Shown here piece by piece: positions 1 through 64,000 of a stretch of 64,000 nt of DNA. Origin of the DNA: a virus; the IMG/VR virus record IMGVR_UViG_3300046810_000100, positions 100,249 through 164,248 of that record, one strand, 5' to 3'. The notes beneath the pieces were generated by a model. That model did no database searches. It saw only the letters and a program-made list of their open reading frames with translations, and had not been told where the DNA came from. Both the position numbers and the translations under genes were made by a program. Position 1 is the stretch's first letter, and each line of letters begins with the position of its first letter.

Positions 1-315
1 ATGCTCCTTCACAATAATCGCTTCAGCCGCTTCTAAGACGGCTACAAATTTGTTCATCCACATATCTGTACGAGGAGTACCTGTCCAAGACGTACAACGC
101 GGATAAAACCTGGCGACCTGTATATAGACCTCTTTACCGGGTTTATCGATGTGATCTGTCTTCATCCAGATACCCGCTCTCTTTAACTTACTGTCAAAGA
201 GAACTTTAAAATCTTCCGTTCCGTGACGTACTGCATACTGGCGCTTTGGTATATTGACTACGCCGGCGTCAGCCATCCGCTTAAAGAGGTTGTCAATTTG
301 AATAACGATGGACAT
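1..315 (-). CDS. hypothetical protein, C-terminal end cut by window edge
   Basis: Reading left from an ATG at 315, the frame stays open to base 1, giving at least 105 residues beginning MSIVIQIDNLFKRMADAG. The stop lies outside the window. No family is recognised. The protein is mixed alpha/beta in appearance, with basic and aromatic stretches and no membrane segment or signal peptide. It is the last visible gene of a run of small minus-strand genes, and a hairpin at 355-374 separates it from its upstream neighbour. No strong ribosome binding site is visible before the ATG, so the start is less certain than the frame. Confidence 0.6.
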   Translation of the reverse strand, partial: MSIVIQIDNLFKRMADAGVVNIPKRQYAVRHGTEDFKVLFDSKLKRAGIWMKTDHIDKPGKEVYIQVARFYPRCTSWTGTPRTDMWMNKFVAVLEAAEAIIVKEH

Positions 316-354
316 AGGGCACCGACGAAAAATGAAAATGCGCTATAAAGCGAA

Positions 355-374
355 GCTAAGGATTTCTCCTTAGC
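355..374 (-). terminator. short perfect hairpin between small genes
   Basis: GCTAAGGA and TCCTTAGC form a perfect 8-bp stem around a TTTC loop, just after the stop of the gene ending at 382. There is no clear U-run on the minus strand, so it could be a weak terminator or an RNA-processing or stability hairpin. Confidence 0.5.
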
Positions 375-381
375 CCCACAA

Positions 382-726
382 TCAACCTGCTGTGGCTACC
401 TTGTCGATGTTCAGAATCACATCGTTCAAAATATCTACAGCGAATGCTTCGCCGATGGTCTGATCGTCACCGTAGATTTCCTCGGTGCCGTCGATACTCA
501 TCTTGGCAATGTACAACAGACCAACAGGAAGAACACGATAGATCAACACGTGCTCAACAGTACGCTCGATCTGGAAACGCCCGCCATCCGGTTGACCATC
601 TTCGATCTTGATCACAGCGAACGGTTTGTTACGTTCCGTCATCAGGTCATTAAACGTCTTAACAGCAGCGCGTAATTCAACTGCGTCGTAACCAGCGTAT
701 TTACCATCTTCCAAAATAACAGGCAT
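382..726 (-). CDS. hypothetical protein, 114 aa
   Basis: A small soluble protein of unknown function. The ATG at 726 is preceded by GAGGATCTCGTT, a good ribosome binding site. The sequence is acidic, with no membrane segment and no recognised motif. It lies in a minus-strand run of small genes and is bounded by hairpins at 355-374 and 743-772, so it may be processed or terminated separately. The opposite strand has no supported ORF here. Confidence 0.7.
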   Translation of the reverse strand: MPVILEDGKYAGYDAVELRAAVKTFNDLMTERNKPFAVIKIEDGQPDGGRFQIERTVEHVLIYRVLPVGLLYIAKMSIDGTEEIYGDDQTIGEAFAVDILNDVILNIDKVATAG

Positions 727-742
727 AACGAGATCCTCATAG

Positions 743-772
743 GGATGACCAAGGATTGCTCCTCAGTCATCC
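743..772 (-). terminator. imperfect hairpin between small genes
   Basis: GGATGAC pairs with GTCATCC, and inside this AGGA pairs with TCCT around TTGC, with a small internal mismatch. It lies between the stop at 799 and the next start at 726. Like the hairpin at 355-374 it has an AAGGA/TCCTT core, so the two may be related terminators or processing sites. Confidence 0.45.
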
Positions 773-798
773 ATTATTCCTAAGGTATTTTCAGATTG

Positions 799-1128
799 TC
801 AGATCGCGTCCGATTGAGTCAACTCAGAAAGTCGCCTGAGTGTATCGAGGATAACGTCAATAGTGAGACGTTTTTCCAGGAACCCCTTGCTGGCGTAAGT
901 ATAAACGTAACGGATAAACGTCATACAAGAGGCCATTGGTCTTTCCGACGTATTGAAGTCATAAATCGAAATGGTGTGTCCAACACCTGAACCTTTAACA
1001 ACAACGTGAAAGTCACCTACGTGAAACACGGTAGCTTTATCAGCATTGCGCCAGATACTTGTGGCGATCTTCTTTGTGAGGAAAGTCACTTCTTCTGGCA
1101 CTTTGTGGATAACTTCTACATATGGCAT
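799..1128 (-). CDS. hypothetical protein, 109 aa
   Basis: Function unknown. The ATG at 1128 (MPYVEVIHKVPEE) is chosen over a GTG three codons upstream because AGGAG sits eight bases before the ATG. The protein looks soluble and alpha/beta, with no recognised motif. It lies 33 bases downstream of the 146-residue gene and is probably transcribed with it from the promoter-like element at 1697-1704. Confidence 0.65.
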   Translation of the reverse strand: MPYVEVIHKVPEEVTFLTKKIATSIWRNADKATVFHVGDFHVVVKGSGVGHTISIYDFNTSERPMASCMTFIRYVYTYASKGFLEKRLTIDVILDTLRRLSELTQSDAI

Positions 1129-1161
1129 ACGGGCCACTCCTGTTTAATATTGCTTTGTAAA

Positions 1162-1602
1162 TTAACCGAACAGTTTAGCGGCCAGATCGGCGCTTGCGTC
1201 GCGCTGCTCAGTCAACCAGCTGGTTTGCTCTTCGCTGTGAACGTAGTCGATAGCGGTGCTGCTGATGCCCCACAGGAAGTCGTCGCCGACTTGCTGTTGT
1301 AGGTGGTGCTGGGAGTTAACGGTGAAGCCGCCGAAGTCCAGGGTGCCGTCAACAGTGGTCAACTTGTTGTTGTCAGCGAACTGAGTACGGGCGATTTCAG
1401 CTACGGCCGTTTCAGCTTGGGCGGACAGTTGGTTGATCACGCTGACGTGGGACTGCATCGATTCCGCAGTAACACCTTCTGGCAGTTCCAACTTCGACGC
1501 ATCGAAAGTAACGTGGTTGGTCGCCTTGTCGTAGTTGCTGTTATCGACCAGAGACTTAACGCCAGCGTTCATGAAATCGGTGTAAGAGTTGTTCAAGCTC
1601 AT
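1162..1602 (-). CDS. hypothetical protein, 146 aa
   Basis: Function unknown. The frame opens further upstream, but the start at 1602 (MSLNNSYTDFMNAGVKSL) has AGAGGTT eight to ten bases before it, whereas the upstream ATG at 1662 has no such site and would translate a low-quality leader. The protein is rich in Ala, Gln, Ser and Asp, appears soluble and largely helical in its middle, and ends DLAAKLFG. It is the first gene downstream of the TATATTAC element at 1697-1704, which suggests early expression. Confidence 0.65.
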   Translation of the reverse strand: MSLNNSYTDFMNAGVKSLVDNSNYDKATNHVTFDASKLELPEGVTAESMQSHVSVINQLSAQAETAVAEIARTQFADNNKLTTVDGTLDFGGFTVNSQHHLQQQVGDDFLWGISSTAIDYVHSEEQTSWLTEQRDASADLAAKLFG

Positions 1603-1696
1603 TGTAAAAAACCTCTTGGGTGCCATTAGGAAAGGGGGAGAGAAAGAGAAGGTGTTAGTCACGTTCCCCCAGACGTTAGTCTGTCTCTTCCCCTAA

Positions 1697-1704
1697 GTAA
1701 TATA
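1697..1704 (-). promoter_or_regulatory. early-type phage promoter element (TATATTAC)
   Basis: The minus strand reads TTCAGGTCTATATTACTTAG. Its core TATATTAC is identical to the early-promoter consensus published for phiKZ, used by the virion RNA polymerase. It lies 95 bases upstream of the start at 1602 and matches similar elements at 25798, 39100, 40577, 60208 and 63737. Confidence 0.65.
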
Positions 1705-1727
1705 GACCTGAAATCTTTTTACGCTTG

Positions 1728-2678
1728 TTAGCCGATCAGAGTGCTACGGATCTGATTGCCTTCATCAGCACCTGCAACAACTTCCACCGGACCTTGAGCA
1801 TTGGCCACTACACTGCCGTCTTTCTTGAACTCAACCACGTTACCGTCTGGCATTACAACACGCACGTCGAGATTCGCCCACTGCGCCCGCACGTGATCGA
1901 TGGTAACCTGTGGATCCGGGTCATCCTTGTCGATGATGACTTCGATAGGACCACCAGCCAGCACAGTACCCATCTCACCGATGTTGCCGTAGTCGGCTTC
2001 GCTCTCCAGCATTTCCAGCACGTCGAAAGGGTTGGTCAGTTTCAGCTCTTCGCCAACACTGTAGCTGTAGTAGTTGATAACTTGACCGACGGTCTTCAGG
2101 AAGTACAGCTCATCGAAACCGTCTTTTTCGAACTTGACGGAGAACAGGTCGATGATACCGGCGTAATGCTCGGCAGCCTTTTCAGGACTTTCAGCCAGAT
2201 CGAAACGAGAGGCCAGATAAACCACCAGCGCCTCTGCCTTGGCCTTAGGGGTCTTGGCAACAACGAAGTCAATCACGCCGTCGTCGAAACCGATCAGGCG
2301 AGTAGCGACGATCTTGAACAGCTCGTCAGCTTCTTGGAACTCAGCGGCCGAGATACGGTTGCTGATGGAAGTGTTGGTGAAGTTCTCGGCGGCGATGGTG
2401 TTCTTGGTCCATGCGTTAGCGCGTGCACCGACCGAGCGCATGTACTGTGCCATGACCTTGGCGATGTAGATACGTACTGCGTCGCCCTTCTGGGTGCTCT
2501 GGAAGATACCTTTGATCAGGTGATCACCGGTGTTGGCGTCTTTGCAGTTGTCCCACTCTTTGTTGGAGGTGTCGCGGAGTGCGGCGATAACCTTCGCAGA
2601 ACCCAGAGTGTCGCGGAGAACGTTTACGAAGGACAGTTGTTCCAGCATCTGGGTTGCAGCTTGAGTTTTATCATCCAT
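1728..2678 (-). CDS. hypothetical protein, 316 aa (possible virion protein)
   Basis: Function unknown. The start at 2678 (MDDKTQAATQMLEQL) has GAGGA nine bases upstream; an ATG five codons earlier has no such site. The protein is mainly helical for about 230 residues, then has a short beta-rich C-terminal part (IEVIIDKDDPDPQVTIDHV onward). No membrane segment or enzyme motif is seen. Its position just beyond the protease/structural operon suggests a virion or head-assembly role, but this is only context. Confidence 0.6.
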   Translation of the reverse strand: MDDKTQAATQMLEQLSFVNVLRDTLGSAKVIAALRDTSNKEWDNCKDANTGDHLIKGIFQSTQKGDAVRIYIAKVMAQYMRSVGARANAWTKNTIAAENFTNTSISNRISAAEFQEADELFKIVATRLIGFDDGVIDFVVAKTPKAKAEALVVYLASRFDLAESPEKAAEHYAGIIDLFSVKFEKDGFDELYFLKTVGQVINYYSYSVGEELKLTNPFDVLEMLESEADYGNIGEMGTVLAGGPIEVIIDKDDPDPQVTIDHVRAQWANLDVRVVMPDGNVVEFKKDGSVVANAQGPVEVVAGADEGNQIRSTLIG

Positions 2679-2802
2679 TACATCATTCCTCATTTAAAAA
2701 TTGTGTGCGCCCCGTTAGGCTATAGGTATGCGACCACTGTTGAAAAATATAAACATAGCCCTAGAGCCAAGAGCCGAAGCCCTTGACCCTAGAGAATGTT
2801 GT

Positions 2803-3657
2803 TTACATGAACACCGACAGCGAGCTCGAACGCACCAGTTTAATTGGTTTGTCCTGGGTGTAGCGCTTCTTCAAGTCATTGACCATGGCCTTGACACGAT
2901 CGAAGCTTTCGTTGCCAGCAAAGCGAGCCATTGCAGCGTCGCTACCCATGTGCTTATCGCACAGGAAGAAGAACTCATCGACAGTAGTCGACACTTCCGC
3001 TGGGGTCGAATCCACCAACGCGGAGGACATGAAGTCTTCCAGACCCGCGGTACGGTGTTTGCAGGCATGCAGCATACCTTGCTCAATCACCATATCGTAA
3101 GTCGAGAAGTAATCTACCTCACGGTTACGCTCCCCCATTTTCTGCGGTTTGGTTACAGTACGGATACTGAACGCAGTGTTCATGTCAGGATCTTCGAGGC
3201 TGGCTTGCATGATGTGACCATGCACGCCGAACGGACGAACTTCGATCTGGTTGTAGATCGGATCCTTATCGCCACCCGTCATGACCCAATGGATCTTCCG
3301 GATAGCGCCACACACGTTTGGTTCCATTACCGTACGCAGACGGTGGATCCACTGGTAGATGTCAGTGATCGGCGTTTGCACGATACGACCACCAACGTTT
3401 TCCCAGAAGTACTGCGGTGGGTGACCGAGTTCACACTGAACCTGCCCTTCAGACACACGACGGTTAAGGTCGCTGTCTTCCCGCATACATTCTTTCAGGT
3501 AATCGTTGAAACCGTAAACGATACCTGCCCGATTGGGAATGTTGAAACCACCGGCGTTTACCAAGTAGTAAGCACCACCCGGATCCATTGGTTTCAAGAT
3601 CCCCTTTTTACCGCTGCCCTCGAGAATCGTGTTGCCGAAGGTAATGATCTTCGTCAT
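2803..3657 (-). CDS. probable prohead (head maturation) protease
   Basis: Probably the serine protease that processes capsid and internal head proteins in the prohead. What is seen: an N-terminal domain, CELGHP with H79 in the context typical of the catalytic His of T4 gp21-like proteases, and AFSIRT with S164 where these families place the catalytic Ser (compare VSxRG). The 284-residue length fits. In phiKZ and 201phi2-1 a protease of this kind (phiKZ gp175) lies a few genes from the RNAP/tail-hydrolase cluster, as here. The start overlaps the upstream stop by four bases, indicating translational coupling. The third catalytic residue was not identified. Confidence 0.65.
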   Translation of the reverse strand: MTKIITFGNTILEGSGKKGILKPMDPGGAYYLVNAGGFNIPNRAGIVYGFNDYLKECMREDSDLNRRVSEGQVQCELGHPPQYFWENVGGRIVQTPITDIYQWIHRLRTVMEPNVCGAIRKIHWVMTGGDKDPIYNQIEVRPFGVHGHIMQASLEDPDMNTAFSIRTVTKPQKMGERNREVDYFSTYDMVIEQGMLHACKHRTAGLEDFMSSALVDSTPAEVSTTVDEFFFLCDKHMGSDAAMARFAGNESFDRVKAMVNDLKKRYTQDKPIKLVRSSSLSVFM

Positions 3658-4382
3658 GTTGTTGGGACCCCTTTGATTACTTTCTCCAAGTCAGTGACTT
3701 TGGTATCAGGGTTCACAATAGCGGCCAAGGTGTTATCTTTCATATAGCCACCACCCAGTTTCGGGAAGGTACCATCAATCAAAAGACCGCTGTTGTTGAG
3801 ACCCACAACTACTGGAGGTCTCCCTTCTAACATTGCCTTACTTCCCCGGTACGGTTTTTCCAGATTGTCTGGATCACGAAACATCAGCGAAGTGAATATT
3901 CGCATTACCTGGGGACTACTACCCACATCAGCGCCGCTTTCATTCCTGGCGTTGTCAAACAAGGCCGACAGAATGTCTTCGTCAACATACCAAGGTAACT
4001 TGGCGTAGTAGAGGAACTCCATGTAAAACGCATAGGGCTTGTTCGGGTCCTGAATCACTTTGCGGTTCTCAATCACCGTGTCGCCTTTGGTGAATTCCAG
4101 AACCAGATACTGAACCCCTTTAATACCCACTTCACGGATACTGAGCGGCACTAGGGTGATGTCCATTAGTGCTACCAGGGAAGCGTAGGACTCCCCCGGT
4201 ATTACCAACCCCAGCACAGCCACTGTCGACACTGTCTCCTCAACGGTAGCCATTCCATTGTCTACAAAACGTTTAGGGAGATGGATTTCAAAGTCCCGCT
4301 TAGCAACAACAGAACCATCTTCCAACTCGTCGAACAGTTTGTCGCCTATCGACGGATCGTGCTTGAGATTCTCAACATCCAT
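3654..4382 (-). CDS. conserved-looking hypothetical protein, 242 aa
   Basis: Function unknown. This soluble mixed alpha/beta protein lies between the 508-residue probable virion protein and the prohead protease. Its stop overlaps the protease start by four bases, and its own start is six bases after the upstream stop. Such coupling suggests matched expression with head-assembly genes, so it may be a virion or head-assembly protein. No signal peptide, membrane segment or enzyme motif is recognised. Confidence 0.6.
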   Translation of the reverse strand: MDVENLKHDPSIGDKLFDELEDGSVVAKRDFEIHLPKRFVDNGMATVEETVSTVAVLGLVIPGESYASLVALMDITLVPLSIREVGIKGVQYLVLEFTKGDTVIENRKVIQDPNKPYAFYMEFLYYAKLPWYVDEDILSALFDNARNESGADVGSSPQVMRIFTSLMFRDPDNLEKPYRGSKAMLEGRPPVVVGLNNSGLLIDGTFPKLGGGYMKDNTLAAIVNPDTKVTDLEKVIKGVPTT

Positions 4383-4388
4383 GCCGAG

Positions 4389-5915
4389 TTATGCCTTATC
4401 CAAAGAACGAGAGACGATCAGGTTGATCACCGACACGTGCAGGCGCTCACGCTTGTCTGCGATGTTGTCACAGTCAGCAGTGGTGATGAAGGTGTCTTCG
4501 ATGATGTCGGCCGCCATCTGAGCACCGCAAGCACGCAGGAACACAGGCACCAGCGGAGTAGACAACACAACTGCCAGACGAGGATCTTCTTCGCCTTCAG
4601 CGATTGCCATTTCACCGTCACCGAGTTTGTCGGCAATAACGTAATGGGCTTTTTCCAGCTCGCTGTAGAAGTTCTTCTGGAGCCAGGTCGACATCATGTC
4701 GGTGCTGTTCTTACGCAGCTCGCCAACACGTGCAGCCAGTGCAGGGGTTTCAGCGATGAACTCACCGATGGCCTTCAAGCCGCCAGCCACAAACAGCTTG
4801 GTCGATTGCAGAGTCAGACGCTCATGGATCGAAGCGTAGTACTCTTTGGCCTGACCAGCACCCAGCGATGGGTTGTCGATCACCGATTGCAGTTGCAGAC
4901 TACCGCCGGTCAGGTTCGCCCAGAAGTAACCCTTGATCATTTCGCCGAAGCTCACGTGAGCAGCGTCGATGCGATCCAACATGTCGTTGGTGTAGTACGC
5001 ACGCACTTCGCCGGACATGAAGCGGGTGTCCTTGAAGTTGCTGTTCGGATGGTCGGTTAGACGCACCGGCTTCTCTTGCACCAGCACCAGCTTGCGAGCC
5101 TTGTAGCTTTCAACTACGGCCTTCAGGTGGATGAGGTACAGGGTCATGCCGTTCCACATCAGGTTGACGAAGGAACGGTAGGTAGCCAGATCACCAACCT
5201 TGAGCCAAGGCACTGGATCTTCTTTCGCGTACATCTTGGTCAACAGGACGTACATCTTCAGCAGCAGGTTAACCCGTAGGGTCTTGACCTTGGAGAAGTC
5301 GAACACACCGTCCTTGTTTTCGAACAGGTTACCCAGTTCGTTGATGTTGCTGAGGAAGGAAGCTGCGTTGTTCAGGGACTCGTCCTGGCTGGAGATGATC
5401 TCTACCATGTCAGGATGCGAGGAGTCGATGAACTTCAGAACAGTCGAGTCTTCCGGCCATTCGAATTGCAGACGTTCCAGACCGCGCAGATCAACCGAGG
5501 TATACGACAGAGACTTGTCGCGGACTTCAGCAGGGTACAGCGCCGACTTGAAGAACGGATCGTCGATGTTGATGAAGCTGACGCGGAACATGTCGGTCGT
5601 CAGACTTTCCAGACGGCCCTTCGAGTACAGCAGGTTGGTGGCGTTAACAATCTTGGACGCCAGCGGAACGCCGTAGTCGCGGATGTTGTTCATGGAGTTG
5701 CGGATGATCTCGGCCAGACGATCACTTGCAGCTTCCAGGGTTTCGGTGTGCATACCGTTGGAAGTGGTAGCAACGATCTCTTTACGGAAATCGTCGGTGT
5801 ACGCCATGGCGCCGATGGATTCGCCGTTCAGACCTTCGATGATGGTCGTCGGAACGATGGAGGCACCGGTAACTGCAATCAGCTCGCCCAGAGCAATGCT
5901 CGATTCACGAATCAT
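4389..5915 (-). CDS. probable virion structural protein, 508 aa
   Basis: No enzyme motif is seen. It is a large, mostly helical soluble protein in the RNAP-endolysin-protease operon, a position held by virion proteins in phiKZ-like genomes; the structural role is inferred from this context. The ATG at 5915 overlaps the TGA of the 57-residue gene in an ATGA arrangement, so it is probably translated by coupling. The N-terminal 30 residues are hydrophobic and Gly/Ala-rich but do not form a convincing signal peptide. Confidence 0.6.
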   Translation of the reverse strand: MIRESSIALGELIAVTGASIVPTTIIEGLNGESIGAMAYTDDFRKEIVATTSNGMHTETLEAASDRLAEIIRNSMNNIRDYGVPLASKIVNATNLLYSKGRLESLTTDMFRVSFINIDDPFFKSALYPAEVRDKSLSYTSVDLRGLERLQFEWPEDSTVLKFIDSSHPDMVEIISSQDESLNNAASFLSNINELGNLFENKDGVFDFSKVKTLRVNLLLKMYVLLTKMYAKEDPVPWLKVGDLATYRSFVNLMWNGMTLYLIHLKAVVESYKARKLVLVQEKPVRLTDHPNSNFKDTRFMSGEVRAYYTNDMLDRIDAAHVSFGEMIKGYFWANLTGGSLQLQSVIDNPSLGAGQAKEYYASIHERLTLQSTKLFVAGGLKAIGEFIAETPALAARVGELRKNSTDMMSTWLQKNFYSELEKAHYVIADKLGDGEMAIAEGEEDPRLAVVLSTPLVPVFLRACGAQMAADIIEDTFITTADCDNIADKRERLHVSVINLIVSRSLDKA

Positions 5916-6085
5916 TTCGAAGTCCCTTTAGTGCGAGCCACGATGGCCTTGCTGATCTTTTCATCCTGGATCGATTCGTCCAGGGGTGCGATGAATTCCA
6001 GGCCCAGTTTGGCGACGGTCTTCTTTACCAACTCTGTGACGTTAGCCACAGTGATGATTTTGTCAATCAAAGCTTTGTCAGTCAT
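5912..6085 (-). CDS. small coupled protein, 57 aa
   Basis: A short gene fills the gap between the endolysin and the 508-residue protein. The ATG at 6085 (MTDKALIDKIITVANVTELV) follows AAAGGAGAT, one of the strongest ribosome binding sites in the window. The frame ends in TGA overlapping the next ATG by four bases. The product is helical, Lys-rich and soluble, with no recognised family. Start site, stop coupling and exact fit to the gap all support a real gene. It is not hydrophobic enough to be a holin. Confidence 0.7.
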   Translation of the reverse strand: MTDKALIDKIITVANVTELVKKTVAKLGLEFIAPLDESIQDEKISKAIVARTKGTSK

Positions 6086-6115
6086 CGACTGATCTCCTTT
6101 AAAGGGGTGGTTGGA

Positions 6116-7045
6116 TTAGGCGGCGACCGACAGGATATTCCGGTTAGCCGGATCCAGACCGTCGTAGTAAGCTTGGGAAACACGTGTACAGATTTCGCCA
6201 ACAGTAATGGCGCCATCTTTGTCCAGATCGAACCCGTTGTTTTGCAGGTACGACTTGGCGATGATTGGAACAGCGGAATTCTTGGTGAACAACACCTCAT
6301 CCGGAGCCTTGCCAACAGCGGCAGGGTAGAAGATCGTCAGGTAGAAGTCTTCCATGCGCTTGTAAACCTTGCCACGGCTTTCCCACATGGCGAAGTACTT
6401 GAAGACCAACTCCAGCTGATCCATCTGGGACATAGCCTTAACAGCTTCCAGAGTGATGCTTGGGTCTTTCAGGAACTTGGCCAGATCTTGGCAAGCCGCA
6501 TCGCCGAACTGGATCAGACCAAAGTACTTGGCCCCACCGTTGTTCTGCTTGGAAGGACTGAAGGTGTTACCGGACTCGAAGCTCATGCAGCCCATGAGAC
6601 CGTGTGCAGCGTTTGCCCAGTAACCCTTGGCATCACACCACTGCTTGACACGTTGAGTGAAGATGCCCGGCACCCGTTTGCTCCAGCCGAGGTCATAGAC
6701 CGGCAGCTTGTTCGCTTTACGATAAGCGACGAATGCAGCATAGAAACCTTTGAACGTACCGGGACCCATCAAGCCATCGACGGCACCGGTGTACAATTGG
6801 AACAACTTCAGATTGCTCTGAATGCCCATGATGCCATCTTTAGCACCAGCGAAGTCGGAGCCTGCGGAGATGGAAACGAGGGTCGTTTGACCCCCGGCAG
6901 TCGGGAGACGGCAGCCATGAAATAACTTCAAGACTGCATCCCGAGTTCCAGTACCCCAGACACCGTCAATCTTGCCAGTGTAGACAGCCGCTTCCTTTAA
7001 CAGGACTTGGATGTCTTTAACACCGTTGACGGTACTGTAGTTCAT
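6116..7045 (-). CDS. endolysin: two peptidoglycan-binding modules plus a transglycosylase-like domain
   Basis: Peptidoglycan-degrading lysis enzyme. Two peptidoglycan-binding repeats (about residues 8-45, with GKIDGVWGTGTRDAV, and 78-115, with GAVDGLMGPGTFKGF) precede a lysozyme/transglycosylase-like catalytic domain. Within it, SFESG (E157) and the following FGLIQF match the catalytic Glu region of this fold. The order N-terminal binding modules then catalytic domain resembles the endolysin of phage EL (EL188). Near the C-terminus, D273, D275, D277 and E284 form a DxDxDGxIxxxE loop of EF-hand type. No signal peptide is present, so export needs a holin, which was not identified with certainty. 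The start overlaps the beta-subunit stop as ATGA. Confidence 0.85.
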   Translation of the reverse strand: MNYSTVNGVKDIQVLLKEAAVYTGKIDGVWGTGTRDAVLKLFHGCRLPTAGGQTTLVSISAGSDFAGAKDGIMGIQSNLKLFQLYTGAVDGLMGPGTFKGFYAAFVAYRKANKLPVYDLGWSKRVPGIFTQRVKQWCDAKGYWANAAHGLMGCMSFESGNTFSPSKQNNGGAKYFGLIQFGDAACQDLAKFLKDPSITLEAVKAMSQMDQLELVFKYFAMWESRGKVYKRMEDFYLTIFYPAAVGKAPDEVLFTKNSAVPIIAKSYLQNNGFDLDKDGAITVGEICTRVSQAYYDGLDPANRNILSVAA

Positions 7046-10000
7046 TTATTGGTACCCCTGTAAATAGCGATGAACTTCCGAGTGATCTGGATAGTCACTT
7101 CGTTAGACGCCAGTTTATCCCGAAGGCTAAGAACCATCCGGTTAAACATACCTTTAAAGCTAGCCTTCACGTCGATCTTGCGCCCGTCGCGTGTCATCAA
7201 AGCCTTCTTGATCACACTGCCGACAGTACCCTTCATCTGGTTGCCGATGACGTATTTGTCGGAGATGGTGCTTGGGTCCATCGACTCCACGTAGATCTCG
7301 AAGAGTGCTTTGCCCGGAGCCAGTACCGGTTTGTTCACGTTGAGGTTGTTACTCACGCTACCGGTTTCTGACTTGGTGCTATCGATAGAGGCTTTGCGTT
7401 TCCGCAGCTTGTCGTTAGCCACAATGAACTTGCGCACACCTTCGGACATCTTCTCCAGTGGAGAGTTGTAGGTTACATCGATTTGAACGACTTCACCGTG
7501 GTGAGTGGAACGGACTTGCTTAATGCCTAGCCGGTTAACATCACTGGCCAATTCATTATCACCTCCGCCACCGACTTGGTGGTCGTCTTCGATTTCGCAT
7601 AAAATCGCGTCGTAGTCGATTTGATCCCCTACTTTCACCCGGAAGTTAACGACTTGCTCGACATCAACAGCAAAGCGTTTAATCTTGATGAAAGGAGTAA
7701 CCGATTCTTCCATGATCTCTTTCGAGATAGCGATGGAGTCTTCGTAGGTATCTTGGTCTTCTACCAACGCAATGCGAACCATACGACCTGCGTTCCAAGC
7801 AACTTGACCAGGGCAGAAGATATCCCGAGTAAACCACTGCTTGTCGAAGCCGAGGACATCACCCTTCTTGAACTTGTCGCCTACTTTCATATCGGTAATA
7901 CGAGTGTGTCGGTGGTACTCACCGCTTGCCTCACCGATCTCCAGACCCAGAGGGTATTTGTCGACAGTCCCATCCGCATACGTCACTTCCAGCATGTCGT
8001 CGGTAACCTGAGTCACCTTACCGTCATCGCTCGCCACCTTACTGTACAACTCGGAAGTACGGTGTGCGATGATGTTGTCATAACCGGTACGACTGATGTT
8101 CGGGCTGTAGTTCTGTGCGCTGACCGCTTGGCTAGCCTGTGTGCTGGTAAACATCCCCCGCTTAGGGTCGTCCTTAGACATACCAAAAGCCAAGTTACCC
8201 GTTACCGAGTTAATACCCGTCAAGGAAGGTTTCTCCTTGAGGTTGATGTTGCCCCGGTAGTCTTCGATTCGAGGGTCAGAAGTCAGGTAGGTAACGAAAC
8301 CTACTTGCCCGCTGTCCTTGTTCGCCTCAGACACAATGCCCCGGTAGCTGTCCAACTGAACACGGTCACGCTTAACGACGGTGATACCACTACGACCACC
8401 CGTACCGCCGAAGGTCAGTTCTTCCTGATCCTTACATTGGTGAATCGGGTTAACTTCCTCTACCAAGTTCACCGAGGTGTCCTTGAGGATGTTCACAATC
8501 ACCGCTTCAGGGTTAATGTCGAGTTTCTGCTTACGACCCTTGCCCTTACTGCGGAACTTACGAACAGAGCTCACCAGTTCACGATACATGTGCCCCGCAA
8601 AGCGCTCGTAGCCAACGACCCGTTGTTCCTCGATCTCTACACCGTGTCGAGTGTAATCGGTCTCCAGCAGCTTCGTAGCGTCAATCAGCAGGTGGTGGAA
8701 GGAAGTGGAGTACCCCATGCGCTTCAACTGATCTTTGGAGATCGGGTCGATGAACATGTCGTAGAGGTTCTTCATTTCCAAGAACTGTTGTGGACGGACT
8801 TTCGGATCCCCCATCAAAGGACCCCAAATGCCTTTGTTGTTCAGGTCACTTCGGCTGAAGTTACTGATGTTGGTCAACTTAGGCATGCCACCGAAGATCA
8901 AGGTGGTCAGCTTCTCACGACGGTTGAAGATCAGATACTCGTCGTTAAACTGGATGGAATATTCGTCAGGCCCCAACTTCGGACGGGTACCCATAGGCAC
9001 CGAGCGAGTTTCCGCTTTGATAACCTTTAACAGCTCATCAATACCAAAGTAGTAGCAGAGCACAACACCCATCGGGAACGGGTAACCGCTGATGTTGATC
9101 ACGGCGTACTCGCTAGGAGTCTTGGCGCCATGGATATCCAGCAGACCTTCAATGGTGCTGAACTCTTTCTCGTCCAGGTACAGGTTACCGTAACTGTCGA
9201 TGGTCAACGGTTTCTTGTCCTTCACGCCAATAAGGAACATGTCCTGCTTGGTGTACTTCTTGAACTGAGGGTACTCTTCCAGCAACTTGTCGATGCGGAA
9301 GTCCAAGGTAATGTCACCTTTGGCGATCCATTGGAACTTGGTGGCAAAGAGGCTGTAGATACGCGGACTGACCAAGTCTTTGTTGTAACCGCTACCACGG
9401 CTCAAGGTAATCCCGTTCGCAGCCACAGAGGCCTTCAGGAGGACTTGCTTGACCATCCACAGACCTAGGTCGTCTACTACCTTCTTGCTGCGAGAGATCA
9501 TCAGCTTACGGTCGTAGTGGGTGGTCAGTGCAACCTTGTCTTTACCAATCTTGCGAACCACCAGCTCCATCCGTTGCAGTTGGAGGTGGGTCTTAACGCC
9601 GTCGACCATGAACGCACCATCCTTGCCCACGCGAGGCATGCGGATCTGGTGAGTCGATTGTTCGCCGTCAACATGATGAACTTGGAACCCATAGACGTCA
9701 TAGGAGCCTTCAACACCGGAAACAATGGTGTGTTTGAAATCGTTGAGAGCGAAGCCGGCGTTCTGAATACTGACAACCATACGAGCAGTATCTTTGTGGA
9801 GGAACTTATCCACATAGCCCTGCTTCAATACCTTGGCACGACTCACCAACATACTCTCATCGAGAATAGTGGGGAAGTTACCTTCGATCTTGGCGTCACT
9901 GCTGAGGGTCTTCAGTTCCTTGTCGTCGATCTCAATGAACTCAGCCAGCGTCTGGCCGTTCTCCATCTTGATCTTGTAGACTTGGGTACCCTTGCGCATG

Positions 10001-11481
10001 AAGAACTGTTGCTCGGCAACCGTCAGGACACCATCACGTGCACGTTCTTCAAGAGCTGCGGAGATACCACTCTCCAGCTTAGGGAACGGATCCTTGGCGG
10101 TAGAGGTTTCGGTAACAGTGGACTCTTGTTCCAGTAGAGTGTCATCTACATGGGATGTCCATTCCTCAACGCTCTCAGGATCGCTTGCGTCTCCCTCTTG
10201 TCCGGTCCCTTCAGCATCTCCGCTGTCCACTCTTTGAACAGGATCGAGAACATCAAGGATAGAGCCACCACCAGAAACAGTTGGGGTAGTGTCAATCTTG
10301 CCAGAAACTTTGCCCCCTCCTCCTTCGCTGGATGCTCGTCCTTTTCCTTTCTCAGATCCCTTCGCTGCTGCAGCCACAGAGCCAGACGCTTCGGCCTCTT
10401 CTCCTTCTCTGACATTTTCCTCCTCCTTTACAACTTCTCCTTCACTAATGCCACCACGAGTGAGGTTCAACAATGCGAGGTAAACCCGCTTAGACACGTT
10501 CAGACGCTTTGGATGCCCTGCACGATGACTCTCGGGACCTTTACCTTCCTTTGGTGCGTACTTGCTTTCCAGCAGTTCGTCCAACCAGCCTTTCAGCGTA
10601 CCCAGATGCAGTACCAAGGAACGACTGTTGAAAGCAAAGATCAGGTGCATGCTGTCGATGGCTTCAGGAGTCAACTTGCCGAACAAGCTGTACTCGGTAT
10701 CCCCGAAGAGGTAGGCCATCCAGTCCATCAACCAATACGAGCTTTCTGCTTTGGTCAAGCGAACGGTTTTGTTACTGGCATGTGGAATGCCGTCTTTAAA
10801 GCTTTCGATGTAGTGATCGTAATCGATCAACAGTTCACTGAAGCTAGGCAGGTGCAACGGCAGGTCAATACGGAAGAACTGCTTACGCTTACCCTTAACA
10901 GCTTCTGCGTTGATGCTATCCATCAGCATCGAATAACGGTTGTAGTGTCGCTCGAAGTTAATGAACATCGAAGGACGAGCAACCCACATCTTGTCGATCA
11001 GACCGTAAGTCTTGACGATCAACACTTTGTCTTTATTGTAAACGGTACCGATGTCCTTGGTCCAGTTATACGTGTAATGACTCGCACGATATCCCTGGAT
11101 AACCTTACGGACTTCAATGGCCACCGCACGCCCACTACCTATTACCGGAGTGAAGTGTGTAGGGAACTCGACGAACACATCATCAGGATAGTTACTGATG
11201 AATGCTTCCGAAGTAGTGGGACCTACTTCCAGAGGGTTAGCCGGGAAGTAATGAACCAACGAAGCCCGTGGGAGAATGATCTCACCGATGCCAATGAAGT
11301 TAGGCGATACCAACTCTTGCTTCTTGCGTTGTACAAACGCTTTGTAGAACATTGCGTACTGAGCCAATGCTTCACTGCCAGTCACAGCAGCCAGAGGGCA
11401 AGCAACACCCAAGGGTTGGTCTAACCACTCCAACCCGGCTACAGACTGCAAGAAGCCTCTCAGTTCAATAGGTTGCTGCAT
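7042..11481 (-). CDS. RNA polymerase beta subunit, main part (probable virion RNAP)
   Basis: Phage multisubunit RNA polymerase beta-like subunit, 1479 residues. Recognisable beta motifs in order: VEEVNPIHQCKDQEE followed by GGTGGRSG and SYRGIVSEANKDSGQVGF (the NP...GPGG...R and RICPIETPEGPNIGL region of bacterial beta), YEDSIAIS near residue 1240, and GNQMKGTVG followed by DGRKIDV...FNRM near residues 1412-1440 (equivalent to GDKmaGRHGnKG...DGtPVDi...RMN). It ends there; the remaining beta C-terminus appears to be a separate gene at 27605-28291. Residues about 345-455 are a low-complexity acidic and Gly/Ser/Ala-rich insertion. Neighbourhood with beta' N and the tail hydrolase matches the phiKZ virion RNAP genes gp178/gp180. 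GAGGAATAACGGT precedes the ATG. Confidence 0.85.
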   Translation of the reverse strand: MQQPIELRGFLQSVAGLEWLDQPLGVACPLAAVTGSEALAQYAMFYKAFVQRKKQELVSPNFIGIGEIILPRASLVHYFPANPLEVGPTTSEAFISNYPDDVFVEFPTHFTPVIGSGRAVAIEVRKVIQGYRASHYTYNWTKDIGTVYNKDKVLIVKTYGLIDKMWVARPSMFINFERHYNRYSMLMDSINAEAVKGKRKQFFRIDLPLHLPSFSELLIDYDHYIESFKDGIPHASNKTVRLTKAESSYWLMDWMAYLFGDTEYSLFGKLTPEAIDSMHLIFAFNSRSLVLHLGTLKGWLDELLESKYAPKEGKGPESHRAGHPKRLNVSKRVYLALLNLTRGGISEGEVVKEEENVREGEEAEASGSVAAAAKGSEKGKGRASSEGGGGKVSGKIDTTPTVSGGGSILDVLDPVQRVDSGDAEGTGQEGDASDPESVEEWTSHVDDTLLEQESTVTETSTAKDPFPKLESGISAALEERARDGVLTVAEQQFFMRKGTQVYKIKMENGQTLAEFIEIDDKELKTLSSDAKIEGNFPTILDESMLVSRAKVLKQGYVDKFLHKDTARMVVSIQNAGFALNDFKHTIVSGVEGSYDVYGFQVHHVDGEQSTHQIRMPRVGKDGAFMVDGVKTHLQLQRMELVVRKIGKDKVALTTHYDRKLMISRSKKVVDDLGLWMVKQVLLKASVAANGITLSRGSGYNKDLVSPRIYSLFATKFQWIAKGDITLDFRIDKLLEEYPQFKKYTKQDMFLIGVKDKKPLTIDSYGNLYLDEKEFSTIEGLLDIHGAKTPSEYAVINISGYPFPMGVVLCYYFGIDELLKVIKAETRSVPMGTRPKLGPDEYSIQFNDEYLIFNRREKLTTLIFGGMPKLTNISNFSRSDLNNKGIWGPLMGDPKVRPQQFLEMKNLYDMFIDPISKDQLKRMGYSTSFHHLLIDATKLLETDYTRHGVEIEEQRVVGYERFAGHMYRELVSSVRKFRSKGKGRKQKLDINPEAVIVNILKDTSVNLVEEVNPIHQCKDQEELTFGGTGGRSGITVVKRDRVQLDSYRGIVSEANKDSGQVGFVTYLTSDPRIEDYRGNINLKEKPSLTGINSVTGNLAFGMSKDDPKRGMFTSTQASQAVSAQNYSPNISRTGYDNIIAHRTSELYSKVASDDGKVTQVTDDMLEVTYADGTVDKYPLGLEIGEASGEYHRHTRITDMKVGDKFKKGDVLGFDKQWFTRDIFCPGQVAWNAGRMVRIALVEDQDTYEDSIAISKEIMEESVTPFIKIKRFAVDVEQVVNFRVKVGDQIDYDAILCEIEDDHQVGGGGDNELASDVNRLGIKQVRSTHHGEVVQIDVTYNSPLEKMSEGVRKFIVANDKLRKRKASIDSTKSETGSVSNNLNVNKPVLAPGKALFEIYVESMDPSTISDKYVIGNQMKGTVGSVIKKALMTRDGRKIDVKASFKGMFNRMVLSLRDKLASNEVTIQITRKFIAIYRGTNK

Positions 11482-11485
11482 ACCG

Positions 11486-13105
11486 TTATTCCTCCATACC
11501 GCTGGTGGCGGCCTTCAGCATAAACAAAATGGGTTCGTTGACAGGGTCATACAGGAAACGACCGCTACCACTGATGTAGTATTCGCGCTTGCCCAGCAGG
11601 TCATGTACTTGAGCCTTGCTGTCTTCACCGCAGACACTGTTGCTGTTCAGTTGGTCACCGTCGTGGTCGGAGTCGTAACCGGCTTCACGAGTAGGGTCAA
11701 CCGACATGGCGTCGAAGTAATCAGGACTGTCGGTCTTGTGCGGGTAGCGAGTGCAGGTTTCCTTGATGTCCCAATCAGTGGTACGAATGTTCCGAGTGCT
11801 GGCGCCTTCAATAGTCAGAAGGTTAACCTTAGCCGGTACAATCGAACCGATACCAATTACGGGGTAACGAGTCTGCTGTGTCACTTGTTCCATGATGGTC
11901 TTGTGACAGGACAGGTAGAACAACTCCATATACGTGATAGGAGTAACCAGTTTCTTGTCCTTACCTTCTGGCAGGTCGTTGATGTCGTTGAGGACACAAA
12001 CGTCAGTACCATCATCGTAAACCAGTGCCAGATAGTGGCCGCTGATCATAATAGGCTTGGAACGCAGACGGCTGTTACCGAACCCGTTGAAGAGTTTGGT
12101 CAGGCCCGTAGCCGTTGACCATTTCTCGACGACAGCAGGCGCCACCTCAACATATTCATACTCCAGCGTTTTAGTATTCACCAACTTCACACTTTGTGAA
12201 CCCGGAGTGAAGATGTTTTCCAGGTAGCGAGTGAGGAGTGCATGGATACAGACGTACTGGAAGTTCAGGAGAGCCTGATACAGCCCGATGTCGGTCGTGT
12301 TAGGGTCAACCCCGTTGGTCTGGAACAGATTCGGTCTGGAGACCTTACGCGCGGTAATAACGTTACGAGTACCAGACACCACGCCACGAGTAGAAACCCG
12401 GCGTTGCATCAGACCTCCCTTGCCGTCCAGCAGGCTGAAGATGTACTGGTCGATTTCGTTATAAGAGTTCTGCAAACCCCAACGCACAGTATCGTACAGA
12501 GGGTTCTCAGAATCTTCACCGTTGCTGCTCAACGATACTACGCGAGTACGGAACAACAGCTTGCGGTAGAGTTCGGTGATCTCAGGCTCAACAGGAACCC
12601 CGTTAGGCTGAAACTCGATGTCGCGCAGGCCAGCAGGCGGCACCAATACCTTAGGCGCCAGCGCCACTGGCTTGAAACGGCTGATCAAGGCTACCCGTTG
12701 TTTCCGTTTATAGGAATCGGTGGTAGACGGTGTCAACTTGTTAAAGTGCTTAATAAAGAAACTGAACCCAGTCTCGCCTTCCAGCAGGTTGGATTTTATG
12801 AAATCCTTGGTCTCCGGATCCCATACCGCGTATTCCGTCCCTTTGAGAATTCCGAGGTAGAGACCCTTAACTTGAGCCAGTGCCCCGAAGTACGTCGGGT
12901 TGAAAATATCCAACTTGGTATCAATGTACGCTTCGGTTTCGTCGCGCTCTTTGCTGCCCAACTTACCAAAGATCTCGATGGAATACAGCCCCTCGTCGTT
13001 GAGGTTCTGGGTCATGCCTTCAAACGCGTCAGTGGACGTAACGGGTTTATAAACGCCCGGTACAATCTTGTTAAAGTCCAGTAACGTAAGGTTCGTGGGT
13101 TTCAT
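11486..13105 (-). CDS. RNA polymerase beta' subunit, N-terminal part
   Basis: This protein carries the catalytic metal-binding motif of multisubunit RNA polymerase: YDSDHDGDQLNSN near residues 477-489 aligns with the bacterial NADFDGDQMAVH motif, all three Asp residues kept. Upstream, RRVSTRGVVSGTRNVI resembles the conserved beta' segment before the active site (KQGRFRqNLLGKRVDYSGRSVI). The protein ends about 55 residues after the motif, so the bridge helix, trigger loop and rest of beta' must be encoded elsewhere, as in phiKZ where virion RNAP beta' is split between gp180 and gp80. The gene is four bases upstream of the beta gene in the same operon and only 26 bases from the divergent giant tail gene. 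Confidence 0.82.
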   Translation of the reverse strand: MKPTNLTLLDFNKIVPGVYKPVTSTDAFEGMTQNLNDEGLYSIEIFGKLGSKERDETEAYIDTKLDIFNPTYFGALAQVKGLYLGILKGTEYAVWDPETKDFIKSNLLEGETGFSFFIKHFNKLTPSTTDSYKRKQRVALISRFKPVALAPKVLVPPAGLRDIEFQPNGVPVEPEITELYRKLLFRTRVVSLSSNGEDSENPLYDTVRWGLQNSYNEIDQYIFSLLDGKGGLMQRRVSTRGVVSGTRNVITARKVSRPNLFQTNGVDPNTTDIGLYQALLNFQYVCIHALLTRYLENIFTPGSQSVKLVNTKTLEYEYVEVAPAVVEKWSTATGLTKLFNGFGNSRLRSKPIMISGHYLALVYDDGTDVCVLNDINDLPEGKDKKLVTPITYMELFYLSCHKTIMEQVTQQTRYPVIGIGSIVPAKVNLLTIEGASTRNIRTTDWDIKETCTRYPHKTDSPDYFDAMSVDPTREAGYDSDHDGDQLNSNSVCGEDSKAQVHDLLGKREYYISGSGRFLYDPVNEPILFMLKAATSGMEE

Positions 13106-13131
13106 TACAATTTTTCCCTTAGGAGTTAAAG

Positions 13132-16100
13132 ATGGCCGATGATGATTTCAAATGGGATGATGATCCCTTCGGTGGCGATCTAGACTTTGATGACGATTTC
13201 GATAAGCCTAAGAAAGGGTTTATCCGTAGCTTCACTACCGGTTTCTTGTCCGGTATCGTCAGCAAATCCGTCGGCGACACTGACGCCAAAATCAACACAC
13301 TCAAGATGGCACTGCCTAACACCTGGCTGAGTGCCTTCAGTAACGTGCAGCAACTCAATGATCGTCGCAAAGAGGTCATGGAGGAAATTAAAGGGGACAG
13401 TTATCAAACTGTACAGGATCTCCAGTACCTGGCAAAACGTGGTGCGGACAAGTTAGCTAAAGGCACCCCTAATAAAATCTCCGATGGGCTATATAAGTTC
13501 TCAGAACACGACTTCAGTGACTGGGAAAAGCGCGATTATTCGAGCGGCCCTGATGCCCCCTCCATGGGTGGCGACGTTAGTCAGGAAGAGGTGGCGGCAC
13601 AACTTCAGAACGAAGATGCTAACTCCCTGCTCGAACGCGATACGATGACCATGGTGGCCGATCGTACGATCGGCATGATGAACGAGATTGGTGGTCGCCA
13701 GATCGCTGGTATCGGCGCCATCAGCCGTACGGTCGTTCGCAGTAACCAGTTGTTGGAACAGTTGCTCGATCATCAGCGTCGTGTGCAGGCTCGTACAGAT
13801 GCCATGCATTTGAACGTGGCGACTCGTACCTACCTGACTCAGGCTAAGTACTTCAAGTTCCAGGAAGCTGCACAGCACCGTCTCATCGCTGAATTGAAAG
13901 ACATCAGCAAGTTCTCGAAGATGTCCGACTACGAGAAGACCTCTCACAGTCAGGCTGTTCGTAAAGCTTTGCGTGATGAAGTGTTCAGTACGGTCAAGAG
14001 CAAGTTCGGTGGTATCTCTGACTTCATTAATGAGCGTTTCGGTAAGGATGCTCGCGAAGGTGCGGTAGGTGGTATTGCTGACGTAGCCAGCAGTCTGCGC
14101 ATGGCTTCTGAGATGACCGAAGGCGCGCCTATCAACATGGGCGACATGCTGGGTAACGCAGCAGCGGGGATCTTCCTCAACAACCTGCCGCGTATGTTCA
14201 AGTCGAACAAAGGTCAAGAATACCTCGGCAAGTTCAAGAAGCAATTCCCTGCTTTTGCCAAGTGGGCTGAAGATGCTTACAAACGTTTGGAAGACTTGGG
14301 TAACGTTGCGTCCTATGCAACGGGTAACGCTGAAGGCTTAGCCAACAGCTTGTCCGAGTTCTACAACGGCGGCTTCGAATACAACGAAGTCGTGGACTAT
14401 GATGAATACCTCGCAACCCTGCCGGCTGGTAAGAAGCCAATCAGCAAGATTGAGTGGAACATCCTCAAGACCCTGAAGAGCACAGCTAACAAAGGACTGG
14501 GTCACGTTTACAGCAACACCTGGAACAGCAGCGGTTCTCGCTACTCGCTGGAAGGGCGTACGCTGGAGGACATGCACGAGCAGCAACTGTGGACTCGTCG
14601 CAGCGACCGCACACTGAACGAGATCCTGCCGCAATGGCTGAGTCAGATTCACTTGTCGATTGAGAAGTTCCGTACTGGTGATGATGGAATGAAGGCGTGG
14701 TCTTACGACTATACCCGAAGCCGTTTCAATACCCATCAGCAAAAGGTAGCCCGCGCTACTAACTTGGTGTTGGACCACAACCAGTTCGCGCCAGCCGCCC
14801 AAGCAGCTAACAACCTTGCAGACAGCATCGCTGGTAACAGTGGGTTGAGCCCTGAGGCCAAGAAGGTTCTGTCGCTCCAGTTGATTAAGGACGCTGACCA
14901 GAACAAGGCATTCGTTCCTTATCGCTTCATGAACTTGGATGAGAAGGGAATCACCTCTCCGAAGATTGCTGCCGAGATCCGCCGTGCAATGAAGGCTGAG
15001 TTCGACATCACCGACGACCACATTACCCAGTTCAGGGACGGTACTGACCTCGACCGTATCGGCATGGCTGGCATGTTGCCTACCGAGAAGGCCCGTGCAA
15101 AAGTTGTGGGTGTAGCGGATGCTAACCGTAGTCTGGGGAACATTGTTCCTGACATGACCAAACGGATGGACCTGCTGAAAAGCAACGGTAGCTACGACGC
15201 TTTGAAGGAAGCCGGTCTGATCACTACTGACGAGTTCGGTCGCGATGATGTCAACATGGATCTGTTCTGGAACACGATGAGCAACTTCATCGCTAATCCC
15301 GAATACCGTCCTGCTATTGTTGAAGAAGACTTGGTGCCTCTGAGGTCGCGTGCATTCGGCGGTAACCACAACCCGAGCCTGAGCCCTATCACGGATCCTA
15401 AAAGAGCGTCTGACGACTCTCAGGTCGGTCCTGATGGCATCAAAGTGCAAGGGATGGACAAGCTGACAGAATCGCTAGGCAGTATTGGTGATCTGAAGGC
15501 TGCTATCGCTGGGTTGGGTCAAAACCACCCGATGAACCAAGCGATGGACATGGCTCCTCTGAGCAAAGGTGTGTCCGATCTCAACGAGCGTGTGGCTGAA
15601 CTGATCACGTTGGCAGGTACTCGTAACGATATCTTGACTCGCATGCTCAACAACCAACCCGGCAAGCGGGAATCGAGTCAGGAAGAGAAAGAAGTTAACG
15701 CTACAAAACGTGGCATCATCGATCGTCTGCGTGAAACCAACTTCAAGGACATGTTCAACAATGGGGTCGACAAACTCCTGGACCACGAACCTCTGATCTT
15801 GGGTGGCTTGTTGGGTGGCTTGGCTACCATGGCGTTCCACAACCCTAAAGCGGCAGCGCTGATCGGTGGTGGTGCCGCGGCAGCTCTGGCTTACGGCAAG
15901 ATCCGCAGTATGGCGAACGCCCGTGCAGCAGAGGACTCGGAAGACCTTTATGAAGAAGGTTCTGATCAACCGATTCTGGAGGCATGGAAGCTGCAGCGTA
16001 AGGATTACTACGACGCTACCAAGAGCACGATCATTACATCTTGGAAAGAGATCAGCGGCAGTGTGTGGGATAACGCTACCAAAGTCTTTATCGGCGCTCG

Positions 16101-19100
16101 TCGTTTAGCGGCTAAACTCTTCACCAAAGAGAACAAGGAAGTGTTCCTCAATGGGCTGAGTAAAGTACGAGATCTGGCTATCAAGGCGTTTAAGTTCATC
16201 GATCCATTCGGTCGAGCTATTGCGCTGAAGAATAAGCTGGTCACCCGCTTCTACCAGATGGACGTGTACAAGGAAGGGGACGAGTCTCCAATTCTGGCAG
16301 GCACCAAGTTTGCATTGGGTGAATACTGGAAGCGTGGGGAAGACGGCTACGCGGTACAGATCAACGGTTGGAACGAGATCGACGGGCCTGTTTACGATAA
16401 AGATGGTCAAGTACTGATTACTCAGGAAGACTATGATCGTGGTCTGAAGACTTCCATGGGTGTGAGCGTTAACAAGCTGGGCGAAGCTTCTCGTCGGTTT
16501 GGCAAACTCAGCATGGACTTCATGGCGAAGGTTAAGGCTAAGGCCGCTCCTCACATGGCGGGTGCTAAGGACAGAGTGGCTGGCGCTTTCAAGGCTGACT
16601 ACTCTCCTATCGTGAACTCGGTGGATCGTATCTATCACCTGCTCTTGAAGCACTGGGGTTATGCCCATGAGGAACTGGCACCACCTCCTCCAGTTGAATC
16701 GGCTGCAGCTACCGCGCCTGTAGCGCCTGTTACTCCGTCGGCTGTGACTCCACCGGTAGAAGCGACTGTAGCCTCGGCTCCGGTACCTAAACCAGTGGCT
16801 GCATCCAAGCCTACACCTCCGTTGGTGTTCCGTCCTAAGGGCCTTCCTACGCCACCTCCTGAAGCTTCTGCTCCTACGGTGGTAGCGCCTGTCGTTCCAC
16901 CTATGCCAGTAACTCCTCCTAACGAGGTTCCGCCAGAGGAGATCGCTCGTCGTGAGGAAGAAGACCGTGGCTTCAAGAACGGTCCGGGTACTTTCCGTGA
17001 GTTCTCCAAACTCGCTGACCAGCGCGCGGCAGGTATGGGTAAAGGTGAAGGCCATGAGGGTCTCCGTCTCAACTCGGCTGCAGACTTGGCACTTCAGGCT
17101 AAGGAAGCACTGGCTACGAAGCGTGACGAGTCCATCATCAACATCGCAGGTGCATTGGGTGCTGGTGGTCCGGGTAAAGAAGCCAAGAAGAAAGCCGGCA
17201 TGGGTCTTTTTGGTTTGATTGGTAGCGGTATCGCTGCTATCACCGGTGGTCTCTTCAGTGTCACTTCCTTCCTCACGAAGTTCTTTGCCAAGTCGTGGTG
17301 GAAAAGTCTGGGTCGGTTCAGCACCATCGGTATCAGAACGCTCCCAATGATCGCTACGGGCATTACAGCTGTGGCCAAGGGGATCTTTACCTTACTGAAG
17401 ACACGGAGTCTTGGTGAGGGCATGGGTGACTTTACAGATACCCTGCGGAAGAAGAAGCGTACCAAGGAAGAGAAGGCTGCTCGTTCGGCTGAGCGCAAGA
17501 CTCCTGGCGGTCGTGTGATGCGTGGCGGTAAGTGGCTCGGTGCTGGTATGGCCGTAGGCATGGCCACAGATGCGCTGGCAAGCTCGGGTGTCATCGATGA
17601 AGGCGGAGCTATCGATAAGGTAGCAGGGTTCGCTGGAGATGCTGCTACAGCTTACGGTGCCTATCAAACAGCTGCTGCTGTTGCGGGTGTGGTGGGTGTC
17701 GATCTAGGTGCTGCTGCCGTTACTGGTGCAGGGATGGCTTGGGGTGGATTAACCGCAGGTGCCGGTATGCTGGCTCCTCTGTTGTTCAACCCTTACACCT
17801 TGGCTGCGTTGGGTATCGCCGCTGCTGGCTACGGGATCTATCGCTACGTTACGCGTGGTTCGGGTAAGCAGTACGAAATCCGGATGGCGCAATACGGTAT
17901 CAGTGATCCTGATTCTGATCTGGCGAAGAAGGTCCTGCAAATCGAGGAAATGCTGACTGACCATGTGGTCATCGGTAATGCTCGTGCATCGTTGTCGAAG
18001 AGCGCTCCTCTGGATAAAGTTCTTCAAATGTTCGTGACGGAGCCCGGTAACAAGAAACAAATGGGCGACATCTACTCATGGTTCAACGGTCGTTTCAAGC
18101 CGGTGTTCCTCACCTACATGGCCTGTTTGGATGTGGTGAAGATCAAGAACCTGAAGGACTACGACGACGCGAAGACGCAGGACGTGCTGAAGGTTGCCAA
18201 GCAGACTCACCAGACTCTGGCAGGGGTAATGCCCTATCCTTACTCTATCGTTGCCAAGATCGACATTGATACGCCTATCATGGGCGAGAAGATCACCGTC
18301 GTCAAAGTCAACAACTTGCTGGAAGAATTGCGCGCTTACATTGACCGCAAAACTGAAGGTGAGGATAAGGGTACTGTAGTCACCGCCATGGGTGCTGGTG
18401 CATTGCAGGCAGAGAAGGCCAAGCTCGAAGCACAACTCGCCGATCCTCGTAAGGCATTCGCCGATGAGAAAGATCCGGGTGGTGCACGCCTAGAAGCCAA
18501 GAAACGTTTGGCAGCGATTGACGGACAGTTGCAACAGCTGAACACCACCTACAAAGTGGCACCAGCAGTTGCTCAAGTGTTCATTAAGGACATGCTCCCT
18601 GATGATCGTCCAGTTGACCTGCTGACGGGTATCCGGCTGGCGTGCTACGGTAACGACCAAGATCTGCTCTGGCGTGTTGAAGCGGTGCTGAAGCTTGAGC
18701 GTTATTGCGAATCCCTGTTCGTCATCTCTGGTGACAAGATCGAGTTCAAGGGTTTGGTGGGTGACATCTTTGGTTTGTTCAAAGAGTCCTTCCGATTGGA
18801 CAAAGGTGATGCAGACGACTGGTGCCTCTGGTTCCGTGATCGTTTCATTCCTGTCATGTCTAGTTACATCAGTGCAATGCAAGCCTACCGTAAAGGTTTG
18901 CCGGGCGCAGTTTGGAAGACCCTGTCGGTAACCGCTCGTTATGAAATCGCTCGTAAGTTGATCGAAACTCAGGTAGAGATCTCGGGGTGGTTCTCTAACA
19001 CTTCTACCTCTATCTGGAACGTGCGTGCGTCTCCGTTTAAAGACGGTACTTCCCCAGACAAGTCGGCTAAGGTCGAACGGATGTTGAATCTGCTGGGTGA

Positions 19101-21249
19101 AGCTTCCGTTACTGCGAAGATGAAAGACCCTGAAGGCGAAGCGGGTAAAACCAGTACACAAGCGTGGGCTAACACGATCTCCCCTCACAAGACGGGCGGT
19201 GGTTTCACTGAGAAGCAGGCTAACACCCAAACTGCAGATCAGGCGAAGAGCACTCGTGATGTGGCGCTGGGCGGCATGTACGGGACCAACACTACTCGTG
19301 GTGCAGGTACTGGTAACACCTATAACCAACTGGGTGCTTATCAGACGCCTGAGAACAAGTACGGGTACAAACCTCTGACTGGCAGTAGCGATACTAGTCA
19401 CTTGGACTTGAGCGGGGTTCGCCCTGCTGACGGTGGCGATGACCACGGTGTGAAGGTTCCGAAGAACCTAGCAGAGCAGTTGATCATTCGCGAGATGTTG
19501 AAACAAGGCTTCACTGACCCTCGTGCAATCGCTGAGATGCTGGCGCTGACCAACTACGAAACAGGGGGTTTCAGCAGAACTGTTGAAAACATGAAGTACA
19601 CTAGCCCTGAGAACTTGGTGAAGACTTTCAGAGAAGTCACTAACGTTGATCAGGCTCGTCAGTTGATTCAGGCTGGCGAAGTGGCTATTGCGAACACGGT
19701 CTATGGTGGCGGCAAAGGGCAGTCTCTCGGCAACAAAGCTCCCGGCGATGGCTGGAAGTATCGTGGTCGAGGATTCGTTCAACTGACGGGTCGCGAGAAG
19801 TATGCGAAGATCGGTCAGGAGCTGGGCATTGATCTGGAGAACAAACCAGAACTTGCTTCCAATGATCCAAACGTAATGGCGGCCATTGCGGTCAACTTCT
19901 ACAAGAACAGCAAGCTGTTGCAAAGCATTACACAATCTGGTGACTTCGGTACGGCGGCTACAGGTCTTAATGGTGGTAACCAACTGCCTGGCATGCCTAA
20001 GCGTTTCTCGCTGTACACTGACTACCTGAAGCAACTTCAGAGTGGTTCGTTGAAGGCGGATGAAGAAAGTGCGGCGGGTACCAACGCGTCGGCTTCTCAG
20101 ACAGCTGGATCGATGTATGGTGGTGGTGCCCCTAGCACTGGTGGTAGTAGTGCTGGTGGCGGTTCGGCTCCTATGATCGGTGGTAACACACCTTCTATGG
20201 GTGCAGCCCCTGGCGGTGGCCTGCGTAACAGCAGTGCTTACGGAACTCCTCCAAGCATGATCGCTCCGGGTGGTAATCCAGATGGCGGTAGTTATGGTGG
20301 CGGTGGTGGTGAAGGTACTTCACTGGTAGGTGGTGGTGTAGGGATTAACAACGGTGGTCTACGGCTTAAGTCGTCTGAAACCATTGCTGGTGGTCCGTCT
20401 CATCCGGCTATCACTCGTTTGGCGAGCATCATTCAATCGCGTGTGCAGAACTTCAAGCAGTTCACTGCTTTGAACGACGCTTATCACCGTAACAAGAAGC
20501 CTAACTCTAAGCATGCTGTAGGCTTGGCGTTGGACTTCACACTGACCAACGGTATTAACGGAAGTGACCAAGCGGTAGGTGTGGTAAACGAGATCCTTCG
20601 TTCTGCCGGTATGGTGCCTGCTGACTTCTTGATCATCAACGAATACCGTAAAGCTTCAGCGGGTGCTACTGGTGGTCACGTGCACGTTGGGTTTAAGTCC
20701 AAAGAGGCAGCGGATAAGTATGCTGCAGCGGCGGGCGCAAACCAAGAGAACGGGCAAGACACACTACCAGGCGGCACAGGTGCAGAACCTCAGGCAGAAG
20801 CCGCTCCAAGTGGCATGCCTTCTGCTCCACCTGACACCTCGACAGTAGCTACGCCAGAAATGATTAAGGCTGCTGCTGAGAATGCCAAGCAACCGCTGGT
20901 GAATGGTAATGCTGTTGCATCGATTGATGGCTACACTGGTCTTCCTCTGCCTAACGGTGGTGCTCCTAGAGCGCCTCAGCAACAACCGATGCCAGAAGGA
21001 TACGGTAAGTCGCCTGGTGCGCCTAAAACCTACGATCAGGTTACTCAGCCTAATCAAACGCCTCTGCCTCTGCCTGGTCCGAGCTATAAGGAATCCCCTG
21101 TAGTGGAACAGCAGCCAGTGGGTGAAGCAGTTGCGGCAGTAATGCAACCGCTCGGTGAACAACAGAACGCCTTGCTGAAAGCGATCCACGAGCAACTGCT
21201 CCAGATCAACAGCAACGGTAAGCCAACTGGTCCATCTGTGACTGTGTAA
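13132..21249 (+). CDS. giant virion protein with two cell-wall-degrading domains (phiKZ gp181-like)
   Basis: A 2705-residue virion protein, probably part of the tail or its tip, that helps the phage breach peptidoglycan on entry. The first ~900 residues are helical. Hydrophobic Gly/Ala-rich segments lie near 887-922, 1356-1410 and 1465-1585, and a Pro-rich linker near 1184-1270. A GH19-like domain (about 2106-2303) has YETGGF with E2143 and GRGFVQLTGR. After a Gly/Ser-rich linker, an M15-like peptidase domain (about 2404-2527) has SKHAVGLALD (H2461, D2468) and GHVHVGF (H2516/H2518), the expected Zn ligands. The C-terminus is Pro/Gln-rich. Position next to RNAP beta' N matches phiKZ gp181. The size and hydrophobic stretches would also suit a tape-measure protein. 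The start follows TTAGGAG. Confidence 0.85.
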   Translation: MADDDFKWDDDPFGGDLDFDDDFDKPKKGFIRSFTTGFLSGIVSKSVGDTDAKINTLKMALPNTWLSAFSNVQQLNDRRKEVMEEIKGDSYQTVQDLQYLAKRGADKLAKGTPNKISDGLYKFSEHDFSDWEKRDYSSGPDAPSMGGDVSQEEVAAQLQNEDANSLLERDTMTMVADRTIGMMNEIGGRQIAGIGAISRTVVRSNQLLEQLLDHQRRVQARTDAMHLNVATRTYLTQAKYFKFQEAAQHRLIAELKDISKFSKMSDYEKTSHSQAVRKALRDEVFSTVKSKFGGISDFINERFGKDAREGAVGGIADVASSLRMASEMTEGAPINMGDMLGNAAAGIFLNNLPRMFKSNKGQEYLGKFKKQFPAFAKWAEDAYKRLEDLGNVASYATGNAEGLANSLSEFYNGGFEYNEVVDYDEYLATLPAGKKPISKIEWNILKTLKSTANKGLGHVYSNTWNSSGSRYSLEGRTLEDMHEQQLWTRRSDRTLNEILPQWLSQIHLSIEKFRTGDDGMKAWSYDYTRSRFNTHQQKVARATNLVLDHNQFAPAAQAANNLADSIAGNSGLSPEAKKVLSLQLIKDADQNKAFVPYRFMNLDEKGITSPKIAAEIRRAMKAEFDITDDHITQFRDGTDLDRIGMAGMLPTEKARAKVVGVADANRSLGNIVPDMTKRMDLLKSNGSYDALKEAGLITTDEFGRDDVNMDLFWNTMSNFIANPEYRPAIVEEDLVPLRSRAFGGNHNPSLSPITDPKRASDDSQVGPDGIKVQGMDKLTESLGSIGDLKAAIAGLGQNHPMNQAMDMAPLSKGVSDLNERVAELITLAGTRNDILTRMLNNQPGKRESSQEEKEVNATKRGIIDRLRETNFKDMFNNGVDKLLDHEPLILGGLLGGLATMAFHNPKAAALIGGGAAAALAYGKIRSMANARAAEDSEDLYEEGSDQPILEAWKLQRKDYYDATKSTIITSWKEISGSVWDNATKVFIGARRLAAKLFTKENKEVFLNGLSKVRDLAIKAFKFIDPFGRAIALKNKLVTRFYQMDVYKEGDESPILAGTKFALGEYWKRGEDGYAVQINGWNEIDGPVYDKDGQVLITQEDYDRGLKTSMGVSVNKLGEASRRFGKLSMDFMAKVKAKAAPHMAGAKDRVAGAFKADYSPIVNSVDRIYHLLLKHWGYAHEELAPPPPVESAAATAPVAPVTPSAVTPPVEATVASAPVPKPVAASKPTPPLVFRPKGLPTPPPEASAPTVVAPVVPPMPVTPPNEVPPEEIARREEEDRGFKNGPGTFREFSKLADQRAAGMGKGEGHEGLRLNSAADLALQAKEALATKRDESIINIAGALGAGGPGKEAKKKAGMGLFGLIGSGIAAITGGLFSVTSFLTKFFAKSWWKSLGRFSTIGIRTLPMIATGITAVAKGIFTLLKTRSLGEGMGDFTDTLRKKKRTKEEKAARSAERKTPGGRVMRGGKWLGAGMAVGMATDALASSGVIDEGGAIDKVAGFAGDAATAYGAYQTAAAVAGVVGVDLGAAAVTGAGMAWGGLTAGAGMLAPLLFNPYTLAALGIAAAGYGIYRYVTRGSGKQYEIRMAQYGISDPDSDLAKKVLQIEEMLTDHVVIGNARASLSKSAPLDKVLQMFVTEPGNKKQMGDIYSWFNGRFKPVFLTYMACLDVVKIKNLKDYDDAKTQDVLKVAKQTHQTLAGVMPYPYSIVAKIDIDTPIMGEKITVVKVNNLLEELRAYIDRKTEGEDKGTVVTAMGAGALQAEKAKLEAQLADPRKAFADEKDPGGARLEAKKRLAAIDGQLQQLNTTYKVAPAVAQVFIKDMLPDDRPVDLLTGIRLACYGNDQDLLWRVEAVLKLERYCESLFVISGDKIEFKGLVGDIFGLFKESFRLDKGDADDWCLWFRDRFIPVMSSYISAMQAYRKGLPGAVWKTLSVTARYEIARKLIETQVEISGWFSNTSTSIWNVRASPFKDGTSPDKSAKVERMLNLLGEASVTAKMKDPEGEAGKTSTQAWANTISPHKTGGGFTEKQANTQTADQAKSTRDVALGGMYGTNTTRGAGTGNTYNQLGAYQTPENKYGYKPLTGSSDTSHLDLSGVRPADGGDDHGVKVPKNLAEQLIIREMLKQGFTDPRAIAEMLALTNYETGGFSRTVENMKYTSPENLVKTFREVTNVDQARQLIQAGEVAIANTVYGGGKGQSLGNKAPGDGWKYRGRGFVQLTGREKYAKIGQELGIDLENKPELASNDPNVMAAIAVNFYKNSKLLQSITQSGDFGTAATGLNGGNQLPGMPKRFSLYTDYLKQLQSGSLKADEESAAGTNASASQTAGSMYGGGAPSTGGSSAGGGSAPMIGGNTPSMGAAPGGGLRNSSAYGTPPSMIAPGGNPDGGSYGGGGGEGTSLVGGGVGINNGGLRLKSSETIAGGPSHPAITRLASIIQSRVQNFKQFTALNDAYHRNKKPNSKHAVGLALDFTLTNGINGSDQAVGVVNEILRSAGMVPADFLIINEYRKASAGATGGHVHVGFKSKEAADKYAAAAGANQENGQDTLPGGTGAEPQAEAAPSGMPSAPPDTSTVATPEMIKAAAENAKQPLVNGNAVASIDGYTGLPLPNGGAPRAPQQQPMPEGYGKSPGAPKTYDQVTQPNQTPLPLPGPSYKESPVVEQQPVGEAVAAVMQPLGEQQNALLKAIHEQLLQINSNGKPTGPSVTV

Positions 21250-21253
21250 ACTC

Positions 21254-21285
21254 AGGTCGGGGGGAAACTCCCGACCTTTTCTTTT
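21254..21285 (+). terminator. rho-independent terminator after the giant tail gene
   Basis: AGGTCGGG pairs with CCCGACCT around a short G-rich/AAA loop and is followed by TTTTCTTTTC. It is five bases after the stop at 21249 and 26 bases before the next start, so it may reduce read-through into the 725-residue gene. Confidence 0.8.
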
Positions 21286-21310
21286 CTTTACCCAATGCGA
21301 GATTTTTTAA

Positions 21311-23488
21311 ATGGCAGTCAGTGCACGTGATAAAGACATTATTACCAAATCGTTCCGTCTGCTAACTCGTGGTGTTCCTCCCAGTGACCTTCTGCAACAG
21401 TTGGACTGGGATCGCTACTTCAACGTGTTCAGCAGTGCGACAGGCGACAACCGGTACATCAACCCTATTCCTCAATCCAGTCCTGCTACCGATCCGCGTT
21501 ACAGTCGTTTCATGGAATCGCGTGATGGCGGCATGGGGAGCATGTACAAAGAGGTCTACGAGAACAACGTTACCTTGCTGACACTTACCCCGGGTGTTGC
21601 GCAGTTTGCTGGTCTGTTGAGTTTCATTACCAACATGTTCAGTCCGACTGCTGCGATCATTGCGAACAAAGGTCGTGCTCCAGGTCTGGCTTACTACATG
21701 GGTCAAGCGGCTGGCGCTATCGCTTTCTGGCCTATGCAGTTGGTGAGCGTGAGTATCCAGTTCCTGGCATTCTTGACGGACTCGCCTAAGAACAACTTCT
21801 ACACCGTTAAGCCTGCGATGGGTGCGTACACCATGGCGGCGACTGGTGTGCTCAACGACCTCATGGTTAAGTTGGGCTACATCGATCCTGTGTTGCCTAA
21901 GCGCAACCAAGAACAAACGGACCCGATGTATGGGTTCAAGCCTGACAACGACGCTTACAACAACACCAAGGCGGTCTCTGACCTGAGTCTGTTGTTCCCC
22001 GACGTTATTAACGCCGACAGTACGATAGACTTGATGCGACTGATCATGAAGGGTGTTCGTAAGCACCGGGTCATGTTGCAGAAGTTGGCGAAGCTCGATA
22101 ACGAGGTGTTGAACACACCTGCCGAGAAACTCACCCGTGCGCAACAGGTGATGGAAGAGATCACTTTCGATGACACTGTGTATGCAGGTAACCCAACACA
22201 AGACTTCATCGAAGCTGAGATGAACTCGGTCAGTAAGTACCGTAGTGAAACGGAAGGTAGTCACGTCGAGCAAGACAGCGCCTACATCAACGAAGACGCA
22301 TACGCCAACGTCTCTACTGAAGGCGCCGGTCTGGCTTCTTTCGAAAAAGGTGGCGCTAGTACTGGGGGTGCCGGTCCTCAGGTAACTGGGATGCAGACCA
22401 TGAGTGAAGCCAATACTGGCGGAACTCCTTCTCTCAATCCAAATGAAGCGGGACAGCGCGCCCAACCTGCATCGGCTAACGGAAGAGAGAACGCATTCGC
22501 CAACGGCGAGAAGATCAACTACGACGACAACCCTAACGACCGTACTTGGGCTGGTGACGTACTGGACTTGGTACAGACCGCCTTTGCTGGCGGCTTGGAC
22601 GCAGTGACTTGGCGTGTAGATGGAGCACAAGGTCCTACAACGGATAGCTTCTCCAACTCCCATACTCCTTCGCCCATGGCCGAGAAGTTCAACTCCATCG
22701 TTAAAGCGGCGAACGACTTCAAGTTCGACATCGCTGGTGGTGCTACGGGTATTGGTATTATTGACGGTGTGGTTAACGTCATCAAGGACGCAGGTATCGG
22801 TGCTCTGTCGGGTACTGTTATCGGGAACATCCCGTTGGCAATGGCGAACAACTCCTACGTGAAGATTCCTGATCACTGGGACGGTTCGACTTCCAACCTG
22901 CACAAAGAAAGCTACTCCATCTTCTCGACTTGTAACTACGCTCACCCGTATGAACAGATCATGAAGATCTGGGTTCCGTTCGCTTTGTTCCTGCCGTTGG
23001 TAGCCGCGTTCAGTGCGGGTGGTTCTTCCTACACCTCGCCGTTCATGGTTAAAGCCTTTTGCCAAGGTCGTTCCGTTATCCGTACCGGTATGATCGAAAG
23101 TTGCACCTTTACCTTTGGTCAGGGTGATGCTGGCTGGACGATTGACCGTAAGCCATTGAACCTGAAGATCGATTTCACCATCGTTGACTTGGAGCCGCTG
23201 GTATCGGTGCCTATCGACCGTTCCATGAGCCTGCTCGATCTGACCAGTCCGTCTCAGGTGGCCAACCGTATCTTCAACGACGACACCGCCTACAACAACT
23301 ACCTCTCACGTATCACTGGTATTAACTACCTCGACACCGTGATGAAGTATGCCCGTTTGAACCGTAACCTGACTGGCTTGGCATTGGATATGAAACAAAG
23401 TATCCGTGCTGACAACATTGCCTCCAAGGTATCGGACAGTATCATCGGCGACCTCGCCCACATCTTCACCAAACCAATCTCCCGATAA
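21311..23488 (+). CDS. probable virion (tail-associated) protein, 725 aa
   Basis: No enzyme motif is recognised. Two hydrophobic regions (about residues 95-165, with FAGLLSFITNMFSPTAAII and the following aromatic stretch, and 485-515 plus 560-575) alternate with a polar, Gly/Ser/Asn-rich central section (about 330-430). The C-terminal third is alpha/beta. Being directly downstream of the giant hydrolase-bearing protein suggests a tail or baseplate protein; this is inferred. It ends at a strong bidirectional terminator shared with the convergent gene. Confidence 0.6.
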   Translation: MAVSARDKDIITKSFRLLTRGVPPSDLLQQLDWDRYFNVFSSATGDNRYINPIPQSSPATDPRYSRFMESRDGGMGSMYKEVYENNVTLLTLTPGVAQFAGLLSFITNMFSPTAAIIANKGRAPGLAYYMGQAAGAIAFWPMQLVSVSIQFLAFLTDSPKNNFYTVKPAMGAYTMAATGVLNDLMVKLGYIDPVLPKRNQEQTDPMYGFKPDNDAYNNTKAVSDLSLLFPDVINADSTIDLMRLIMKGVRKHRVMLQKLAKLDNEVLNTPAEKLTRAQQVMEEITFDDTVYAGNPTQDFIEAEMNSVSKYRSETEGSHVEQDSAYINEDAYANVSTEGAGLASFEKGGASTGGAGPQVTGMQTMSEANTGGTPSLNPNEAGQRAQPASANGRENAFANGEKINYDDNPNDRTWAGDVLDLVQTAFAGGLDAVTWRVDGAQGPTTDSFSNSHTPSPMAEKFNSIVKAANDFKFDIAGGATGIGIIDGVVNVIKDAGIGALSGTVIGNIPLAMANNSYVKIPDHWDGSTSNLHKESYSIFSTCNYAHPYEQIMKIWVPFALFLPLVAAFSAGGSSYTSPFMVKAFCQGRSVIRTGMIESCTFTFGQGDAGWTIDRKPLNLKIDFTIVDLEPLVSVPIDRSMSLLDLTSPSQVANRIFNDDTAYNNYLSRITGINYLDTVMKYARLNRNLTGLALDMKQSIRADNIASKVSDSIIGDLAHIFTKPISR

Positions 23489-23504
23489 AAAAGCAAGAAG
23501 CAAC

Positions 23505-23544
23505 TATAACCCCTCCCACCCCGAAAGGAGTGGGAGGGGTTATA
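23505..23544. terminator. bidirectional terminator between convergent genes
   Basis: TATAACCCCTCCCAC pairs perfectly over 15 bp with GTGGGAGGGGTTATA; an inner CC/GG extends it around a GAAA loop. An A-tract at 23487-23493 gives a U-run for minus-strand RNA. It belongs to a family with copies at 31097, 37366 and 54203. Confidence 0.85.
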
Positions 23545-23552
23545 ACTTGTTA

Positions 23553-24656
23553 TTAGAACGCGTACTTCGGTGCGCCTGGGAAGTCACGTTTCAACTGTGC
23601 CAACGCACTGCCGTCACTGAACTTATTGGCGGTACACAGCAACACCGCCAAGTCGTCTACTGGCTGCAGCAACTTGATCATGTCAGGACTTGCCTTGTTA
23701 ACCAAACCAAGGTCGAGTACCTTACCGAAGTAAGTTTGCTTCAGCCACCACTCTGGACCAATGAGGTCTTCCAGAATGGTCAGCAACTTACCACGCAAGA
23801 TCGCGTAGTCTTCTGGGATAACGTCCCGGTCGAAACGAAAGTTACTGAACAGGATAGTCACGAAAGTCGGATACTTGCTCAACAATACCGTCTTGGTGTT
23901 GGTATCGAACAACTTGAGCATGGCATCGAAACTCTCGATATCACCATTCGTGATAACCGTACGCATGGCCTCCAGCGCAGCATCCCGACGAATCAACTCA
24001 AACCCTTTCGGATAAGAGTTCCACATCTTCGGATAACTGTCAGTCATCCCCATGTAAACGGAACTTTTGAATACCGCGTTGTAGAAGGCGCCCTTAGCGC
24101 TCACGTCCAGCAGGTCGTCCACACCAGCCGCTTTACCAAACATACGAATGGTTTGTTGGCCAATGGAACTACGCCAGTTAGGACTGACGCGGAACTTCTT
24201 ACCATCGTTGGTAATGAGACTACCCATGTTCAAGCCTGTGATAGCCTTGAACTCTTGTGCCAGCTCTTGTTGCAGCTTACGCATGGCACCGCCTTGGCTG
24301 CTAACGTTAACACCCGCAGCACCGCCTACAGCCTTAAACAGAGCATCATCGCTGAAGGTTACCCCGTCACGTCCTACCTTGATGCTCTTGGTGATCGCCT
24401 TGGTGTTCAGGAAGCCACCAGACAGAGCACCAATGATACCGTCGAGTTGCTCTACCACAGCAGAACGATAGCCAGTGATAGTACCCGTCACACCCGTATC
24501 ACGAGCGGTCTTGAGTGCAGTCCCTTGCTTCATGTTGGTAGTGGTAACGTCTGCCGGCGTCAGGTTGTTTTCCTTGACCCCCTTCATGGCAGAGTTGGTA
24601 CTGTTTTGGAACGAGCTGACCGACTTGTCTAAACTCAGTCCCTGAAATAGATCCAT
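23553..24656 (-). CDS. probable virion protein, 367 aa
   Basis: Function unknown. The start at 24656 (MDLFQGLSLDKSVSSFQNS) follows AGAGGAAC; an ATG seven codons earlier lacks a site. The N-terminal 100 residues are Thr/Ala/Gly-rich, then a helical domain follows, with no catalytic motif or membrane segment. Location opposite the tail genes and its general character suggest a structural protein. It ends at the shared terminator at 23505-23544. Confidence 0.6.
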   Translation of the reverse strand: MDLFQGLSLDKSVSSFQNSTNSAMKGVKENNLTPADVTTTNMKQGTALKTARDTGVTGTITGYRSAVVEQLDGIIGALSGGFLNTKAITKSIKVGRDGVTFSDDALFKAVGGAAGVNVSSQGGAMRKLQQELAQEFKAITGLNMGSLITNDGKKFRVSPNWRSSIGQQTIRMFGKAAGVDDLLDVSAKGAFYNAVFKSSVYMGMTDSYPKMWNSYPKGFELIRRDAALEAMRTVITNGDIESFDAMLKLFDTNTKTVLLSKYPTFVTILFSNFRFDRDVIPEDYAILRGKLLTILEDLIGPEWWLKQTYFGKVLDLGLVNKASPDMIKLLQPVDDLAVLLCTANKFSDGSALAQLKRDFPGAPKYAF

Positions 24657-24695
24657 GGGAAGTTCCTCTTTAAACAAAAAAATAAAGAGAGTTTA

Positions 24696-24717
24696 GGCAG
24701 GGGAATAACCCCCTGCC
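24696..24717 (-). terminator. terminator hairpin
   Basis: GGCAGGGG pairs with CCCCTGCC around AATAAC. On the minus strand it is followed by a T-rich run (CTCTCTTTATTTTTTTG). It lies between the 147-residue gene and the 367-residue gene, so it should limit read-through between them. Confidence 0.7.
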
Positions 24718-24728
24718 CTATAACCCCG

Positions 24729-25172
24729 TTACTGATCGGGTGGCTGATCGTCTTTATAAACCGGCTGGTCTTTACGATCTTTACCAACGATACGCGTTAC
24801 TTCGGACACCACATATTCGTTGCCCTCAGTGTCCCTGACGGTGATTGTGATCTCACACGACTCCATACGTAAAATTGACACCCCTTCCAACAGCTTGTTA
24901 AACGTCAACGTGGGCTTCTGGAAGTAAGTGTCCTTGATGTTACCAGTACGTGTGATGCGATCCGCCTTCGCCTTGTCAGGGTCCTTCGTTGTAATCACCC
25001 AGTCAAGATAGTCCCGCAGGTAGTTGACCCACTTGCGAGGATTCATGTCCATCTTCTTTAACAGCTTTCGAAACAAGCGTGCAGGAATGTCCTGTAGTTG
25101 GTCATCTTCCACATACTTCTGCGAAATACTGTTAAGCTGACTTCCCTTTAGTGGCTTTCTGGACTTCTCCAT
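24729..25172 (-). CDS. hypothetical protein, 147 aa
   Basis: Function unknown. A strongly charged, Lys/Asp-rich soluble protein with a C-terminal beta-rich part (ITITVRDTEGNEYVVSEV) and a very polar tail. The N-terminal MEKSRKPLKG is basic. Its start lies 40 bases inside the end of the upstream 212-residue gene, which implies coupled translation. A hairpin follows the stop. Confidence 0.6.
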   Translation of the reverse strand: MEKSRKPLKGSQLNSISQKYVEDDQLQDIPARLFRKLLKKMDMNPRKWVNYLRDYLDWVITTKDPDKAKADRITRTGNIKDTYFQKPTLTFNKLLEGVSILRMESCEITITVRDTEGNEYVVSEVTRIVGKDRKDQPVYKDDQPPDQ

Positions 25173-25770
25173 TTAGCACCCTTATTTGTGAATGCACTAC
25201 AATGCGAGCAACGGTGATCAGATCTTCCACCATCATTTTGAAATATCTGCTCGCAAGGAATGCGTCAAGCGGTGGATTCCACGGTCTCTTCTTAGCGACG
25301 AGCGCTTGTTCAACGGATACCTGTTCGGCATTCGTCTCGCAATACATCCCAATCGTGCTAACCCCATTAGCGAAGAAAAGATCCAACGTGTAACTACTAC
25401 TGTACCATTGCATGAAGCCCACACTCTTCCTGACTTCATGACTACGATAAAAGTCTTCGACGTCTACCGTTCTTCCTTTGTGCAACGCCTCTAACAACCT
25501 GTGAGCCTCACCAGACGTTTTTGTAAAGGTGTTTAGCTCAATGGTATTAAACCACTTGAAGTCCTCCTCAAAATGCAGCTGAGAGGTCTCCAGCAGATTA
25601 TCGTATAGAAGCTTTAATGCATCGGCAAATCTGATCGAAGGAGAGTTGAATCCTCGCTCTACTTGATCGAATTGCGTAAGCAACCATTTACAGTGTTCAA
25701 GCTGTGCCCAGTTCCCAACAAAAGGAACTCGACTCAAAAGCTTGAGCACAGACTGTTTAGTCAGCTCCAT
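25132..25770 (-). CDS. hypothetical protein, 212 aa
   Basis: Function unknown. A helical soluble protein, first gene downstream of the TATATTAC element at 25798-25805, which lies only 28 bases before the ATG at 25770. It is probably an early gene cotranscribed with the overlapping 147-residue gene. No motif or membrane segment is recognised. Its ribosome binding site is weak, so the start is less certain than the frame. Confidence 0.6.
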   Translation of the reverse strand: MELTKQSVLKLLSRVPFVGNWAQLEHCKWLLTQFDQVERGFNSPSIRFADALKLLYDNLLETSQLHFEEDFKWFNTIELNTFTKTSGEAHRLLEALHKGRTVDVEDFYRSHEVRKSVGFMQWYSSSYTLDLFFANGVSTIGMYCETNAEQVSVEQALVAKKRPWNPPLDAFLASRYFKMMVEDLITVARIVVHSQIRVLNGEVQKATKGKSA

Positions 25771-25797
25771 TTAATATCCCCAACATATGTCCCACTA

Positions 25798-25805
25798 GTA
25801 ATATA
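25798..25805 (-). promoter_or_regulatory. early-type phage promoter element (TATATTAC)
   Basis: The minus strand reads TTTCAAACCTATATTACTAG. The core is an exact TATATTAC, and TTCA-like bases upstream and CTAG downstream match the other copies. It lies in the 48-bp gap between divergent genes and points to the 212-residue gene. Confidence 0.7.
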
Positions 25806-25818
25806 GGTTTGAAAAATC

Positions 25819-26391
25819 ATGGACACCCCAATTAATACAGCTGACACCCCGATCAATGTAACCCCGCTACCGATCAAAGAGCCAAGTCCTTTTGCCGACA
25901 CCCCAATGGTTGACGCGAAACATCGCATCGAAGACGCTGAAGTAGAAAGCGTGTTGTTGCTATTACAAAAGTCACTCCAGATGGATCTGGAAGACGAAGA
26001 CCAAAATAAATTGGTTGACGCTATTCAGGCCAACCGTGCCTTGCTGTTGAAATACGCCATGCAACAGTATCTGGCTAAACCGGGTAGTGCTTCGTTGCTG
26101 GAAGGTGTAACGTCTCTGCTCGGCCACATGGAAAAGGTTGTCCGCGATAACCGTAAAGAAAAGGCCAAGAAGAAAGAAGGCGAACACAACGTCGTTGCTT
26201 TCAACCAGATGCTGGAAGCCATGAAGAGCATCTCCTCTGGTGCCATCGCCGTGCCTGTGTTCGAGATCGGTACGTTCCTGCTCGACCCTAGCAAGTCTCT
26301 GCTGGGCGATAACGACAACATTGCACCTATCAAACCTGACGAATTGACACAAGGTATCCAGATCGTCGATATCGATGGTAAAGCCGTGTAA
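25819..26391 (+). CDS. hypothetical protein, 190 aa
   Basis: Function unknown. The N-terminus repeats DTPIN (MDTPINTADTPINV) in a Pro-rich, probably disordered 35-residue arm. A helical middle follows, with a highly charged KEKAKKKEGE segment near residues 115-124. The product is soluble and is the only plus-strand gene between two convergent minus-strand blocks. A helical DNA-packaging or scaffold role is possible but not supported by a motif. A strong hairpin follows the stop. Confidence 0.6.
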   Translation: MDTPINTADTPINVTPLPIKEPSPFADTPMVDAKHRIEDAEVESVLLLLQKSLQMDLEDEDQNKLVDAIQANRALLLKYAMQQYLAKPGSASLLEGVTSLLGHMEKVVRDNRKEKAKKKEGEHNVVAFNQMLEAMKSISSGAIAVPVFEIGTFLLDPSKSLLGDNDNIAPIKPDELTQGIQIVDIDGKAV

Positions 26392-26413
26392 AAACAATCC
26401 CCATAGATAAAAG

Positions 26414-26442
26414 CTAGAGTAGAGGCAATGCCTCTACTCTAG
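26414..26442. terminator. bidirectional terminator between convergent genes
   Basis: CTAGAGTAGAGGC and GCCTCTACTCTAG form a perfect 13-bp stem with a three-base AAT loop, between the stops at 26391 and 26451. Its sequence differs from the TATAACCC family, but its position is the same. Confidence 0.8.
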
Positions 26443-26450
26443 TAGGTTCA

Positions 26451-27188
26451 TTATTCCGCGCCATAGTCGTAGAACTGATGCTTGATGGGAACCAGTTTAA
26501 TCACGGTACCCAGTGTAACCGACATGCTGAAGATCAGGTCCGTGTTGCTACCTGTAAACTCATCAGTCTTGTTAGCCAAGATATCAGGGATGACAAAGGC
26601 TGTATCAGGAATAGGGTTACCCTTGATGGAATCCATCAGAGCCTTGGAACCTTTCCCGATGATTGCGTCGTACTTGAACACGTAGTTGAACTGCTTGTAG
26701 TAGTTGGCGTCATGGGTCGAAGGATCCGACTCAACCAACTTCACGCTCACAAGCCCTTTAAACGCGGCAGTGCAGTGCTTAACAAACATGTCTTTCAGTT
26801 CATCATCCAGTACGTAAGGGTTGCAGTTAACGTACAACTCCACGGTCTGAATGTTGATAGGCTTGTCGCCCAACTTTTCCAAGTCAATAAGTGTCTTGAC
26901 GAAGTCTCGCTGAAAGTTTGACGGGTAATACATCAACCAGTCGGAGATCGTGCGCTTCTCATACAACTCGTCAAACTTCTCACGGTTGATATTGAAGAAC
27001 GCATGTTCGAACGTGTCGTAACGACGCTCCTTGTAATTCTTTTCGACATGCATCAGCCACAGGGTATCACCCGTTGACTTGCGTTGCGCGTCGTCAGAAA
27101 TGTTCGGAGTCATCAACAGTTGCAACAGCCCACGACGATAGTCATAGAGCGAATCAAGTTCGGTGTAAACCTTCAACACCCGATTCAT
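26451..27188 (-). CDS. hypothetical protein, 245 aa
   Basis: Function unknown. A mixed alpha/beta soluble protein rich in Tyr, Asp and Lys. Its ATG overlaps the stop of the 138-residue gene by four bases, so it is the last gene of the coupled set that begins with the RecA/UvsX-like gene at 30166. No motif or membrane segment is recognised. The set may include virion or replication proteins. Confidence 0.6.
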   Translation of the reverse strand: MNRVLKVYTELDSLYDYRRGLLQLLMTPNISDDAQRKSTGDTLWLMHVEKNYKERRYDTFEHAFFNINREKFDELYEKRTISDWLMYYPSNFQRDFVKTLIDLEKLGDKPINIQTVELYVNCNPYVLDDELKDMFVKHCTAAFKGLVSVKLVESDPSTHDANYYKQFNYVFKYDAIIGKGSKALMDSIKGNPIPDTAFVIPDILANKTDEFTGSNTDLIFSMSVTLGTVIKLVPIKHQFYDYGAE

Positions 27189-27601
27189 TTCTGTTTACCT
27201 GCTGGCGCTGGTGGGGTTTCCAAGGAAATGGAATCACCGTACACACGCAGCATCAACGCCAACTGGAAACTGATGGAGTTGACATCATCGTGAGTGGTAT
27301 GAGCCTCGCCACCCGGTGTCTGGGAGATAACGTCCTTGAACACCTGCATGAACTCTTCCATCAGCTTTTCCCGGTTAGGACCGAAGTCTGTCACCAGTTT
27401 CATCTGAAGGTTCAACCAGCGGTCATACGCGGCTGCGTCGGAACCAATGGAAGCGATGAACACGTCGTAACCAGGCCCGAAGTTGGCAAGGGGCTTGATG
27501 AACAGGTTCGACAACGGCAGCTTCAGTTCCGGCCGGGGATCGGCTTGCATGTCAACAATCGCGTTGTTAACCACCAACTTAATGTGCAGCATGTCATCCA
27601 T
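27185..27601 (-). CDS. hypothetical protein, 138 aa
   Basis: Function unknown. A small soluble protein (MDDMLHIKLVVNNAIVDM), beta-rich at the N-terminus and helical at the C-terminus (SISFQLALMLRVYGDSI). It starts three bases after the stop of the RNAP beta C-terminal gene and overlaps the next start by four bases, consistent with coupled translation. Confidence 0.6.
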   Translation of the reverse strand: MDDMLHIKLVVNNAIVDMQADPRPELKLPLSNLFIKPLANFGPGYDVFIASIGSDAAAYDRWLNLQMKLVTDFGPNREKLMEEFMQVFKDVISQTPGGEAHTTHDDVNSISFQLALMLRVYGDSISLETPPAPAGKQK

Positions 27602-27604
27602 AGA

Positions 27605-28291
27605 TCACCCGTAACGCTTGTTCATGTTGTTGTCGATACCACGAGCCCGTAACAGGTAGTGAGCAGTCTTCAACGACTTGGCAATGTCACCCTTTTGCAG
27701 ACTGGCATTGGTGTTGGTCTTACCGGTAGTCAGCAGGTCGTTCTTGTAGGAACGCAATGCTTGCAGGTCACCGCCCTTCACGTTGTACAGTTCGTTGGCC
27801 ATGATGGTCAAACCGAGGTTACGCAACACCGTGATTTCAGGCTGACTGATACCAGTAGAACGAGAGTCACCCATTACCTGACCAGTGAGGTCGTCGATGG
27901 AGTGGTCGTCCTTTGCAGCGGAGAACTTCTTCACCCACATCTGACGTTGCTTACGCAGTTCGCCAGTGCCCACGATTGCCTTGTAGGGAGTCATGGACTT
28001 GATGCCGGTTTCTTCATCGAACACGATCAACTGCTGTTCGATCTCCACCCCGTACTTCTTGCTGATACGCAAGAGGTTTTCGTAGTGGATCATTTCCTTG
28101 GGGTTATAGTTGCTACCCCAGATTGACAGAGAACCCAGTTGTTCAACCTTATCAACAAAGTCACCAAACTGAGCATCATTCATTGCCTCGAACAAACGAG
28201 AGTAAATGACCCGGTTACCACCGCCCTCTGTCAGCTCACCCATGAAGCCGAGTACAAACTCCTCGGCCTCCTTACGGTTGCCCTTGGCCAT
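27605..28291 (-). CDS. RNA polymerase beta subunit, C-terminal piece
   Basis: This 228-residue protein appears to supply the end of RNAP beta that is missing from the 1479-residue gene. IVFDEETG resembles LYDGRTG of beta. RQMWVKKFSAAKDDHS...RSTG resembles YMLKLNHLVDDKIHARSTG. Near the C-terminus, QPEITVLRNLG then ANELYNVKGGDL aligns with GEMEVWALEAYG then LQELLTVKSDDV. It starts just where the larger protein stops in the bacterial sequence. phiKZ virion RNAP also has a separate beta C-terminal subunit (gp149), close to a RecA/UvsX-like gene (gp152), as here. The alignment is by eye and spaced motifs are degenerate. Confidence 0.65.
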   Translation of the reverse strand: MAKGNRKEAEEFVLGFMGELTEGGGNRVIYSRLFEAMNDAQFGDFVDKVEQLGSLSIWGSNYNPKEMIHYENLLRISKKYGVEIEQQLIVFDEETGIKSMTPYKAIVGTGELRKQRQMWVKKFSAAKDDHSIDDLTGQVMGDSRSTGISQPEITVLRNLGLTIMANELYNVKGGDLQALRSYKNDLLTTGKTNTNASLQKGDIAKSLKTAHYLLRARGIDNNMNKRYG

Positions 28292-28293
28292 GA

Positions 28294-28656
28294 TTACTTC
28301 CTCTGGTAGCCGTACTTCGTGATGGTCTTGTTGGCGTTAGTAACCACCTCACAAGCCGTCGAGAGGAACGGATCGTTTTGTGAAACAGTGATGGTCAACA
28401 GTTCGTCGAACATCATGGTCGCGTTTTCCAGCGTCTGACCGAACAGTGTTTTGTTCTTGTCGTCAACCGGGATAACAGGAAGCGTGGAATCGATGTTGCT
28501 GAGGCCGTACTTACCCGAAACAGTGAACAGGGTAATGGCGCCTTTAGCGCGTTCGGCCAAACGAGTTTTCAACTGAGTAATGTATTCGAACGGATCTTTA
28601 CAGAGGTTCATGAAGTTGCTGTCAGATACTACCAGCACGATGTTAGAGCTTTCCAT
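28294..28656 (-). CDS. hypothetical protein, 120 aa
   Basis: Function unknown. The start at 28656 (MESSNIVLVVSDSNFMNL) follows a GGGGAATGGAAG purine-rich stretch; an ATG 27 codons upstream would overlap the preceding gene and adds a poor leader. The N-terminal beta strand followed by a charged loop suggests an alpha/beta fold. It lies two bases before the RNAP beta C-terminal gene, so it is translated with it. Confidence 0.6.
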   Translation of the reverse strand: MESSNIVLVVSDSNFMNLCKDPFEYITQLKTRLAERAKGAITLFTVSGKYGLSNIDSTLPVIPVDDKNKTLFGQTLENATMMFDELLTITVSQNDPFLSTACEVVTNANKTITKYGYQRK

Positions 28657-28720
28657 TTGCTTCCATTCCCCTAAAAGTGAATGGGGACCCGATGGCTTGG
28701 ATCCCCTATACATATGCAAA

Positions 28721-30166
28721 TTACTTTTTCTTATCAAGCCAGTAAGGCTTGCGCTCGCCCAGAGCGATCTTCAACAGTTCAAGCGTGGAGACGGTGTGCT
28801 TGGTGATCAGCGGGTTGGTAAACCAGTAGTCCACGGTGTTCTCGAGGATGTCATTCCAGTCGTAACCTTGCTCTTTGATCTTGTTGTACATTTCCTGCGG
28901 GGTCATGCGGTACTTGTGCTCCAGAGTCAACCAGAACGTTTGCATGAACCACATTTGGTAGCAGATGCCCAGCGCCCGGTAGAACTTCTTGTCTTCAATA
29001 GACTTCTTCCAGACGGTGGTACGACCAACCTTGCACTCAGGGTACAGCACACAAGCGTGGCTGATAGCACTGCCTTCAAGACCGAACATGTCGGACGTCT
29101 TGATAGCGTGGTACATCGACAGCCCTTCTTGAATCCCTAGAGACTGGGAACCAATAAAGAACAGGCTGCTACCACTAGAGCCACTCTTGTTACGATAAAT
29201 GTTAGTTGTGTAGAAAAGCAGATCAGGGTTTTCTTTTGCATCTTTACCAATTACCACGTCGCTGCCGAACGGATTGGGGTACATCCATTCCTGGCCAGAT
29301 TTAAGTGCACTACCCCGGATGATTTCATAACCGATTTGCGGGATACGCAGGAGGGACTTAGGCCCTTTCAGTTTCTTCCCTTGACGAATGAAGACGGATT
29401 CCTTTTCCAGCGGCTGACCAGTCATGTTGACGATGTCAGTTACCTGAGCAGTCCACACTTGATAAGCGCCGAATTCGCCACCCAGTACGTCACAGTCTTC
29501 ATAGACGATACGACGCTGGTTACCGATTACCAGATCTCGAGTCTTCTGCGCGCCGCCTTCGTCGACTTCACCTTCTTGGAAGTGGGCCGAGGTCTTGGCG
29601 AAGTGCATTTCAGAGATCGAGTCGACTACAGTCATGATCGGCGAAATGATCTTGACCGCGTTACCATCGTTACCCGGGTAAGGAGTATTGATGTAGATGT
29701 TCTGCTTTTCTTTGATCGCCTGCTTTACATCAGCATGGCGGTCTTTGAACCACTGGTGAACGAAGTTACCGTCACAAGGGTTCTCGATGTCATTACGGCT
29801 GAAGTAGAAGAAACGCTTGTCCAGAATCTCGGTGTAGAAGTAGCCCGGAATACCGAACAGCTCGTCCACGATGTCAGCCAGACGACCTACGTTAAAGGTA
29901 GCCTCGATATCCTTGAAGGCCACGATGAGCGTGTGATAACGATACAACGCGTTGGCCATCATCAATACAGTTTGGCCGGTCTTCTGCGTGTTGTTACCAC
30001 CGGTTACAGCGTTGTTGCGGCACAGTCCACCATTCATGTAGGTGACCTGATCCGGACCCACTAAGAACTCACCGTTGATCATGTCCATCATTGGCGAGAA
30101 CTGAAGAGTCGGGATAACAGTATCGGACGACTTCATTGCTTTAACAAAACTGTGCGGAGATGCCAT
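28721..30166 (-). CDS. RecA/UvsX-like recombinase or ATPase
   Basis: Probable RecA-fold ATPase for homologous recombination or recombination-dependent replication. GGNNTQKT (residues 56-63) is a P-loop in which Gln replaces the usual Gly before Lys; T4 UvsX also departs there. IMTVVDSISEM (178-188) matches the Walker B segment of RecA (VIVVDSVAAL). A later strand, YQVWTAQVTD, fits the position of the RecA QIR strand. Length, 481 residues, is longer than RecA (~350) or UvsX (~390), with a C-terminal extension. phiKZ has a similar gene (gp152) near its RNAP beta C-terminal gene. It is the first gene of the minus block from 30166. Confidence 0.65.
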   Translation of the reverse strand: MASPHSFVKAMKSSDTVIPTLQFSPMMDMINGEFLVGPDQVTYMNGGLCRNNAVTGGNNTQKTGQTVLMMANALYRYHTLIVAFKDIEATFNVGRLADIVDELFGIPGYFYTEILDKRFFYFSRNDIENPCDGNFVHQWFKDRHADVKQAIKEKQNIYINTPYPGNDGNAVKIISPIMTVVDSISEMHFAKTSAHFQEGEVDEGGAQKTRDLVIGNQRRIVYEDCDVLGGEFGAYQVWTAQVTDIVNMTGQPLEKESVFIRQGKKLKGPKSLLRIPQIGYEIIRGSALKSGQEWMYPNPFGSDVVIGKDAKENPDLLFYTTNIYRNKSGSSGSSLFFIGSQSLGIQEGLSMYHAIKTSDMFGLEGSAISHACVLYPECKVGRTTVWKKSIEDKKFYRALGICYQMWFMQTFWLTLEHKYRMTPQEMYNKIKEQGYDWNDILENTVDYWFTNPLITKHTVSTLELLKIALGERKPYWLDKKK

Positions 30167-30250
30167 ATTTCTTAACTTCCTGGTATTTTATGAATTTCAA
30201 TCCAAGGGCCACTCTGCCCCGGTCACTTTGGGCAAACTGCCCTCCCCTAA

Positions 30251-30264
30251 ACTATATTGATATA
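30251..30264. promoter_or_regulatory. palindromic early-promoter-like element
   Basis: CTATATTGATATAG is a palindrome apart from its two central bases, in the 108-bp gap between the divergent genes starting at 30166 and 30275. On the plus strand, AACTATATTGA resembles the AACTATATTAC element at 40577. It could serve the plus-strand gene, or both directions. Confidence 0.4.
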
Positions 30265-30274
30265 GAGGTCAGTA

Positions 30275-31081
30275 ATGGAAAATTATATCGCACTGGTTAA
30301 GAACCCAGATACGTTGCTTTCCGTACAAGGTATGGAAGCAATGAGCTTGGGCGAGAACTTCGACCTGTTCTTCAAAGAGTTCTCCACCTCCATCGATCGT
30401 CGCATGGCTGCGCTGAGCAAATCGATCCATCAGGTTGACTACTCGGCTGCCAAGCGCAACATCGAAGCTAACAAGATCTTGTACGTCAAGAACACCGGCG
30501 TTGAGATGATTACCCCCGAAGGTTTCCAAGCCGGTATGGGTAATATGATGGCACACACCAAGGCCGTTGTAGACGGTGTGTACATCGTGTGCAGTCTGAA
30601 GACCGAGGCGGCGAGACTATATGATTGGTTGAAACAAATCATCAAGAATGGTCGCGTTGACAAGTCCTTCGGCTGGACTATCAAGGACTTCGACACTGCC
30701 CTTAACAAGGCTGAAAACTTCGTCAAGAACCTCCCTGACAACAGTCGCCGTCTGAAGTTCAACCTCGGCCAAGTGTACTTCAACTTCGACGAGTTCTTCG
30801 CCTGCATGATCACCTTCAACCACGGCGTGAGCACTCTCGGTGGGCGTGACATCGAACTGTTGGCTAAAGAGCTGACCAACGTTCACGAACTCGGTACGCT
30901 GATGGTCAAGAAGATCAAGGCTAACGAGCTGCTGGTAAGCGAGCAGGGCATTGCCGACGTAGAGGCCATCGTCAACAAGTTCGTGTCTCTGACCAACCTT
31001 GCAGGCGCGCTGCTGGTGCTTCTGAACGATCTGACCGCTGTATTCAACGAGCAAGCGAAGACCATCGCCGAACTCAAGTAA
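30275..31081 (+). CDS. hypothetical protein, 268 aa
   Basis: Function unknown. The protein is almost entirely helical, soluble and rich in Lys, Asn and Phe. It is a one-gene transcription unit with a promoter-like palindrome before it and a strong terminator after it. Helical proteins of this kind occur among phiKZ internal head proteins and virion components, but no specific motif is seen. AGAGGTCAGTA before the ATG is an acceptable ribosome binding site. Confidence 0.6.
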   Translation: MENYIALVKNPDTLLSVQGMEAMSLGENFDLFFKEFSTSIDRRMAALSKSIHQVDYSAAKRNIEANKILYVKNTGVEMITPEGFQAGMGNMMAHTKAVVDGVYIVCSLKTEAARLYDWLKQIIKNGRVDKSFGWTIKDFDTALNKAENFVKNLPDNSRRLKFNLGQVYFNFDEFFACMITFNHGVSTLGGRDIELLAKELTNVHELGTLMVKKIKANELLVSEQGIADVEAIVNKFVSLTNLAGALLVLLNDLTAVFNEQAKTIAELK

Positions 31082-31096
31082 AACAGCCATAAAGCA

Positions 31097-31138
31097 CTAT
31101 AACTCCCCTACCCTTTTTACGGGGTAGGGGAGTTATAG
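31097..31138. terminator. bidirectional terminator between convergent genes
   Basis: CTATAACTCCCCTACCC pairs perfectly over 17 bp with GGGTAGGGGAGTTATAG. A member of the TATAACCC family, it lies between the stops at 31081 and 31150. Confidence 0.85.
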
Positions 31139-31149
31139 CTGATACAGGG

Positions 31150-32661
31150 TTATTGCCCCAGCTCTGCCTTGTTCAGCACACGCAGATTAGCCGCTGCACT
31201 GGTATGGATGTAGATGAATTCATTTGTCTTCACCAACGTGTTGTAACGGAGCCCCGTAGCGTTACGAGTATCCACAGCAACCCACACCTCTACATCTGGA
31301 TCTTCTACCGAATTGAAAGCATTGCGTTCTGGAATGTCATACCCAACCGACAACATGATAGGCACAGGCTTAACCGCTTTAGGGTGGTCGACCAGTACCT
31401 TGAATGATGTCTTCAACTGTGTAAATTCAGGATGCAGTTTAAGCTTCACTACGCCCTTGCCGTTTTCTTCCTTGACGTACACTTGATCGGTGATGTTGTA
31501 GAACTTGGTGTGCCCGAACTGGTTGTTCTCATCCTTCTTCAAGAACGATTCCAACTGGAAGTCCATGACATCCAAGAACTCGCGTACACGGTACGACATC
31601 ATTACCGGTTTGATCAGCTCGATCAGGACTGGCTTGCCGTTACCTTTAGTAACCGGAGAGACCAGATCCGTATTTTGCGGAACAGCCGGAATGGTGTCGA
31701 TCATGCGCGCTACATCTTTGCCGGTCAGGTTGTTCAATGTCCCAGCAGACAGATACCCATCAGGGTTAGCGATCTTCTTGGAAGTGAACTCAAACAACTT
31801 GTCCAGCAACTGAATCGGTTTCAGGGTATAGAGTTTGGAGTAGGTCACGTCCGGTGTGATCTTTCCGTAGTAGTTCTTGTCCGGCTCCACTTTACCGAAG
31901 CCATACACGCGGAAACCATTGAGTAGCTTGTAGAAGTCAACAGCATTACCGGTCTGAAAGTACCAGCGTGTTGCACTGACGATCTTGTTGAAATCCGATT
32001 CAGGATTTTCATACTCTTTACGAGTCATGATCGAGAGGCTAATGCCTTTCAGGTGACCGATAACAGTACCGACTTCCGCCAACTCCAATTGCTTGTGCGC
32101 GAGACGATTGCCCAAACCACCTTCTGCCGCACCCGCTAGATCGAAGATAACCTTGCGATCCTTCCCATCTGTAGCAATAGCAGTCACCAAGGCTAGACAT
32201 TCCTTGGCCAGGTCAATTTCAGAAGCAGACAACACGTGAGTGCCCAGCTTAACCCCTTCCTTATCCAGCTGAGCTGGTTTGAGGCGGCTGAGTACTTCCA
32301 ATTCACGATGAGGAGTAATGACGCACAGGTTCTTGTACACTGACTGATTAACAACAAACGGTTCGAGTACAGCCTTGAACCCAGACAGCATACTTTCGAT
32401 GACACTAGCAGAACCGCAAACCGTCAAACTGATGATGTCATTAACGACCACCACTGTGTTAGGCTTCTGCTTGTTGCCGGTGTAATACCCTGTAGAAGTC
32501 GCTACATCCTTGGCCAGCTTCTTCTTACCCTCTTGAGCGATGTCATAGGTGTAGCCATGACCGCCCAAGTAATGAAATCGTTTATGTTTTCCCTCTGCTG
32601 CTTCCAAAGCATTTGCAATCAAATAAACAACCATGTTTATTGTCGGAGTGATTTCGTCCAT
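31150..32661 (-). CDS. hypothetical protein, 503 aa
   Basis: Function unknown. A mixed alpha/beta protein with a possible nucleotide or nucleic-acid role suggested only by Gly-rich stretches (YLGGHGYTYDI near residue 31 and DLAGAAEGGLG near 175); neither is a complete known motif. No membrane segment. It is read from 32661 after the membrane protein gene at 32698. A role in the virion or in DNA metabolism is equally possible. Confidence 0.6.
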   Translation of the reverse strand: MDEITPTINMVVYLIANALEAAEGKHKRFHYLGGHGYTYDIAQEGKKKLAKDVATSTGYYTGNKQKPNTVVVVNDIISLTVCGSASVIESMLSGFKAVLEPFVVNQSVYKNLCVITPHRELEVLSRLKPAQLDKEGVKLGTHVLSASEIDLAKECLALVTAIATDGKDRKVIFDLAGAAEGGLGNRLAHKQLELAEVGTVIGHLKGISLSIMTRKEYENPESDFNKIVSATRWYFQTGNAVDFYKLLNGFRVYGFGKVEPDKNYYGKITPDVTYSKLYTLKPIQLLDKLFEFTSKKIANPDGYLSAGTLNNLTGKDVARMIDTIPAVPQNTDLVSPVTKGNGKPVLIELIKPVMMSYRVREFLDVMDFQLESFLKKDENNQFGHTKFYNITDQVYVKEENGKGVVKLKLHPEFTQLKTSFKVLVDHPKAVKPVPIMLSVGYDIPERNAFNSVEDPDVEVWVAVDTRNATGLRYNTLVKTNEFIYIHTSAAANLRVLNKAELGQ

Positions 32662-32697
32662 CGCAGGCAGTCCTTAAGAGGTGTTGATACACATTAA

Positions 32698-33183
32698 TTA
32701 GTGCTGCGGTGAACTTTTAGCTTTAGGCGTTTTACCGAGACTGAGAGCCATATCTGTCAGTGCCTTATTGTTCACCCGTAACAACTGATTCTCATCGAGG
32801 ACCTGTACCAAGTGTAGCCTGAGCCAATGGTTCTCTTCATCCAGATGAGCCGTGTTCTTGAGCAACAGGATATTTTCTTGCTTTATCGTCGAGTTTTGCT
32901 CGGAGAGCACCTCGTTAATACGAATGAATCCCTTGATGGGCCCTCCACTATCCCCATCGAACAAGAGATTCACTTTAGAAATACCCACCTCCATGTCTGA
33001 CACTTCCATCCGCAGATTAAGGTTAGCAACCGCAAGGCTGGTGACCACAACCAGTAGAACAGAGACCAGGAAAATAGAAGTTTTTAGCGCTGACGTTAAC
33101 TGCTCTTCAAGTGTCGCACCCTTTGTTAACGCTAGGACAAATTCTATGAATCTGTTGGTTAGCTCTTTAAAGACCGCTAACAT
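32698..33183 (-). CDS. membrane-anchored coiled-coil protein, 161 aa
   Basis: The start at 33183 (MLAVFKELTNRFIEF) follows TAAGGATAG. One transmembrane helix lies at about residues 34-56 (IFLVSVLLVVVTSLAV). The C-terminal ~80 residues, with regular Leu/Asn heptads (SEQNSTIKQENILLLKNT), should form a coiled coil. This topology resembles i-spanins (Rz-like), but the 33-residue cytoplasmic N-terminus is longer than usual and no partner o-spanin with a lipobox is seen nearby. It could instead be another inner-membrane phage protein. Confidence 0.6.
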   Translation of the reverse strand: MLAVFKELTNRFIEFVLALTKGATLEEQLTSALKTSIFLVSVLLVVVTSLAVANLNLRMEVSDMEVGISKVNLLFDGDSGGPIKGFIRINEVLSEQNSTIKQENILLLKNTAHLDEENHWLRLHLVQVLDENQLLRVNNKALTDMALSLGKTPKAKSSPQH

Positions 33184-33214
33184 GGGACTATCCTTACACG
33201 AAGAGGTGAGAGTT

Positions 33215-34558
33215 ATGAGCACTGTAGTTTATTTATCGTTTGGCAGTATATCACCACTCTACAATAACGCACTAGAAAGTTTGTCACCTATTGGTGAACT
33301 TTCCAACAAATCCCGGACCTATGCAAGAGACCCGGGGGTTTTCGCCAATGACAACGCTGCCAGTGTTACAGAGCTCTTCAACTTCTTGAGCCAAAACAAC
33401 AACGTCGATATCAAGATGCCGGCCAACTTGGCTCTTGTTCAAATCAATATCGGCGACTGGCTGTATGCCCAAGCAAAGCAGGGTAACATTACTAGCAGCC
33501 GTCCTGGCACCCTAGCGCTGTTGCAAGCGACCTTTTCGAACAATATCGAAATTACCGATATCGGCGAGATGGTAACCGACAACACCATCTGGTTCCCAAG
33601 TTTCATCCACGGTACTCACACTGTTGGCGCCGCTAAACACGAGTTCTACCTGTGGTTCGCTGACGCCTATTTCCAGGATCAGTACCCTGTTGTAAAGTTC
33701 ACAGTTTGCCACCCTCTCCCAATCGGCGAGATGGACTTCCTGATGAACGCGAACTACAAGCAGATCGAAGCCCGCTTTGATCTCGAAACGCCCGATGTAA
33801 TTGAAGATCGGACCCATGCTCTGACCAACCAAGCGGCCTGGCCTTATACAGAGCGTAAGGTTCTTGGCTTCCAGATCTTGGACCTGATCAACACCCCTAA
33901 TTACAATATGGGGTATTGGCGCTTCGTAGCGTGGGGCAACAGCTCTGACGCGGAAGACCAGCTCTTCGAGCAGATCCAGAAAGAGATCCTGGACAACTCT
34001 CAGTTCGGTCGTCCTCGTTGGGAAGAGAAGATCCCTGACCTTTTCAACCCGCTTGAGTTCTACGTGATTCCGTCGTTCGATCGGTATGGCCTTACCAACA
34101 AGACCAATGGCGCGAAGAACTTTTCCCCAATTGCTGATCGTGAAACGATGCAGGTCTTGGTCGACAAGTACTTGACCCCGAACATGACGCCGGCTCACGT
34201 CATAAAATCCATGCAGATCGTTCCTGTCCTCTATAAGTCGCTTAGCTGTGCCTTCGTGGCCAAGCTGAACAACCGCCCGGGGATGGAAAAGATCACTGCT
34301 TTGTTCCCTGATTACTCGTTGATCGAGTCGACTGACCCAGACTTCGACCTGATGAATAGCGCCACCATGGAGTTCATTCGTCAGATGGAAAACCTGTTGG
34401 CTGCAGCTGAGGTAGTTACCCCTACCAGCTTGCCTCCAACTGGTGTTACCCGGGTTATGCGTTTCGGTCAGGTCTATGTGGCTCGTCGTATCGGGAAGGT
34501 AAAGATCCTGGTAATGACCCGCTACCAAATGCTGCAAGACGGCGTTGTGAGTGAATAA
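33215..34558 (+). CDS. probable virion structural protein, 447 aa
   Basis: The frame is open further upstream, but the start at 33215 (MSTVVYLSFGSISPL) is chosen for AGAGGTGAGAG before it; the longer frame would overlap the divergent gene. The protein is soluble, mixed alpha/beta and aromatic-rich, with no enzyme motif. It is followed after two bases by the 213-residue gene. Size, composition and context suggest a virion protein; this is an inference. Confidence 0.6.
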   Translation: MSTVVYLSFGSISPLYNNALESLSPIGELSNKSRTYARDPGVFANDNAASVTELFNFLSQNNNVDIKMPANLALVQINIGDWLYAQAKQGNITSSRPGTLALLQATFSNNIEITDIGEMVTDNTIWFPSFIHGTHTVGAAKHEFYLWFADAYFQDQYPVVKFTVCHPLPIGEMDFLMNANYKQIEARFDLETPDVIEDRTHALTNQAAWPYTERKVLGFQILDLINTPNYNMGYWRFVAWGNSSDAEDQLFEQIQKEILDNSQFGRPRWEEKIPDLFNPLEFYVIPSFDRYGLTNKTNGAKNFSPIADRETMQVLVDKYLTPNMTPAHVIKSMQIVPVLYKSLSCAFVAKLNNRPGMEKITALFPDYSLIESTDPDFDLMNSATMEFIRQMENLLAAAEVVTPTSLPPTGVTRVMRFGQVYVARRIGKVKILVMTRYQMLQDGVVSE

Positions 34559-34560
34559 CC

Positions 34561-35202
34561 ATGGCTGACAAAAACATCATCCCCGCGATTCATGCTGCGG
34601 GACGATTTGAAGCATCTGCTCCGTTTAACACCATTGTTGATCAGAGCAAGTACTACACCGTTGAAGCGACCCGTACCATCTTCGAGATGGAACAGGCTAA
34701 GCTCGACCTGTACACGCTGGTGTTCGCACCGGTGGGTGTTGTCGCCGAGGATTACCCTACTGTGCTGGCTCGTGCCAAAGCAGCAGACGCGATCATCGTT
34801 TCCTTGATGGACCGTAACGGGATTCCTGTTTACGTCCCTACTACTTACCTGACCTCGTTTCCTCTGGTCGATGGTGTGTCGTATGAACGTATGTGCATTG
34901 TGGCTGACGTGGGCGCCGTTCCTCCGAGCATGCAACAAACCCTGCAACAGGCAATGGACCACATGGCCAACTACCTGCTGACAACTGTTGGTATTACCGC
35001 CCGCGTTACATTGGGTACGATCCCGACTGTTGGTTACACCAGCCAAGCGCAAGCAGACGCCTACGAGAATACCCGCAAGGGTAAGATCACTGACGCCAGT
35101 AATGATGTAGCCAAGGTAAATGCCCTGACTGCTCAGCTGGCCGCAGCTCAAGCATACAACCTTGAGTTGGAAGCAGCCTTGGCTGCCGCTACAGCACCTT
35201 AA
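34561..35202 (+). CDS. probable virion-associated protein, 213 aa
   Basis: Function unknown. A beta-rich first 150 residues and an Ala-rich helical C-terminal tail (VNALTAQLAAAQAYNLEL) likely to form a coiled coil or trimerisation helix. It starts two bases after the preceding stop, so it is probably translated with the 447-residue protein and may act with it. A hairpin terminator follows. Confidence 0.6.
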   Translation: MADKNIIPAIHAAGRFEASAPFNTIVDQSKYYTVEATRTIFEMEQAKLDLYTLVFAPVGVVAEDYPTVLARAKAADAIIVSLMDRNGIPVYVPTTYLTSFPLVDGVSYERMCIVADVGAVPPSMQQTLQQAMDHMANYLLTTVGITARVTLGTIPTVGYTSQAQADAYENTRKGKITDASNDVAKVNALTAQLAAAQAYNLELEAALAAATAP

Positions 35203-35242
35203 TGGTGTAGCCTTCCATTGATACGCAATTGCAGCCATAGCG

Positions 35243-35273
35243 CCCCTAGCAGCCTGTTAAGGGCTGCTAGGGG
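35243..35273. terminator. bidirectional terminator between convergent genes
   Basis: CCCCTAGCAGCC pairs perfectly over 12 bp with GGCTGCTAGGGG around TGTTAAG, between the stops at 35202 and 35288. Confidence 0.8.
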
Positions 35274-35287
35274 TACTGGGTTGTTCG

Positions 35288-36481
35288 TTACACCTGACGG
35301 ATAGAACCAATCGCGATACCGTCATCACCTTCTACTACTTGACGCCAAGTATAAGGTTTGATGTACGGGTTCGGAGTGTCCAGCAGATACGCATACAGCG
35401 CTTCTACGAAGGACTGGGTGTAGCGGTTGTACAGGCCGTTCTTGAAGTCCAGCTCGGCAACGTCGTTGATAGCCGTTGGCATCGAGTTGTCGTCGTGGTA
35501 CTGGTAAACCACCCACTCGTTCAAGTCGAGACCGATGTTGCCGCCGTGCTTGGTCAGACGAGCGATAACGTCGTTGGCGACGCCTTCCATGATTTCCATA
35601 CCGTGCTCAGCGCTGTAACCGTAGATGCGCTTGAGGAAGTGACTGGCCGCCATCAGCTGGATCTTCAGTTCAGCATCGAAGATGTCTTGGATGACTACGT
35701 CGGTGGAGATCATTCCACGGTAACGCTTGATCATGCGGTTGATCTGGTTCGACGCATGGCCGATACGTTTGACGTTGACCTGGACGATCTTGTTGTACAT
35801 GTACCAGTCGTCAAGATCGATGACCGAATCACCCAGAGACACTTCACCACTTTCAGGCAGCTTCGGATAAACACGGTCTAGGCCGATGTTCATTTTCTGG
35901 AAGAAGTCGACACCCTTGAAGCTCAGGTACAGGTCGTGGTCTTTCTGCTTGATGATGTGACCCAGCTTGTCGGCGAGGTGTGTAACGTACGCACACTTCT
36001 CACGCATCTCAGCGGCCATACGGGCGCAGACAGAGTAAACCTGAGTGAAGTCACCATCGGTCAAGTGCTCCCAGCCGTAGACCTGATTCTGGACGCTGGT
36101 GAGGATGTCCATAGGCAACTCTATAGGCATCTTGGTGACAGTGCGCTTCCAGTGCTTACGAACCATCTCGACGCACTGGTTAGGACGGTCACACCACTCT
36201 TTATGCGGGCTCTCATCTTCCCAACTGGTAATGAAGTAATCGTACAGAGAGTCCTGGATAACGAAGGTGTAAGACTTGCCAGCCCATTCAAAACGAATGA
36301 ACTTGACTTCGACAGTGTCAGCCAACCCTTGGTAGGTATAGATGTCTGGCATGTGACCAAAGCCAAACTCCGGGTACATGCGGTAGAAGAAATTCCGCAG
36401 TGCATTGATTTCGTTGAACGCGTCATCCGACAAGGTTTTACCGCGTGCTTCTGCTTCTGCCACTGTCCACAATTTGAACAT
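35288..36481 (-). CDS. hypothetical protein, 397 aa
   Basis: Function unknown. The start at 36481 (MFKLWTVAEAEARGKTL) follows AAAAGGGAAACC; an ATG eight codons upstream lacks a good site and would overlap the divergent gene region. The protein is helical, soluble, and rich in Tyr, Trp and Asp, without a recognised motif or membrane segment. Its start is only 29 bp from the divergent intein gene, so their promoters must lie within coding sequence or overlap. Confidence 0.6.
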   Translation of the reverse strand: MFKLWTVAEAEARGKTLSDDAFNEINALRNFFYRMYPEFGFGHMPDIYTYQGLADTVEVKFIRFEWAGKSYTFVIQDSLYDYFITSWEDESPHKEWCDRPNQCVEMVRKHWKRTVTKMPIELPMDILTSVQNQVYGWEHLTDGDFTQVYSVCARMAAEMREKCAYVTHLADKLGHIIKQKDHDLYLSFKGVDFFQKMNIGLDRVYPKLPESGEVSLGDSVIDLDDWYMYNKIVQVNVKRIGHASNQINRMIKRYRGMISTDVVIQDIFDAELKIQLMAASHFLKRIYGYSAEHGMEIMEGVANDVIARLTKHGGNIGLDLNEWVVYQYHDDNSMPTAINDVAELDFKNGLYNRYTQSFVEALYAYLLDTPNPYIKPYTWRQVVEGDDGIAIGSIRQV

Positions 36482-36510
36482 TATTGGTTTCCCTTTTAAG
36501 GACAAGGTTT

Positions 36511-37344
36511 ATGGTAAACATCTTCGCTAGTGGCAAAGCTATGCCACTTCATACCCTGGTAAAGACACCAGGGGGCTGGACAAGACTTGGCGACCTTAAG
36601 ATAGGCGACCAAGTGATCGGGCCTAAGGGGAACGTAGCGAACATCACTAACTGTTTCCCTCAGGGTGTTACTGAATGCTTTCGGTTTACCTTAGAGGATG
36701 GCCGCACAGCTGATTCTCACCCACTACATCTTTGGCAAGTACACGAAGCTGAGCCGAGTGCACAGGGGTACGTTACGACCACCCAAGATATTGTCGGGCA
36801 CTTCGATCAGTTCGGTTATTACTTGCCGGTAGTGGGGGAGGTAGGGGGGACTAGCATTGCTACGGTGGGCCTCGACCGTGACCTCCATCAGCTGGCGGCT
36901 TCTCTTGTTTCATCTGGTATAGTTATAGACAACCCAGTGATGGAACTCTCATATGGAGACCGCTACGCACTTGCAGAACGTATGATCGAACTATCCGGTG
37001 TTCATATATCGGAGAGAGGTGTCAGTGTCCTGATGGAAAACCAGACAGGAGCTGCTAACTTCAAGGAGCTCATGTGGAGCCTTGGGGGCGTCGCTACGCT
37101 AGACCCGTATGAAGCACTGTACCGGGTTGAATTCAAGCACAGGGACATCGTGGGGCTCGTAGACGGGCTACTGGGTGACAGCTTGGGTTCTATCATTGAC
37201 TTGAGTCTGTACGAAGACGTCAAACTCAAGATTGTTTCCTTTGAACAACTCAAACCCATGGAAACAGCTTGCATCAGCATTGACAGCGAAGACAGCTTGT
37301 ACATCATAGACGACTGGGTCGTTACACATAATAGTTTCTCCTGA
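36511..37344 (+). CDS. stand-alone class 3 intein with nine- and three-residue exteins
   Basis: The 277-residue product is almost entirely an intein. Residues 1-9 are MVNIFASGK; the intein runs from A10 to N274; SFS then the stop follows. Hint blocks are clear: AMPLHTLVKTPGGWTRLGDL (block A), HPLHLW (block B), CISIDSEDSLYI (block F) and VVTHN plus Ser (block G). Ala at position 1 together with W75, C254 and T272 is the class 3 (WCT) signature; H273, N274 and S275 complete the C-terminal junction. The middle has two degenerate LAGLIDADG-like segments (about 127-136 and 215-225) lacking normal acidic residues, so endonuclease activity is doubtful. TTAAGGACAAGG precedes the ATG. Spliced exteins would be only 12 residues, resembling part of a P-loop (ASGK/S). 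Confidence 0.85.
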   Translation: MVNIFASGKAMPLHTLVKTPGGWTRLGDLKIGDQVIGPKGNVANITNCFPQGVTECFRFTLEDGRTADSHPLHLWQVHEAEPSAQGYVTTTQDIVGHFDQFGYYLPVVGEVGGTSIATVGLDRDLHQLAASLVSSGIVIDNPVMELSYGDRYALAERMIELSGVHISERGVSVLMENQTGAANFKELMWSLGGVATLDPYEALYRVEFKHRDIVGLVDGLLGDSLGSIIDLSLYEDVKLKIVSFEQLKPMETACISIDSEDSLYIIDDWVVTHNSFS

Positions 37345-37365
37345 GACAAAAAAAGAAACCACAAC

Positions 37366-37404
37366 TATAACCCTCCTACCCCTTGATGGGGTAGGAGGGT
37401 TATA
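37366..37404. terminator. bidirectional terminator between convergent genes
   Basis: TATAACCCTCCTACCCC and GGGGTAGGAGGGTTATA form a perfect 17-bp stem around TTGAT. The A-tract before it gives a U-run on the minus strand. It closes the one-gene intein cassette. Confidence 0.87.
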
Positions 37405-37417
37405 AGGAATCTTTAGT

Positions 37418-37660
37418 TTAGAGCATTACCGAGTTGCTACCGATAATGGCAGTCTCTTCCTGCCGAAGCTTCTTGACTTCTTCGCGGAGGGCACGACCAA
37501 CAGCTTTCATTTGGTCCATCACCCGTACATTCACCGCACTACGGAACACGCCCACTCGCAGGTTATAACCGGCGGAGAGGATTTGGTGCTTGCAGCCTTT
37601 GTAAGTTTGTGCTTCTTCGTTCAGCTTCTTGATCTGTTGACGAATGGTAGTACGGTCCAT
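37418..37660 (-). CDS. hypothetical protein, 80 aa
   Basis: Function unknown. A small, basic, helical protein (MDRTTIRQQIKKLNEEA), rich in Arg, Lys and Gln. Likely the last gene of the operon starting at 39047 under the element at 39100. CAGGAGATTCACC precedes the ATG. Small basic helical early proteins of phages often bind host targets or nucleic acid, but no motif supports that here. Confidence 0.6.
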   Translation of the reverse strand: MDRTTIRQQIKKLNEEAQTYKGCKHQILSAGYNLRVGVFRSAVNVRVMDQMKAVGRALREEVKKLRQEETAIIGSNSVML

Positions 37661-37673
37661 GGTGAATCTCCTG

Positions 37674-37994
37674 CTAACGGTTTCTTAATGTATCGGGAAG
37701 TTTTCTAACCAGCTCTTGAAACTTGTCTGCCCACGCCGGTTTAGTGAACGCTAACATGTAACCACGTTTCTGCGTGCGACTGATTTCTTCATTCAGCTTT
37801 CTAGCAGAATCGCTAAGACGATCGGCTGCTTCATTCAACTGAGCGTACGTCTTGTAACTGTAGATGTCCAGGATGTGTATGGTCCGTGCCTTACGCCGCA
37901 GAAGAATAATTTCACTCTCCAGTTCCGTTAAGGTACTGACCATCCGCTGAAGACTGTCCTCGTATTCCTTTGGACTAAGTATTCTGATGAACAT
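37674..37994 (-). CDS. hypothetical protein, 106 aa
   Basis: Function unknown. A small basic helical protein with alternating charges (RMVSTLTELESEIILLRRKA), likely able to form a coiled coil. It lies 13 bases before the 80-residue gene and 10 bases after the 88-residue gene in the same small-gene run. The ribosome binding site (GGGGGTAAAG) is acceptable. Confidence 0.55.
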   Translation of the reverse strand: MFIRILSPKEYEDSLQRMVSTLTELESEIILLRRKARTIHILDIYSYKTYAQLNEAADRLSDSARKLNEEISRTQKRGYMLAFTKPAWADKFQELVRKLPDTLRNR

Positions 37995-38004
37995 CTTTAC
38001 CCCC

Positions 38005-38271
38005 TTACAGTATCAGGACGCCGTACTTGCCGGCGTATTCAGCAACCAGCTTATCGAGATCAAGCTGTACTTCTTTGGCAAACTGACGAGCAACAAAAGA
38101 ATCACGAGGATCGACCGAAGAATGCACGAGGTCGGAATAAACATCCACGAGGTTCTGTTGAGTCTCGATAGCGCGACCCAGGTTCAGCCTATCTGCCAAG
38201 GCGATTGCCTTAGGAGACCGAACGTACTTGGCACCTTTGTCGTTGTTGAACAACTGAAGAACTTGACCCAT
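38005..38271 (-). CDS. hypothetical protein, 88 aa
   Basis: Function unknown. A small soluble helical protein (MGQVLQLFNNDKGAKYVRSP), preceded by AAAGGAGTAACACC, a strong ribosome binding site. It is in the minus run 39047-37418 that probably starts at the early-type promoter element at 39100. No motif is recognised. Confidence 0.6.
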   Translation of the reverse strand: MGQVLQLFNNDKGAKYVRSPKAIALADRLNLGRAIETQQNLVDVYSDLVHSSVDPRDSFVARQFAKEVQLDLDKLVAEYAGKYGVLIL

Positions 38272-38275
38272 GGTG

Positions 38276-38575
38276 TTACTCCTTTTCGCTCATGAGCTTG
38301 AGCAGGGATGGACTGGATTTAACCAATGGACTCATGTCCACCTCGAAGCGACCGCCCTTACGGACGTGCAGAACACCCAGCTGAAAACCAAATTCATCGC
38401 TGGTGATCTCAATGAAATCGCCCTCGTTACAATAGGTCATCGCCAGTTGCAACATCCTGGGCATAGCGGTATCGAAGTAAGCATAGCGACGCGCCATGAT
38501 CACTTCTTTACTCTTACCACGCATCATGGTAGCGACAATACGACGACGACCGGTAACGTTAACTTCATTGCTCAT
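38276..38575 (-). CDS. hypothetical protein, 99 aa
   Basis: Function unknown. The start at 38575 (MSNEVNVTGRRRIVATMM) is chosen because AAGGATACTGTT sits directly upstream; this leader is nearly identical at 39047 and 55806. The protein is basic near its N-terminus and otherwise mixed alpha/beta, with no recognised family. It is four bases before the next start. Confidence 0.6.
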   Translation of the reverse strand: MSNEVNVTGRRRIVATMMRGKSKEVIMARRYAYFDTAMPRMLQLAMTYCNEGDFIEITSDEFGFQLGVLHVRKGGRFEVDMSPLVKSSPSLLKLMSEKE

Positions 38576-38621
38576 AACAGTATCCTTGTACAAAGAGAGG
38601 GTGGTGGAGTGGAGAAGCAGA

Positions 38622-39047
38622 TCAGAACTTGGAATGTTCGATCTGCTCTGGAGTCATGTCGAGGTAGAACTCATCGATAGTCTGATGAGCGTTCTCTACA
38701 TGACCGTTACGATAGGTCTCCAGCCAACGGACCTTGTGGCTCACCCCAGCCCAACGACCGCCATTAAGCTTGGAGAACGCGATGGCCAGAGGACGCAAGT
38801 CTTCCTTTGCAAATGCATGGAAGATCTTCCGGTCGTTACCCATCTCTACGTCCACATGGAAGTCCAGCAAGAACGCCGGAACTTCTTCCACCACAGTGTA
38901 AGGGAGCTGGAACATCTCCATGTACCATTGCTCGGCACAGAACTTAATGCCATCCAACTCACCCATGACTTGTTTGCCATAGTTGAGTTCGAAACCTTCC
39001 TCACCCTTGCGGATCAGAACCTGAGGTTGCAGTTTATTACTTTCCAT
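38622..39047 (-). CDS. hypothetical protein, 141 aa
   Basis: Function unknown. The start at 39047 (MESNKLQPQVLIRKGEEG) follows GAGGATACTGTT; a longer frame upstream would read through the promoter element at 39100-39107 and is rejected. The protein is soluble, mixed alpha/beta and acidic in its C-terminal part. It is the first gene downstream of an exact TATATTAC element, 53 bases away, suggesting early expression. Confidence 0.65.
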   Translation of the reverse strand: MESNKLQPQVLIRKGEEGFELNYGKQVMGELDGIKFCAEQWYMEMFQLPYTVVEEVPAFLLDFHVDVEMGNDRKIFHAFAKEDLRPLAIAFSKLNGGRWAGVSHKVRWLETYRNGHVENAHQTIDEFYLDMTPEQIEHSKF

Positions 39048-39099
39048 AACAGTATCCTCGAAGACCAATTGAAAGGTATTGATTACCTTTATCCTACTA

Positions 39100-39107
39100 G
39101 TAATATA
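39100..39107 (-). promoter_or_regulatory. early-type phage promoter element (TATATTAC)
   Basis: The minus strand reads TTTTGGGCCTATATTACTAG. The exact TATATTAC core and the CTAG downstream match the copies at 25798 and 40577. It lies 53 bases upstream of the start at 39047 and after the hairpin at 39137-39165. Confidence 0.7.
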
Positions 39108-39136
39108 GGCCCAAAAACAAATGTATCTTAAATAAA

Positions 39137-39165
39137 CCATCCCATCCCGAGTAGGGATAGGATGG
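39137..39165 (-). terminator. hairpin terminator upstream of an early promoter
   Basis: CCATCCCATCCC pairs with GGGATAGGATGG (one C/A mismatch) around GAGTA. It follows the stop at 39194 and precedes the promoter at 39100, so it likely separates two transcription units. Confidence 0.7.
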
Positions 39166-39193
39166 CCTAGTGGTTATAATTAATTCGTGTTAC

Positions 39194-39478
39194 TTACCGC
39201 TCAAGAAACGCTTTCATTTCGTTGTACGTCTTACCGCACAAACCGCCAGCTTCACGAGACAATCGCTCGTAATCTTCGTCACCTGCAACTTCCAGGTTGA
39301 AGTCGATACGGGCACAGGTCCTGGTGATATAGAACACACCACTTGCTGGGCCTTCGTCTTCGTGGTAAACCGAATAAACTTCTTCTTCCCCGTGCGCTGC
39401 GTTGAAAAGCACTTTACCAAGGATGACAGTTTTGTTCGATGTAGGGACTACGCCCTGTTCAACGATCGTTGATTGCAT
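39194..39478 (-). CDS. hypothetical protein, 94 aa
   Basis: Function unknown. The start at 39478 (MQSTIVEQGVVPTSNKTV) follows AGGGAACATGTA; an ATG six codons upstream has a poorer site. The protein is acidic and beta-rich, with a helical C-terminal end. It is the last gene of the unit 40527-39194, followed by the hairpin at 39137. Confidence 0.6.
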   Translation of the reverse strand: MQSTIVEQGVVPTSNKTVILGKVLFNAAHGEEEVYSVYHEDEGPASGVFYITRTCARIDFNLEVAGDEDYERLSREAGGLCGKTYNEMKAFLER

Positions 39479-39532
39479 TACATGTTCCCTATACAAGTTG
39501 GCATTAGAGGAGGCCTCCCCTCCCCTAAAATG

Positions 39533-39745
39533 TTAGACCAGTCCGTATGCCAACATGATTTTCTCTACGATGAGGTACCAACCCCACGGAGGAAGACACA
39601 CCGAAATGAGGGTGCTCCAGAACCCCTTGGCCAATACCCAACCAACAACCCAGCACACCAGAAACAAAAGAGCGGCTAGCGCTGAACCCGTACTGCAAGA
39701 AGCACTGAATCGCAGTGGTGGTTTTACTTCTTCATCGTTTTCCAT
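39533..39745 (-). CDS. small membrane protein, 70 aa
   Basis: A short polar N-terminus (MENDEEVKPPLRFSAS) is followed by one clear transmembrane helix (about residues 21-39, LAALLFLVCWVVGWVLA) and a second hydrophobic segment (46-64, LISVCLPPWGWYLIVEKIM), giving a two-helix hairpin. Function unknown. Size and topology would suit a holin, a superinfection-exclusion protein or another membrane modifier; its place in a probably early unit argues against a lysis role. Confidence 0.6.
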   Translation of the reverse strand: MENDEEVKPPLRFSASCSTGSALAALLFLVCWVVGWVLAKGFWSTLISVCLPPWGWYLIVEKIMLAYGLV

Positions 39746-39747
39746 GT

Positions 39748-40014
39748 TTACTCCATGTACTCATCGCGTAACTTGGCTGCTTCCATCAGGAGAGCTAGCC
39801 GTTTAATTGCAGCACCTTCACGCAGGAGAACGGTACCCCCGACGTAAATGATTTCTTCTTGTTGCACGACTTCATTGTTGATCTCTCTCAACCGTGCAGT
39901 AATCTCATTGCGTCGTTTCTCTTTTCGTACCGCCGCTGCCGGAGTAAAGTCACGCCCACCTTGTTTATTGGCACGACGTTTAACCATCTCAGCGTATTGA
40001 ACTACTTCGCCCAT
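39748..40014 (-). CDS. hypothetical protein, 88 aa
   Basis: Function unknown. A strongly basic N-terminal half (MGEVVQYAEMVKRRANKQGG then KEKRRNEI) and a helical C-terminal half with regular Leu and charged residues suggest a small helical, possibly nucleic-acid- or protein-binding product. It is two bases before the membrane protein gene and nine bases after the 167-residue gene, so it is part of one transcription unit. Confidence 0.6.
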   Translation of the reverse strand: MGEVVQYAEMVKRRANKQGGRDFTPAAAVRKEKRRNEITARLREINNEVVQQEEIIYVGGTVLLREGAAIKRLALLMEAAKLRDEYME

Positions 40015-40023
40015 GACGCCCCC

Positions 40024-40527
40024 TTATTTATAAATAGTTTCTTCCAAAATGAGTGGTAGTCGGAGGAATCCCTTGAACCACTTGTTCTGTACCAATGCAG
40101 CAGCTACCTTGACAGACCCCGCAGCAGCGTCCAGAGGAACACCCTTGGTAGTCACCCCGATGGTGGTGATCTCAGGATTGGTTAACCCATCAACCACACC
40201 ACGACTAGCCCGTGTTACCAACACCACAGGATGCAACTCACCATGGAAGTGAATAGGAACCGCCTTGTACTCGTCGCGCGCTAGGAAGTCCAGTTCCTCC
40301 TGAAGCTTCTCACGATCAACAGGGAACGCCCGATGTTGCAGTTCGGCCAACGAACGGTAGTAAGGTTTACGCGAACGGATGTCCACGTACCATACAGCGT
40401 CGCCGAGTTTACCCACTCGGAAGGTACCCGCTGGGTGACCAACATGAGTCGGGAAGTAAACCCGATTGTCAATCTCGATTGGGTAGTAAGGAAGAATAGC
40501 CAATAGTTCTTGCGATGGAGTCAACAT
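40024..40527 (-). CDS. hypothetical protein, 167 aa
   Basis: Function unknown. A soluble beta-rich protein (MLTPSQELLAILPYYPIEI) with several His and Pro residues. It is the first gene downstream of the TATATTAC element at 40577-40584, 50 bases before the ATG. AGGAATATCTGC precedes the ATG. It heads a unit of four small genes that ends at 39194. Confidence 0.62.
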   Translation of the reverse strand: MLTPSQELLAILPYYPIEIDNRVYFPTHVGHPAGTFRVGKLGDAVWYVDIRSRKPYYRSLAELQHRAFPVDREKLQEELDFLARDEYKAVPIHFHGELHPVVLVTRASRGVVDGLTNPEITTIGVTTKGVPLDAAAGSVKVAAALVQNKWFKGFLRLPLILEETIYK

Positions 40528-40576
40528 GCAGATATTCCTTTTTGAGGAGAGAATCGAATTTCTGTTATCTACCCTA

Positions 40577-40584
40577 GTAATATA
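40577..40584 (-). promoter_or_regulatory. early-type phage promoter element (TATATTAC)
   Basis: The minus strand reads TTTTCACAACTATATTACTA, with the exact TATATTAC core followed by CTAGGG. It lies in the 148-bp gap between the early-type unit and the divergent fibre cluster, pointing left. No matching element pointing right toward the fibre genes is seen. Confidence 0.7.
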
Positions 40585-40675
40585 GTTGTGAAAACGGTTA
40601 TAAAGTAATTTAACACCATTATTCTATTTCCCAATTTTATGATCTACCACCCCTGACATTACCGTGGAATTTAAT

Positions 40676-41254
40676 ATGGCCTTTCCAAATGATCAACTGT
40701 TTTTGGACAGGTTCATCGCTTATAACCAGGAACGATATAAGGATGAACACGACTTCGTAAATGCACTCTCAACCCTGACACTCGGCACTGTAGCGTTCAC
40801 CAACTTTCGGAAAGCGGTGAATGCAGGCATTATCAGTTATTTGGTGGACGTCGATTCCCCAAATCTTTTCACTGGTGTAGACCAGAAATATACCCCCGCT
40901 ACGTATAGCGATGACGGTATTGCAAACCCGATCGAGCCGGGACCTCTCACCCTCGAGGTTCTAAAGACAAAAGGCATGCAGGGCTTTTACCTCTTGTCAG
41001 GAGAGGGCGGTAGCACGACAGGAGCAATTCTTGTTAGCAATGGGGATCTGTCTCCTGTGATGGTTAAGTCGATCATCAAGAACAGTTGTCAGTACGCTTT
41101 GCTCGATACGGAAATCACTGTTGACTTCGATGTCACTACGGCGACCATCGATTCACATACCGTGGTAGGGACGCTTACCATCGTCGAAGCTAATCCAACA
41201 GGCGCCAAGAAATACGACGGTACTTACAAACACGACGGTACTATCACTTATTAA
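40676..41254 (+). CDS. probable tail-fibre-cluster structural protein, 192 aa
   Basis: The first gene of the plus-strand fibre cluster. The ATG at 40676 (MAFPNDQLFLDRFIAYNQ), with GGA seven bases before it, is preferred over an in-frame GTG at 40664. The N-terminal half is helical; the C-terminal half is beta-rich (AILVSNGDLSPVMVKSII and later strands). Function unknown; location directly before the long fibre gene suggests a fibre-attachment or baseplate protein. Confidence 0.6.
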   Translation: MAFPNDQLFLDRFIAYNQERYKDEHDFVNALSTLTLGTVAFTNFRKAVNAGIISYLVDVDSPNLFTGVDQKYTPATYSDDGIANPIEPGPLTLEVLKTKGMQGFYLLSGEGGSTTGAILVSNGDLSPVMVKSIIKNSCQYALLDTEITVDFDVTTATIDSHTVVGTLTIVEANPTGAKKYDGTYKHDGTITY

Positions 41255-41264
41255 AGGTTGAGTT

Positions 41265-44200
41265 ATGACTGACATCACGGAAAAACCCGACACTTTTCCC
41301 GCCGTACCGCTTTTGGCGGAGGGAGAAGACGTAAAGGGCGGCGACGAGGCCGCTCCTTCTAACAAACAGGCCGTCGCGCTGGCTGCGCGTACTGACTACC
41401 TGAAAGCCCAGCTCGCTGCGCTGATCGTTGGTGGCCTCAACGTCATCGGTACGCTGAACACTCACGCGGATCTGGACGCCATTCCAACCGAAGACCTCAA
41501 GAAAGGTGATGCTTACTTTGTTGAGTCGTCTCTCTGCGTCTGGAACATGATCGAATGGGTAGACTCCGGTTCCCTGCTCGGACCGCGCGGTATCACCCTG
41601 CTGGGTCGCTGGCCAGATGGTTTGGCACTGCCTACCCGCGACAACAACGAAGTGGGCGACGCCTACATCTGGAAGAGCGACATCTGGCTCCTTATCCCTG
41701 AACCGGATGACTGGGTCACTATCGGTCTGAAAGGCGACACCGGTGACAGTGCTTACGACATCGCTGTTGCAGGTGGCTTCTCTGGCACCAAACCACAGTG
41801 GCTTGTTAGCCTCGTAGGTAAGAGTGCTTACCAGTCTTGGAAAGACCAAGGCAACACTGGCACTGAAGCAGAGTTCGCTGCTAGCTTGGTTGGCAAGACT
41901 GCTTACCAAATCTGGCTCGGTCAAGGCAACAGCGGCACCGAAGCCGAATGGCTCCTGACCCTCGTTGGTAAGTCCGCGTATCAAACGTGGAAAGACAACG
42001 GTCACCCTGCTGGCACCGAAGCCGAGTTCCTAGAGTCCCTGAAGGGCACTAATGGCGAATCCGGCTCCATCCTGCTGTTGGGTACGCTGAACAACTTCGA
42101 AGACCTCGACGCGATCCCTACAGCCGGTCTGTCGGTTGGTGATGCGTACTTCGTTGCTGCCGGTATGTCCGTGTGGAACGGCGACGAGTGGATCCATTCC
42201 AACTCGCTGTTGGGCAAACGTGGTATCACTGTTCTGGGTCAATGGCCTGACGCTGTTCCTCTTCCTGCCGTAGATGCCAACGAGATTGGCGATGCGTACT
42301 ACTGGAAGAAAGACATCTGGATGCTCATCCCTGTTGAAGGTTGGGTAACCATCGGTCTCAAAGGTGATGACGGGCTGTCCGCGTATGACCTCGCGAAAGC
42401 TGCTGGCTTCCCTGGCACTCAGTCTGAATACCTGACCAGTCTGATCGGCAAATCCGCATACCAGTCCTGGAAAGATCTGGGTAATAGCGGCACCGAAGCA
42501 CAGTTCATCGCCAGCCTGAAGGGTGTTAAAGGTGATGCTGGAGCTATTACCCTCGTGGGTACACTGGACAACGAAGCAGCGCTGGACGCCATCCCAACTG
42601 CGGGCTTGGCTATCGGTACTGCGTACTTCGTTCAAGGTGCTCTGCGTATCTGGAACGGCACTGACTGGCCAAGCTCTGGTTCTCTGCTGGGTCAACGCGG
42701 TGTTACCCTGCTGGGTACATGGCCTGATGGCTCTGCGCTTCCTGCGTGGCAGTCTTCGACCATCGGTGATGCCTATATCTGGAAGAGCGACCTGTGGTTG
42801 CTGATCCCGGGTGGTGACGGTAGCGATCCTGACCTGGATCCAGTTTGGAACTCCATCGGTCTGGAAGGCCCTGAAGGTCAAAGTGCCTATGACACGGCTG
42901 TTGAAACAGGTTTCGTGGGTACCAAGCCTCAATGGCTGGCGACTCTGATTGGTAAGTCCGCTTACCAGATCTGGAAAGACCGAGGTGGTGTTGGTGACGA
43001 AGACGCATTCCTCGCCAGCCTGGTTTCTGTAACTCCTGGTCCTGAGGGTCCTGAAGGTCCTGCTCGTGCTCCGTTCGAAGTTAAGGGCTCCAAGGTTAAC
43101 GAAGCCGCTCTGCCAACTCCGGGTACTCCAACCGAGGCTTGGTACGTTGGTAGCCACCTGTACGTCTGGGTAACTGATCCGGGCGAATACGTTGACTTGG
43201 GTTCTGTAGGTGGTCTGTCTGCTTACGATCTCGCTGTCACTGACGGTTACGGCGGCACACTGCAACAGTGGTTGACTTCGTTGCACTCTGTTGTTCCGGG
43301 TCCAGAAGGTCCACGCGGTCAGAACCTGAACGTTAAAGGCACTGTCGCCAACGCTCCTCAACTGGGTAACATCGTTAACCCGGTAGAGCAGGATGGTTAC
43401 GTTACCGATGACGACGGTCACCTGCATGTTCTCACCGGCGGTAACTGGGTAGACGTTGGCCCATTCCGTGGACAGTCTACTTACCAACTGTGGCTGTCTC
43501 AGGGCTTCACCGGTTCGTCGGCTGAGTTCTTGGCTTCACTGAAAGGCACCAATGGCACCAACGGTACCAACATCATCGTTAAGGGTTCGGTTGCTACTTA
43601 CACCGCACTGCCGGCTTCTCCAGCGGAACAAGATGTATGGGCTGTACGTGACACCAACACCCTGTACGCTCAGATCGGCGGTAACTGGGTAGCACTGGGT
43701 TCTTTCAAAGGTGCTGACGGTGAGAACGGTTCTCCTGGTGCTAACGGTTCCTCGATCACGATCATCAAGATCCTGACCCCTGGTAACGAAGAAGTTCCAG
43801 ATCCAGTGACCAACCCAGGTAAGGCTTACGTCGACCTGAACAACATTCTGTTCATCTCCTTGGGCGGTGTGTGGGTTGACTGTGGTCCTGTGGGCGCTCC
43901 TGGCCCTAAAGGTGACCAAGGTACTGGTATCAACCTGCGCGGTTACGTGGCCGGCCCTCAATACCTGCCTAGCATCCAACAGGGTGCCCAGAATGGTGAC
44001 GGCTGGTTCATCGTCAGCAGCAAGGAACTCTACGTTCTGACTGAAGGCGAGTGGGAAGGTCCATTCGACATCACCGGTCCAGAGGGTCCTGCAGGTGAAA
44101 ACGGCGAGAAGGGTGATCCAGGTACTTCCATCCAGATCTTGGGTGCGTACAACACCATCGGTGATCTGGCCGTTGCTCATCCGACCGGTACACTGGGCGA

Positions 44201-45641
44201 TGGCTATCTGGTTGGTAACAACCTGGCTATCTGGACTACTGCTGAAGGCGGCAAGTGGATCGACATCGGTCTGGTTCGTGGTCCTCAGGGTGTTCAGGGC
44301 GTTCAAGGCCCTATCGGTATCGGCAAGAAAGGCGACAAGGGTGATAAAGGCTCCGTCTGGATTACCCTGCCTGCTGGTGTTGATGAACCGGGTGCAGGCT
44401 TCACTGGTAACATCGGTGACTGGGCTGTGTCGGAAACCTTCAAGGTTTACTACAAGTCCGCTGTAGGCGGTTGGCAGTACTGGGGTCAACTGGTTGCGGG
44501 TGATGTTAACTCGCCGCTGCTGTCCTTCGGTAAGGCTGTACGTCTGGGCAACGAGTGGATCGTGCTGCCGGTTGACGAAGTGCCAGACATGGAGCCGGGC
44601 AAGATGTACGTCCGTTCTCTCAAGGATGGTAACACCGACAACGAAGGTGAGTGGGTTGAACTGCCATTCCCAGGGTTCGCTGACGTTCCTACGGACAGCA
44701 ACACCTACCTGCGTAAAGGTGACCACACTTGGCTGCAGTATAACGTTCCTACGATTACCAGCTTGGGTGGTGTTCCGGTTGCTGAGTTGGGTGTTAGTGT
44801 TCCGACTCTGGTTGCTGGCAAGATCCCAGCAGGTCAGTTGCCTAGCTACGTCGACGACGTTCTAGAGTTCGCTAACCAAGCGGCATTCCCTGCAACAGGT
44901 GAAACAGGGAAGATCTATATTTCCCTCGCAACCAACGCGCAGTTCCGCTGGACTGGTTCTGTTTACATTGGACTGGTAGCTTCGCCTGGAACTACAGACG
45001 CCGTAGCTGAAGGTACGACTAACCTCTACCACACCCCTGCTCGTGTGCGTGCAGTTACGCTGGCTGGTGTCTCCTTCGGTACTGGTGGTGCTATCACTGC
45101 TGCTGACACGGTCCTCACGGCCTTCGGCAAAATCCAGGCGCAGATCACTGCGTTCGTACCTGGCTTCGCCGATGTCCCAACGGACACCAACTTGTATGTC
45201 CGTAAGGGCGACAAGACCTGGGTGGTTCTGCCAGCTCAAGGTATCGCAGCGCCAGCGAACGACGGTAAGCAATACGTCTACAAAGGCACTGGCTGGGTCT
45301 CCTTCGACCGTTACGACGTGCCGATTCTGGCTCTGTCTGCGACTGGTGGCATCGACCCGAACGTTAACCTGTTCTGCCGGATCGATAACTCCGGTGCAAC
45401 TGCCAAAACCATCACGCTGGCGGACGGTCCGAAGACTGCTAGTCCAAACGGTGCTCGTGCATTGGTTGTGGTAGTGAAAGTCAACGGTGCTGCAGGTGTC
45501 ATTACCTTCGCTCCTACTGGGGCTACTCCTCTGGTCTGGAACACGGGGTCTCCTCCTGCTCTGACCGGTAGCCGTACTTACCTTACCTTCACCTGGGATG
45601 GTGTTGAGTGGGTAGGTGCTGCTGGTGCTGTAGTGCCTTAA
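41265..45641 (+). CDS. long tail fibre with triplicated domains and collagen-like segments
   Basis: A 1458-residue fibre. After a short helical N-terminus, three ~150-180-residue copies of one module occur in tandem (about residues 58-260, 262-425 and 427-600), each containing LDAIPTxxLxxGxAYFV, an SLLGxRGxTxLGxWPD strand and IGDAYxWKxDxWxLIP. Between them lie short SAYQxWKDxGNxGTEAEF repeats, common in phage fibres. GPEGPEGP and GPKGDQGTG are collagen-like Gly-X-Y stretches. The C-terminal ~300 residues are beta-rich, with FADVPTDxNxYxRKGDxTW twice (about 1141 and 1304). A trimeric, host-contacting fibre is likely. AAAGGTTGAGTT precedes the ATG. Confidence 0.8.
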   Translation: MTDITEKPDTFPAVPLLAEGEDVKGGDEAAPSNKQAVALAARTDYLKAQLAALIVGGLNVIGTLNTHADLDAIPTEDLKKGDAYFVESSLCVWNMIEWVDSGSLLGPRGITLLGRWPDGLALPTRDNNEVGDAYIWKSDIWLLIPEPDDWVTIGLKGDTGDSAYDIAVAGGFSGTKPQWLVSLVGKSAYQSWKDQGNTGTEAEFAASLVGKTAYQIWLGQGNSGTEAEWLLTLVGKSAYQTWKDNGHPAGTEAEFLESLKGTNGESGSILLLGTLNNFEDLDAIPTAGLSVGDAYFVAAGMSVWNGDEWIHSNSLLGKRGITVLGQWPDAVPLPAVDANEIGDAYYWKKDIWMLIPVEGWVTIGLKGDDGLSAYDLAKAAGFPGTQSEYLTSLIGKSAYQSWKDLGNSGTEAQFIASLKGVKGDAGAITLVGTLDNEAALDAIPTAGLAIGTAYFVQGALRIWNGTDWPSSGSLLGQRGVTLLGTWPDGSALPAWQSSTIGDAYIWKSDLWLLIPGGDGSDPDLDPVWNSIGLEGPEGQSAYDTAVETGFVGTKPQWLATLIGKSAYQIWKDRGGVGDEDAFLASLVSVTPGPEGPEGPARAPFEVKGSKVNEAALPTPGTPTEAWYVGSHLYVWVTDPGEYVDLGSVGGLSAYDLAVTDGYGGTLQQWLTSLHSVVPGPEGPRGQNLNVKGTVANAPQLGNIVNPVEQDGYVTDDDGHLHVLTGGNWVDVGPFRGQSTYQLWLSQGFTGSSAEFLASLKGTNGTNGTNIIVKGSVATYTALPASPAEQDVWAVRDTNTLYAQIGGNWVALGSFKGADGENGSPGANGSSITIIKILTPGNEEVPDPVTNPGKAYVDLNNILFISLGGVWVDCGPVGAPGPKGDQGTGINLRGYVAGPQYLPSIQQGAQNGDGWFIVSSKELYVLTEGEWEGPFDITGPEGPAGENGEKGDPGTSIQILGAYNTIGDLAVAHPTGTLGDGYLVGNNLAIWTTAEGGKWIDIGLVRGPQGVQGVQGPIGIGKKGDKGDKGSVWITLPAGVDEPGAGFTGNIGDWAVSETFKVYYKSAVGGWQYWGQLVAGDVNSPLLSFGKAVRLGNEWIVLPVDEVPDMEPGKMYVRSLKDGNTDNEGEWVELPFPGFADVPTDSNTYLRKGDHTWLQYNVPTITSLGGVPVAELGVSVPTLVAGKIPAGQLPSYVDDVLEFANQAAFPATGETGKIYISLATNAQFRWTGSVYIGLVASPGTTDAVAEGTTNLYHTPARVRAVTLAGVSFGTGGAITAADTVLTAFGKIQAQITAFVPGFADVPTDTNLYVRKGDKTWVVLPAQGIAAPANDGKQYVYKGTGWVSFDRYDVPILALSATGGIDPNVNLFCRIDNSGATAKTITLADGPKTASPNGARALVVVVKVNGAAGVITFAPTGATPLVWNTGSPPALTGSRTYLTFTWDGVEWVGAAGAVVP

Positions 45642-45651
45642 CCCATTAGCG

Positions 45652-45686
45652 CACGAAGCCTCCCTTTAACGGGGGAGGTTCTCGTG
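45652..45686 (+). terminator. terminator after the long fibre gene
   Basis: CACGA then GCCTCCC pair with GGGAGG then CTCGTG around TTTAACGG, followed by TGTTTATTTTTA. It lies 11 bases after the stop at 45641. Confidence 0.75.
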
Positions 45687-45711
45687 TGTTTATTTTTAGA
45701 GGAGTTGCATC

Positions 45712-46683
45712 ATGTTTGAAGCACTCGTAGGGTTAGGTTCAAGAGGTCAGACGAATTTTCCTAACTCCGGACCTGGCTCGAAGAACCTTCTTTACGGCAA
45801 CGAACAATTAGGTTACTTCGGAACGCTTACCCCAGCTGAACTTGTCACCTTAGGAAAACTAAGAAGTTTGTTTAACTTCTTTAACGGGAATGACGAGGGT
45901 GCACCGTACACCTGGGTAAAGATGTTCTACAAAGGCAAGGTCCTTTATTTTCCAACCAACACCCTTGCTTACAACCTCAACTGGAACCAGTTGTACAACG
46001 CCGGTCTAGTTTACGGTGTGGACAGTAATGGTAACTACCCAACCGCTACTCCGACGAATCAGTTTAAAATCATGAACGTCGGAACCGATGTTCTAAAAGT
46101 TCGTTTGTTTGCCGCCGATTCAAACCCAGACCCTACCAGTTCAGGCTCGCAGCAATTGTTAACCGGTGCTGGGGCTAACATTAGTGGCTCTGAATTCGTG
46201 CAGTTGATCTACGCGCTGGTACAAGGTGCTCCTGCTGCTTACAGCGGGCCTAAGTGGGGTATCTTCTCCGCTAGCTCCTTTGCTTGGGGTGGCCGAAAGG
46301 TTCCTACACAACGTACCTACGTCGCCGGCCCGTCATACGCACAACACGTCGATAACACGTATACGTATTCCTCACCTAAGACGGAGCTTAACTATTGGCT
46401 TCCCGTACTTGAGTTGATTCCTGGGAACGAACTACCGCTGTTGCCGTATATCGATTTGGCAGCTCAGCTTGATCCGCTACAACCCGCATCAATCGCTGAC
46501 GTCATCCAGAGTGTAGGACTGGCCAAGTACCGTGGGACTACTACAACGGTCGTCATTCATGAACCAGCAGTCGTTACTGACGTTACGTACCCAAGTCAGG
46601 TACTGAAAATTAAACGGACCGAAGTACAGCTAGAAACTGGTCTACTAAACCAGCTAGTGGTAACCGACATCGTGTACACATGA
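45712..46683 (+). CDS. short tail-fibre / tip protein, repeat-domain family, 323 aa
   Basis: It begins MFEALVGLGSRGQTN, a leader nearly shared with three other fibre genes here. A ~200-residue domain follows (about residues 25-240): LGYFGTLT, TWVKMFYKGKVLYFP, LNWNQLYNAGLVYG, QFKI and VRL motifs, ending NYWLPVLELIP. Related domains occur in the four genes downstream. The C-terminal tail is beta-rich. No enzyme motif. Role in host recognition is inferred from the cluster. AGAGGAGTTGCATC precedes the ATG. Confidence 0.65.
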   Translation: MFEALVGLGSRGQTNFPNSGPGSKNLLYGNEQLGYFGTLTPAELVTLGKLRSLFNFFNGNDEGAPYTWVKMFYKGKVLYFPTNTLAYNLNWNQLYNAGLVYGVDSNGNYPTATPTNQFKIMNVGTDVLKVRLFAADSNPDPTSSGSQQLLTGAGANISGSEFVQLIYALVQGAPAAYSGPKWGIFSASSFAWGGRKVPTQRTYVAGPSYAQHVDNTYTYSSPKTELNYWLPVLELIPGNELPLLPYIDLAAQLDPLQPASIADVIQSVGLAKYRGTTTTVVIHEPAVVTDVTYPSQVLKIKRTEVQLETGLLNQLVVTDIVYT

Positions 46684-46693
46684 GGTATAACTA

Positions 46694-47653
46694 ATGTACG
46701 TTAAACTCAAGTGGTTGAACCGTAACCAGATTCCGGTGACCACCAAGATTTATCGAAATGATACACAAAAGCCTAACGACCAGCTCGGGACAGCACTGGC
46801 AACCCTCGACGGTGCAATCACCACGTGGACCGATGAAACTGTTGTTCGTCGTAACACGTACTACTACACCCTTGAAACCGTCAACGGCGGACAGAGTGCT
46901 TACTCTAACCCGATTAAGGTAGTTGCCGATTACAACAACGGCCCGGGGCCGCGTGATCTGGTTTGGGGTGATACCCAGTTAGGGTTCTTCGGGACTATTA
47001 CCTCGACGGACTTCATTTTCCCGGCTGACCTCATGGCGTTGTTAACGATCGCCCCGTCGCCGTACACTTCTAACCCACTCCCGACTTGGAACAAGTGGAT
47101 CCGGAGAGGGAAGATTTGTTACGTCCCCAACGCCCCTATCCACATCGCTGTTCTTTACGATGTGTTCTACAAGTCGGGCGTGCATTTCGGTACGGATGAT
47201 AACGGTCCTTGGATGCCCACCACTACGACCACCCCGGTCAACCAGCGGAAGATCATTACCAAGGGCTTCGATCAATTCATTGTTCGTCTTCCCACGGGCG
47301 CTGATGACCGTGCCAATCCGACCGACACTATCGTAGCTTCACCAGCGGATAGTTTGCGCCGCTTCAGTGAGGTGTCTGACTTTATTCACCCGATGATCAG
47401 TAACTATGTTGCGCCTAGTGCACGGTGTCCTAAGCTCCCTCACGCAATAGGCTACAGCTCAATGAACTCCGGTCGGGAAATTGCGTCTTCCACCAGGCAA
47501 GGGACTACTGGTTTTGCCCGTGCGCTGGCATCGACGGCCCCAACCAGTGGGGCTGACATGGAGAAGCTTGTTCTTCAACCGTGGAACACTACCTGTTCTT
47601 GGCTACCTGTACTGGAAATGATCCCTGACAAGGGTATTGAGGTGGTTGTATGA
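46694..47653 (+). CDS. tail-fibre / tip protein with FN3-like N-terminus, 319 aa
   Basis: The first ~80 residues form a fibronectin-III-like beta sandwich (MYVKLKWLNRNQIPVTTKIY, then LATLDG, YYYTLETVNGG). The rest is the repeated fibre domain: LGFFGTIT, WNKWIRRGKICYVP, FYKSGVHFG, QRKIITKG, FIVRLPTG, and a closing SWLPVLEMIPD. The stop overlaps the next start by four bases (ATGA), indicating coupled expression. Paralogous to the next gene. Host-receptor binding is an inference. Confidence 0.65.
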   Translation: MYVKLKWLNRNQIPVTTKIYRNDTQKPNDQLGTALATLDGAITTWTDETVVRRNTYYYTLETVNGGQSAYSNPIKVVADYNNGPGPRDLVWGDTQLGFFGTITSTDFIFPADLMALLTIAPSPYTSNPLPTWNKWIRRGKICYVPNAPIHIAVLYDVFYKSGVHFGTDDNGPWMPTTTTTPVNQRKIITKGFDQFIVRLPTGADDRANPTDTIVASPADSLRRFSEVSDFIHPMISNYVAPSARCPKLPHAIGYSSMNSGREIASSTRQGTTGFARALASTAPTSGADMEKLVLQPWNTTCSWLPVLEMIPDKGIEVVV

Positions 47654-48546
47654 GTATCACAATCAAGTGGGCTAATCCGAACACTACGTTCGATGAAGTT
47701 CAGGTTTTCCGTTCAGACACCAAGTTGGCTAATGGTGAAATCCCTACCAACAAGATCGGCACGGTCACCGACGGCTCGCTTCAATACGAAGACACCACGG
47801 CTATTCAGAACAAGTACTACTACTACGTGATTGCGGTGAAGAAAGGTACTGAGGTCGTTTACACCCCCCAACAGGTGGCGATCAATATGCCTTACACCGG
47901 CCCCGGCCCGTCTACCTTGCAATCAGGTACGTGGGAGCGTGGGTTCTTCGGGATGATGCAGGCCGCCGATGTCGCGCTTACCCAAGAGATCTACGCGTTG
48001 ATCGGTGTCGGGAACGTTAACGCCACTCAAGGTGAATGGGGTAAGTTTATCCTGAAGGGTAAAATCCTGTTTGCCCCTCTTCGCCATATCCTGGGTATCA
48101 GCTGGAACCAGTTGTACAGCGCTGGGTGTATGTATGGAGTTGCCGGTAACGGTCCTGCAACTGGTCACGGTTTGACGGGGGTAGACCAACTCAAAATCCT
48201 CAGCAAAGGGGAGCATGATTTCATTATCAGGGCGCCCCGCTGCCAAACGTCTGCTGATTACGTCTACAACACCGGTGTTGCAAAGGACTACGACAGCGAA
48301 TGGTTCCACTGCTTCGTCAGCATGTTTAACCAAGGTAGTCCGTTCCCTTGCAACGATGTTGCGAGTTATGTGGATTCCACGTACTTCATTCAGTCTGGTG
48401 GTGTTAACACTGTGTTTGCTGAATTCACCGGTGTTAACGCCGCATGTCAATACGGTAGTCAGCCCGGTCAGATCTTCGCGCCCGGAGGTTCTGCACCGCG
48501 TACAAACTCGCTTTCGCAACGCCTGATCCTGGAACTCGTTCTTTAA
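47650..48546 (+). CDS. tail-fibre / tip protein with FN3-like N-terminus, 298 aa
   Basis: A paralogue of the preceding gene. An FN3-like N-terminus (MSITIKWANPNTTFDEVQVF, then KYYYYVIAVKKGTEV) leads into the repeated fibre domain (RGFFGMMQAAD, WGKFILKGKILFAP, ISWNQLYSAGCMYG, QLKILSKGEHDFIIR) and ends RLILELVL. It overlaps the preceding stop by four bases. Differences from its neighbour are concentrated in the middle and C-terminal parts, as expected for receptor-binding proteins. Confidence 0.65.
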   Translation: MSITIKWANPNTTFDEVQVFRSDTKLANGEIPTNKIGTVTDGSLQYEDTTAIQNKYYYYVIAVKKGTEVVYTPQQVAINMPYTGPGPSTLQSGTWERGFFGMMQAADVALTQEIYALIGVGNVNATQGEWGKFILKGKILFAPLRHILGISWNQLYSAGCMYGVAGNGPATGHGLTGVDQLKILSKGEHDFIIRAPRCQTSADYVYNTGVAKDYDSEWFHCFVSMFNQGSPFPCNDVASYVDSTYFIQSGGVNTVFAEFTGVNAACQYGSQPGQIFAPGGSAPRTNSLSQRLILELVL

Positions 48547-48573
48547 CACAACCCTTCCTTTAAGGAAATGACT

Positions 48574-49224
48574 ATGTCCATTGTTGACCGCACTACCCGT
48601 TTGATCGAATCCGACACCATGACCTATCCGATCTTCTTGGCGGATATGGCTCGCTTCGCCCCCAACACTGTATTCCCAGCGACGGTCGATTCTGACTGTC
48701 TGATCGACTTCGGTATCGAGGTTGTACACAGCGTTGCTCAGCCAGAAGGTGATGTCGTCACTGAAGGCGCCCCAGAGCTCCGTGAGGGCGAATGGTACCA
48801 AACCTGGGCCGTCCGTAGCTTCACCGAAATCGAGGTCGCTAACAAGCTTGCACGTCGTAAGGAAGAGCTCCAGTCGAGCGCTGAAGATCTGCGCGTCGCT
48901 GCGTTCGCTACTGGCTTCCCGTACCAGTTCGGCGAAAACGTTTACCACGTACAAGTGCGTACCGGCGACCGTGGCAACATCTCCGACCTGCGCTGTATTG
49001 CTAAAGAAGTAATCGCTGCCAGCGGTGATATGACCTTCGAGTTCCGCGTACTGGAAAACGTCGAGGTCGTTCTCACCGCAGCTGAAATGGTTGCGCTGGC
49101 AGATCGAGCCTTGGTTCAAGTAATCGCTGGCTACAAGGTGATCTGGGCTTACAAGAAAGCCATCGATCTCGCCACCACCATGGAAGAGTTGCCAACTCCT
49201 CCGGGGGTATTCTTCACTCTGTAA
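48574..49224 (+). CDS. tail fibre assembly-like protein with DUF4376 C-terminal domain
   Basis: The start at 48574 (MSIVDRTTRLIESDTM) is chosen because AAGGAA lies six bases upstream; an ATG two codons earlier abuts that site. The C-terminal half (about residues 110-200) has the DUF4376 pattern: a helix (VANKLARRKEEL), a short beta hairpin (FPYQFGENVYHVQV), then RGNISDLRCIA, a second strand pair and VVLTAAEMVALADRAL, found at the C-terminus of tail-fibre assembly and fibre-associated proteins. The likely role is fibre assembly or maturation. Confidence 0.7.
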   Translation: MSIVDRTTRLIESDTMTYPIFLADMARFAPNTVFPATVDSDCLIDFGIEVVHSVAQPEGDVVTEGAPELREGEWYQTWAVRSFTEIEVANKLARRKEELQSSAEDLRVAAFATGFPYQFGENVYHVQVRTGDRGNISDLRCIAKEVIAASGDMTFEFRVLENVEVVLTAAEMVALADRALVQVIAGYKVIWAYKKAIDLATTMEELPTPPGVFFTL

Positions 49225-49232
49225 TCAACGAC

Positions 49233-49252
49233 CCTCCCTCTTAGGAGGGAGG
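49233..49252 (+). terminator. hairpin between fibre-cluster genes
   Basis: CCTCCCTC and GAGGGAGG form a perfect 8-bp stem with a TTAG loop, nine bases after the stop at 49224. No long U-run follows, so it may attenuate or protect RNA rather than fully terminate. Confidence 0.6.
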
Positions 49253-49276
49253 ATTTAAACACATGGAGTTTAAACT

Positions 49277-49735
49277 ATGAGCGACTTTACGAGGTTCAGT
49301 GCGGTTGAGTCTTTGGGCTATGATCAGGCTGCGAGTCGGCTCTATGGCAAAGCCTATTGGAGGGTGGCTGCTGGGTATCGCTACTACATCGGCTTCAAAG
49401 GTTCTAATCGTTACATTGACGTACCGACTGGTTTCCTAACTGACGGTGCTACCATTCCACGTTTCTTGTGGTGGTTGCTTCCTCCGTTGGACGAATACAG
49501 TCAAGCAACAACTCTGCATGATTTCCTGTGCAGAACTTACAAGATCATCGAACTCATCGATGGCGTTGAAACTGAGGTAGCTGTAACCCGTAAGGAAATT
49601 GACGGGATCTTGCGCGAAGCAATGGAAGTGCTCGAGGTAGCGGCTTGGAAACGCTTCCTGATTAATTGCGGCGTTGAAGGTTACCGGGCTGTGGCTAATC
49701 CCACTAAACCCAAAGGACTCGTTCTCGCTGAATAA
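49277..49735 (+). CDS. DUF1353 family protein, 152 aa
   Basis: It matches the DUF1353 pattern: IDVPTGFLTDGATIPRFLWW (about residues 47-66), then LLPP, a LHDFLC motif (about 79-84), and a C-terminal part with a hydrophobic helix (AWKRFLINCGVEGYRAV). This family occurs in many tailed phages, often near tail and lysis genes, and its biochemical function is unknown. Here it sits inside the fibre cluster, between the DUF4376 gene and a two-domain fibre. Confidence 0.75.
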   Translation: MSDFTRFSAVESLGYDQAASRLYGKAYWRVAAGYRYYIGFKGSNRYIDVPTGFLTDGATIPRFLWWLLPPLDEYSQATTLHDFLCRTYKIIELIDGVETEVAVTRKEIDGILREAMEVLEVAAWKRFLINCGVEGYRAVANPTKPKGLVLAE

Positions 49736-49761
49736 CAACATTCCTTTGGGGAGAGCACATC

Positions 49762-50952
49762 GTGTTCGAATCTCTTATAACTATTACAAAGCCGACTGGG
49801 GCTGATGACGACTCTGATTTGGTATTTCCAGGAGGAACGATTTACAAGGGCATCGTCAAATCTGCTAACTTTATTACGGGTGGAGCCCTAGCACAAGCCA
49901 TCGGTCTGACAGACGGCATGCAGCACAACGACGCAGCAGGTTGGTTGCATTTCATTGAGGCCGACGGCACTGAGCTTTACATCTCGAAAAAGACCCTGCG
50001 GTATGGTCTGACGTATCAGTCGATTGACGCGGCACAAGCAGGTAACAGCAAAGAAGTTACAATTGGTGGCGAAGTTTACATCGTCAGATTTATTAACGGC
50101 AATGAAGCCGCCACTAAGTTCGCTTACCAGCGTTACATGCTGCCATTGATTGATCCACCAAAACGGAACTCCTACCCAGCGGACCCGGTGGTCCCAACAT
50201 GGGGTTACTACACACCACTCATGATGGGTAACAATGAACCAGACTACTCCCAGCCTGGTTCTCAAACCATGTGTGCGGAAGCATATGGAGGGGGCTGGCT
50301 GACGCGTGGTTATCCTAATTTTGCGTCTGTATGGTACCAAGACAACCTCACTCCTCAGGTGTACCACGGCTGGCGCCCCCTGCTGATTAAGAAGTCTAGT
50401 CTACCGGTATCGGCTTACAAAGGACTGGTGAACCAAGATAACTTTATCACGTTTGCAGCACTGGCTACAGAGCTGGGGGTTACCGAAGGCACACCGAGCA
50501 ACGGCACAGTGGAGTGGCTGCACTTCGCCGAAGAGGGTAAAGAAGTTTATATCCCACGCATGGGTATTCGACACACCATCAGTTGGGAACAATTGAGTGC
50601 TAGAAACTTGATCACGGGTAACCGAACCATTGTCATTGGTGGCCAAACGTTCAAGGTTCGCCTCATGACAGGATGTGAACAAGACCCAGGTATCGCTGGC
50701 GGTGGTTTAGCGGCGCGGGAATGGAAGAAGTACATCGTTGGTCTGACTGATGGGACGTACGACTCTCAAACAGCAGCTTGGGCAGGTGTGGGTAACGACG
50801 GGATCAACATTAGTATTTTGCAGGAAGCGTCTGCTAACGAAACAGGAGCCCACTCGGGCGCGGGTTATCCAGGTATCAATGATATTTGGTATGTCTCCGC
50901 CAACCAAGAACACCCGTTCTTCAACTGGCGCCCATTGCTGGAAAAGGTATAA
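49762..50952 (+). CDS. tail-fibre / tip protein with two tandem repeat domains, 396 aa
   Basis: It starts at GTG (first residues MFESLITITKPTG), with GGGGAG nine bases upstream. Two copies of the repeated fibre domain follow, about residues 30-215 and 218-395: WLHFIEADGTELYISKKTLR then IVRFINGNEA, and WLHFAEEGKEVYIPRMGIRH then KVRLMTGCEQ. Each ends WRPLL. The N-terminus is the shared MFE(A/S)L leader of the cluster. No enzyme motif. A receptor-binding role is inferred. Confidence 0.65.
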   Translation: MFESLITITKPTGADDDSDLVFPGGTIYKGIVKSANFITGGALAQAIGLTDGMQHNDAAGWLHFIEADGTELYISKKTLRYGLTYQSIDAAQAGNSKEVTIGGEVYIVRFINGNEAATKFAYQRYMLPLIDPPKRNSYPADPVVPTWGYYTPLMMGNNEPDYSQPGSQTMCAEAYGGGWLTRGYPNFASVWYQDNLTPQVYHGWRPLLIKKSSLPVSAYKGLVNQDNFITFAALATELGVTEGTPSNGTVEWLHFAEEGKEVYIPRMGIRHTISWEQLSARNLITGNRTIVIGGQTFKVRLMTGCEQDPGIAGGGLAAREWKKYIVGLTDGTYDSQTAAWAGVGNDGINISILQEASANETGAHSGAGYPGINDIWYVSANQEHPFFNWRPLLEKV

Positions 50953-50965
50953 GTTAAATGATTGA

Positions 50966-50981
50966 CCTCCCTTCGGGGAGG
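50966..50981 (+). terminator. UUCG-loop hairpin between fibre genes
   Basis: CCTCCC and GGGAGG close a TTCG tetraloop, a very stable RNA hairpin, 14 bases after the stop at 50952. It shares the CCTCCC/GGGAGG core of the hairpins near 45660, 49233 and 53241. Confidence 0.65.
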
Positions 50982-51012
50982 CTTCTCTACCCATTTCTCT
51001 ACGGGGAAGACC

Positions 51013-53217
51013 ATGATTGAACAATTAATCTCGACAAGGAGTCAGGTAGAAATACCATTCGTACCACCTGCCGTAGAGCCAGGCAACCCGTTCCAAGGAT
51101 TCGTCAGTTCTGACGATCTGATCGACGGTACTGCTCTGTCTTCTTTACTTGCGTTGACTTCGGGTACTTCGATCAACAACAAGGCAGGCTGGCTGAAATA
51201 CATCGATGCTGGCAAAACGTTCTACATCGCAAGGAAGCCGCTTCGTTACGGAACTACAGTTGCTGCTTATAAAGCAGCCGCACTGTTGGCTGGTAAACAA
51301 GTCAGCATCCGCGGGGACATCTACAAGGTTCGTTTGATGTCCGGTATGGCTGCTGATCCGTTCAACTCCATCATCGGTATTGGCGGCGGCGGAGAGTGGA
51401 ACCAGTACTTGTACCCGATCTTTGCAGCGGCTAACCGTCCTACAGCGGCTGTGTGGTCGTATTACACGGCGGCTGATCTCGGACTCGCGCTCAACGATAG
51501 CCTCAATGGACAGAAGGGCTGGATCACAGTCACCAAAGATCAGCACAACACCATCACTACTGCTTTGGCTGCTCGCGGTTGGGACTACTCTGGTGGGACG
51601 GGGGTTAACCCTATCGACCGGCGCACCGTGATCAACGATGCTAACGTCAACGAGGGTAACGGTACAGCTAGTCTGGACGTCTATGGTTTCCGACCTTTGT
51701 TGGAATTCATCGGTGTGGCTCCTCCTGAAGACCTGTACTACGGTGAAATTGCCGACGCGGATTTCATCACTCCGAGCGCGCTTGCCGCTGTGGTGAACTT
51801 GGCGGCGGTCGGCACCGTAACCAACGCCTCGTCCAATTGGCTGAAGTACCGCTATAAAGGCAAGACCACGTACCTCGCGAAGAAACCCCTGAGACACGCA
51901 ATGACTTGGGAACAAATGGACGCGGTTGGTGTCGTTAAAGGGAATATCCCTTACCTGTTTGGTGGTAAACGCTACGCGTTGACTCTTCCGACGGGTGCTG
52001 ATGTTGATCCTACTCCTAGCTACGGGTCTATTGCAACGGCTGGGTCTTTTAACGACCTGATTTACCCGGTTTACGGCGGAGCAGCTAGCGGACAACCTGA
52101 AGTTCTGGCGTATCCTCGTTGGGCTGCGTTTACGGACGCCGACTTGGGCTTCGCAACAAACAAAGCCGCAGCTTCCGGAGGGCTTGGTACACTGACCTGG
52201 TGTAAAGAAGTCATTACCGGTGGGGGTAGCCACTTACTGCGCGGCTACAACGATGCTGACAACGTCGGTAACCGACAGATACTGGCGGGTTGGTACGTCG
52301 CTAACGGTGGTACTCAGCAGTACGCAGGGTGGCGCCCGCAGATCGAAGAGTTGACCGATCTGTCAAACGCTTGGTCAAGGGTGGGCAACCTTCCTGCTGC
52401 AAGGATGAACATTGGTTCGGCCTCGGTTAGCGGGAAGATTTATACCTTCGGTGGTGATGCGAACGACGGCAGTAACCCCACGGGCGCCTTCAGTGTTTAT
52501 GATCCTGTACTGGCAACATGGACCGCTAAAGCAGTAGGGCCTGCTGTTCGAACCTGGCACTGTATGTGTGAAGGGACTGATGGTAAAGTCTACGTGCACG
52601 CCGGCTACAGCTCAAGTGGTGTCTTTAGTGATCTGTGGGCTTATGACCCGGTGGCTAACACGTGGGCGCAAAAGGCTAGTGGTATCGACCGGTACGACGG
52701 TGTTATGACGTCTTACGGTGGCAAGTTGTACGTTGTTGGTGGTTATACCAACACCTACGCGAACGACCTGCGTTGCTACGACATCGCTACCAACACATGG
52801 AGTGTTAAAGCGAGTTTTGTAGGTGGGCGTCGACACATGACCCTCAACGCTGTAAACGGCAAGCTGTATATGTCGGGCGGTAACGTGGGTGGTACCGAAT
52901 TCTGGTCTTACGACATTGCTACTGATGTCTGGACAAAGATGGCTGACCACCCAATGGGTAACATCGCTCAACACAGGTCCACGGTAGTGGATGGGAAGAT
53001 CTACTTCTTCGGCGGTAACGTCGGTGGGACGGTTGTCAAGAAGCTGTGGGTCTACGATCCTGTTGGTAACACGTGGACTCAACTGGCGGATATGCTAACC
53101 ACTAATGGCAAGACTACTCCGTTCATGGTAGCTCCAGGCGACGGTCGCATTTACATAGGCGGTGGTTATTATCCTGGCGTTGGTGTGTTGTCTGACTTCT
53201 GGACGTACAAACCGTAA
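51013..53217 (+). CDS. tail-fibre / tip protein: two repeat domains plus Kelch propeller, 734 aa
   Basis: The start at 51013 (MIEQLISTRSQVEIPF) is chosen over an upstream ATG at 50962 that would translate through the hairpin. Two repeated fibre domains occupy about residues 20-235 and 240-455: WLKYIDAGKTFYIARKPLRY and WLKYRYKGKTTYLAKKPLRH mark them, each ending WRP(L/Q). The last ~275 residues are Kelch-type beta-propeller repeats (GKIYTFGGDAN, GKVYVHAGYSS, GKLYVVGGYTN and others, each with YD...W). A propeller for sugar or protein binding at the tail tip is likely. Confidence 0.72.
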   Translation: MIEQLISTRSQVEIPFVPPAVEPGNPFQGFVSSDDLIDGTALSSLLALTSGTSINNKAGWLKYIDAGKTFYIARKPLRYGTTVAAYKAAALLAGKQVSIRGDIYKVRLMSGMAADPFNSIIGIGGGGEWNQYLYPIFAAANRPTAAVWSYYTAADLGLALNDSLNGQKGWITVTKDQHNTITTALAARGWDYSGGTGVNPIDRRTVINDANVNEGNGTASLDVYGFRPLLEFIGVAPPEDLYYGEIADADFITPSALAAVVNLAAVGTVTNASSNWLKYRYKGKTTYLAKKPLRHAMTWEQMDAVGVVKGNIPYLFGGKRYALTLPTGADVDPTPSYGSIATAGSFNDLIYPVYGGAASGQPEVLAYPRWAAFTDADLGFATNKAAASGGLGTLTWCKEVITGGGSHLLRGYNDADNVGNRQILAGWYVANGGTQQYAGWRPQIEELTDLSNAWSRVGNLPAARMNIGSASVSGKIYTFGGDANDGSNPTGAFSVYDPVLATWTAKAVGPAVRTWHCMCEGTDGKVYVHAGYSSSGVFSDLWAYDPVANTWAQKASGIDRYDGVMTSYGGKLYVVGGYTNTYANDLRCYDIATNTWSVKASFVGGRRHMTLNAVNGKLYMSGGNVGGTEFWSYDIATDVWTKMADHPMGNIAQHRSTVVDGKIYFFGGNVGGTVVKKLWVYDPVGNTWTQLADMLTTNGKTTPFMVAPGDGRIYIGGGYYPGVGVLSDFWTYKP

Positions 53218-53240
53218 CAAGGATGGGTCGATAATAACAG

Positions 53241-53260
53241 CCTCCCCGAAGGGAGGTTTT
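53241..53260 (+). terminator. terminator before the last fibre gene
   Basis: CCTCCC pairs with GGGAGG around CGAA and is followed by TTTT. It lies 24 bases after the stop at 53217. Confidence 0.7.
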
Positions 53261-53279
53261 CGACAATGGAGAAAGGGTT

Positions 53280-54182
53280 ATGTTCGAGGCTTTAGTAGGA
53301 GGCCTTGCTGGCAAAGGGCCTGAAGGTGTGTGGGCGCAGCTGGCTAACATGTCTGTTGCTCGACAAAACATGCAAGGCGTTGAAGTAAATGGGTTGATCT
53401 ACACGTTCGGCGGTGATCCTAATGATACAACCAACGGAGCTGCCGACTTTAAGTATTACGACCCCGTAGCTAACTCTTGGACTGTTTCTAAGGTTGGGCC
53501 TGTTAGACGTACTCTTCATGGCATGTGTGTGCTGGACGGAAAGATTTGGGTGCACGCCGGTAAGGGTGCTAGTGCTAACCTTGGTGACTTGTGGGTCTAT
53601 GACCAGGGAGCAGATACATGGACCCAGAAGCTCGCTACGACCCTACGTCAATACCCTGGGTTTGCAGGCTGGGACAATAAGTTGTACGTGAGTACTGGTT
53701 TTACTACTGCTCAGCAAGCGGACTTGAAATGCTACGACATTGCTACAAACACATGGAGTACACTGACCGGTTTTGGAGGGGCTGGGCGTAGTAGGTCTAC
53801 CCTGACGGCGCTGGACGGTAAACTTTATGTGTTGGGCGGGTATACCAGTGTTTACTTCGCGGACTTCTATGTCTACGACATCGCTGCGGGTAGTTGGTTA
53901 CAATTACCTGATCTTCCTTTTGGTGCAGTAGGTGGGCATCGCACTGTTGCATTGGACGGTAAACTCTACGTTCATGGCGGTCGCCTGACCGGCAACACGC
54001 CAAATAAACAAATGTGGTGCTACGATCCTGTGGCGGCTGAATGGACGCAAATGGCGAATGCCCCTATTGGTCGTGATACCCCATTCATGGCGGCTAATAA
54101 CGTGGATGGTAAAATCTACGTTGGTGGGGGCTGGATTATTGGCGGAACAGTTTCTGCTGAAGTGTGGCGTTTTACACCGTAA
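53280..54182 (+). CDS. Kelch beta-propeller tail protein, 300 aa
   Basis: It begins MFEALVGGLAGKGPEG, the shared leader, then has about six Kelch blades and nothing else: LIYTFGGDPN, GKIWVHAGKG, NKLYVSTGFT, GKLYVLGGYT, GKLYVHGGRL and GKIYVGGGW, each followed by Y(D/T)...W. It resembles the propeller of the preceding gene and may be a detached or duplicated version of it. A carbohydrate- or protein-binding tip is inferred. GAGAAAGGGTT precedes the ATG. Confidence 0.72.
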   Translation: MFEALVGGLAGKGPEGVWAQLANMSVARQNMQGVEVNGLIYTFGGDPNDTTNGAADFKYYDPVANSWTVSKVGPVRRTLHGMCVLDGKIWVHAGKGASANLGDLWVYDQGADTWTQKLATTLRQYPGFAGWDNKLYVSTGFTTAQQADLKCYDIATNTWSTLTGFGGAGRSRSTLTALDGKLYVLGGYTSVYFADFYVYDIAAGSWLQLPDLPFGAVGGHRTVALDGKLYVHGGRLTGNTPNKQMWCYDPVAAEWTQMANAPIGRDTPFMAANNVDGKIYVGGGWIIGGTVSAEVWRFTP

Positions 54183-54202
54183 AGCAAAAAAAGAAAGAAA
54201 CA

Positions 54203-54240
54203 TATAACCCTCCTACCCCGCAAAGGGTAGGAGGGTTATA
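54203..54240. terminator. bidirectional terminator at the end of the fibre cluster
   Basis: TATAACCCTCCTACCC and GGGTAGGAGGGTTATA form a perfect 16-bp stem around CGCAAA; an A-rich tract before it gives a U-run on the minus strand. It separates the stops at 54182 and 54250. Confidence 0.85.
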
Positions 54241-54249
54241 GCCGCTTTA

Positions 54250-54444
54250 CTAAATGTCCAGCTCTGCTTCGAGTGCTTCCACGACTTCGTTCAGGTCACC
54301 TTCAAAGTCTTGCTCTTCGTCCACACTACCGATCCACTTCTCACCGACTGGATCGAATTCCAGAATGATGGAGGTGTGGTCCAGAGAACAACGCTTGGCG
54401 AGTTCGTTGAGACGATCTTCGAGGGATTGATTAACTACCGGCAT
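54250..54444 (-). CDS. small acidic hypothetical protein, 64 aa
   Basis: Function unknown. Very acidic (MPVVNQSLEDRLNELAKRCS, then GSVDEEQDFEGDLNEVVEAL). It is helical at both ends, with no motif. AAGGAGTGTCCCC precedes the ATG. It is 12 bases after the 252-residue gene, presumably the last gene of that unit. Small acidic phage proteins sometimes mimic DNA or bind host enzymes, but nothing here shows that. Confidence 0.6.
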   Translation of the reverse strand: MPVVNQSLEDRLNELAKRCSLDHTSIILEFDPVGEKWIGSVDEEQDFEGDLNEVVEALEAELDI

Positions 54445-54456
54445 GGGGACACTCCT

Positions 54457-55215
54457 TTATGCTGCTTCAGCAATGCGTTTGTTGGTAGGCTTCGGCACGA
54501 TGCGGTTACCCCGTGGCGCTTCTTGGGGTTCTACCTTCTTGGCCTGATCCTTGATCCACAGCTTGGTGCCGTCCGCAATGGCCTTCTTCGGGAAGTCGAC
54601 CAGATTGAACGGATAGCACCAGCCACCAACAGACAGTGTACTGTTATCAGGGCGCTTAGGATCGAAGTAGAGACGCGACGGGACAGGCAAGCCATCCTTG
54701 GACTTCAATTCGATTTCCATGATCTCAGCGCGATCACAGACAGCCTGGAAGGCCTTCACCCAGAACCCTTCAACGATGTTCGCCGACATGCCGAAGATAC
54801 GAGGACCTTTCAGCAAGTTGGAACGCAACATCTCCCGCATAGCGTCCTTCATGCCCAGCGAAGTAGCGTCCACCACGAAAGTGAATACCGCACGCTGCTT
54901 CTTGACCAAGTAGTAGGTGCGATTGGTCGCATACACCACAGTCACCGCCAACTCACCCGTGGCGTTCTTCAGTTGGCCCATGCCGATGAAACGCCCGGTG
55001 ATGGTCAAAGGGATCTCGTTCTTGCCGGCGATAGTCGACGGATCGAGAGTAGCCTTATGGAACTGAATAACACGTTCATCGTAGCTATTGATGAACTCCT
55101 CGGTAAAACCAACGGCCAACAGTTTTGACGAATCAACACCAGTGTCCAGAACCAGAGACAGGACATTGTTAACCGGTGCTGGCGTCATCGCTTTTGTTGC
55201 TTTAGCATTTTTCAT
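54457..55215 (-). CDS. hypothetical protein, 252 aa
   Basis: Function unknown. The start at 55215 (MKNAKATKAMTPAPVNNV) has AAGGAAG seven bases upstream; the first ATG in the frame, at 55239, lacks a site because its codons contain that sequence. The protein is beta-rich and soluble, with a basic, Pro-rich C-terminal tail (PRGNRIVPKPTNKRIAEA). No enzyme motif is seen. It precedes the 64-residue gene. Confidence 0.6.
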   Translation of the reverse strand: MKNAKATKAMTPAPVNNVLSLVLDTGVDSSKLLAVGFTEEFINSYDERVIQFHKATLDPSTIAGKNEIPLTITGRFIGMGQLKNATGELAVTVVYATNRTYYLVKKQRAVFTFVVDATSLGMKDAMREMLRSNLLKGPRIFGMSANIVEGFWVKAFQAVCDRAEIMEIELKSKDGLPVPSRLYFDPKRPDNSTLSVGGWCYPFNLVDFPKKAIADGTKLWIKDQAKKVEPQEAPRGNRIVPKPTNKRIAEAA

Positions 55216-55254
55216 CAACAGCTTCCTTATGTCAATCATCCAATTACAGGCTAA

Positions 55255-55806
55255 TTAGCCCAGGTGGTCTACCAACGGGTGAGTGTGGAGAGACACCATC
55301 AATTCCTTGCCGCCGACTTGCATGGAGATAAGAGACCCGCCCATGCCCGTTACGGTTTCGAGATCCAGATGTACAAACTGCCCCTTCCATTTTCCGGTGA
55401 GGGTCATGGACAGGGAATTATTCTCCACCTTCTTAAAATAGGAGATGAAGAAATCTTTTACTAGACCGTAGTAATTAACAGCGTGTTCACGGTCGTCAAT
55501 CATCAGCTTCTTGAACAGACCCAACACCGCCTCTTCGTACGAGTGGAACTCGCCGTTAACGAGGTACATGGTACCGCCACCGCCCTCAGATACAATAAAG
55601 GAGGTATGACCACGGAGACGGTTAACGCGCAACTGCAGACCGCTAGGCAGCTCGTATTCCCAGCCAGACATCATCATCTTGCGACCGGTAAGCCCGCCGA
55701 AGTAATTACTAGCTGCGGCCAATGCCTTTTTGCTCTGTTCGAACTGAGCTGCAAACATTTCTTGGCGAGCAGCGGAAACAGGGAAGTTGGCGTATTGATT
55801 GTTCAT
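55255..55806 (-). CDS. hypothetical protein, 183 aa, paralogue of the next gene
   Basis: Function unknown. The C-terminal ~100 residues match those of the 196-residue gene at 55833-56423: LFKKLMIDDREHAVNYY against LFVNLLLDDRQYAIGLY, then a helix, LTGKWKGQFVHLDLE against VDGHWNRERVMAVLE, and HPLVDHL against HPLAALL. A duplication is likely. The N-terminal halves differ. The ATG follows GAGGATACTGTT, identical to 39047. Confidence 0.65.
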   Translation of the reverse strand: MNNQYANFPVSAARQEMFAAQFEQSKKALAAASNYFGGLTGRKMMMSGWEYELPSGLQLRVNRLRGHTSFIVSEGGGGTMYLVNGEFHSYEEAVLGLFKKLMIDDREHAVNYYGLVKDFFISYFKKVENNSLSMTLTGKWKGQFVHLDLETVTGMGGSLISMQVGGKELMVSLHTHPLVDHLG

Positions 55807-55832
55807 AACAGTATCCTCAAGTAACTAATGGT

Positions 55833-56423
55833 TTATTTGCGAAGCAAGGCAGCCAAAGGGTGATCTGCCAAGGGAACTTGAACTGGAGCACGATCAGACA
55901 GGGTGACTTGTACAGCACGATCCCCCATGCTTTCATCCCACTCCAGTACGGCCATAACACGTTCACGGTTCCAGTGGCCGTCAACGGCCACTTGTACGGG
56001 TTTCTCTTTCTCCTTGATGTACTCGATGAAAATGTGACTAATACGATTGTACAACCCAATCGCATATTGCCGATCATCTAGCAGGAGATTCACAAACAAA
56101 CTATCCCACGCCTGTTCAAAGCTGTGCGAGGGCGAATCTACAACGTAGGGATAACGACGACCGCTTGGAGTGATCCAATAATACCGTGTTTGCCGGTCAT
56201 CACTTAGTGCTATCAGAATCCCAGGTTCCGATAGAGTTACACAGTAGAACTCGATAGGGTGGTTAAGCCCATGACGAATCAACGGTGCCGGATGACCAAA
56301 GCGGGCAAATGGAATCCTGCCCTTAAAGAGTTCACCCGTTTGAGCTGATACCCGGAACTGCCTTTCCCCTGCGGTGTGCATTGGGAAGCTATCCATATCA
56401 AAGCAAATGCCTTTGGAGATCAT
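55833..56423 (-). CDS. hypothetical protein, 196 aa, paralogue of the preceding gene
   Basis: Function unknown. Its C-terminal half is homologous to that of the 183-residue gene (55255-55806), while the N-terminal half is different and beta-rich (MISKGICFDMDSFPMHTAGE). AGCAGGTAACAGC precedes the ATG. No motif or membrane segment. The adjacent duplicates may have diverged to bind different partners. Confidence 0.65.
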   Translation of the reverse strand: MISKGICFDMDSFPMHTAGERQFRVSAQTGELFKGRIPFARFGHPAPLIRHGLNHPIEFYCVTLSEPGILIALSDDRQTRYYWITPSGRRYPYVVDSPSHSFEQAWDSLFVNLLLDDRQYAIGLYNRISHIFIEYIKEKEKPVQVAVDGHWNRERVMAVLEWDESMGDRAVQVTLSDRAPVQVPLADHPLAALLRK

Positions 56424-56453
56424 GCTGTTACCTGCTTAGTCTTGTTAGACAGA

Positions 56454-56987
56454 TTATTTTAGTTCGCCAACGGCACCGCTAAACAGTGGTTGTTTAATGG
56501 CCAAGCCGTGATAGCGACCCAACGTGTGGTAATGAAACCCTTCCGGTAATTCGGGGAGTAACATGTGAATTGGTTTCTCAACCTTTTCACCACCTTTCAT
56601 CTTTATAAGTGCGAACTCTTTATACCGCACCCCTCGACCCAGTAACGTGACCGGAATGTAAACGGTCTCGCCAGTTGGGATCGGATGCACTTGCAGCCAC
56701 ACTTGCTTCCCGGTACACACTGTCAGTAAGGCAAACAACGCCTTCTTGCTCTGACGAACCCGATCCAATTCCAAGGCCAGGTTTACCTTGCGCTCAACTC
56801 GGAGTTGCTTGTTGAACTTACGCGCATGCCACTTGATACGCGACACACGTTTCAGTGTAGCGTTCCCCTCAACTACCGTTAACGCACCTTCCTTCTGCAT
56901 GTAGGCAAAACTATCGGCGTACCGGGTTAGCTCATCGTACAACTCACGAGCGATAACGACCTGATCCGGGTTGTTATTGTCCTTCAT
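56454..56987 (-). CDS. hypothetical protein, 177 aa
   Basis: Function unknown. Basic and helical in the N-terminal half (RIKWHARKFNKQLRVERK), beta-rich in the C-terminal half. The start lies 14 bases inside the end of the 82-residue gene, indicating coupling. Basicity suggests nucleic-acid contact, but no motif supports it. Confidence 0.6.
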   Translation of the reverse strand: MKDNNNPDQVVIARELYDELTRYADSFAYMQKEGALTVVEGNATLKRVSRIKWHARKFNKQLRVERKVNLALELDRVRQSKKALFALLTVCTGKQVWLQVHPIPTGETVYIPVTLLGRGVRYKEFALIKMKGGEKVEKPIHMLLPELPEGFHYHTLGRYHGLAIKQPLFSGAVGELK

Positions 56988-57222
56988 TTGTTACCCTCCG
57001 CTTAGGGGCGGTGGAGAACCGAACAGTCATGTGCTCAATGCGCATAAGTGCACGGTCAACAAAGGTAGGTGCTTTGTCTTGGGGCAGGTCATTGACGAGT
57101 TCAGCAAGGAACGCGGAACGCAGTTCCTCGAATGAAGCGTAAGTACCGCCATCAGCGCCTTTGTTAAACGCTGCTTCCAACTTGTCGCTTACCTTTGTGA
57201 GAATCTCTGCAGTTGTACTCAT
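56974..57222 (-). CDS. hypothetical protein, 82 aa
   Basis: Function unknown. The start at 57222 (MSTTAEILTKVSDKLEAA) follows AGGAGGTACC, a near-perfect ribosome binding site; an upstream start is rejected. The protein is helical with a basic C-terminal tail (APKRRVTNEGQ). It overlaps the next gene by 14 bases and lies eight bases after the 175-residue gene. Confidence 0.65.
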   Translation of the reverse strand: MSTTAEILTKVSDKLEAAFNKGADGGTYASFEELRSAFLAELVNDLPQDKAPTFVDRALMRIEHMTVRFSTAPKRRVTNEGQ

Positions 57223-57230
57223 GGTACCTC

Positions 57231-57758
57231 CTAAAGCCAACGGTACTTGATGGTCGTAGGACCAACAGACTCCTTTGGATAACCAATGTATCCGTAGGGA
57301 TGAGTTTGCATGGTAGGTGAGGAGTTACAGTTCATAATCTCCACCTCACCTACCAGTTCCATCTCCACGGGATCAATGATGCGATGCTCATGAGTAACAT
57401 GAGCGTCCCAAACCCACCGATCCTTAGTAAGGACTTGTGGGGTAACCACTCGCTCATCACCCTCGAACACAGGACGATAAACGTAGAAGTTCATATGAGG
57501 ATACTTCTCGACCTCAAAGAACTTCGCCACATTGGGGAAGACACCACGGAAACAATCTTCCACCTTAGGCGCTACCGCAATAGCGGCCATAGGAGGCTCT
57601 GGATAAGCCCAGGAGCTGTCCTCGTGTTCACCCGGTACATCGAAGCCTGCTTGAGTACCCGGTGTCCACAGGCCAGCTAGAGCCCCGTTGAAGCTGATGT
57701 GGAATAGCTGACCCGTTGTAAGCAGTCGACTACGTACCGTCTTTGGAACCTTGTCCAT
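57231..57758 (-). CDS. hypothetical protein, 175 aa
   Basis: Function unknown. The start at 57758 (MDKVPKTVRSRLLTTGQL) is preceded by AAGGAAGAAAAGG; the longer frame would overlap the 108-residue gene fully and is rejected. The remaining overlap is 29 bases. The protein is beta-rich, with many aromatic residues and Pro, without a recognised motif. Confidence 0.6.
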   Translation of the reverse strand: MDKVPKTVRSRLLTTGQLFHISFNGALAGLWTPGTQAGFDVPGEHEDSSWAYPEPPMAAIAVAPKVEDCFRGVFPNVAKFFEVEKYPHMNFYVYRPVFEGDERVVTPQVLTKDRWVWDAHVTHEHRIIDPVEMELVGEVEIMNCNSSPTMQTHPYGYIGYPKESVGPTTIKYRWL

Positions 57759-58056
57759 CCTTTTCTTCCTTACCGATAGTGTATCGTTTCTGGGCTGCAA
57801 CCATGCCGCCGGCAGAGATGTGGTTATACACAGTCTGACCGTGTTCTTCTGTGATAAACGACATCCCCCGCTCCAGATTTGCTGTAAAGGTATCGAGGGC
57901 GTCGTCACTGACCAACCGCTCAATATCAAGCTTCAGTTTAACAAGAGTGTGGGGATTAAGTGTGAAGTCGTCGTTTTTGCCTTGGTCGAACGCTTCGTTC
58001 ATGGCAGGCTCAATAAGCAGCCATATTGCGTCACTCAATTGTTGGGACTTTTCCAT
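57730..58056 (-). CDS. hypothetical protein, 108 aa
   Basis: Function unknown. A helical, soluble protein (MEKSQQLSDAIWLLIEPA) with a very polar C-terminal tail (GKEEKDGQGSKDGT). It overlaps the genes on both sides by about 26-29 bases, so all three are translated from one message. AGGAGCTGCTCA lies before the ATG. Confidence 0.6.
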   Translation of the reverse strand: MEKSQQLSDAIWLLIEPAMNEAFDQGKNDDFTLNPHTLVKLKLDIERLVSDDALDTFTANLERGMSFITEEHGQTVYNHISAGGMVAAQKRYTIGKEEKDGQGSKDGT

Positions 58057-58549
58057 TGAGCAGCTCCTGAATTTGTTCTTCGTTGTACTTGACCACGACA
58101 GCGCTGCGCATTGCCTGCATCTGTTTCAAGCGCCGGCTGTAGATGATATCGATGGCGATCTGTTGTTTGGTAGGGATCACCGAACGACGATCTTCCAGTA
58201 ACCGCTGGTCTTGGAAGAACACGCTCTTGCCGATATCGGTGTGAGCCGACTGCATATAGAGCTCGTTCATCACAGAAACTGTGCGTGGGTTGATGATCAT
58301 GTGTTCAGGCTGAACTTCTTCCTTAACACGGAGATCATGAATGATACGACCACCCACACGAACCAGCCCGTTGTTCCAGTCCACCAGTTCCGGCAGAATC
58401 GAATACGTGTGACGACTGTGATCAACATGACCGATCGTACCGACGTTAGGATAACGATTGTTCATCTCATAAGCCTCTTTGTAATTAACCCGTCCCGTAT
58501 ACGCCAGCATACGGACATTTTTACCATCGTAAAGTTGGATGCCCTTCAT
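58031..58549 (-). CDS. hypothetical protein, 172 aa
   Basis: Function unknown. The N-terminal half is beta-rich (MKGIQLYDGKNVRMLAYTGR); the C-terminal half is helical and basic (IYSRRLKQMQAMRSAVVV). It overlaps the membrane protein gene by four bases at its start and the 108-residue gene by 26 bases at its end. No motif. Confidence 0.6.
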   Translation of the reverse strand: MKGIQLYDGKNVRMLAYTGRVNYKEAYEMNNRYPNVGTIGHVDHSRHTYSILPELVDWNNGLVRVGGRIIHDLRVKEEVQPEHMIINPRTVSVMNELYMQSAHTDIGKSVFFQDQRLLEDRRSVIPTKQQIAIDIIYSRRLKQMQAMRSAVVVKYNEEQIQELLNGKVPTIE

Positions 58550-59484
58550 TTGCAGAAGTCTTTGTACGCAACCAACGTGGTGTACTTCTCAGACGCGAAC
58601 AAATACAGCTCGGCTGGTTTCATCCACTGAGTACCTTTGTCACTCGACCAAACGTTTATACGCCACCATTTACCTTTAGGTGGTTTAGGAACGCCTTCCA
58701 CTTCTACCTCGGCAGCTTTCAATACCTTGTCAGCCAGCGCCATCTCTTCCTCGGTTGCAGCCTCATTACGAGGAGACAAGCCAAAGATAGTGAACTCCTG
58801 CCCGTTCTTGGTGACGTCGGTCTCTTCCCGTACAGTGCTTTCCAGAGTAAAGTGAACGCCGAACAACGACTTGTAGGTGTAGTTGTAGTAGCGCATACCC
58901 TGAATCAACCCTGGACCGAAAGGAGCAGAACATACCTTTGGTACAGTGTAACGACCGGACACCACCTGAGTAGGTATCCACTTATACAGACCGTAAACCA
59001 CACCACCCACGATCGCCCAGAAGAGCAACCAACGCAGCCAGGTATTACGACGCTTACGACGCAGATCAACCCTTACCTTCTTCAAGGCATCGAGTGCTTT
59101 GAAAGCAGCATCACTTTCTTCGCCCTCAAGCTTCTGCAAGGCCCCTTCCAGCAATGTAGACACATCATCCAGTGAAGGATGTGCTTTGTTAACGATCTTT
59201 GCCTCACGCTGCTCTTCCGCAGAAGGAATATGAGCAGGTGTTGAATGGTACGATGCTTCAGGCAAAACGTCAGAGACCGGAATCTCGTTGGTATGAGCCC
59301 CGTCGCTAATAGTTGGTCTCAAGGTAGAAACGTGCCCAAGGTTTTGGTAACCCTCCTTGCCTTCATGCCAGACGTAAGCATCTCCGTTTGAGGCAAGATT
59401 AACTGTCTCTTTACTGGCATTCGGAGCAAGCTTAAGCATTTCCTCTTCGGTGATAACCTGTGGCGCCTGTTCTTGGATTGTCAT
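58546..59484 (-). CDS. single-pass membrane protein, 312 aa
   Basis: A polar, acidic N-terminal region of about 130 residues is followed by a basic stretch (VRVDLRRKRRNTWL) and one transmembrane helix (about residues 147-166, WLLFWAIVGGVVYGLYKW). Basic residues just before the helix predict the N-terminus in the cytoplasm and the ~145-residue C-terminal domain in the periplasm. No signal cleavage site or enzyme motif is seen. It could remodel the envelope or anchor a phage complex. CAAGGAGTTTTACCC precedes the ATG. Confidence 0.65.
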   Translation of the reverse strand: MTIQEQAPQVITEEEMLKLAPNASKETVNLASNGDAYVWHEGKEGYQNLGHVSTLRPTISDGAHTNEIPVSDVLPEASYHSTPAHIPSAEEQREAKIVNKAHPSLDDVSTLLEGALQKLEGEESDAAFKALDALKKVRVDLRRKRRNTWLRWLLFWAIVGGVVYGLYKWIPTQVVSGRYTVPKVCSAPFGPGLIQGMRYYNYTYKSLFGVHFTLESTVREETDVTKNGQEFTIFGLSPRNEAATEEEMALADKVLKAAEVEVEGVPKPPKGKWWRINVWSSDKGTQWMKPAELYLFASEKYTTLVAYKDFCK

Positions 59485-59544
59485 TGGGTAAAACTCCTTG
59501 TTGGTAGTGCGTTACAAAGTTACAGCGGTGTAAAAAAGAAATAT

Positions 59545-59579
59545 ATTACCCTTACTAGCACGGTGCTAGTAAGGGTAAT
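59545..59579 (-). terminator. strong terminator between minus-strand units
   Basis: ATTACCCTTACTAGC and GCTAGTAAGGGTAAT form a perfect 15-bp stem around ACGGT. On the minus strand a T-rich run (ATATATTTCTTTTTT) follows. It ends the unit that starts at 60142. Confidence 0.82.
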
Positions 59580-59587
59580 AGTCTCAC

Positions 59588-60142
59588 TCAAAGCCCTAGC
59601 CGGGATTTAAGGAACGGAATGTAGACGGCGATATCTGACTGACTGCTTATGAGTTTCACTGCTGCGTACTCGCGCAGGGCGGAGAACTCTCTGACGATCA
59701 TCAACTGGTACCAAACTCCGTCTAATGTAAATGCTGCAAACGGGAACTTGGTCTTATTGAAAAACTCACCGAATAACTCGGGATAGTTATAACTGAAAAA
59801 TTCGTCGACGAGTTCGGCTGTGTCGGGTGTTACTTGGCAACCGAACAACGATTTGTCGCGTGTCCACCGGGCCAGCTGTCCGAGTGTGAATGCTGCCTTC
59901 TGAGTGATGTCGACGTTGTTCAGCAAACGGCCTGAAGGGAAGTCACGACTTCTGCTAATTTCTACCAAGACATCGATAGCGTAGACGAACTCTTGCAGTT
60001 TGTGGATGTCACCCATGGAAGCCATGAAAGCATTCACAAACTCGTCGTTCATTACGTACTTGAAATACTTAAGTCTTTTGCTCTCGGTATTATTAGTTAT
60101 CAGTCCATCGTGATCCTCCGTCCTTCTCAGTGCTTCTAACAT
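59588..60142 (-). CDS. hypothetical protein, 184 aa, paralogue of the 186-aa gene
   Basis: Function unknown. The start at 60142 (MLEALRRTEDHDGLITNN) follows AAAAAGGGATCG; the upstream ATG at 60178 lacks a site. Over ~150 residues it matches the gene at 60412-60972: LQEFVYAIDVLVEI against LRELVYCVDHLYEL, VDEFFSYNYPELFGEF against LRDFFAQGYLTTIGFL, and the C-terminal YIPFLKSRLG against KIPFARSRAG. It has its own promoter-like element at 60208 and a terminator after it, so it is an independent unit. Confidence 0.65.
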   Translation of the reverse strand: MLEALRRTEDHDGLITNNTESKRLKYFKYVMNDEFVNAFMASMGDIHKLQEFVYAIDVLVEISRSRDFPSGRLLNNVDITQKAAFTLGQLARWTRDKSLFGCQVTPDTAELVDEFFSYNYPELFGEFFNKTKFPFAAFTLDGVWYQLMIVREFSALREYAAVKLISSQSDIAVYIPFLKSRLGL

Positions 60143-60207
60143 ATTCGATCCCTTTTTACCTAACGTGGAAAATACCACAATTAAACGAGCGTCTTTGCTA
60201 CCCCTAG

Positions 60208-60215
60208 GTAATGTA
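60208..60215 (-). promoter_or_regulatory. early-type promoter element, variant TACATTAC
   Basis: The minus strand reads CTTCAGACCTACATTACCTA, one base different from TATATTAC, with the same TTCA-RCC context and CCTAGGGG downstream as at 1697. It lies 66 bases before the start at 60142. Confidence 0.6.
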
Positions 60216-60235
60216 GGTCTGAAGATGTCCTTATC

Positions 60236-60415
60236 TTAAACACCAACCTTAAAGCCGATCACCGCGCCTACTACTAAGGCAATAACGCACAAAACAGCGA
60301 TCAAACTAAATACCCGGATGCGACGCCTACGTTGTTGCTGATAAATCTTGTCAATGATGCCTGTTTTAAATTCACCTTCTTCGTCTAGCAGGTCTCTTGG
60401 ATCTATCATGATCAT
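60236..60415 (-). CDS. small membrane protein, 59 aa
   Basis: A short gene from an ATG at 60415 that overlaps the preceding stop as ATGA; a second ATG two codons later is also possible. An N-terminal polar part with RRRRIR is followed by one transmembrane helix (VFSLIAVLCVIALVVGAVIG). The predicted orientation is N-terminus in the cytoplasm. AAAGGTGAA lies just before the start. Coupling, length and clean topology support it as a real gene. Function unknown; single-helix size could suit a holin regulator, antiholin or superinfection-exclusion peptide. Confidence 0.65.
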   Translation of the reverse strand: MIMIDPRDLLDEEGEFKTGIIDKIYQQQRRRRIRVFSLIAVLCVIALVVGAVIGFKVGV

Positions 60416-60972
60416 TTCACCTTTAAAGAGTGACCGGCACGGCTCCTTGCAAACGGAATCTTGAGCCCTATCTTTTCCTCGAAGTCGTAGAACTCCAAGA
60501 CGTTGAGTTTCGAATCGGGGACAATCTCGTTAAGTACCAACGAGCACAGCCGTCTGTCGATTGTGAACTCGAACTCATCCACCCCCAGTGTGTCCATTAA
60601 GAACCCAATGGTAGTCAGGTAACCCTGTGCAAAGAAATCGCGCAGAGATGCCTTTACTTCGTTGTTGACCACAGACATCTTCCAGGAATGGTTGTTCGTC
60701 ATGCGGAACAATTCATTAAACAGGAAGAAGGCTTCGATCTTGAATGTCTCGGTGTCGGGGCTCATCAGAGTCGTACTTACCGGACAGCCTTTGATCTCCA
60801 TCAGTTCGTACAGATGGTCAACGCAGTACACCAGTTCACGCAGCGTATTTTTGGCGACTTTCTTATCTAAGAACAATGCTGCGAACTTTGGATCCAGAGC
60901 ACGCATAGTCGACGCGAACTCGTCCTCTACCTCAACCGCGGTAGTGAAATCTGCTTTTATTTGTACGGTCAT
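60412..60972 (-). CDS. hypothetical protein, 186 aa, paralogue of the 184-aa gene
   Basis: Function unknown. Homologous along most of its length to the gene at 59588-60142 (see there), so the pair arose by duplication around the small membrane protein gene. The protein is helical, acidic and soluble. It starts MTVQIKADFTTAVEVEDE after AGGAACTACC. The two copies are in separate transcription units. Confidence 0.65.
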   Translation of the reverse strand: MTVQIKADFTTAVEVEDEFASTMRALDPKFAALFLDKKVAKNTLRELVYCVDHLYELMEIKGCPVSTTLMSPDTETFKIEAFFLFNELFRMTNNHSWKMSVVNNEVKASLRDFFAQGYLTTIGFLMDTLGVDEFEFTIDRRLCSLVLNEIVPDSKLNVLEFYDFEEKIGLKIPFARSRAGHSLKVK

Positions 60973-61056
60973 GGTAGTTCCTTATTAATGATGACCTTTT
61001 TTCTGGTGTAAACAATAGTCATCATAGTTACATTAAATATTCGTGTACCGGCCATA

Positions 61057-61094
61057 TAAATCCACCACTAGGTTTGACCCCAGTGGTGGATTTA
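61057..61094 (-). terminator. terminator hairpin
   Basis: TAAATCCACCACT and AGTGGTGGATTTA form a perfect 13-bp stem around a 12-base loop, ten bases after the stop at 61104. It ends the unit with the 193-residue gene. Confidence 0.75.
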
Positions 61095-61103
61095 GTACAG
61101 CGG

Positions 61104-61685
61104 TTACGTGGGGTTGGTCAGGACACCATAGTCAGTAGGTGGAATCACCTTGATTGGTACGATGCCTTTCACCCATTCCAGATTACCGTAGAAAGTGTCG
61201 CCGATAAGCTGGGTAAAGGTGTCGTTACCGACAGTAACGATGGTTGGGATATCGTAGGCCAAATTAGCACGGACTACGCTTTCAATCGCAGCTTTCTCAG
61301 CGCCAGCAGCAACAGAGGAAGCAATAACAACACCTACCTTTGGCACACCAGCGTCGAGGTAGGAATACAAACCTGGCATGGTCTGGATTTCTAATGCGTT
61401 GATGTCAACCAGAGGAGTACTGTTTCTGAGCAAGTATAGGCCCAGCGTGGTCGCCGCAGGCGCAGGCGTCCAAGTTTGAAGCGGATTACCGCGAAAGTTA
61501 CGCGATGCAGAAACAATCGTGGCACTACGACGGCCGTTGGGCTGTGTCGCAATATCACTGATTTGAAGATCCGACTCAGTCAGTCCCTGAAATAGGGGCA
61601 ACATTTCCGGATCTCCGGCGTAGCGGTTCAAGTTGAACTTGACGAAACGTTCAACGAAAAGCGCAATGTGCGTTTTACCAGCCAT
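61104..61685 (-). CDS. hypothetical protein, 193 aa
   Basis: Function unknown. The N-terminal half is mixed (MAGKTHIALFVERFVKFN), then alpha/beta with Ala/Val-rich strands and helices (VGVVIASSVAAGAEKAAI). No motif or membrane segment is convincing. CTCGGAGAACTCC precedes the ATG. Composition could suit a virion protein. Confidence 0.6.
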   Translation of the reverse strand: MAGKTHIALFVERFVKFNLNRYAGDPEMLPLFQGLTESDLQISDIATQPNGRRSATIVSASRNFRGNPLQTWTPAPAATTLGLYLLRNSTPLVDINALEIQTMPGLYSYLDAGVPKVGVVIASSVAAGAEKAAIESVVRANLAYDIPTIVTVGNDTFTQLIGDTFYGNLEWVKGIVPIKVIPPTDYGVLTNPT

Positions 61686-61746
61686 TGGAGTTCTCCGAGG
61701 AATTCACAAGGTTGGAATAAACCCTGCATAGAATCCGCCCTAAAGA

Positions 61747-61968
61747 CTAGATACCAAAGACCCATTCGAGTAACGCTACAACACCAACGATCAACAATGT
61801 CCGCATAATGGCAGGACCCACACCATTACCGCTACGAAGTATGTACCAGCAGTAGAACGCCACCGCCAGATAATAACTATCTTTACCCGACCCAACACCA
61901 GCGGCAATCAAAATAAGAATGAACAGACAGCTAAACGGTTTAAGCAGTTCAACCATTTCCTTTGTCAT
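61747..61968 (-). CDS. small membrane protein, 73 aa
   Basis: The start at 61968 (MTKEMVELLKPFSCLFIL) follows AAGAGGTTGTT; a longer frame is rejected. Two clear hydrophobic segments (about residues 10-28, SCLFILILIAAGVG, and 31-46, YLAVAFYCWYIL) and a third (52-72, IMRTLLIVGVVALLEWVFG) give two or three transmembrane helices. Holin-like size and topology are seen, but it is far from the endolysin and next to the chaperonin gene, so lysis is only one possibility. Confidence 0.6.
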   Translation of the reverse strand: MTKEMVELLKPFSCLFILILIAAGVGSGKDSYYLAVAFYCWYILRSGNGVGPAIMRTLLIVGVVALLEWVFGI

Positions 61969-62033
61969 AACAACCTCTTGTATTGCAAAAAAGAAAGGGG
62001 ATCCGAAGACCCCCATTCACTACAGTTTCGTGG

Positions 62034-63689
62034 TTAGTCCTGGATTTGTACTGCGGACGATTTATCGCCAAGCAGAACACTATCCAAGTTAGCCAAGATC
62101 TTGGCCGTTTGCAGACCACCCTTCAGCGCAGTGATCGACGCATAAGCAGTATCGTAGATACCCAGCGCCGCCGGAGTACCCCATTCACCAGTTGCCAAGT
62201 TCAGCACACGGATCGGCTCTGGGCAGTCCATGTCGATGACATTTGCTTTGATGTTGAGCATCTGGTCTTCCGAAACAATCCCCTTCATCAACAAGAAGAA
62301 TTGAGCGAAAGTGATCTTCTCCATAACGTCAACGATCTTCTGAAATGGAGGGTAGTCCAACAGCTCCTGCTCATCCAGTGCGCCGAAGACGAACTGACCG
62401 GCAGTAATCATTGCAGAACCGACGCCTGGCAGGATGCCGTTAATCAACGCCGACTTAACTGCCTTGCCCACGTCTTCGAAACGGTCCAGACGTTCTTTCA
62501 CTTCCGACTGAGTTTCACCGCCAACAAACACAGTGACCAGTTCGCCAAGCAGACTACGCATACGTTGTTCGTTGAACTTCGCACGCATACTGAAACGATC
62601 GCCCGCTTCATAAGTACCCAGCTCGGTTTCGATTTCCTTGGCACGATCAGTGATACGTGTCTTGGTTACCGGATCATTCGGACGGATCACCGAACGACGA
62701 GAGCCTACAGTCAGAGGAACAGTGCACGCCTTAACATCTTGGTGCAGTGTATCTGCCAGCGTCTTGAAGAACGGAACACCCAACATGATGGCGATGTCCT
62801 GCATCAGCAACGTACCAACCGAACCGCCGAAGTTGGTCTGCACGCCGATGAACTTCACCTTCGGCGAAACGTTGTTGATCTGCATGATCAGACTGTTCAG
62901 ACTGTTGTCGATCGAACGAGCAATCAGCAGTACAGGAATGACCACACCTTCAATGTCCTTGCCGAAGTTGTACTTGTCGAACAGCTTACGGAAGAACTCC
63001 ACCGCCTGATCTGGCTGCATGGAACGCAGGTTGTCGTCGATTACCAACGGAACATAACGTTCGAAGTCAGTATCGGCACCGTTACCAGTTGCGCTGAACG
63101 ATGGATTGGAGAATTCCATCTTGACCGGCAGGCCGTCACTGTGTACAACCTTGTCAGCACGAGTCACACCTTCCTTGAGTTCGATCTCAGGGAACTTGCC
63201 ATTCGCTTGAGCATAGATGTCAGTGATGACCTTGGACAGCTCTACGTCGCCGTTAGAGGACGTGAGGGCCATCTGGTACAGTTCTGGGCTACCGACCGTT
63301 ACAACACGAGCCATACGCTGCAGCTCGTCGATCAGAAGACCACCCAGACGCTCGATGAACTTCTGCTCACGGTAACCCGGGAACTGGCTGAACAGGCTAT
63401 ACAGCTCAGCCGTCAGCAGGATGGTAGTGGTAGTACCGTCACCACATTCAACGTCAGTCTTGACCGCTGGTTCAGTGATGACTTTGTTGATCAGTTCTTT
63501 GAAGGGGTCTTCGAACTTGATAGAGCGAGCAACCGTTACACCATCTTTGGTTACTTTCTTGTTGGTACCGACGGAGATGAGTGCCAGCCTGCCATTAGGA
63601 CCCATGGTGGATACCACAGCCTTGGCGACGTCCATCATAACGTCTTCTACCATGTCTTGGGTATCGGTAATTTTCATGAATCGCTGCAT
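62034..63689 (-). CDS. GroEL-like chaperonin
   Basis: A phage-encoded group I-like chaperonin that folds phage proteins using ATP. Equatorial-domain motifs are kept: STMGPNGRLALI (residues 27-38, GroEL LGPKGRNV), TKDGVTVAR with D49 (GroEL D52), CGDGTTTT at 82-89 (GroEL GDGTTT) and, near the C-terminus, VFVGGETQSEVKERLDRFED (GroEL VGAATEVEMKEKKARVDDA, containing catalytic D398). No GGM-repeat tail. 551 residues is normal. EL and OBP phages carry such genes, and EL gp146 works as a GroEL without a separate co-chaperonin; none is seen here. AGGAGA precedes the ATG. It starts after a TACATTAT element at 63737. Confidence 0.92.
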   Translation of the reverse strand: MQRFMKITDTQDMVEDVMMDVAKAVVSTMGPNGRLALISVGTNKKVTKDGVTVARSIKFEDPFKELINKVITEPAVKTDVECGDGTTTTILLTAELYSLFSQFPGYREQKFIERLGGLLIDELQRMARVVTVGSPELYQMALTSSNGDVELSKVITDIYAQANGKFPEIELKEGVTRADKVVHSDGLPVKMEFSNPSFSATGNGADTDFERYVPLVIDDNLRSMQPDQAVEFFRKLFDKYNFGKDIEGVVIPVLLIARSIDNSLNSLIMQINNVSPKVKFIGVQTNFGGSVGTLLMQDIAIMLGVPFFKTLADTLHQDVKACTVPLTVGSRRSVIRPNDPVTKTRITDRAKEIETELGTYEAGDRFSMRAKFNEQRMRSLLGELVTVFVGGETQSEVKERLDRFEDVGKAVKSALINGILPGVGSAMITAGQFVFGALDEQELLDYPPFQKIVDVMEKITFAQFFLLMKGIVSEDQMLNIKANVIDMDCPEPIRVLNLATGEWGTPAALGIYDTAYASITALKGGLQTAKILANLDSVLLGDKSSAVQIQD

Positions 63690-63736
63690 GTAATAAATCT
63701 CCTGAGTGGACGTATAACAATAGTGTTTACAGTCTA

Positions 63737-63744
63737 ATAATGTA
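63737..63744 (-). promoter_or_regulatory. early-type promoter element, variant TACATTAT
   Basis: The minus strand reads TTCAAGCCTACATTATTAGA. TTCA-RCC upstream matches the other copies; the core differs from TATATTAC by two bases. It lies 48 bases before the chaperonin start. Confidence 0.55.
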
Positions 63745-63757
63745 GGCTTGAATTCTT

Positions 63758-64000
63758 TTAGTCCGAAGTACTTTCCAGCTCACGTTCAAAGAACTTACGC
63801 AGTTCCTGAATGGCCTTGATAGCACGCCCCAAACCTTTGGACAAACCTTCGAGGCTCTTGATGGTGTTGGTACGAGCATCATCACTCTTCATCGGTTTAC
63901 CGAGAGGATCCAGCCACACATCGCACCAGTAGATGATGGTCTTGTGGCAATCAGCAATAGAGAAGGTACCCCCACCGTTCTCATCGATGTTCAACGCCAC
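63758..64000 (-). CDS. hypothetical protein, N-terminal part outside the window
   Basis: A frame open from the right edge to a stop at 63758, giving 80 residues of the C-terminus (the first codon in the window is GTG, so the true start is probably beyond 64000). The visible part has a helical, charged C-terminus (GRAIKAIQELRKFFERELES). Function unknown. It ends just before the promoter element of the chaperonin gene. Confidence 0.55.
   Translation of the reverse strand: MALNIDENGGGTFSIADCHKTIIYWCDVWLDPLGKPMKSDDARTNTIKSLEGLSKGLGRAIKAIQELRKFFERELESTSD

What the first reader, a model, noticed from the sequence alone, without database searches (positions are those of the whole stretch)
36511..37344. 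Stand-alone class 3 intein with almost no extein
Seen: a complete ORF whose product is an intein (A10 to N274) with the class 3 signature W75, C254, T272, plus His-Asn-Ser at the C-junction. Only MVNIFASGK precedes it and SFS follows it. Known: inteins normally interrupt essential host proteins, and class 3 inteins often sit in phage P-loop ATPases at GK/S. Inference: this is either a mobile or relocated intein kept as an independent gene, a remnant of an intein-split P-loop protein, or an intein adapted to another job. Splicing would release a 12-residue peptide.
Basis: partly seen in the sequence, partly recalled or inferred. Interest (0 to 1): 0.9.

Follow-up and report, generated by a model that had tools for sequence, protein, structure and literature searches.

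The report
Inteins that outlived their host gene
In some large bacterial viruses an intein (a protein segment that normally cuts itself out of a host protein) has lost its host helicase gene, apparently several times, yet is kept almost unchanged as a gene of its own, which suggests that the cut-out piece does a job of its own that is still unknown.

Summary
In detail: 36511-37344 (+) encodes a complete class 3 type intein with 9 residues before and 3 after it. It did not move. In Pseudomonas phage EL and 14 related contigs the homologous intein sits in the Walker A motif (GSGK^T) of a roughly 680-residue SF2 helicase at this locus. Here both exteins are deleted; the helicase's ribosome-binding site, first codons, the intein and a stop remain. 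No ORF166-type extein was found in this record or in a sister-strain record that overlaps both its ends. Three further extein-less lineages occupy the same locus; a tree of neighbouring genes needs at least three helicase losses. Two strain pairs show purifying selection (7 synonymous, 2 nonsynonymous; 16 and 0). Three of four lineages lost a residue needed for splicing, but all keep H73, W75, C254 and T272. Best reading: the excised intein had a function in trans and was kept when the helicase went. That function is unknown. Precedents: Arthrobacter Arth_1007 (a decayed, inactive intein with short exteins) and yeast HO (an intein-derived nuclease gene). New here: in-place, recurrent host-gene loss with the intein intact and constrained.

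The parts
36511..37344 (+). extein-less intein gene, 277 aa
   Evidence: same structure at 99% identity in sister record L005/L023
36498..36507 (+). ribosome-binding site AAGGACAAGG, similar to the site before the helicase in some relatives
   Evidence: L037 ccctttaaggacaataatcATG; L033 ctttaaggacgacttcaATG
36511..36537 (+). residual N-extein MVNIFASGK: MVNIFA resembles the helicase N-terminus (MFNLFS), SGK the end of its Walker A motif
36538..36780 (+). N-terminal part of the HINT splicing domain, with H70, H73 and W75 (boundary to the insert approximate)
36781..37215 (+). insert with one LAGLIDADG-like unit (alpha-beta-beta-alpha-beta-beta-alpha, residues 148-220)
   Evidence: secondary structure; PI-SceI match; no acidic residue at the aligned position 162 in 15 helicase inteins (choice of position made by eye)
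37216..37332 (+). C-terminal part of the HINT domain: C254 (F:4), T272 (G:5), H273, N274
37333..37344 (+). residual C-extein SFS and stop TGA; the bases after the stop resemble those after the helicase stop in L030
37365..37405 (-). terminator-like hairpin of 18 pairs, with a T-run on the minus strand; similar hairpin after the orphan in L065
   Evidence: 1 found, 1.0 expected in shuffles
35288..36481 (-). homolog of EL ORF167, divergent neighbour
   Evidence: 32% over 258 residues, E 1e-38
34561..35202 (+). homolog of EL ORF168 (phrog_3241)
33215..34558 (+). homolog of EL ORF169
   Evidence: 58%, E 3e-175

Best explanation
This is a gene descended from a class 3 intein, left behind when both exteins of its host, an ORF166-type SF2 helicase of EL-like jumbo phages, were deleted in place. 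Shown by sequence: the origin, the deletions, similar cases at the same locus that need at least three losses on the neighbours' tree, and purifying selection within two orphan lineages. Inferred: in helicase-bearing phages splicing frees the intein as a separate protein, and that protein has a trans-acting job; when the helicase became dispensable, deletions removed the exteins while selection protected the intein ORF, its start and its ribosome-binding site. In this window splicing is still chemically possible (C254 attacks the N-junction, transfer to Ser+1, Asn274 cyclisation) and would free the intein plus a 12-mer. In the other three lineages complete splicing should be blocked, so splicing is probably not the conserved trait; the folded HINT/LAGLIDADG-like protein is. 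Guesses at the job: DNA binding by the nuclease-dead LAGLIDADG unit (about 35%), or cleavage or acyl transfer at the N-junction by C254 (about 30%).
For: Synteny with EL ORF169-168-167-166, with 29 bases between the ORF167 start and the next start in both. Of 16 loci found through ORF169 of window and EL, 12 carry helicase plus intein, 1 is the sister-strain orphan, 3 end before the site. Of 26 loci in the wider ORF169 scan: 15 helicase plus intein, 1 cut inside the intein, 2 helicase without intein, 5 orphan (4 lineages), 3 cut before the site, 0 with the site read and neither gene. No ORF166-type extein in G000 or G001, which overlap at both ends. The C-extein profile finds nothing in the records of L065 (219 kb), L172 (236 kb), L061 and L062; it does match in G002, G003, G004, G011, G014 and G015. 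Selection: window and L023, 7 synonymous and 2 nonsynonymous differences, P 0.0008-0.008 under neutrality; the two strains of L061/L062, 16 and 0 (P 7e-11 to 5e-8). Codon model: omega 0.098 on the window and L023 tips, 0.096 in helicases; omega 1 on the tips costs 5.3 log units. The window keeps 49 of 49 columns invariant in 15 helicase inteins. At least 3 changes on the neighbours' tree; the remaining helicases of that clade group together at 100/98, as vertical descent predicts.
Against: No expression, protein or activity data. G000 and G001 are different strains and neither record is shown complete, so absence of the helicase rests on a composite; for the other orphan records only the C-extein profile was run. 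On the intein tree alone a clade of window plus L065 is not rejected (p 0.08 and 0.11), so spread of one orphan allele by recombination is possible; the neighbours' tree rejects it (p 0.0002). L062 plus L172 as one loss is not rejected (p 0.08). Stem dS is saturated, so selection is shown only within strain pairs. In the window pair the neighbours ORF167, 168 and 169 have 8, 2 and 9 synonymous and no nonsynonymous changes, so the orphan's 2 nonsynonymous changes make it slightly less constrained than they are; in the other pair it is more constrained than ORF169 (11 and 6).
Confidence: 0.8

Rival explanations
1. Recent relic: the helicase was lost lately and the intein is a pseudogene that has not yet decayed, as proposed for Arth_1007.
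For: A published intein with tiny exteins is a pseudogene. In the window no splicing residue has been lost, which would also fit a very recent event.
Against: 16:0 and 7:2 synonymous to nonsynonymous differences between strains that share the orphan structure; omega on the tips equal to that in helicases; four orphan lineages with open frames that keep 43 to 49 of 49 helicase-invariant columns.
Confidence: 0.08
2. Selfish persistence: the ORF is kept as a free-standing homing endonuclease.
For: The insert folds like LAGLIDADG nucleases. Free-standing homing endonucleases are common in phages (recalled), and yeast HO is an intein-derived nuclease.
Against: At the position aligned by eye with the catalytic acid (162) 15 of 15 helicase inteins have no acidic residue; the orphans have S, S, A, Q and, in L172 alone, E. 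The insert is less conserved than the HINT part in the orphans too.
Confidence: 0.08
3. Trans-splicing or split-gene arrangement: exteins are encoded elsewhere and joined with this intein's help.
For: All splicing residues are intact in the window.
Against: The intein is whole, not split, and no ORF166-type extein is found in either strain record.
Confidence: 0.02
4. Assembly artefact.
For: Metagenomic contigs only; no isolated phage.
Against: The same structure in two non-identical strains (99.3% over 21 kb), and orphans in other contigs with different junctions.
Confidence: 0.02

Closest known systems
ORF166 helicase intein of Pseudomonas phage EL and relatives
   Same: homologous intein (42% to EL by tblastn; up to 64% to L025), same locus, same invariant residues
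   Different: EL and 14 other contigs keep the helicase exteins (about 151 and 527 residues); here they are gone
Arthrobacter sp. FB24 Arth_1007 class 3 type intein (PMC3196547; parts 1 and 2 of 3 of the text read)
   Same: class 3 type intein with short exteins (52 and 14 residues) and no recognisable host protein
   Different: Arth_1007 lacks Cys F:4 and His B:10, neither splices nor cleaves, and was judged a decayed pseudogene; the orphans here keep both residues, and two of their lineages show purifying selection
Yeast HO endonuclease (PMC5056185, one passage seen; PMC7282813, title and start of abstract in a listing)
   Same: a stand-alone gene described as a domesticated intein, whose splicing domain is not active
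   Different: HO acts as a nuclease in mating-type switching; here the gene is still at the host gene's locus, the nuclease motif is degenerate, and host-gene loss recurs
Class 3 DnaB inteins of mycobacteria (6bs8, 6rix)
   Same: HINT fold and WCT signature
   Different: they reside in a host protein and have no LAGLIDADG-like insert (chains of 125-131 residues)

Membership tests
class 3 intein | no Ser, Thr or Cys at intein position 1 | tested here: met
   A10; Ala in 15 of 15 helicase relatives and all 5 orphan sequences
class 3 intein | W at B:12, C at F:4, T at G:5 | tested here: met
   W75, C254, T272 in 15 of 15 helicase inteins and all 5 orphan sequences
class 3 intein | His at B:10 | tested here: met
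   H73 in all 20 sequences
class 3 intein | C-terminal His-Asn and a +1 Ser, Thr or Cys | tested here: met
   H273-N274-S275 in the window; not met in L065 (no His-Asn), L062 (+1 Gly) and L172 (+1 Leu)
class 3 intein | interrupts a host protein | tested here: not met
   9 + 3 extein residues, no ORF166-type extein in the records; hence 'descended from an intein', not an intervening element any more
class 3 intein | splices | not testable with these tools
   needs expression and mass spectrometry
LAGLIDADG homing endonuclease | LAGLIDADG fold | tested here: met
   PI-SceI match over 259 residues, Z 17.4; one unit seen in the model
LAGLIDADG homing endonuclease | catalytic acidic residue at the end of the motif helix | tested here: inconclusive
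   no acidic residue at aligned position 162 in 15 of 15 helicase inteins; the position was chosen by eye
decayed intein pseudogene (Arth_1007 type) | loss of catalytic residues and relaxed selection | tested here: not met
   49 of 49 invariant columns kept in the window; 7:2 in its own strain pair, 16:0 in another orphan lineage

The most novel reading that the evidence does not exclude
The excised intein of EL-like jumbo phages is a functional second product of the helicase gene. When the helicase became dispensable these phages shed the exteins at least three times and kept the intein as a domesticated, mostly non-splicing protein.
Probability: 0.65. Interest if true: 0.89.

Novelty: new variant of a known kind. 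Interest (0 to 1): 0.84.

Why it matters
Inteins are widely seen as parasitic, or as regulators of their host protein. Here the host gene is gone and the intein stays, in several lineages, with selection shown in two. That separates the fate of the intein from that of its host, provides natural variants that should not splice, and makes testable whether a released intein can serve the genome that carries it. It also suggests one reason why endonuclease-dead inteins persist.

Tried and rejected
Relocation of the intein: rejected by synteny, ribosome-binding site and first codons. Exteins elsewhere: in G000 the full EL protein matched only inteins and, at 29%, the phage's other intein-bearing helicase, a match that runs about 40 residues into the C-extein; local tblastn with exteins gave nothing under E 0.1. 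Orphans as a common state: of 96 loci found with the intein alignment (16 viral; 80 prokaryotic, the best 80 of 97) only L051, L061, L062 and L065 have fewer than 70 residues on both sides; L140 and L144 are short on the N side only, and some contigs end inside the gene. Orphans in the annotated phage collection: 555, 103 and 120 records matched, of which 40, 30 and 15 rows were listed; I looked at gene coordinates for 9, all with the intein inside a gene of 1530 bases or more. The rest were not examined. Family libraries: Pfam and NCBIfam empty for the ORF; L065 has a Hint_2 match below the cut-off; PHROGs matches are to terminase, primase and helicase-loader families, read as inteins within those families.

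Paper searches: 'orphan intein' 0 papers; 'class 3 intein' with 'phage' 15, listing seen and PMC3196547 read in parts 1 and 2 of 3; 'intein, standalone, extein, phage' 2; six phrasings of free-standing, stand-alone, domesticated, pseudogene and remnant inteins 2, of which PMC5056185 names HO as a domesticated intein (one passage); HO with intein 10, listing only; 'intein, phage EL, helicase' 5, a six-term search 4, 'without exteins' 1, listings only. None of these listings showed a phage case like this one; most papers were not opened, and most subscription journals are not held.

Dropped results: the ORF167 tree and rows named w167 and 167_win used an out-of-frame translation of the window's ORF167 and are not used; ORF167 homology rests and the EL and L062 queries. 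One search failed (missing file) and was repeated. On re-checking I found the HO precedent, and lowered interest from 0.87 to 0.84 and interest if true from 0.92 to 0.89 for it. One search was a report that did not fit the form.

Full report
What is there. The ORF at 36511-37344 (+) encodes 277 residues: MVNIFASGK, an intein from A10 to N274, and SFS. It matches class 3 and related inteins by sequence and by predicted fold (pLDDT 80, pTM 0.80; PI-SceI Z 17.4 over 259 residues; class 3 DnaB intein 6bs8 Z 14.2 over 123). The class 3 signature W75-C254-T272 is present and the intein starts with Ala. Residues about 91-235 form an insert with one LAGLIDADG-like unit. At the position that I align by eye with the catalytic acid (162), 15 of 15 helicase inteins and four of five orphan sequences have no acidic residue; L172 has Glu. 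I infer that the nuclease is dead.

Where it comes from. The window lies in a 164,248-base virus record. The nearest annotated relative is the intein in ORF166 of Pseudomonas phage EL, a helicase with the intein after GSGK of its Walker A motif (42%). EL has ORF169 (+), ORF168 (+), ORF167 (-), ORF166 (+); the window has homologs of the first three in the same order and strands, then the orphan. In both, 29 bases separate the ORF167 start from the next start. The orphan's ribosome-binding site resembles that of the helicase in relatives; MVNIFA resembles the helicase N-terminus (MFNLFS, MLGLFS), SGK is the end of Walker A, and the bases after its stop resemble those after the helicase stop in L030. 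The simplest account is that in-frame deletions removed most of a 151-codon N-extein and a 527-codon C-extein and left the intein whole.

Is the helicase elsewhere? Not found. The EL protein, a 12-sequence profile of the C-extein and tblastn with exteins gave no ORF166-type extein in G000 or in the sister strain G001; in G000 the EL protein also met the phage's other intein-bearing helicase at 29%. The profile matches in 3 of 6 first control records (the other three contigs end before the site) and in G011, G014 and G015. G001 overlaps both ends of G000, so the two cover about 217 kb; they are different strains, so this is a composite.

More cases. A scan with ORF169 of window and EL gave 16 loci: 12 helicase plus intein, one orphan (the sister strain), three cut short. 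A wider ORF169 scan gave 26: 15 helicase plus intein, 1 cut inside the intein, 2 helicase without intein (L183, L186), 5 orphan loci, 3 cut before the site, none read through with neither gene. The wider query held two sequences from orphan loci that had been found through the intein (L065 and L062), so among the additional orphans only L172 was found without that help. The four orphan lineages: window/L023 (THN^SFS); L065, 56% identical, ending VTR without His-Asn; L061/L062, about 40%, THN^GEC; L172, 42%, THN^LCIN. Residual N-exteins are 9 to 26 residues by the starts I chose, C-exteins 0 to 4. In each the ORF167 homolog precedes it on the other strand. The C-extein profile finds nothing in the records of L065 (219 kb), L172 (236 kb), L061 and L062.

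How often did it happen? On the tree of ORF169 plus ORF168 the orphan state needs at least three changes; window plus L065 as one clade is rejected (p 0.0002), all orphans together too (p 3e-115), L062 plus L172 not (p 0.08). On the intein tree three changes are needed; window plus L065 is not rejected (p 0.11), all orphans together is (p 0.03). The helicases that remain in this clade group together (100/98), as expected if they descend vertically and the orphans are losses. Spread of an orphan allele by recombination is not excluded.

Is it under selection? Window against L023: 7 synonymous and 2 nonsynonymous differences, P 0.0008 to 0.008 under neutrality depending on transition bias. The two strains behind L061 and L062 (L173, L174): 16 synonymous and no nonsynonymous difference (P 7e-11 to 5e-8), while ORF169 in the same pair has 11 and 6. 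As both members of each pair share the orphan structure, these changes came after the loss unless alleles recombined. In the window pair the neighbours ORF167-169 have 19 synonymous and no nonsynonymous changes, so the orphan is not the most constrained gene there. A codon model gives omega 0.098 on the window and L023 tips and 0.096 in helicases; omega 1 on the tips costs 5.3 log units; stem and L065 branches are saturated. Of 49 columns invariant in 15 helicase inteins the window keeps 49, L172 47, L065 47 (lost only H273 and N274), L062 43.

What it does. Splicing is probably not the conserved trait: it should fail in L065 and be blocked in L062 and L172, which lack a +1 nucleophile, while H73, W75, C254 and T272 persist in all. 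Since splicing in helicase-bearing phages sets the intein free, the simplest account is that the free intein already had a job. Which job is unknown; DNA binding by the dead LAGLIDADG unit and N-junction chemistry at C254 are guesses.

Known or new. Two precedents were found. Arth_1007 is an inactive, decayed class 3 type intein with 66 extein residues (PMC3196547, parts 1 and 2 of 3 read). Yeast HO is called a domesticated intein whose splicing domain is not active (PMC5056185, one passage; PMC7282813, listing). What I did not find in the searches named under Tried and rejected is an intein kept at its original locus, with the class 3 residues intact, after repeated loss of the host gene.

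Noticed in passing
G000:C1:47937-48710 (L002): Another SF2-type helicase of this phage carries its own intein at a Walker A GYGK^T site.
   Followed up: partly
G000:C1:82919-83809 (L003): A terminase-like ORF carries an intein at a Walker A-like site (QQGK^T).
   Followed up: no
L183 near 12130 and L186 near 11722: Helicase orthologs with an empty intein site (VGSGK-TLAA, AGSGK-TFLS) in contigs of 231 and 235 kb.
   Followed up: partly
L062:641-1816; G000:C1 about 38.8-39.3 kb: An ORF165-like gene, which follows the helicase in EL, lies between ORF168 and ORF167 in L062; a homolog of the L025 version lies far away in G000.
   Followed up: no
L173/L174 about 11.1-12.9 kb: The ORF167-like gene differs more between two strains (up to 34 changes per 300 bases) than the adjacent orphan intein does.
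   Followed up: no
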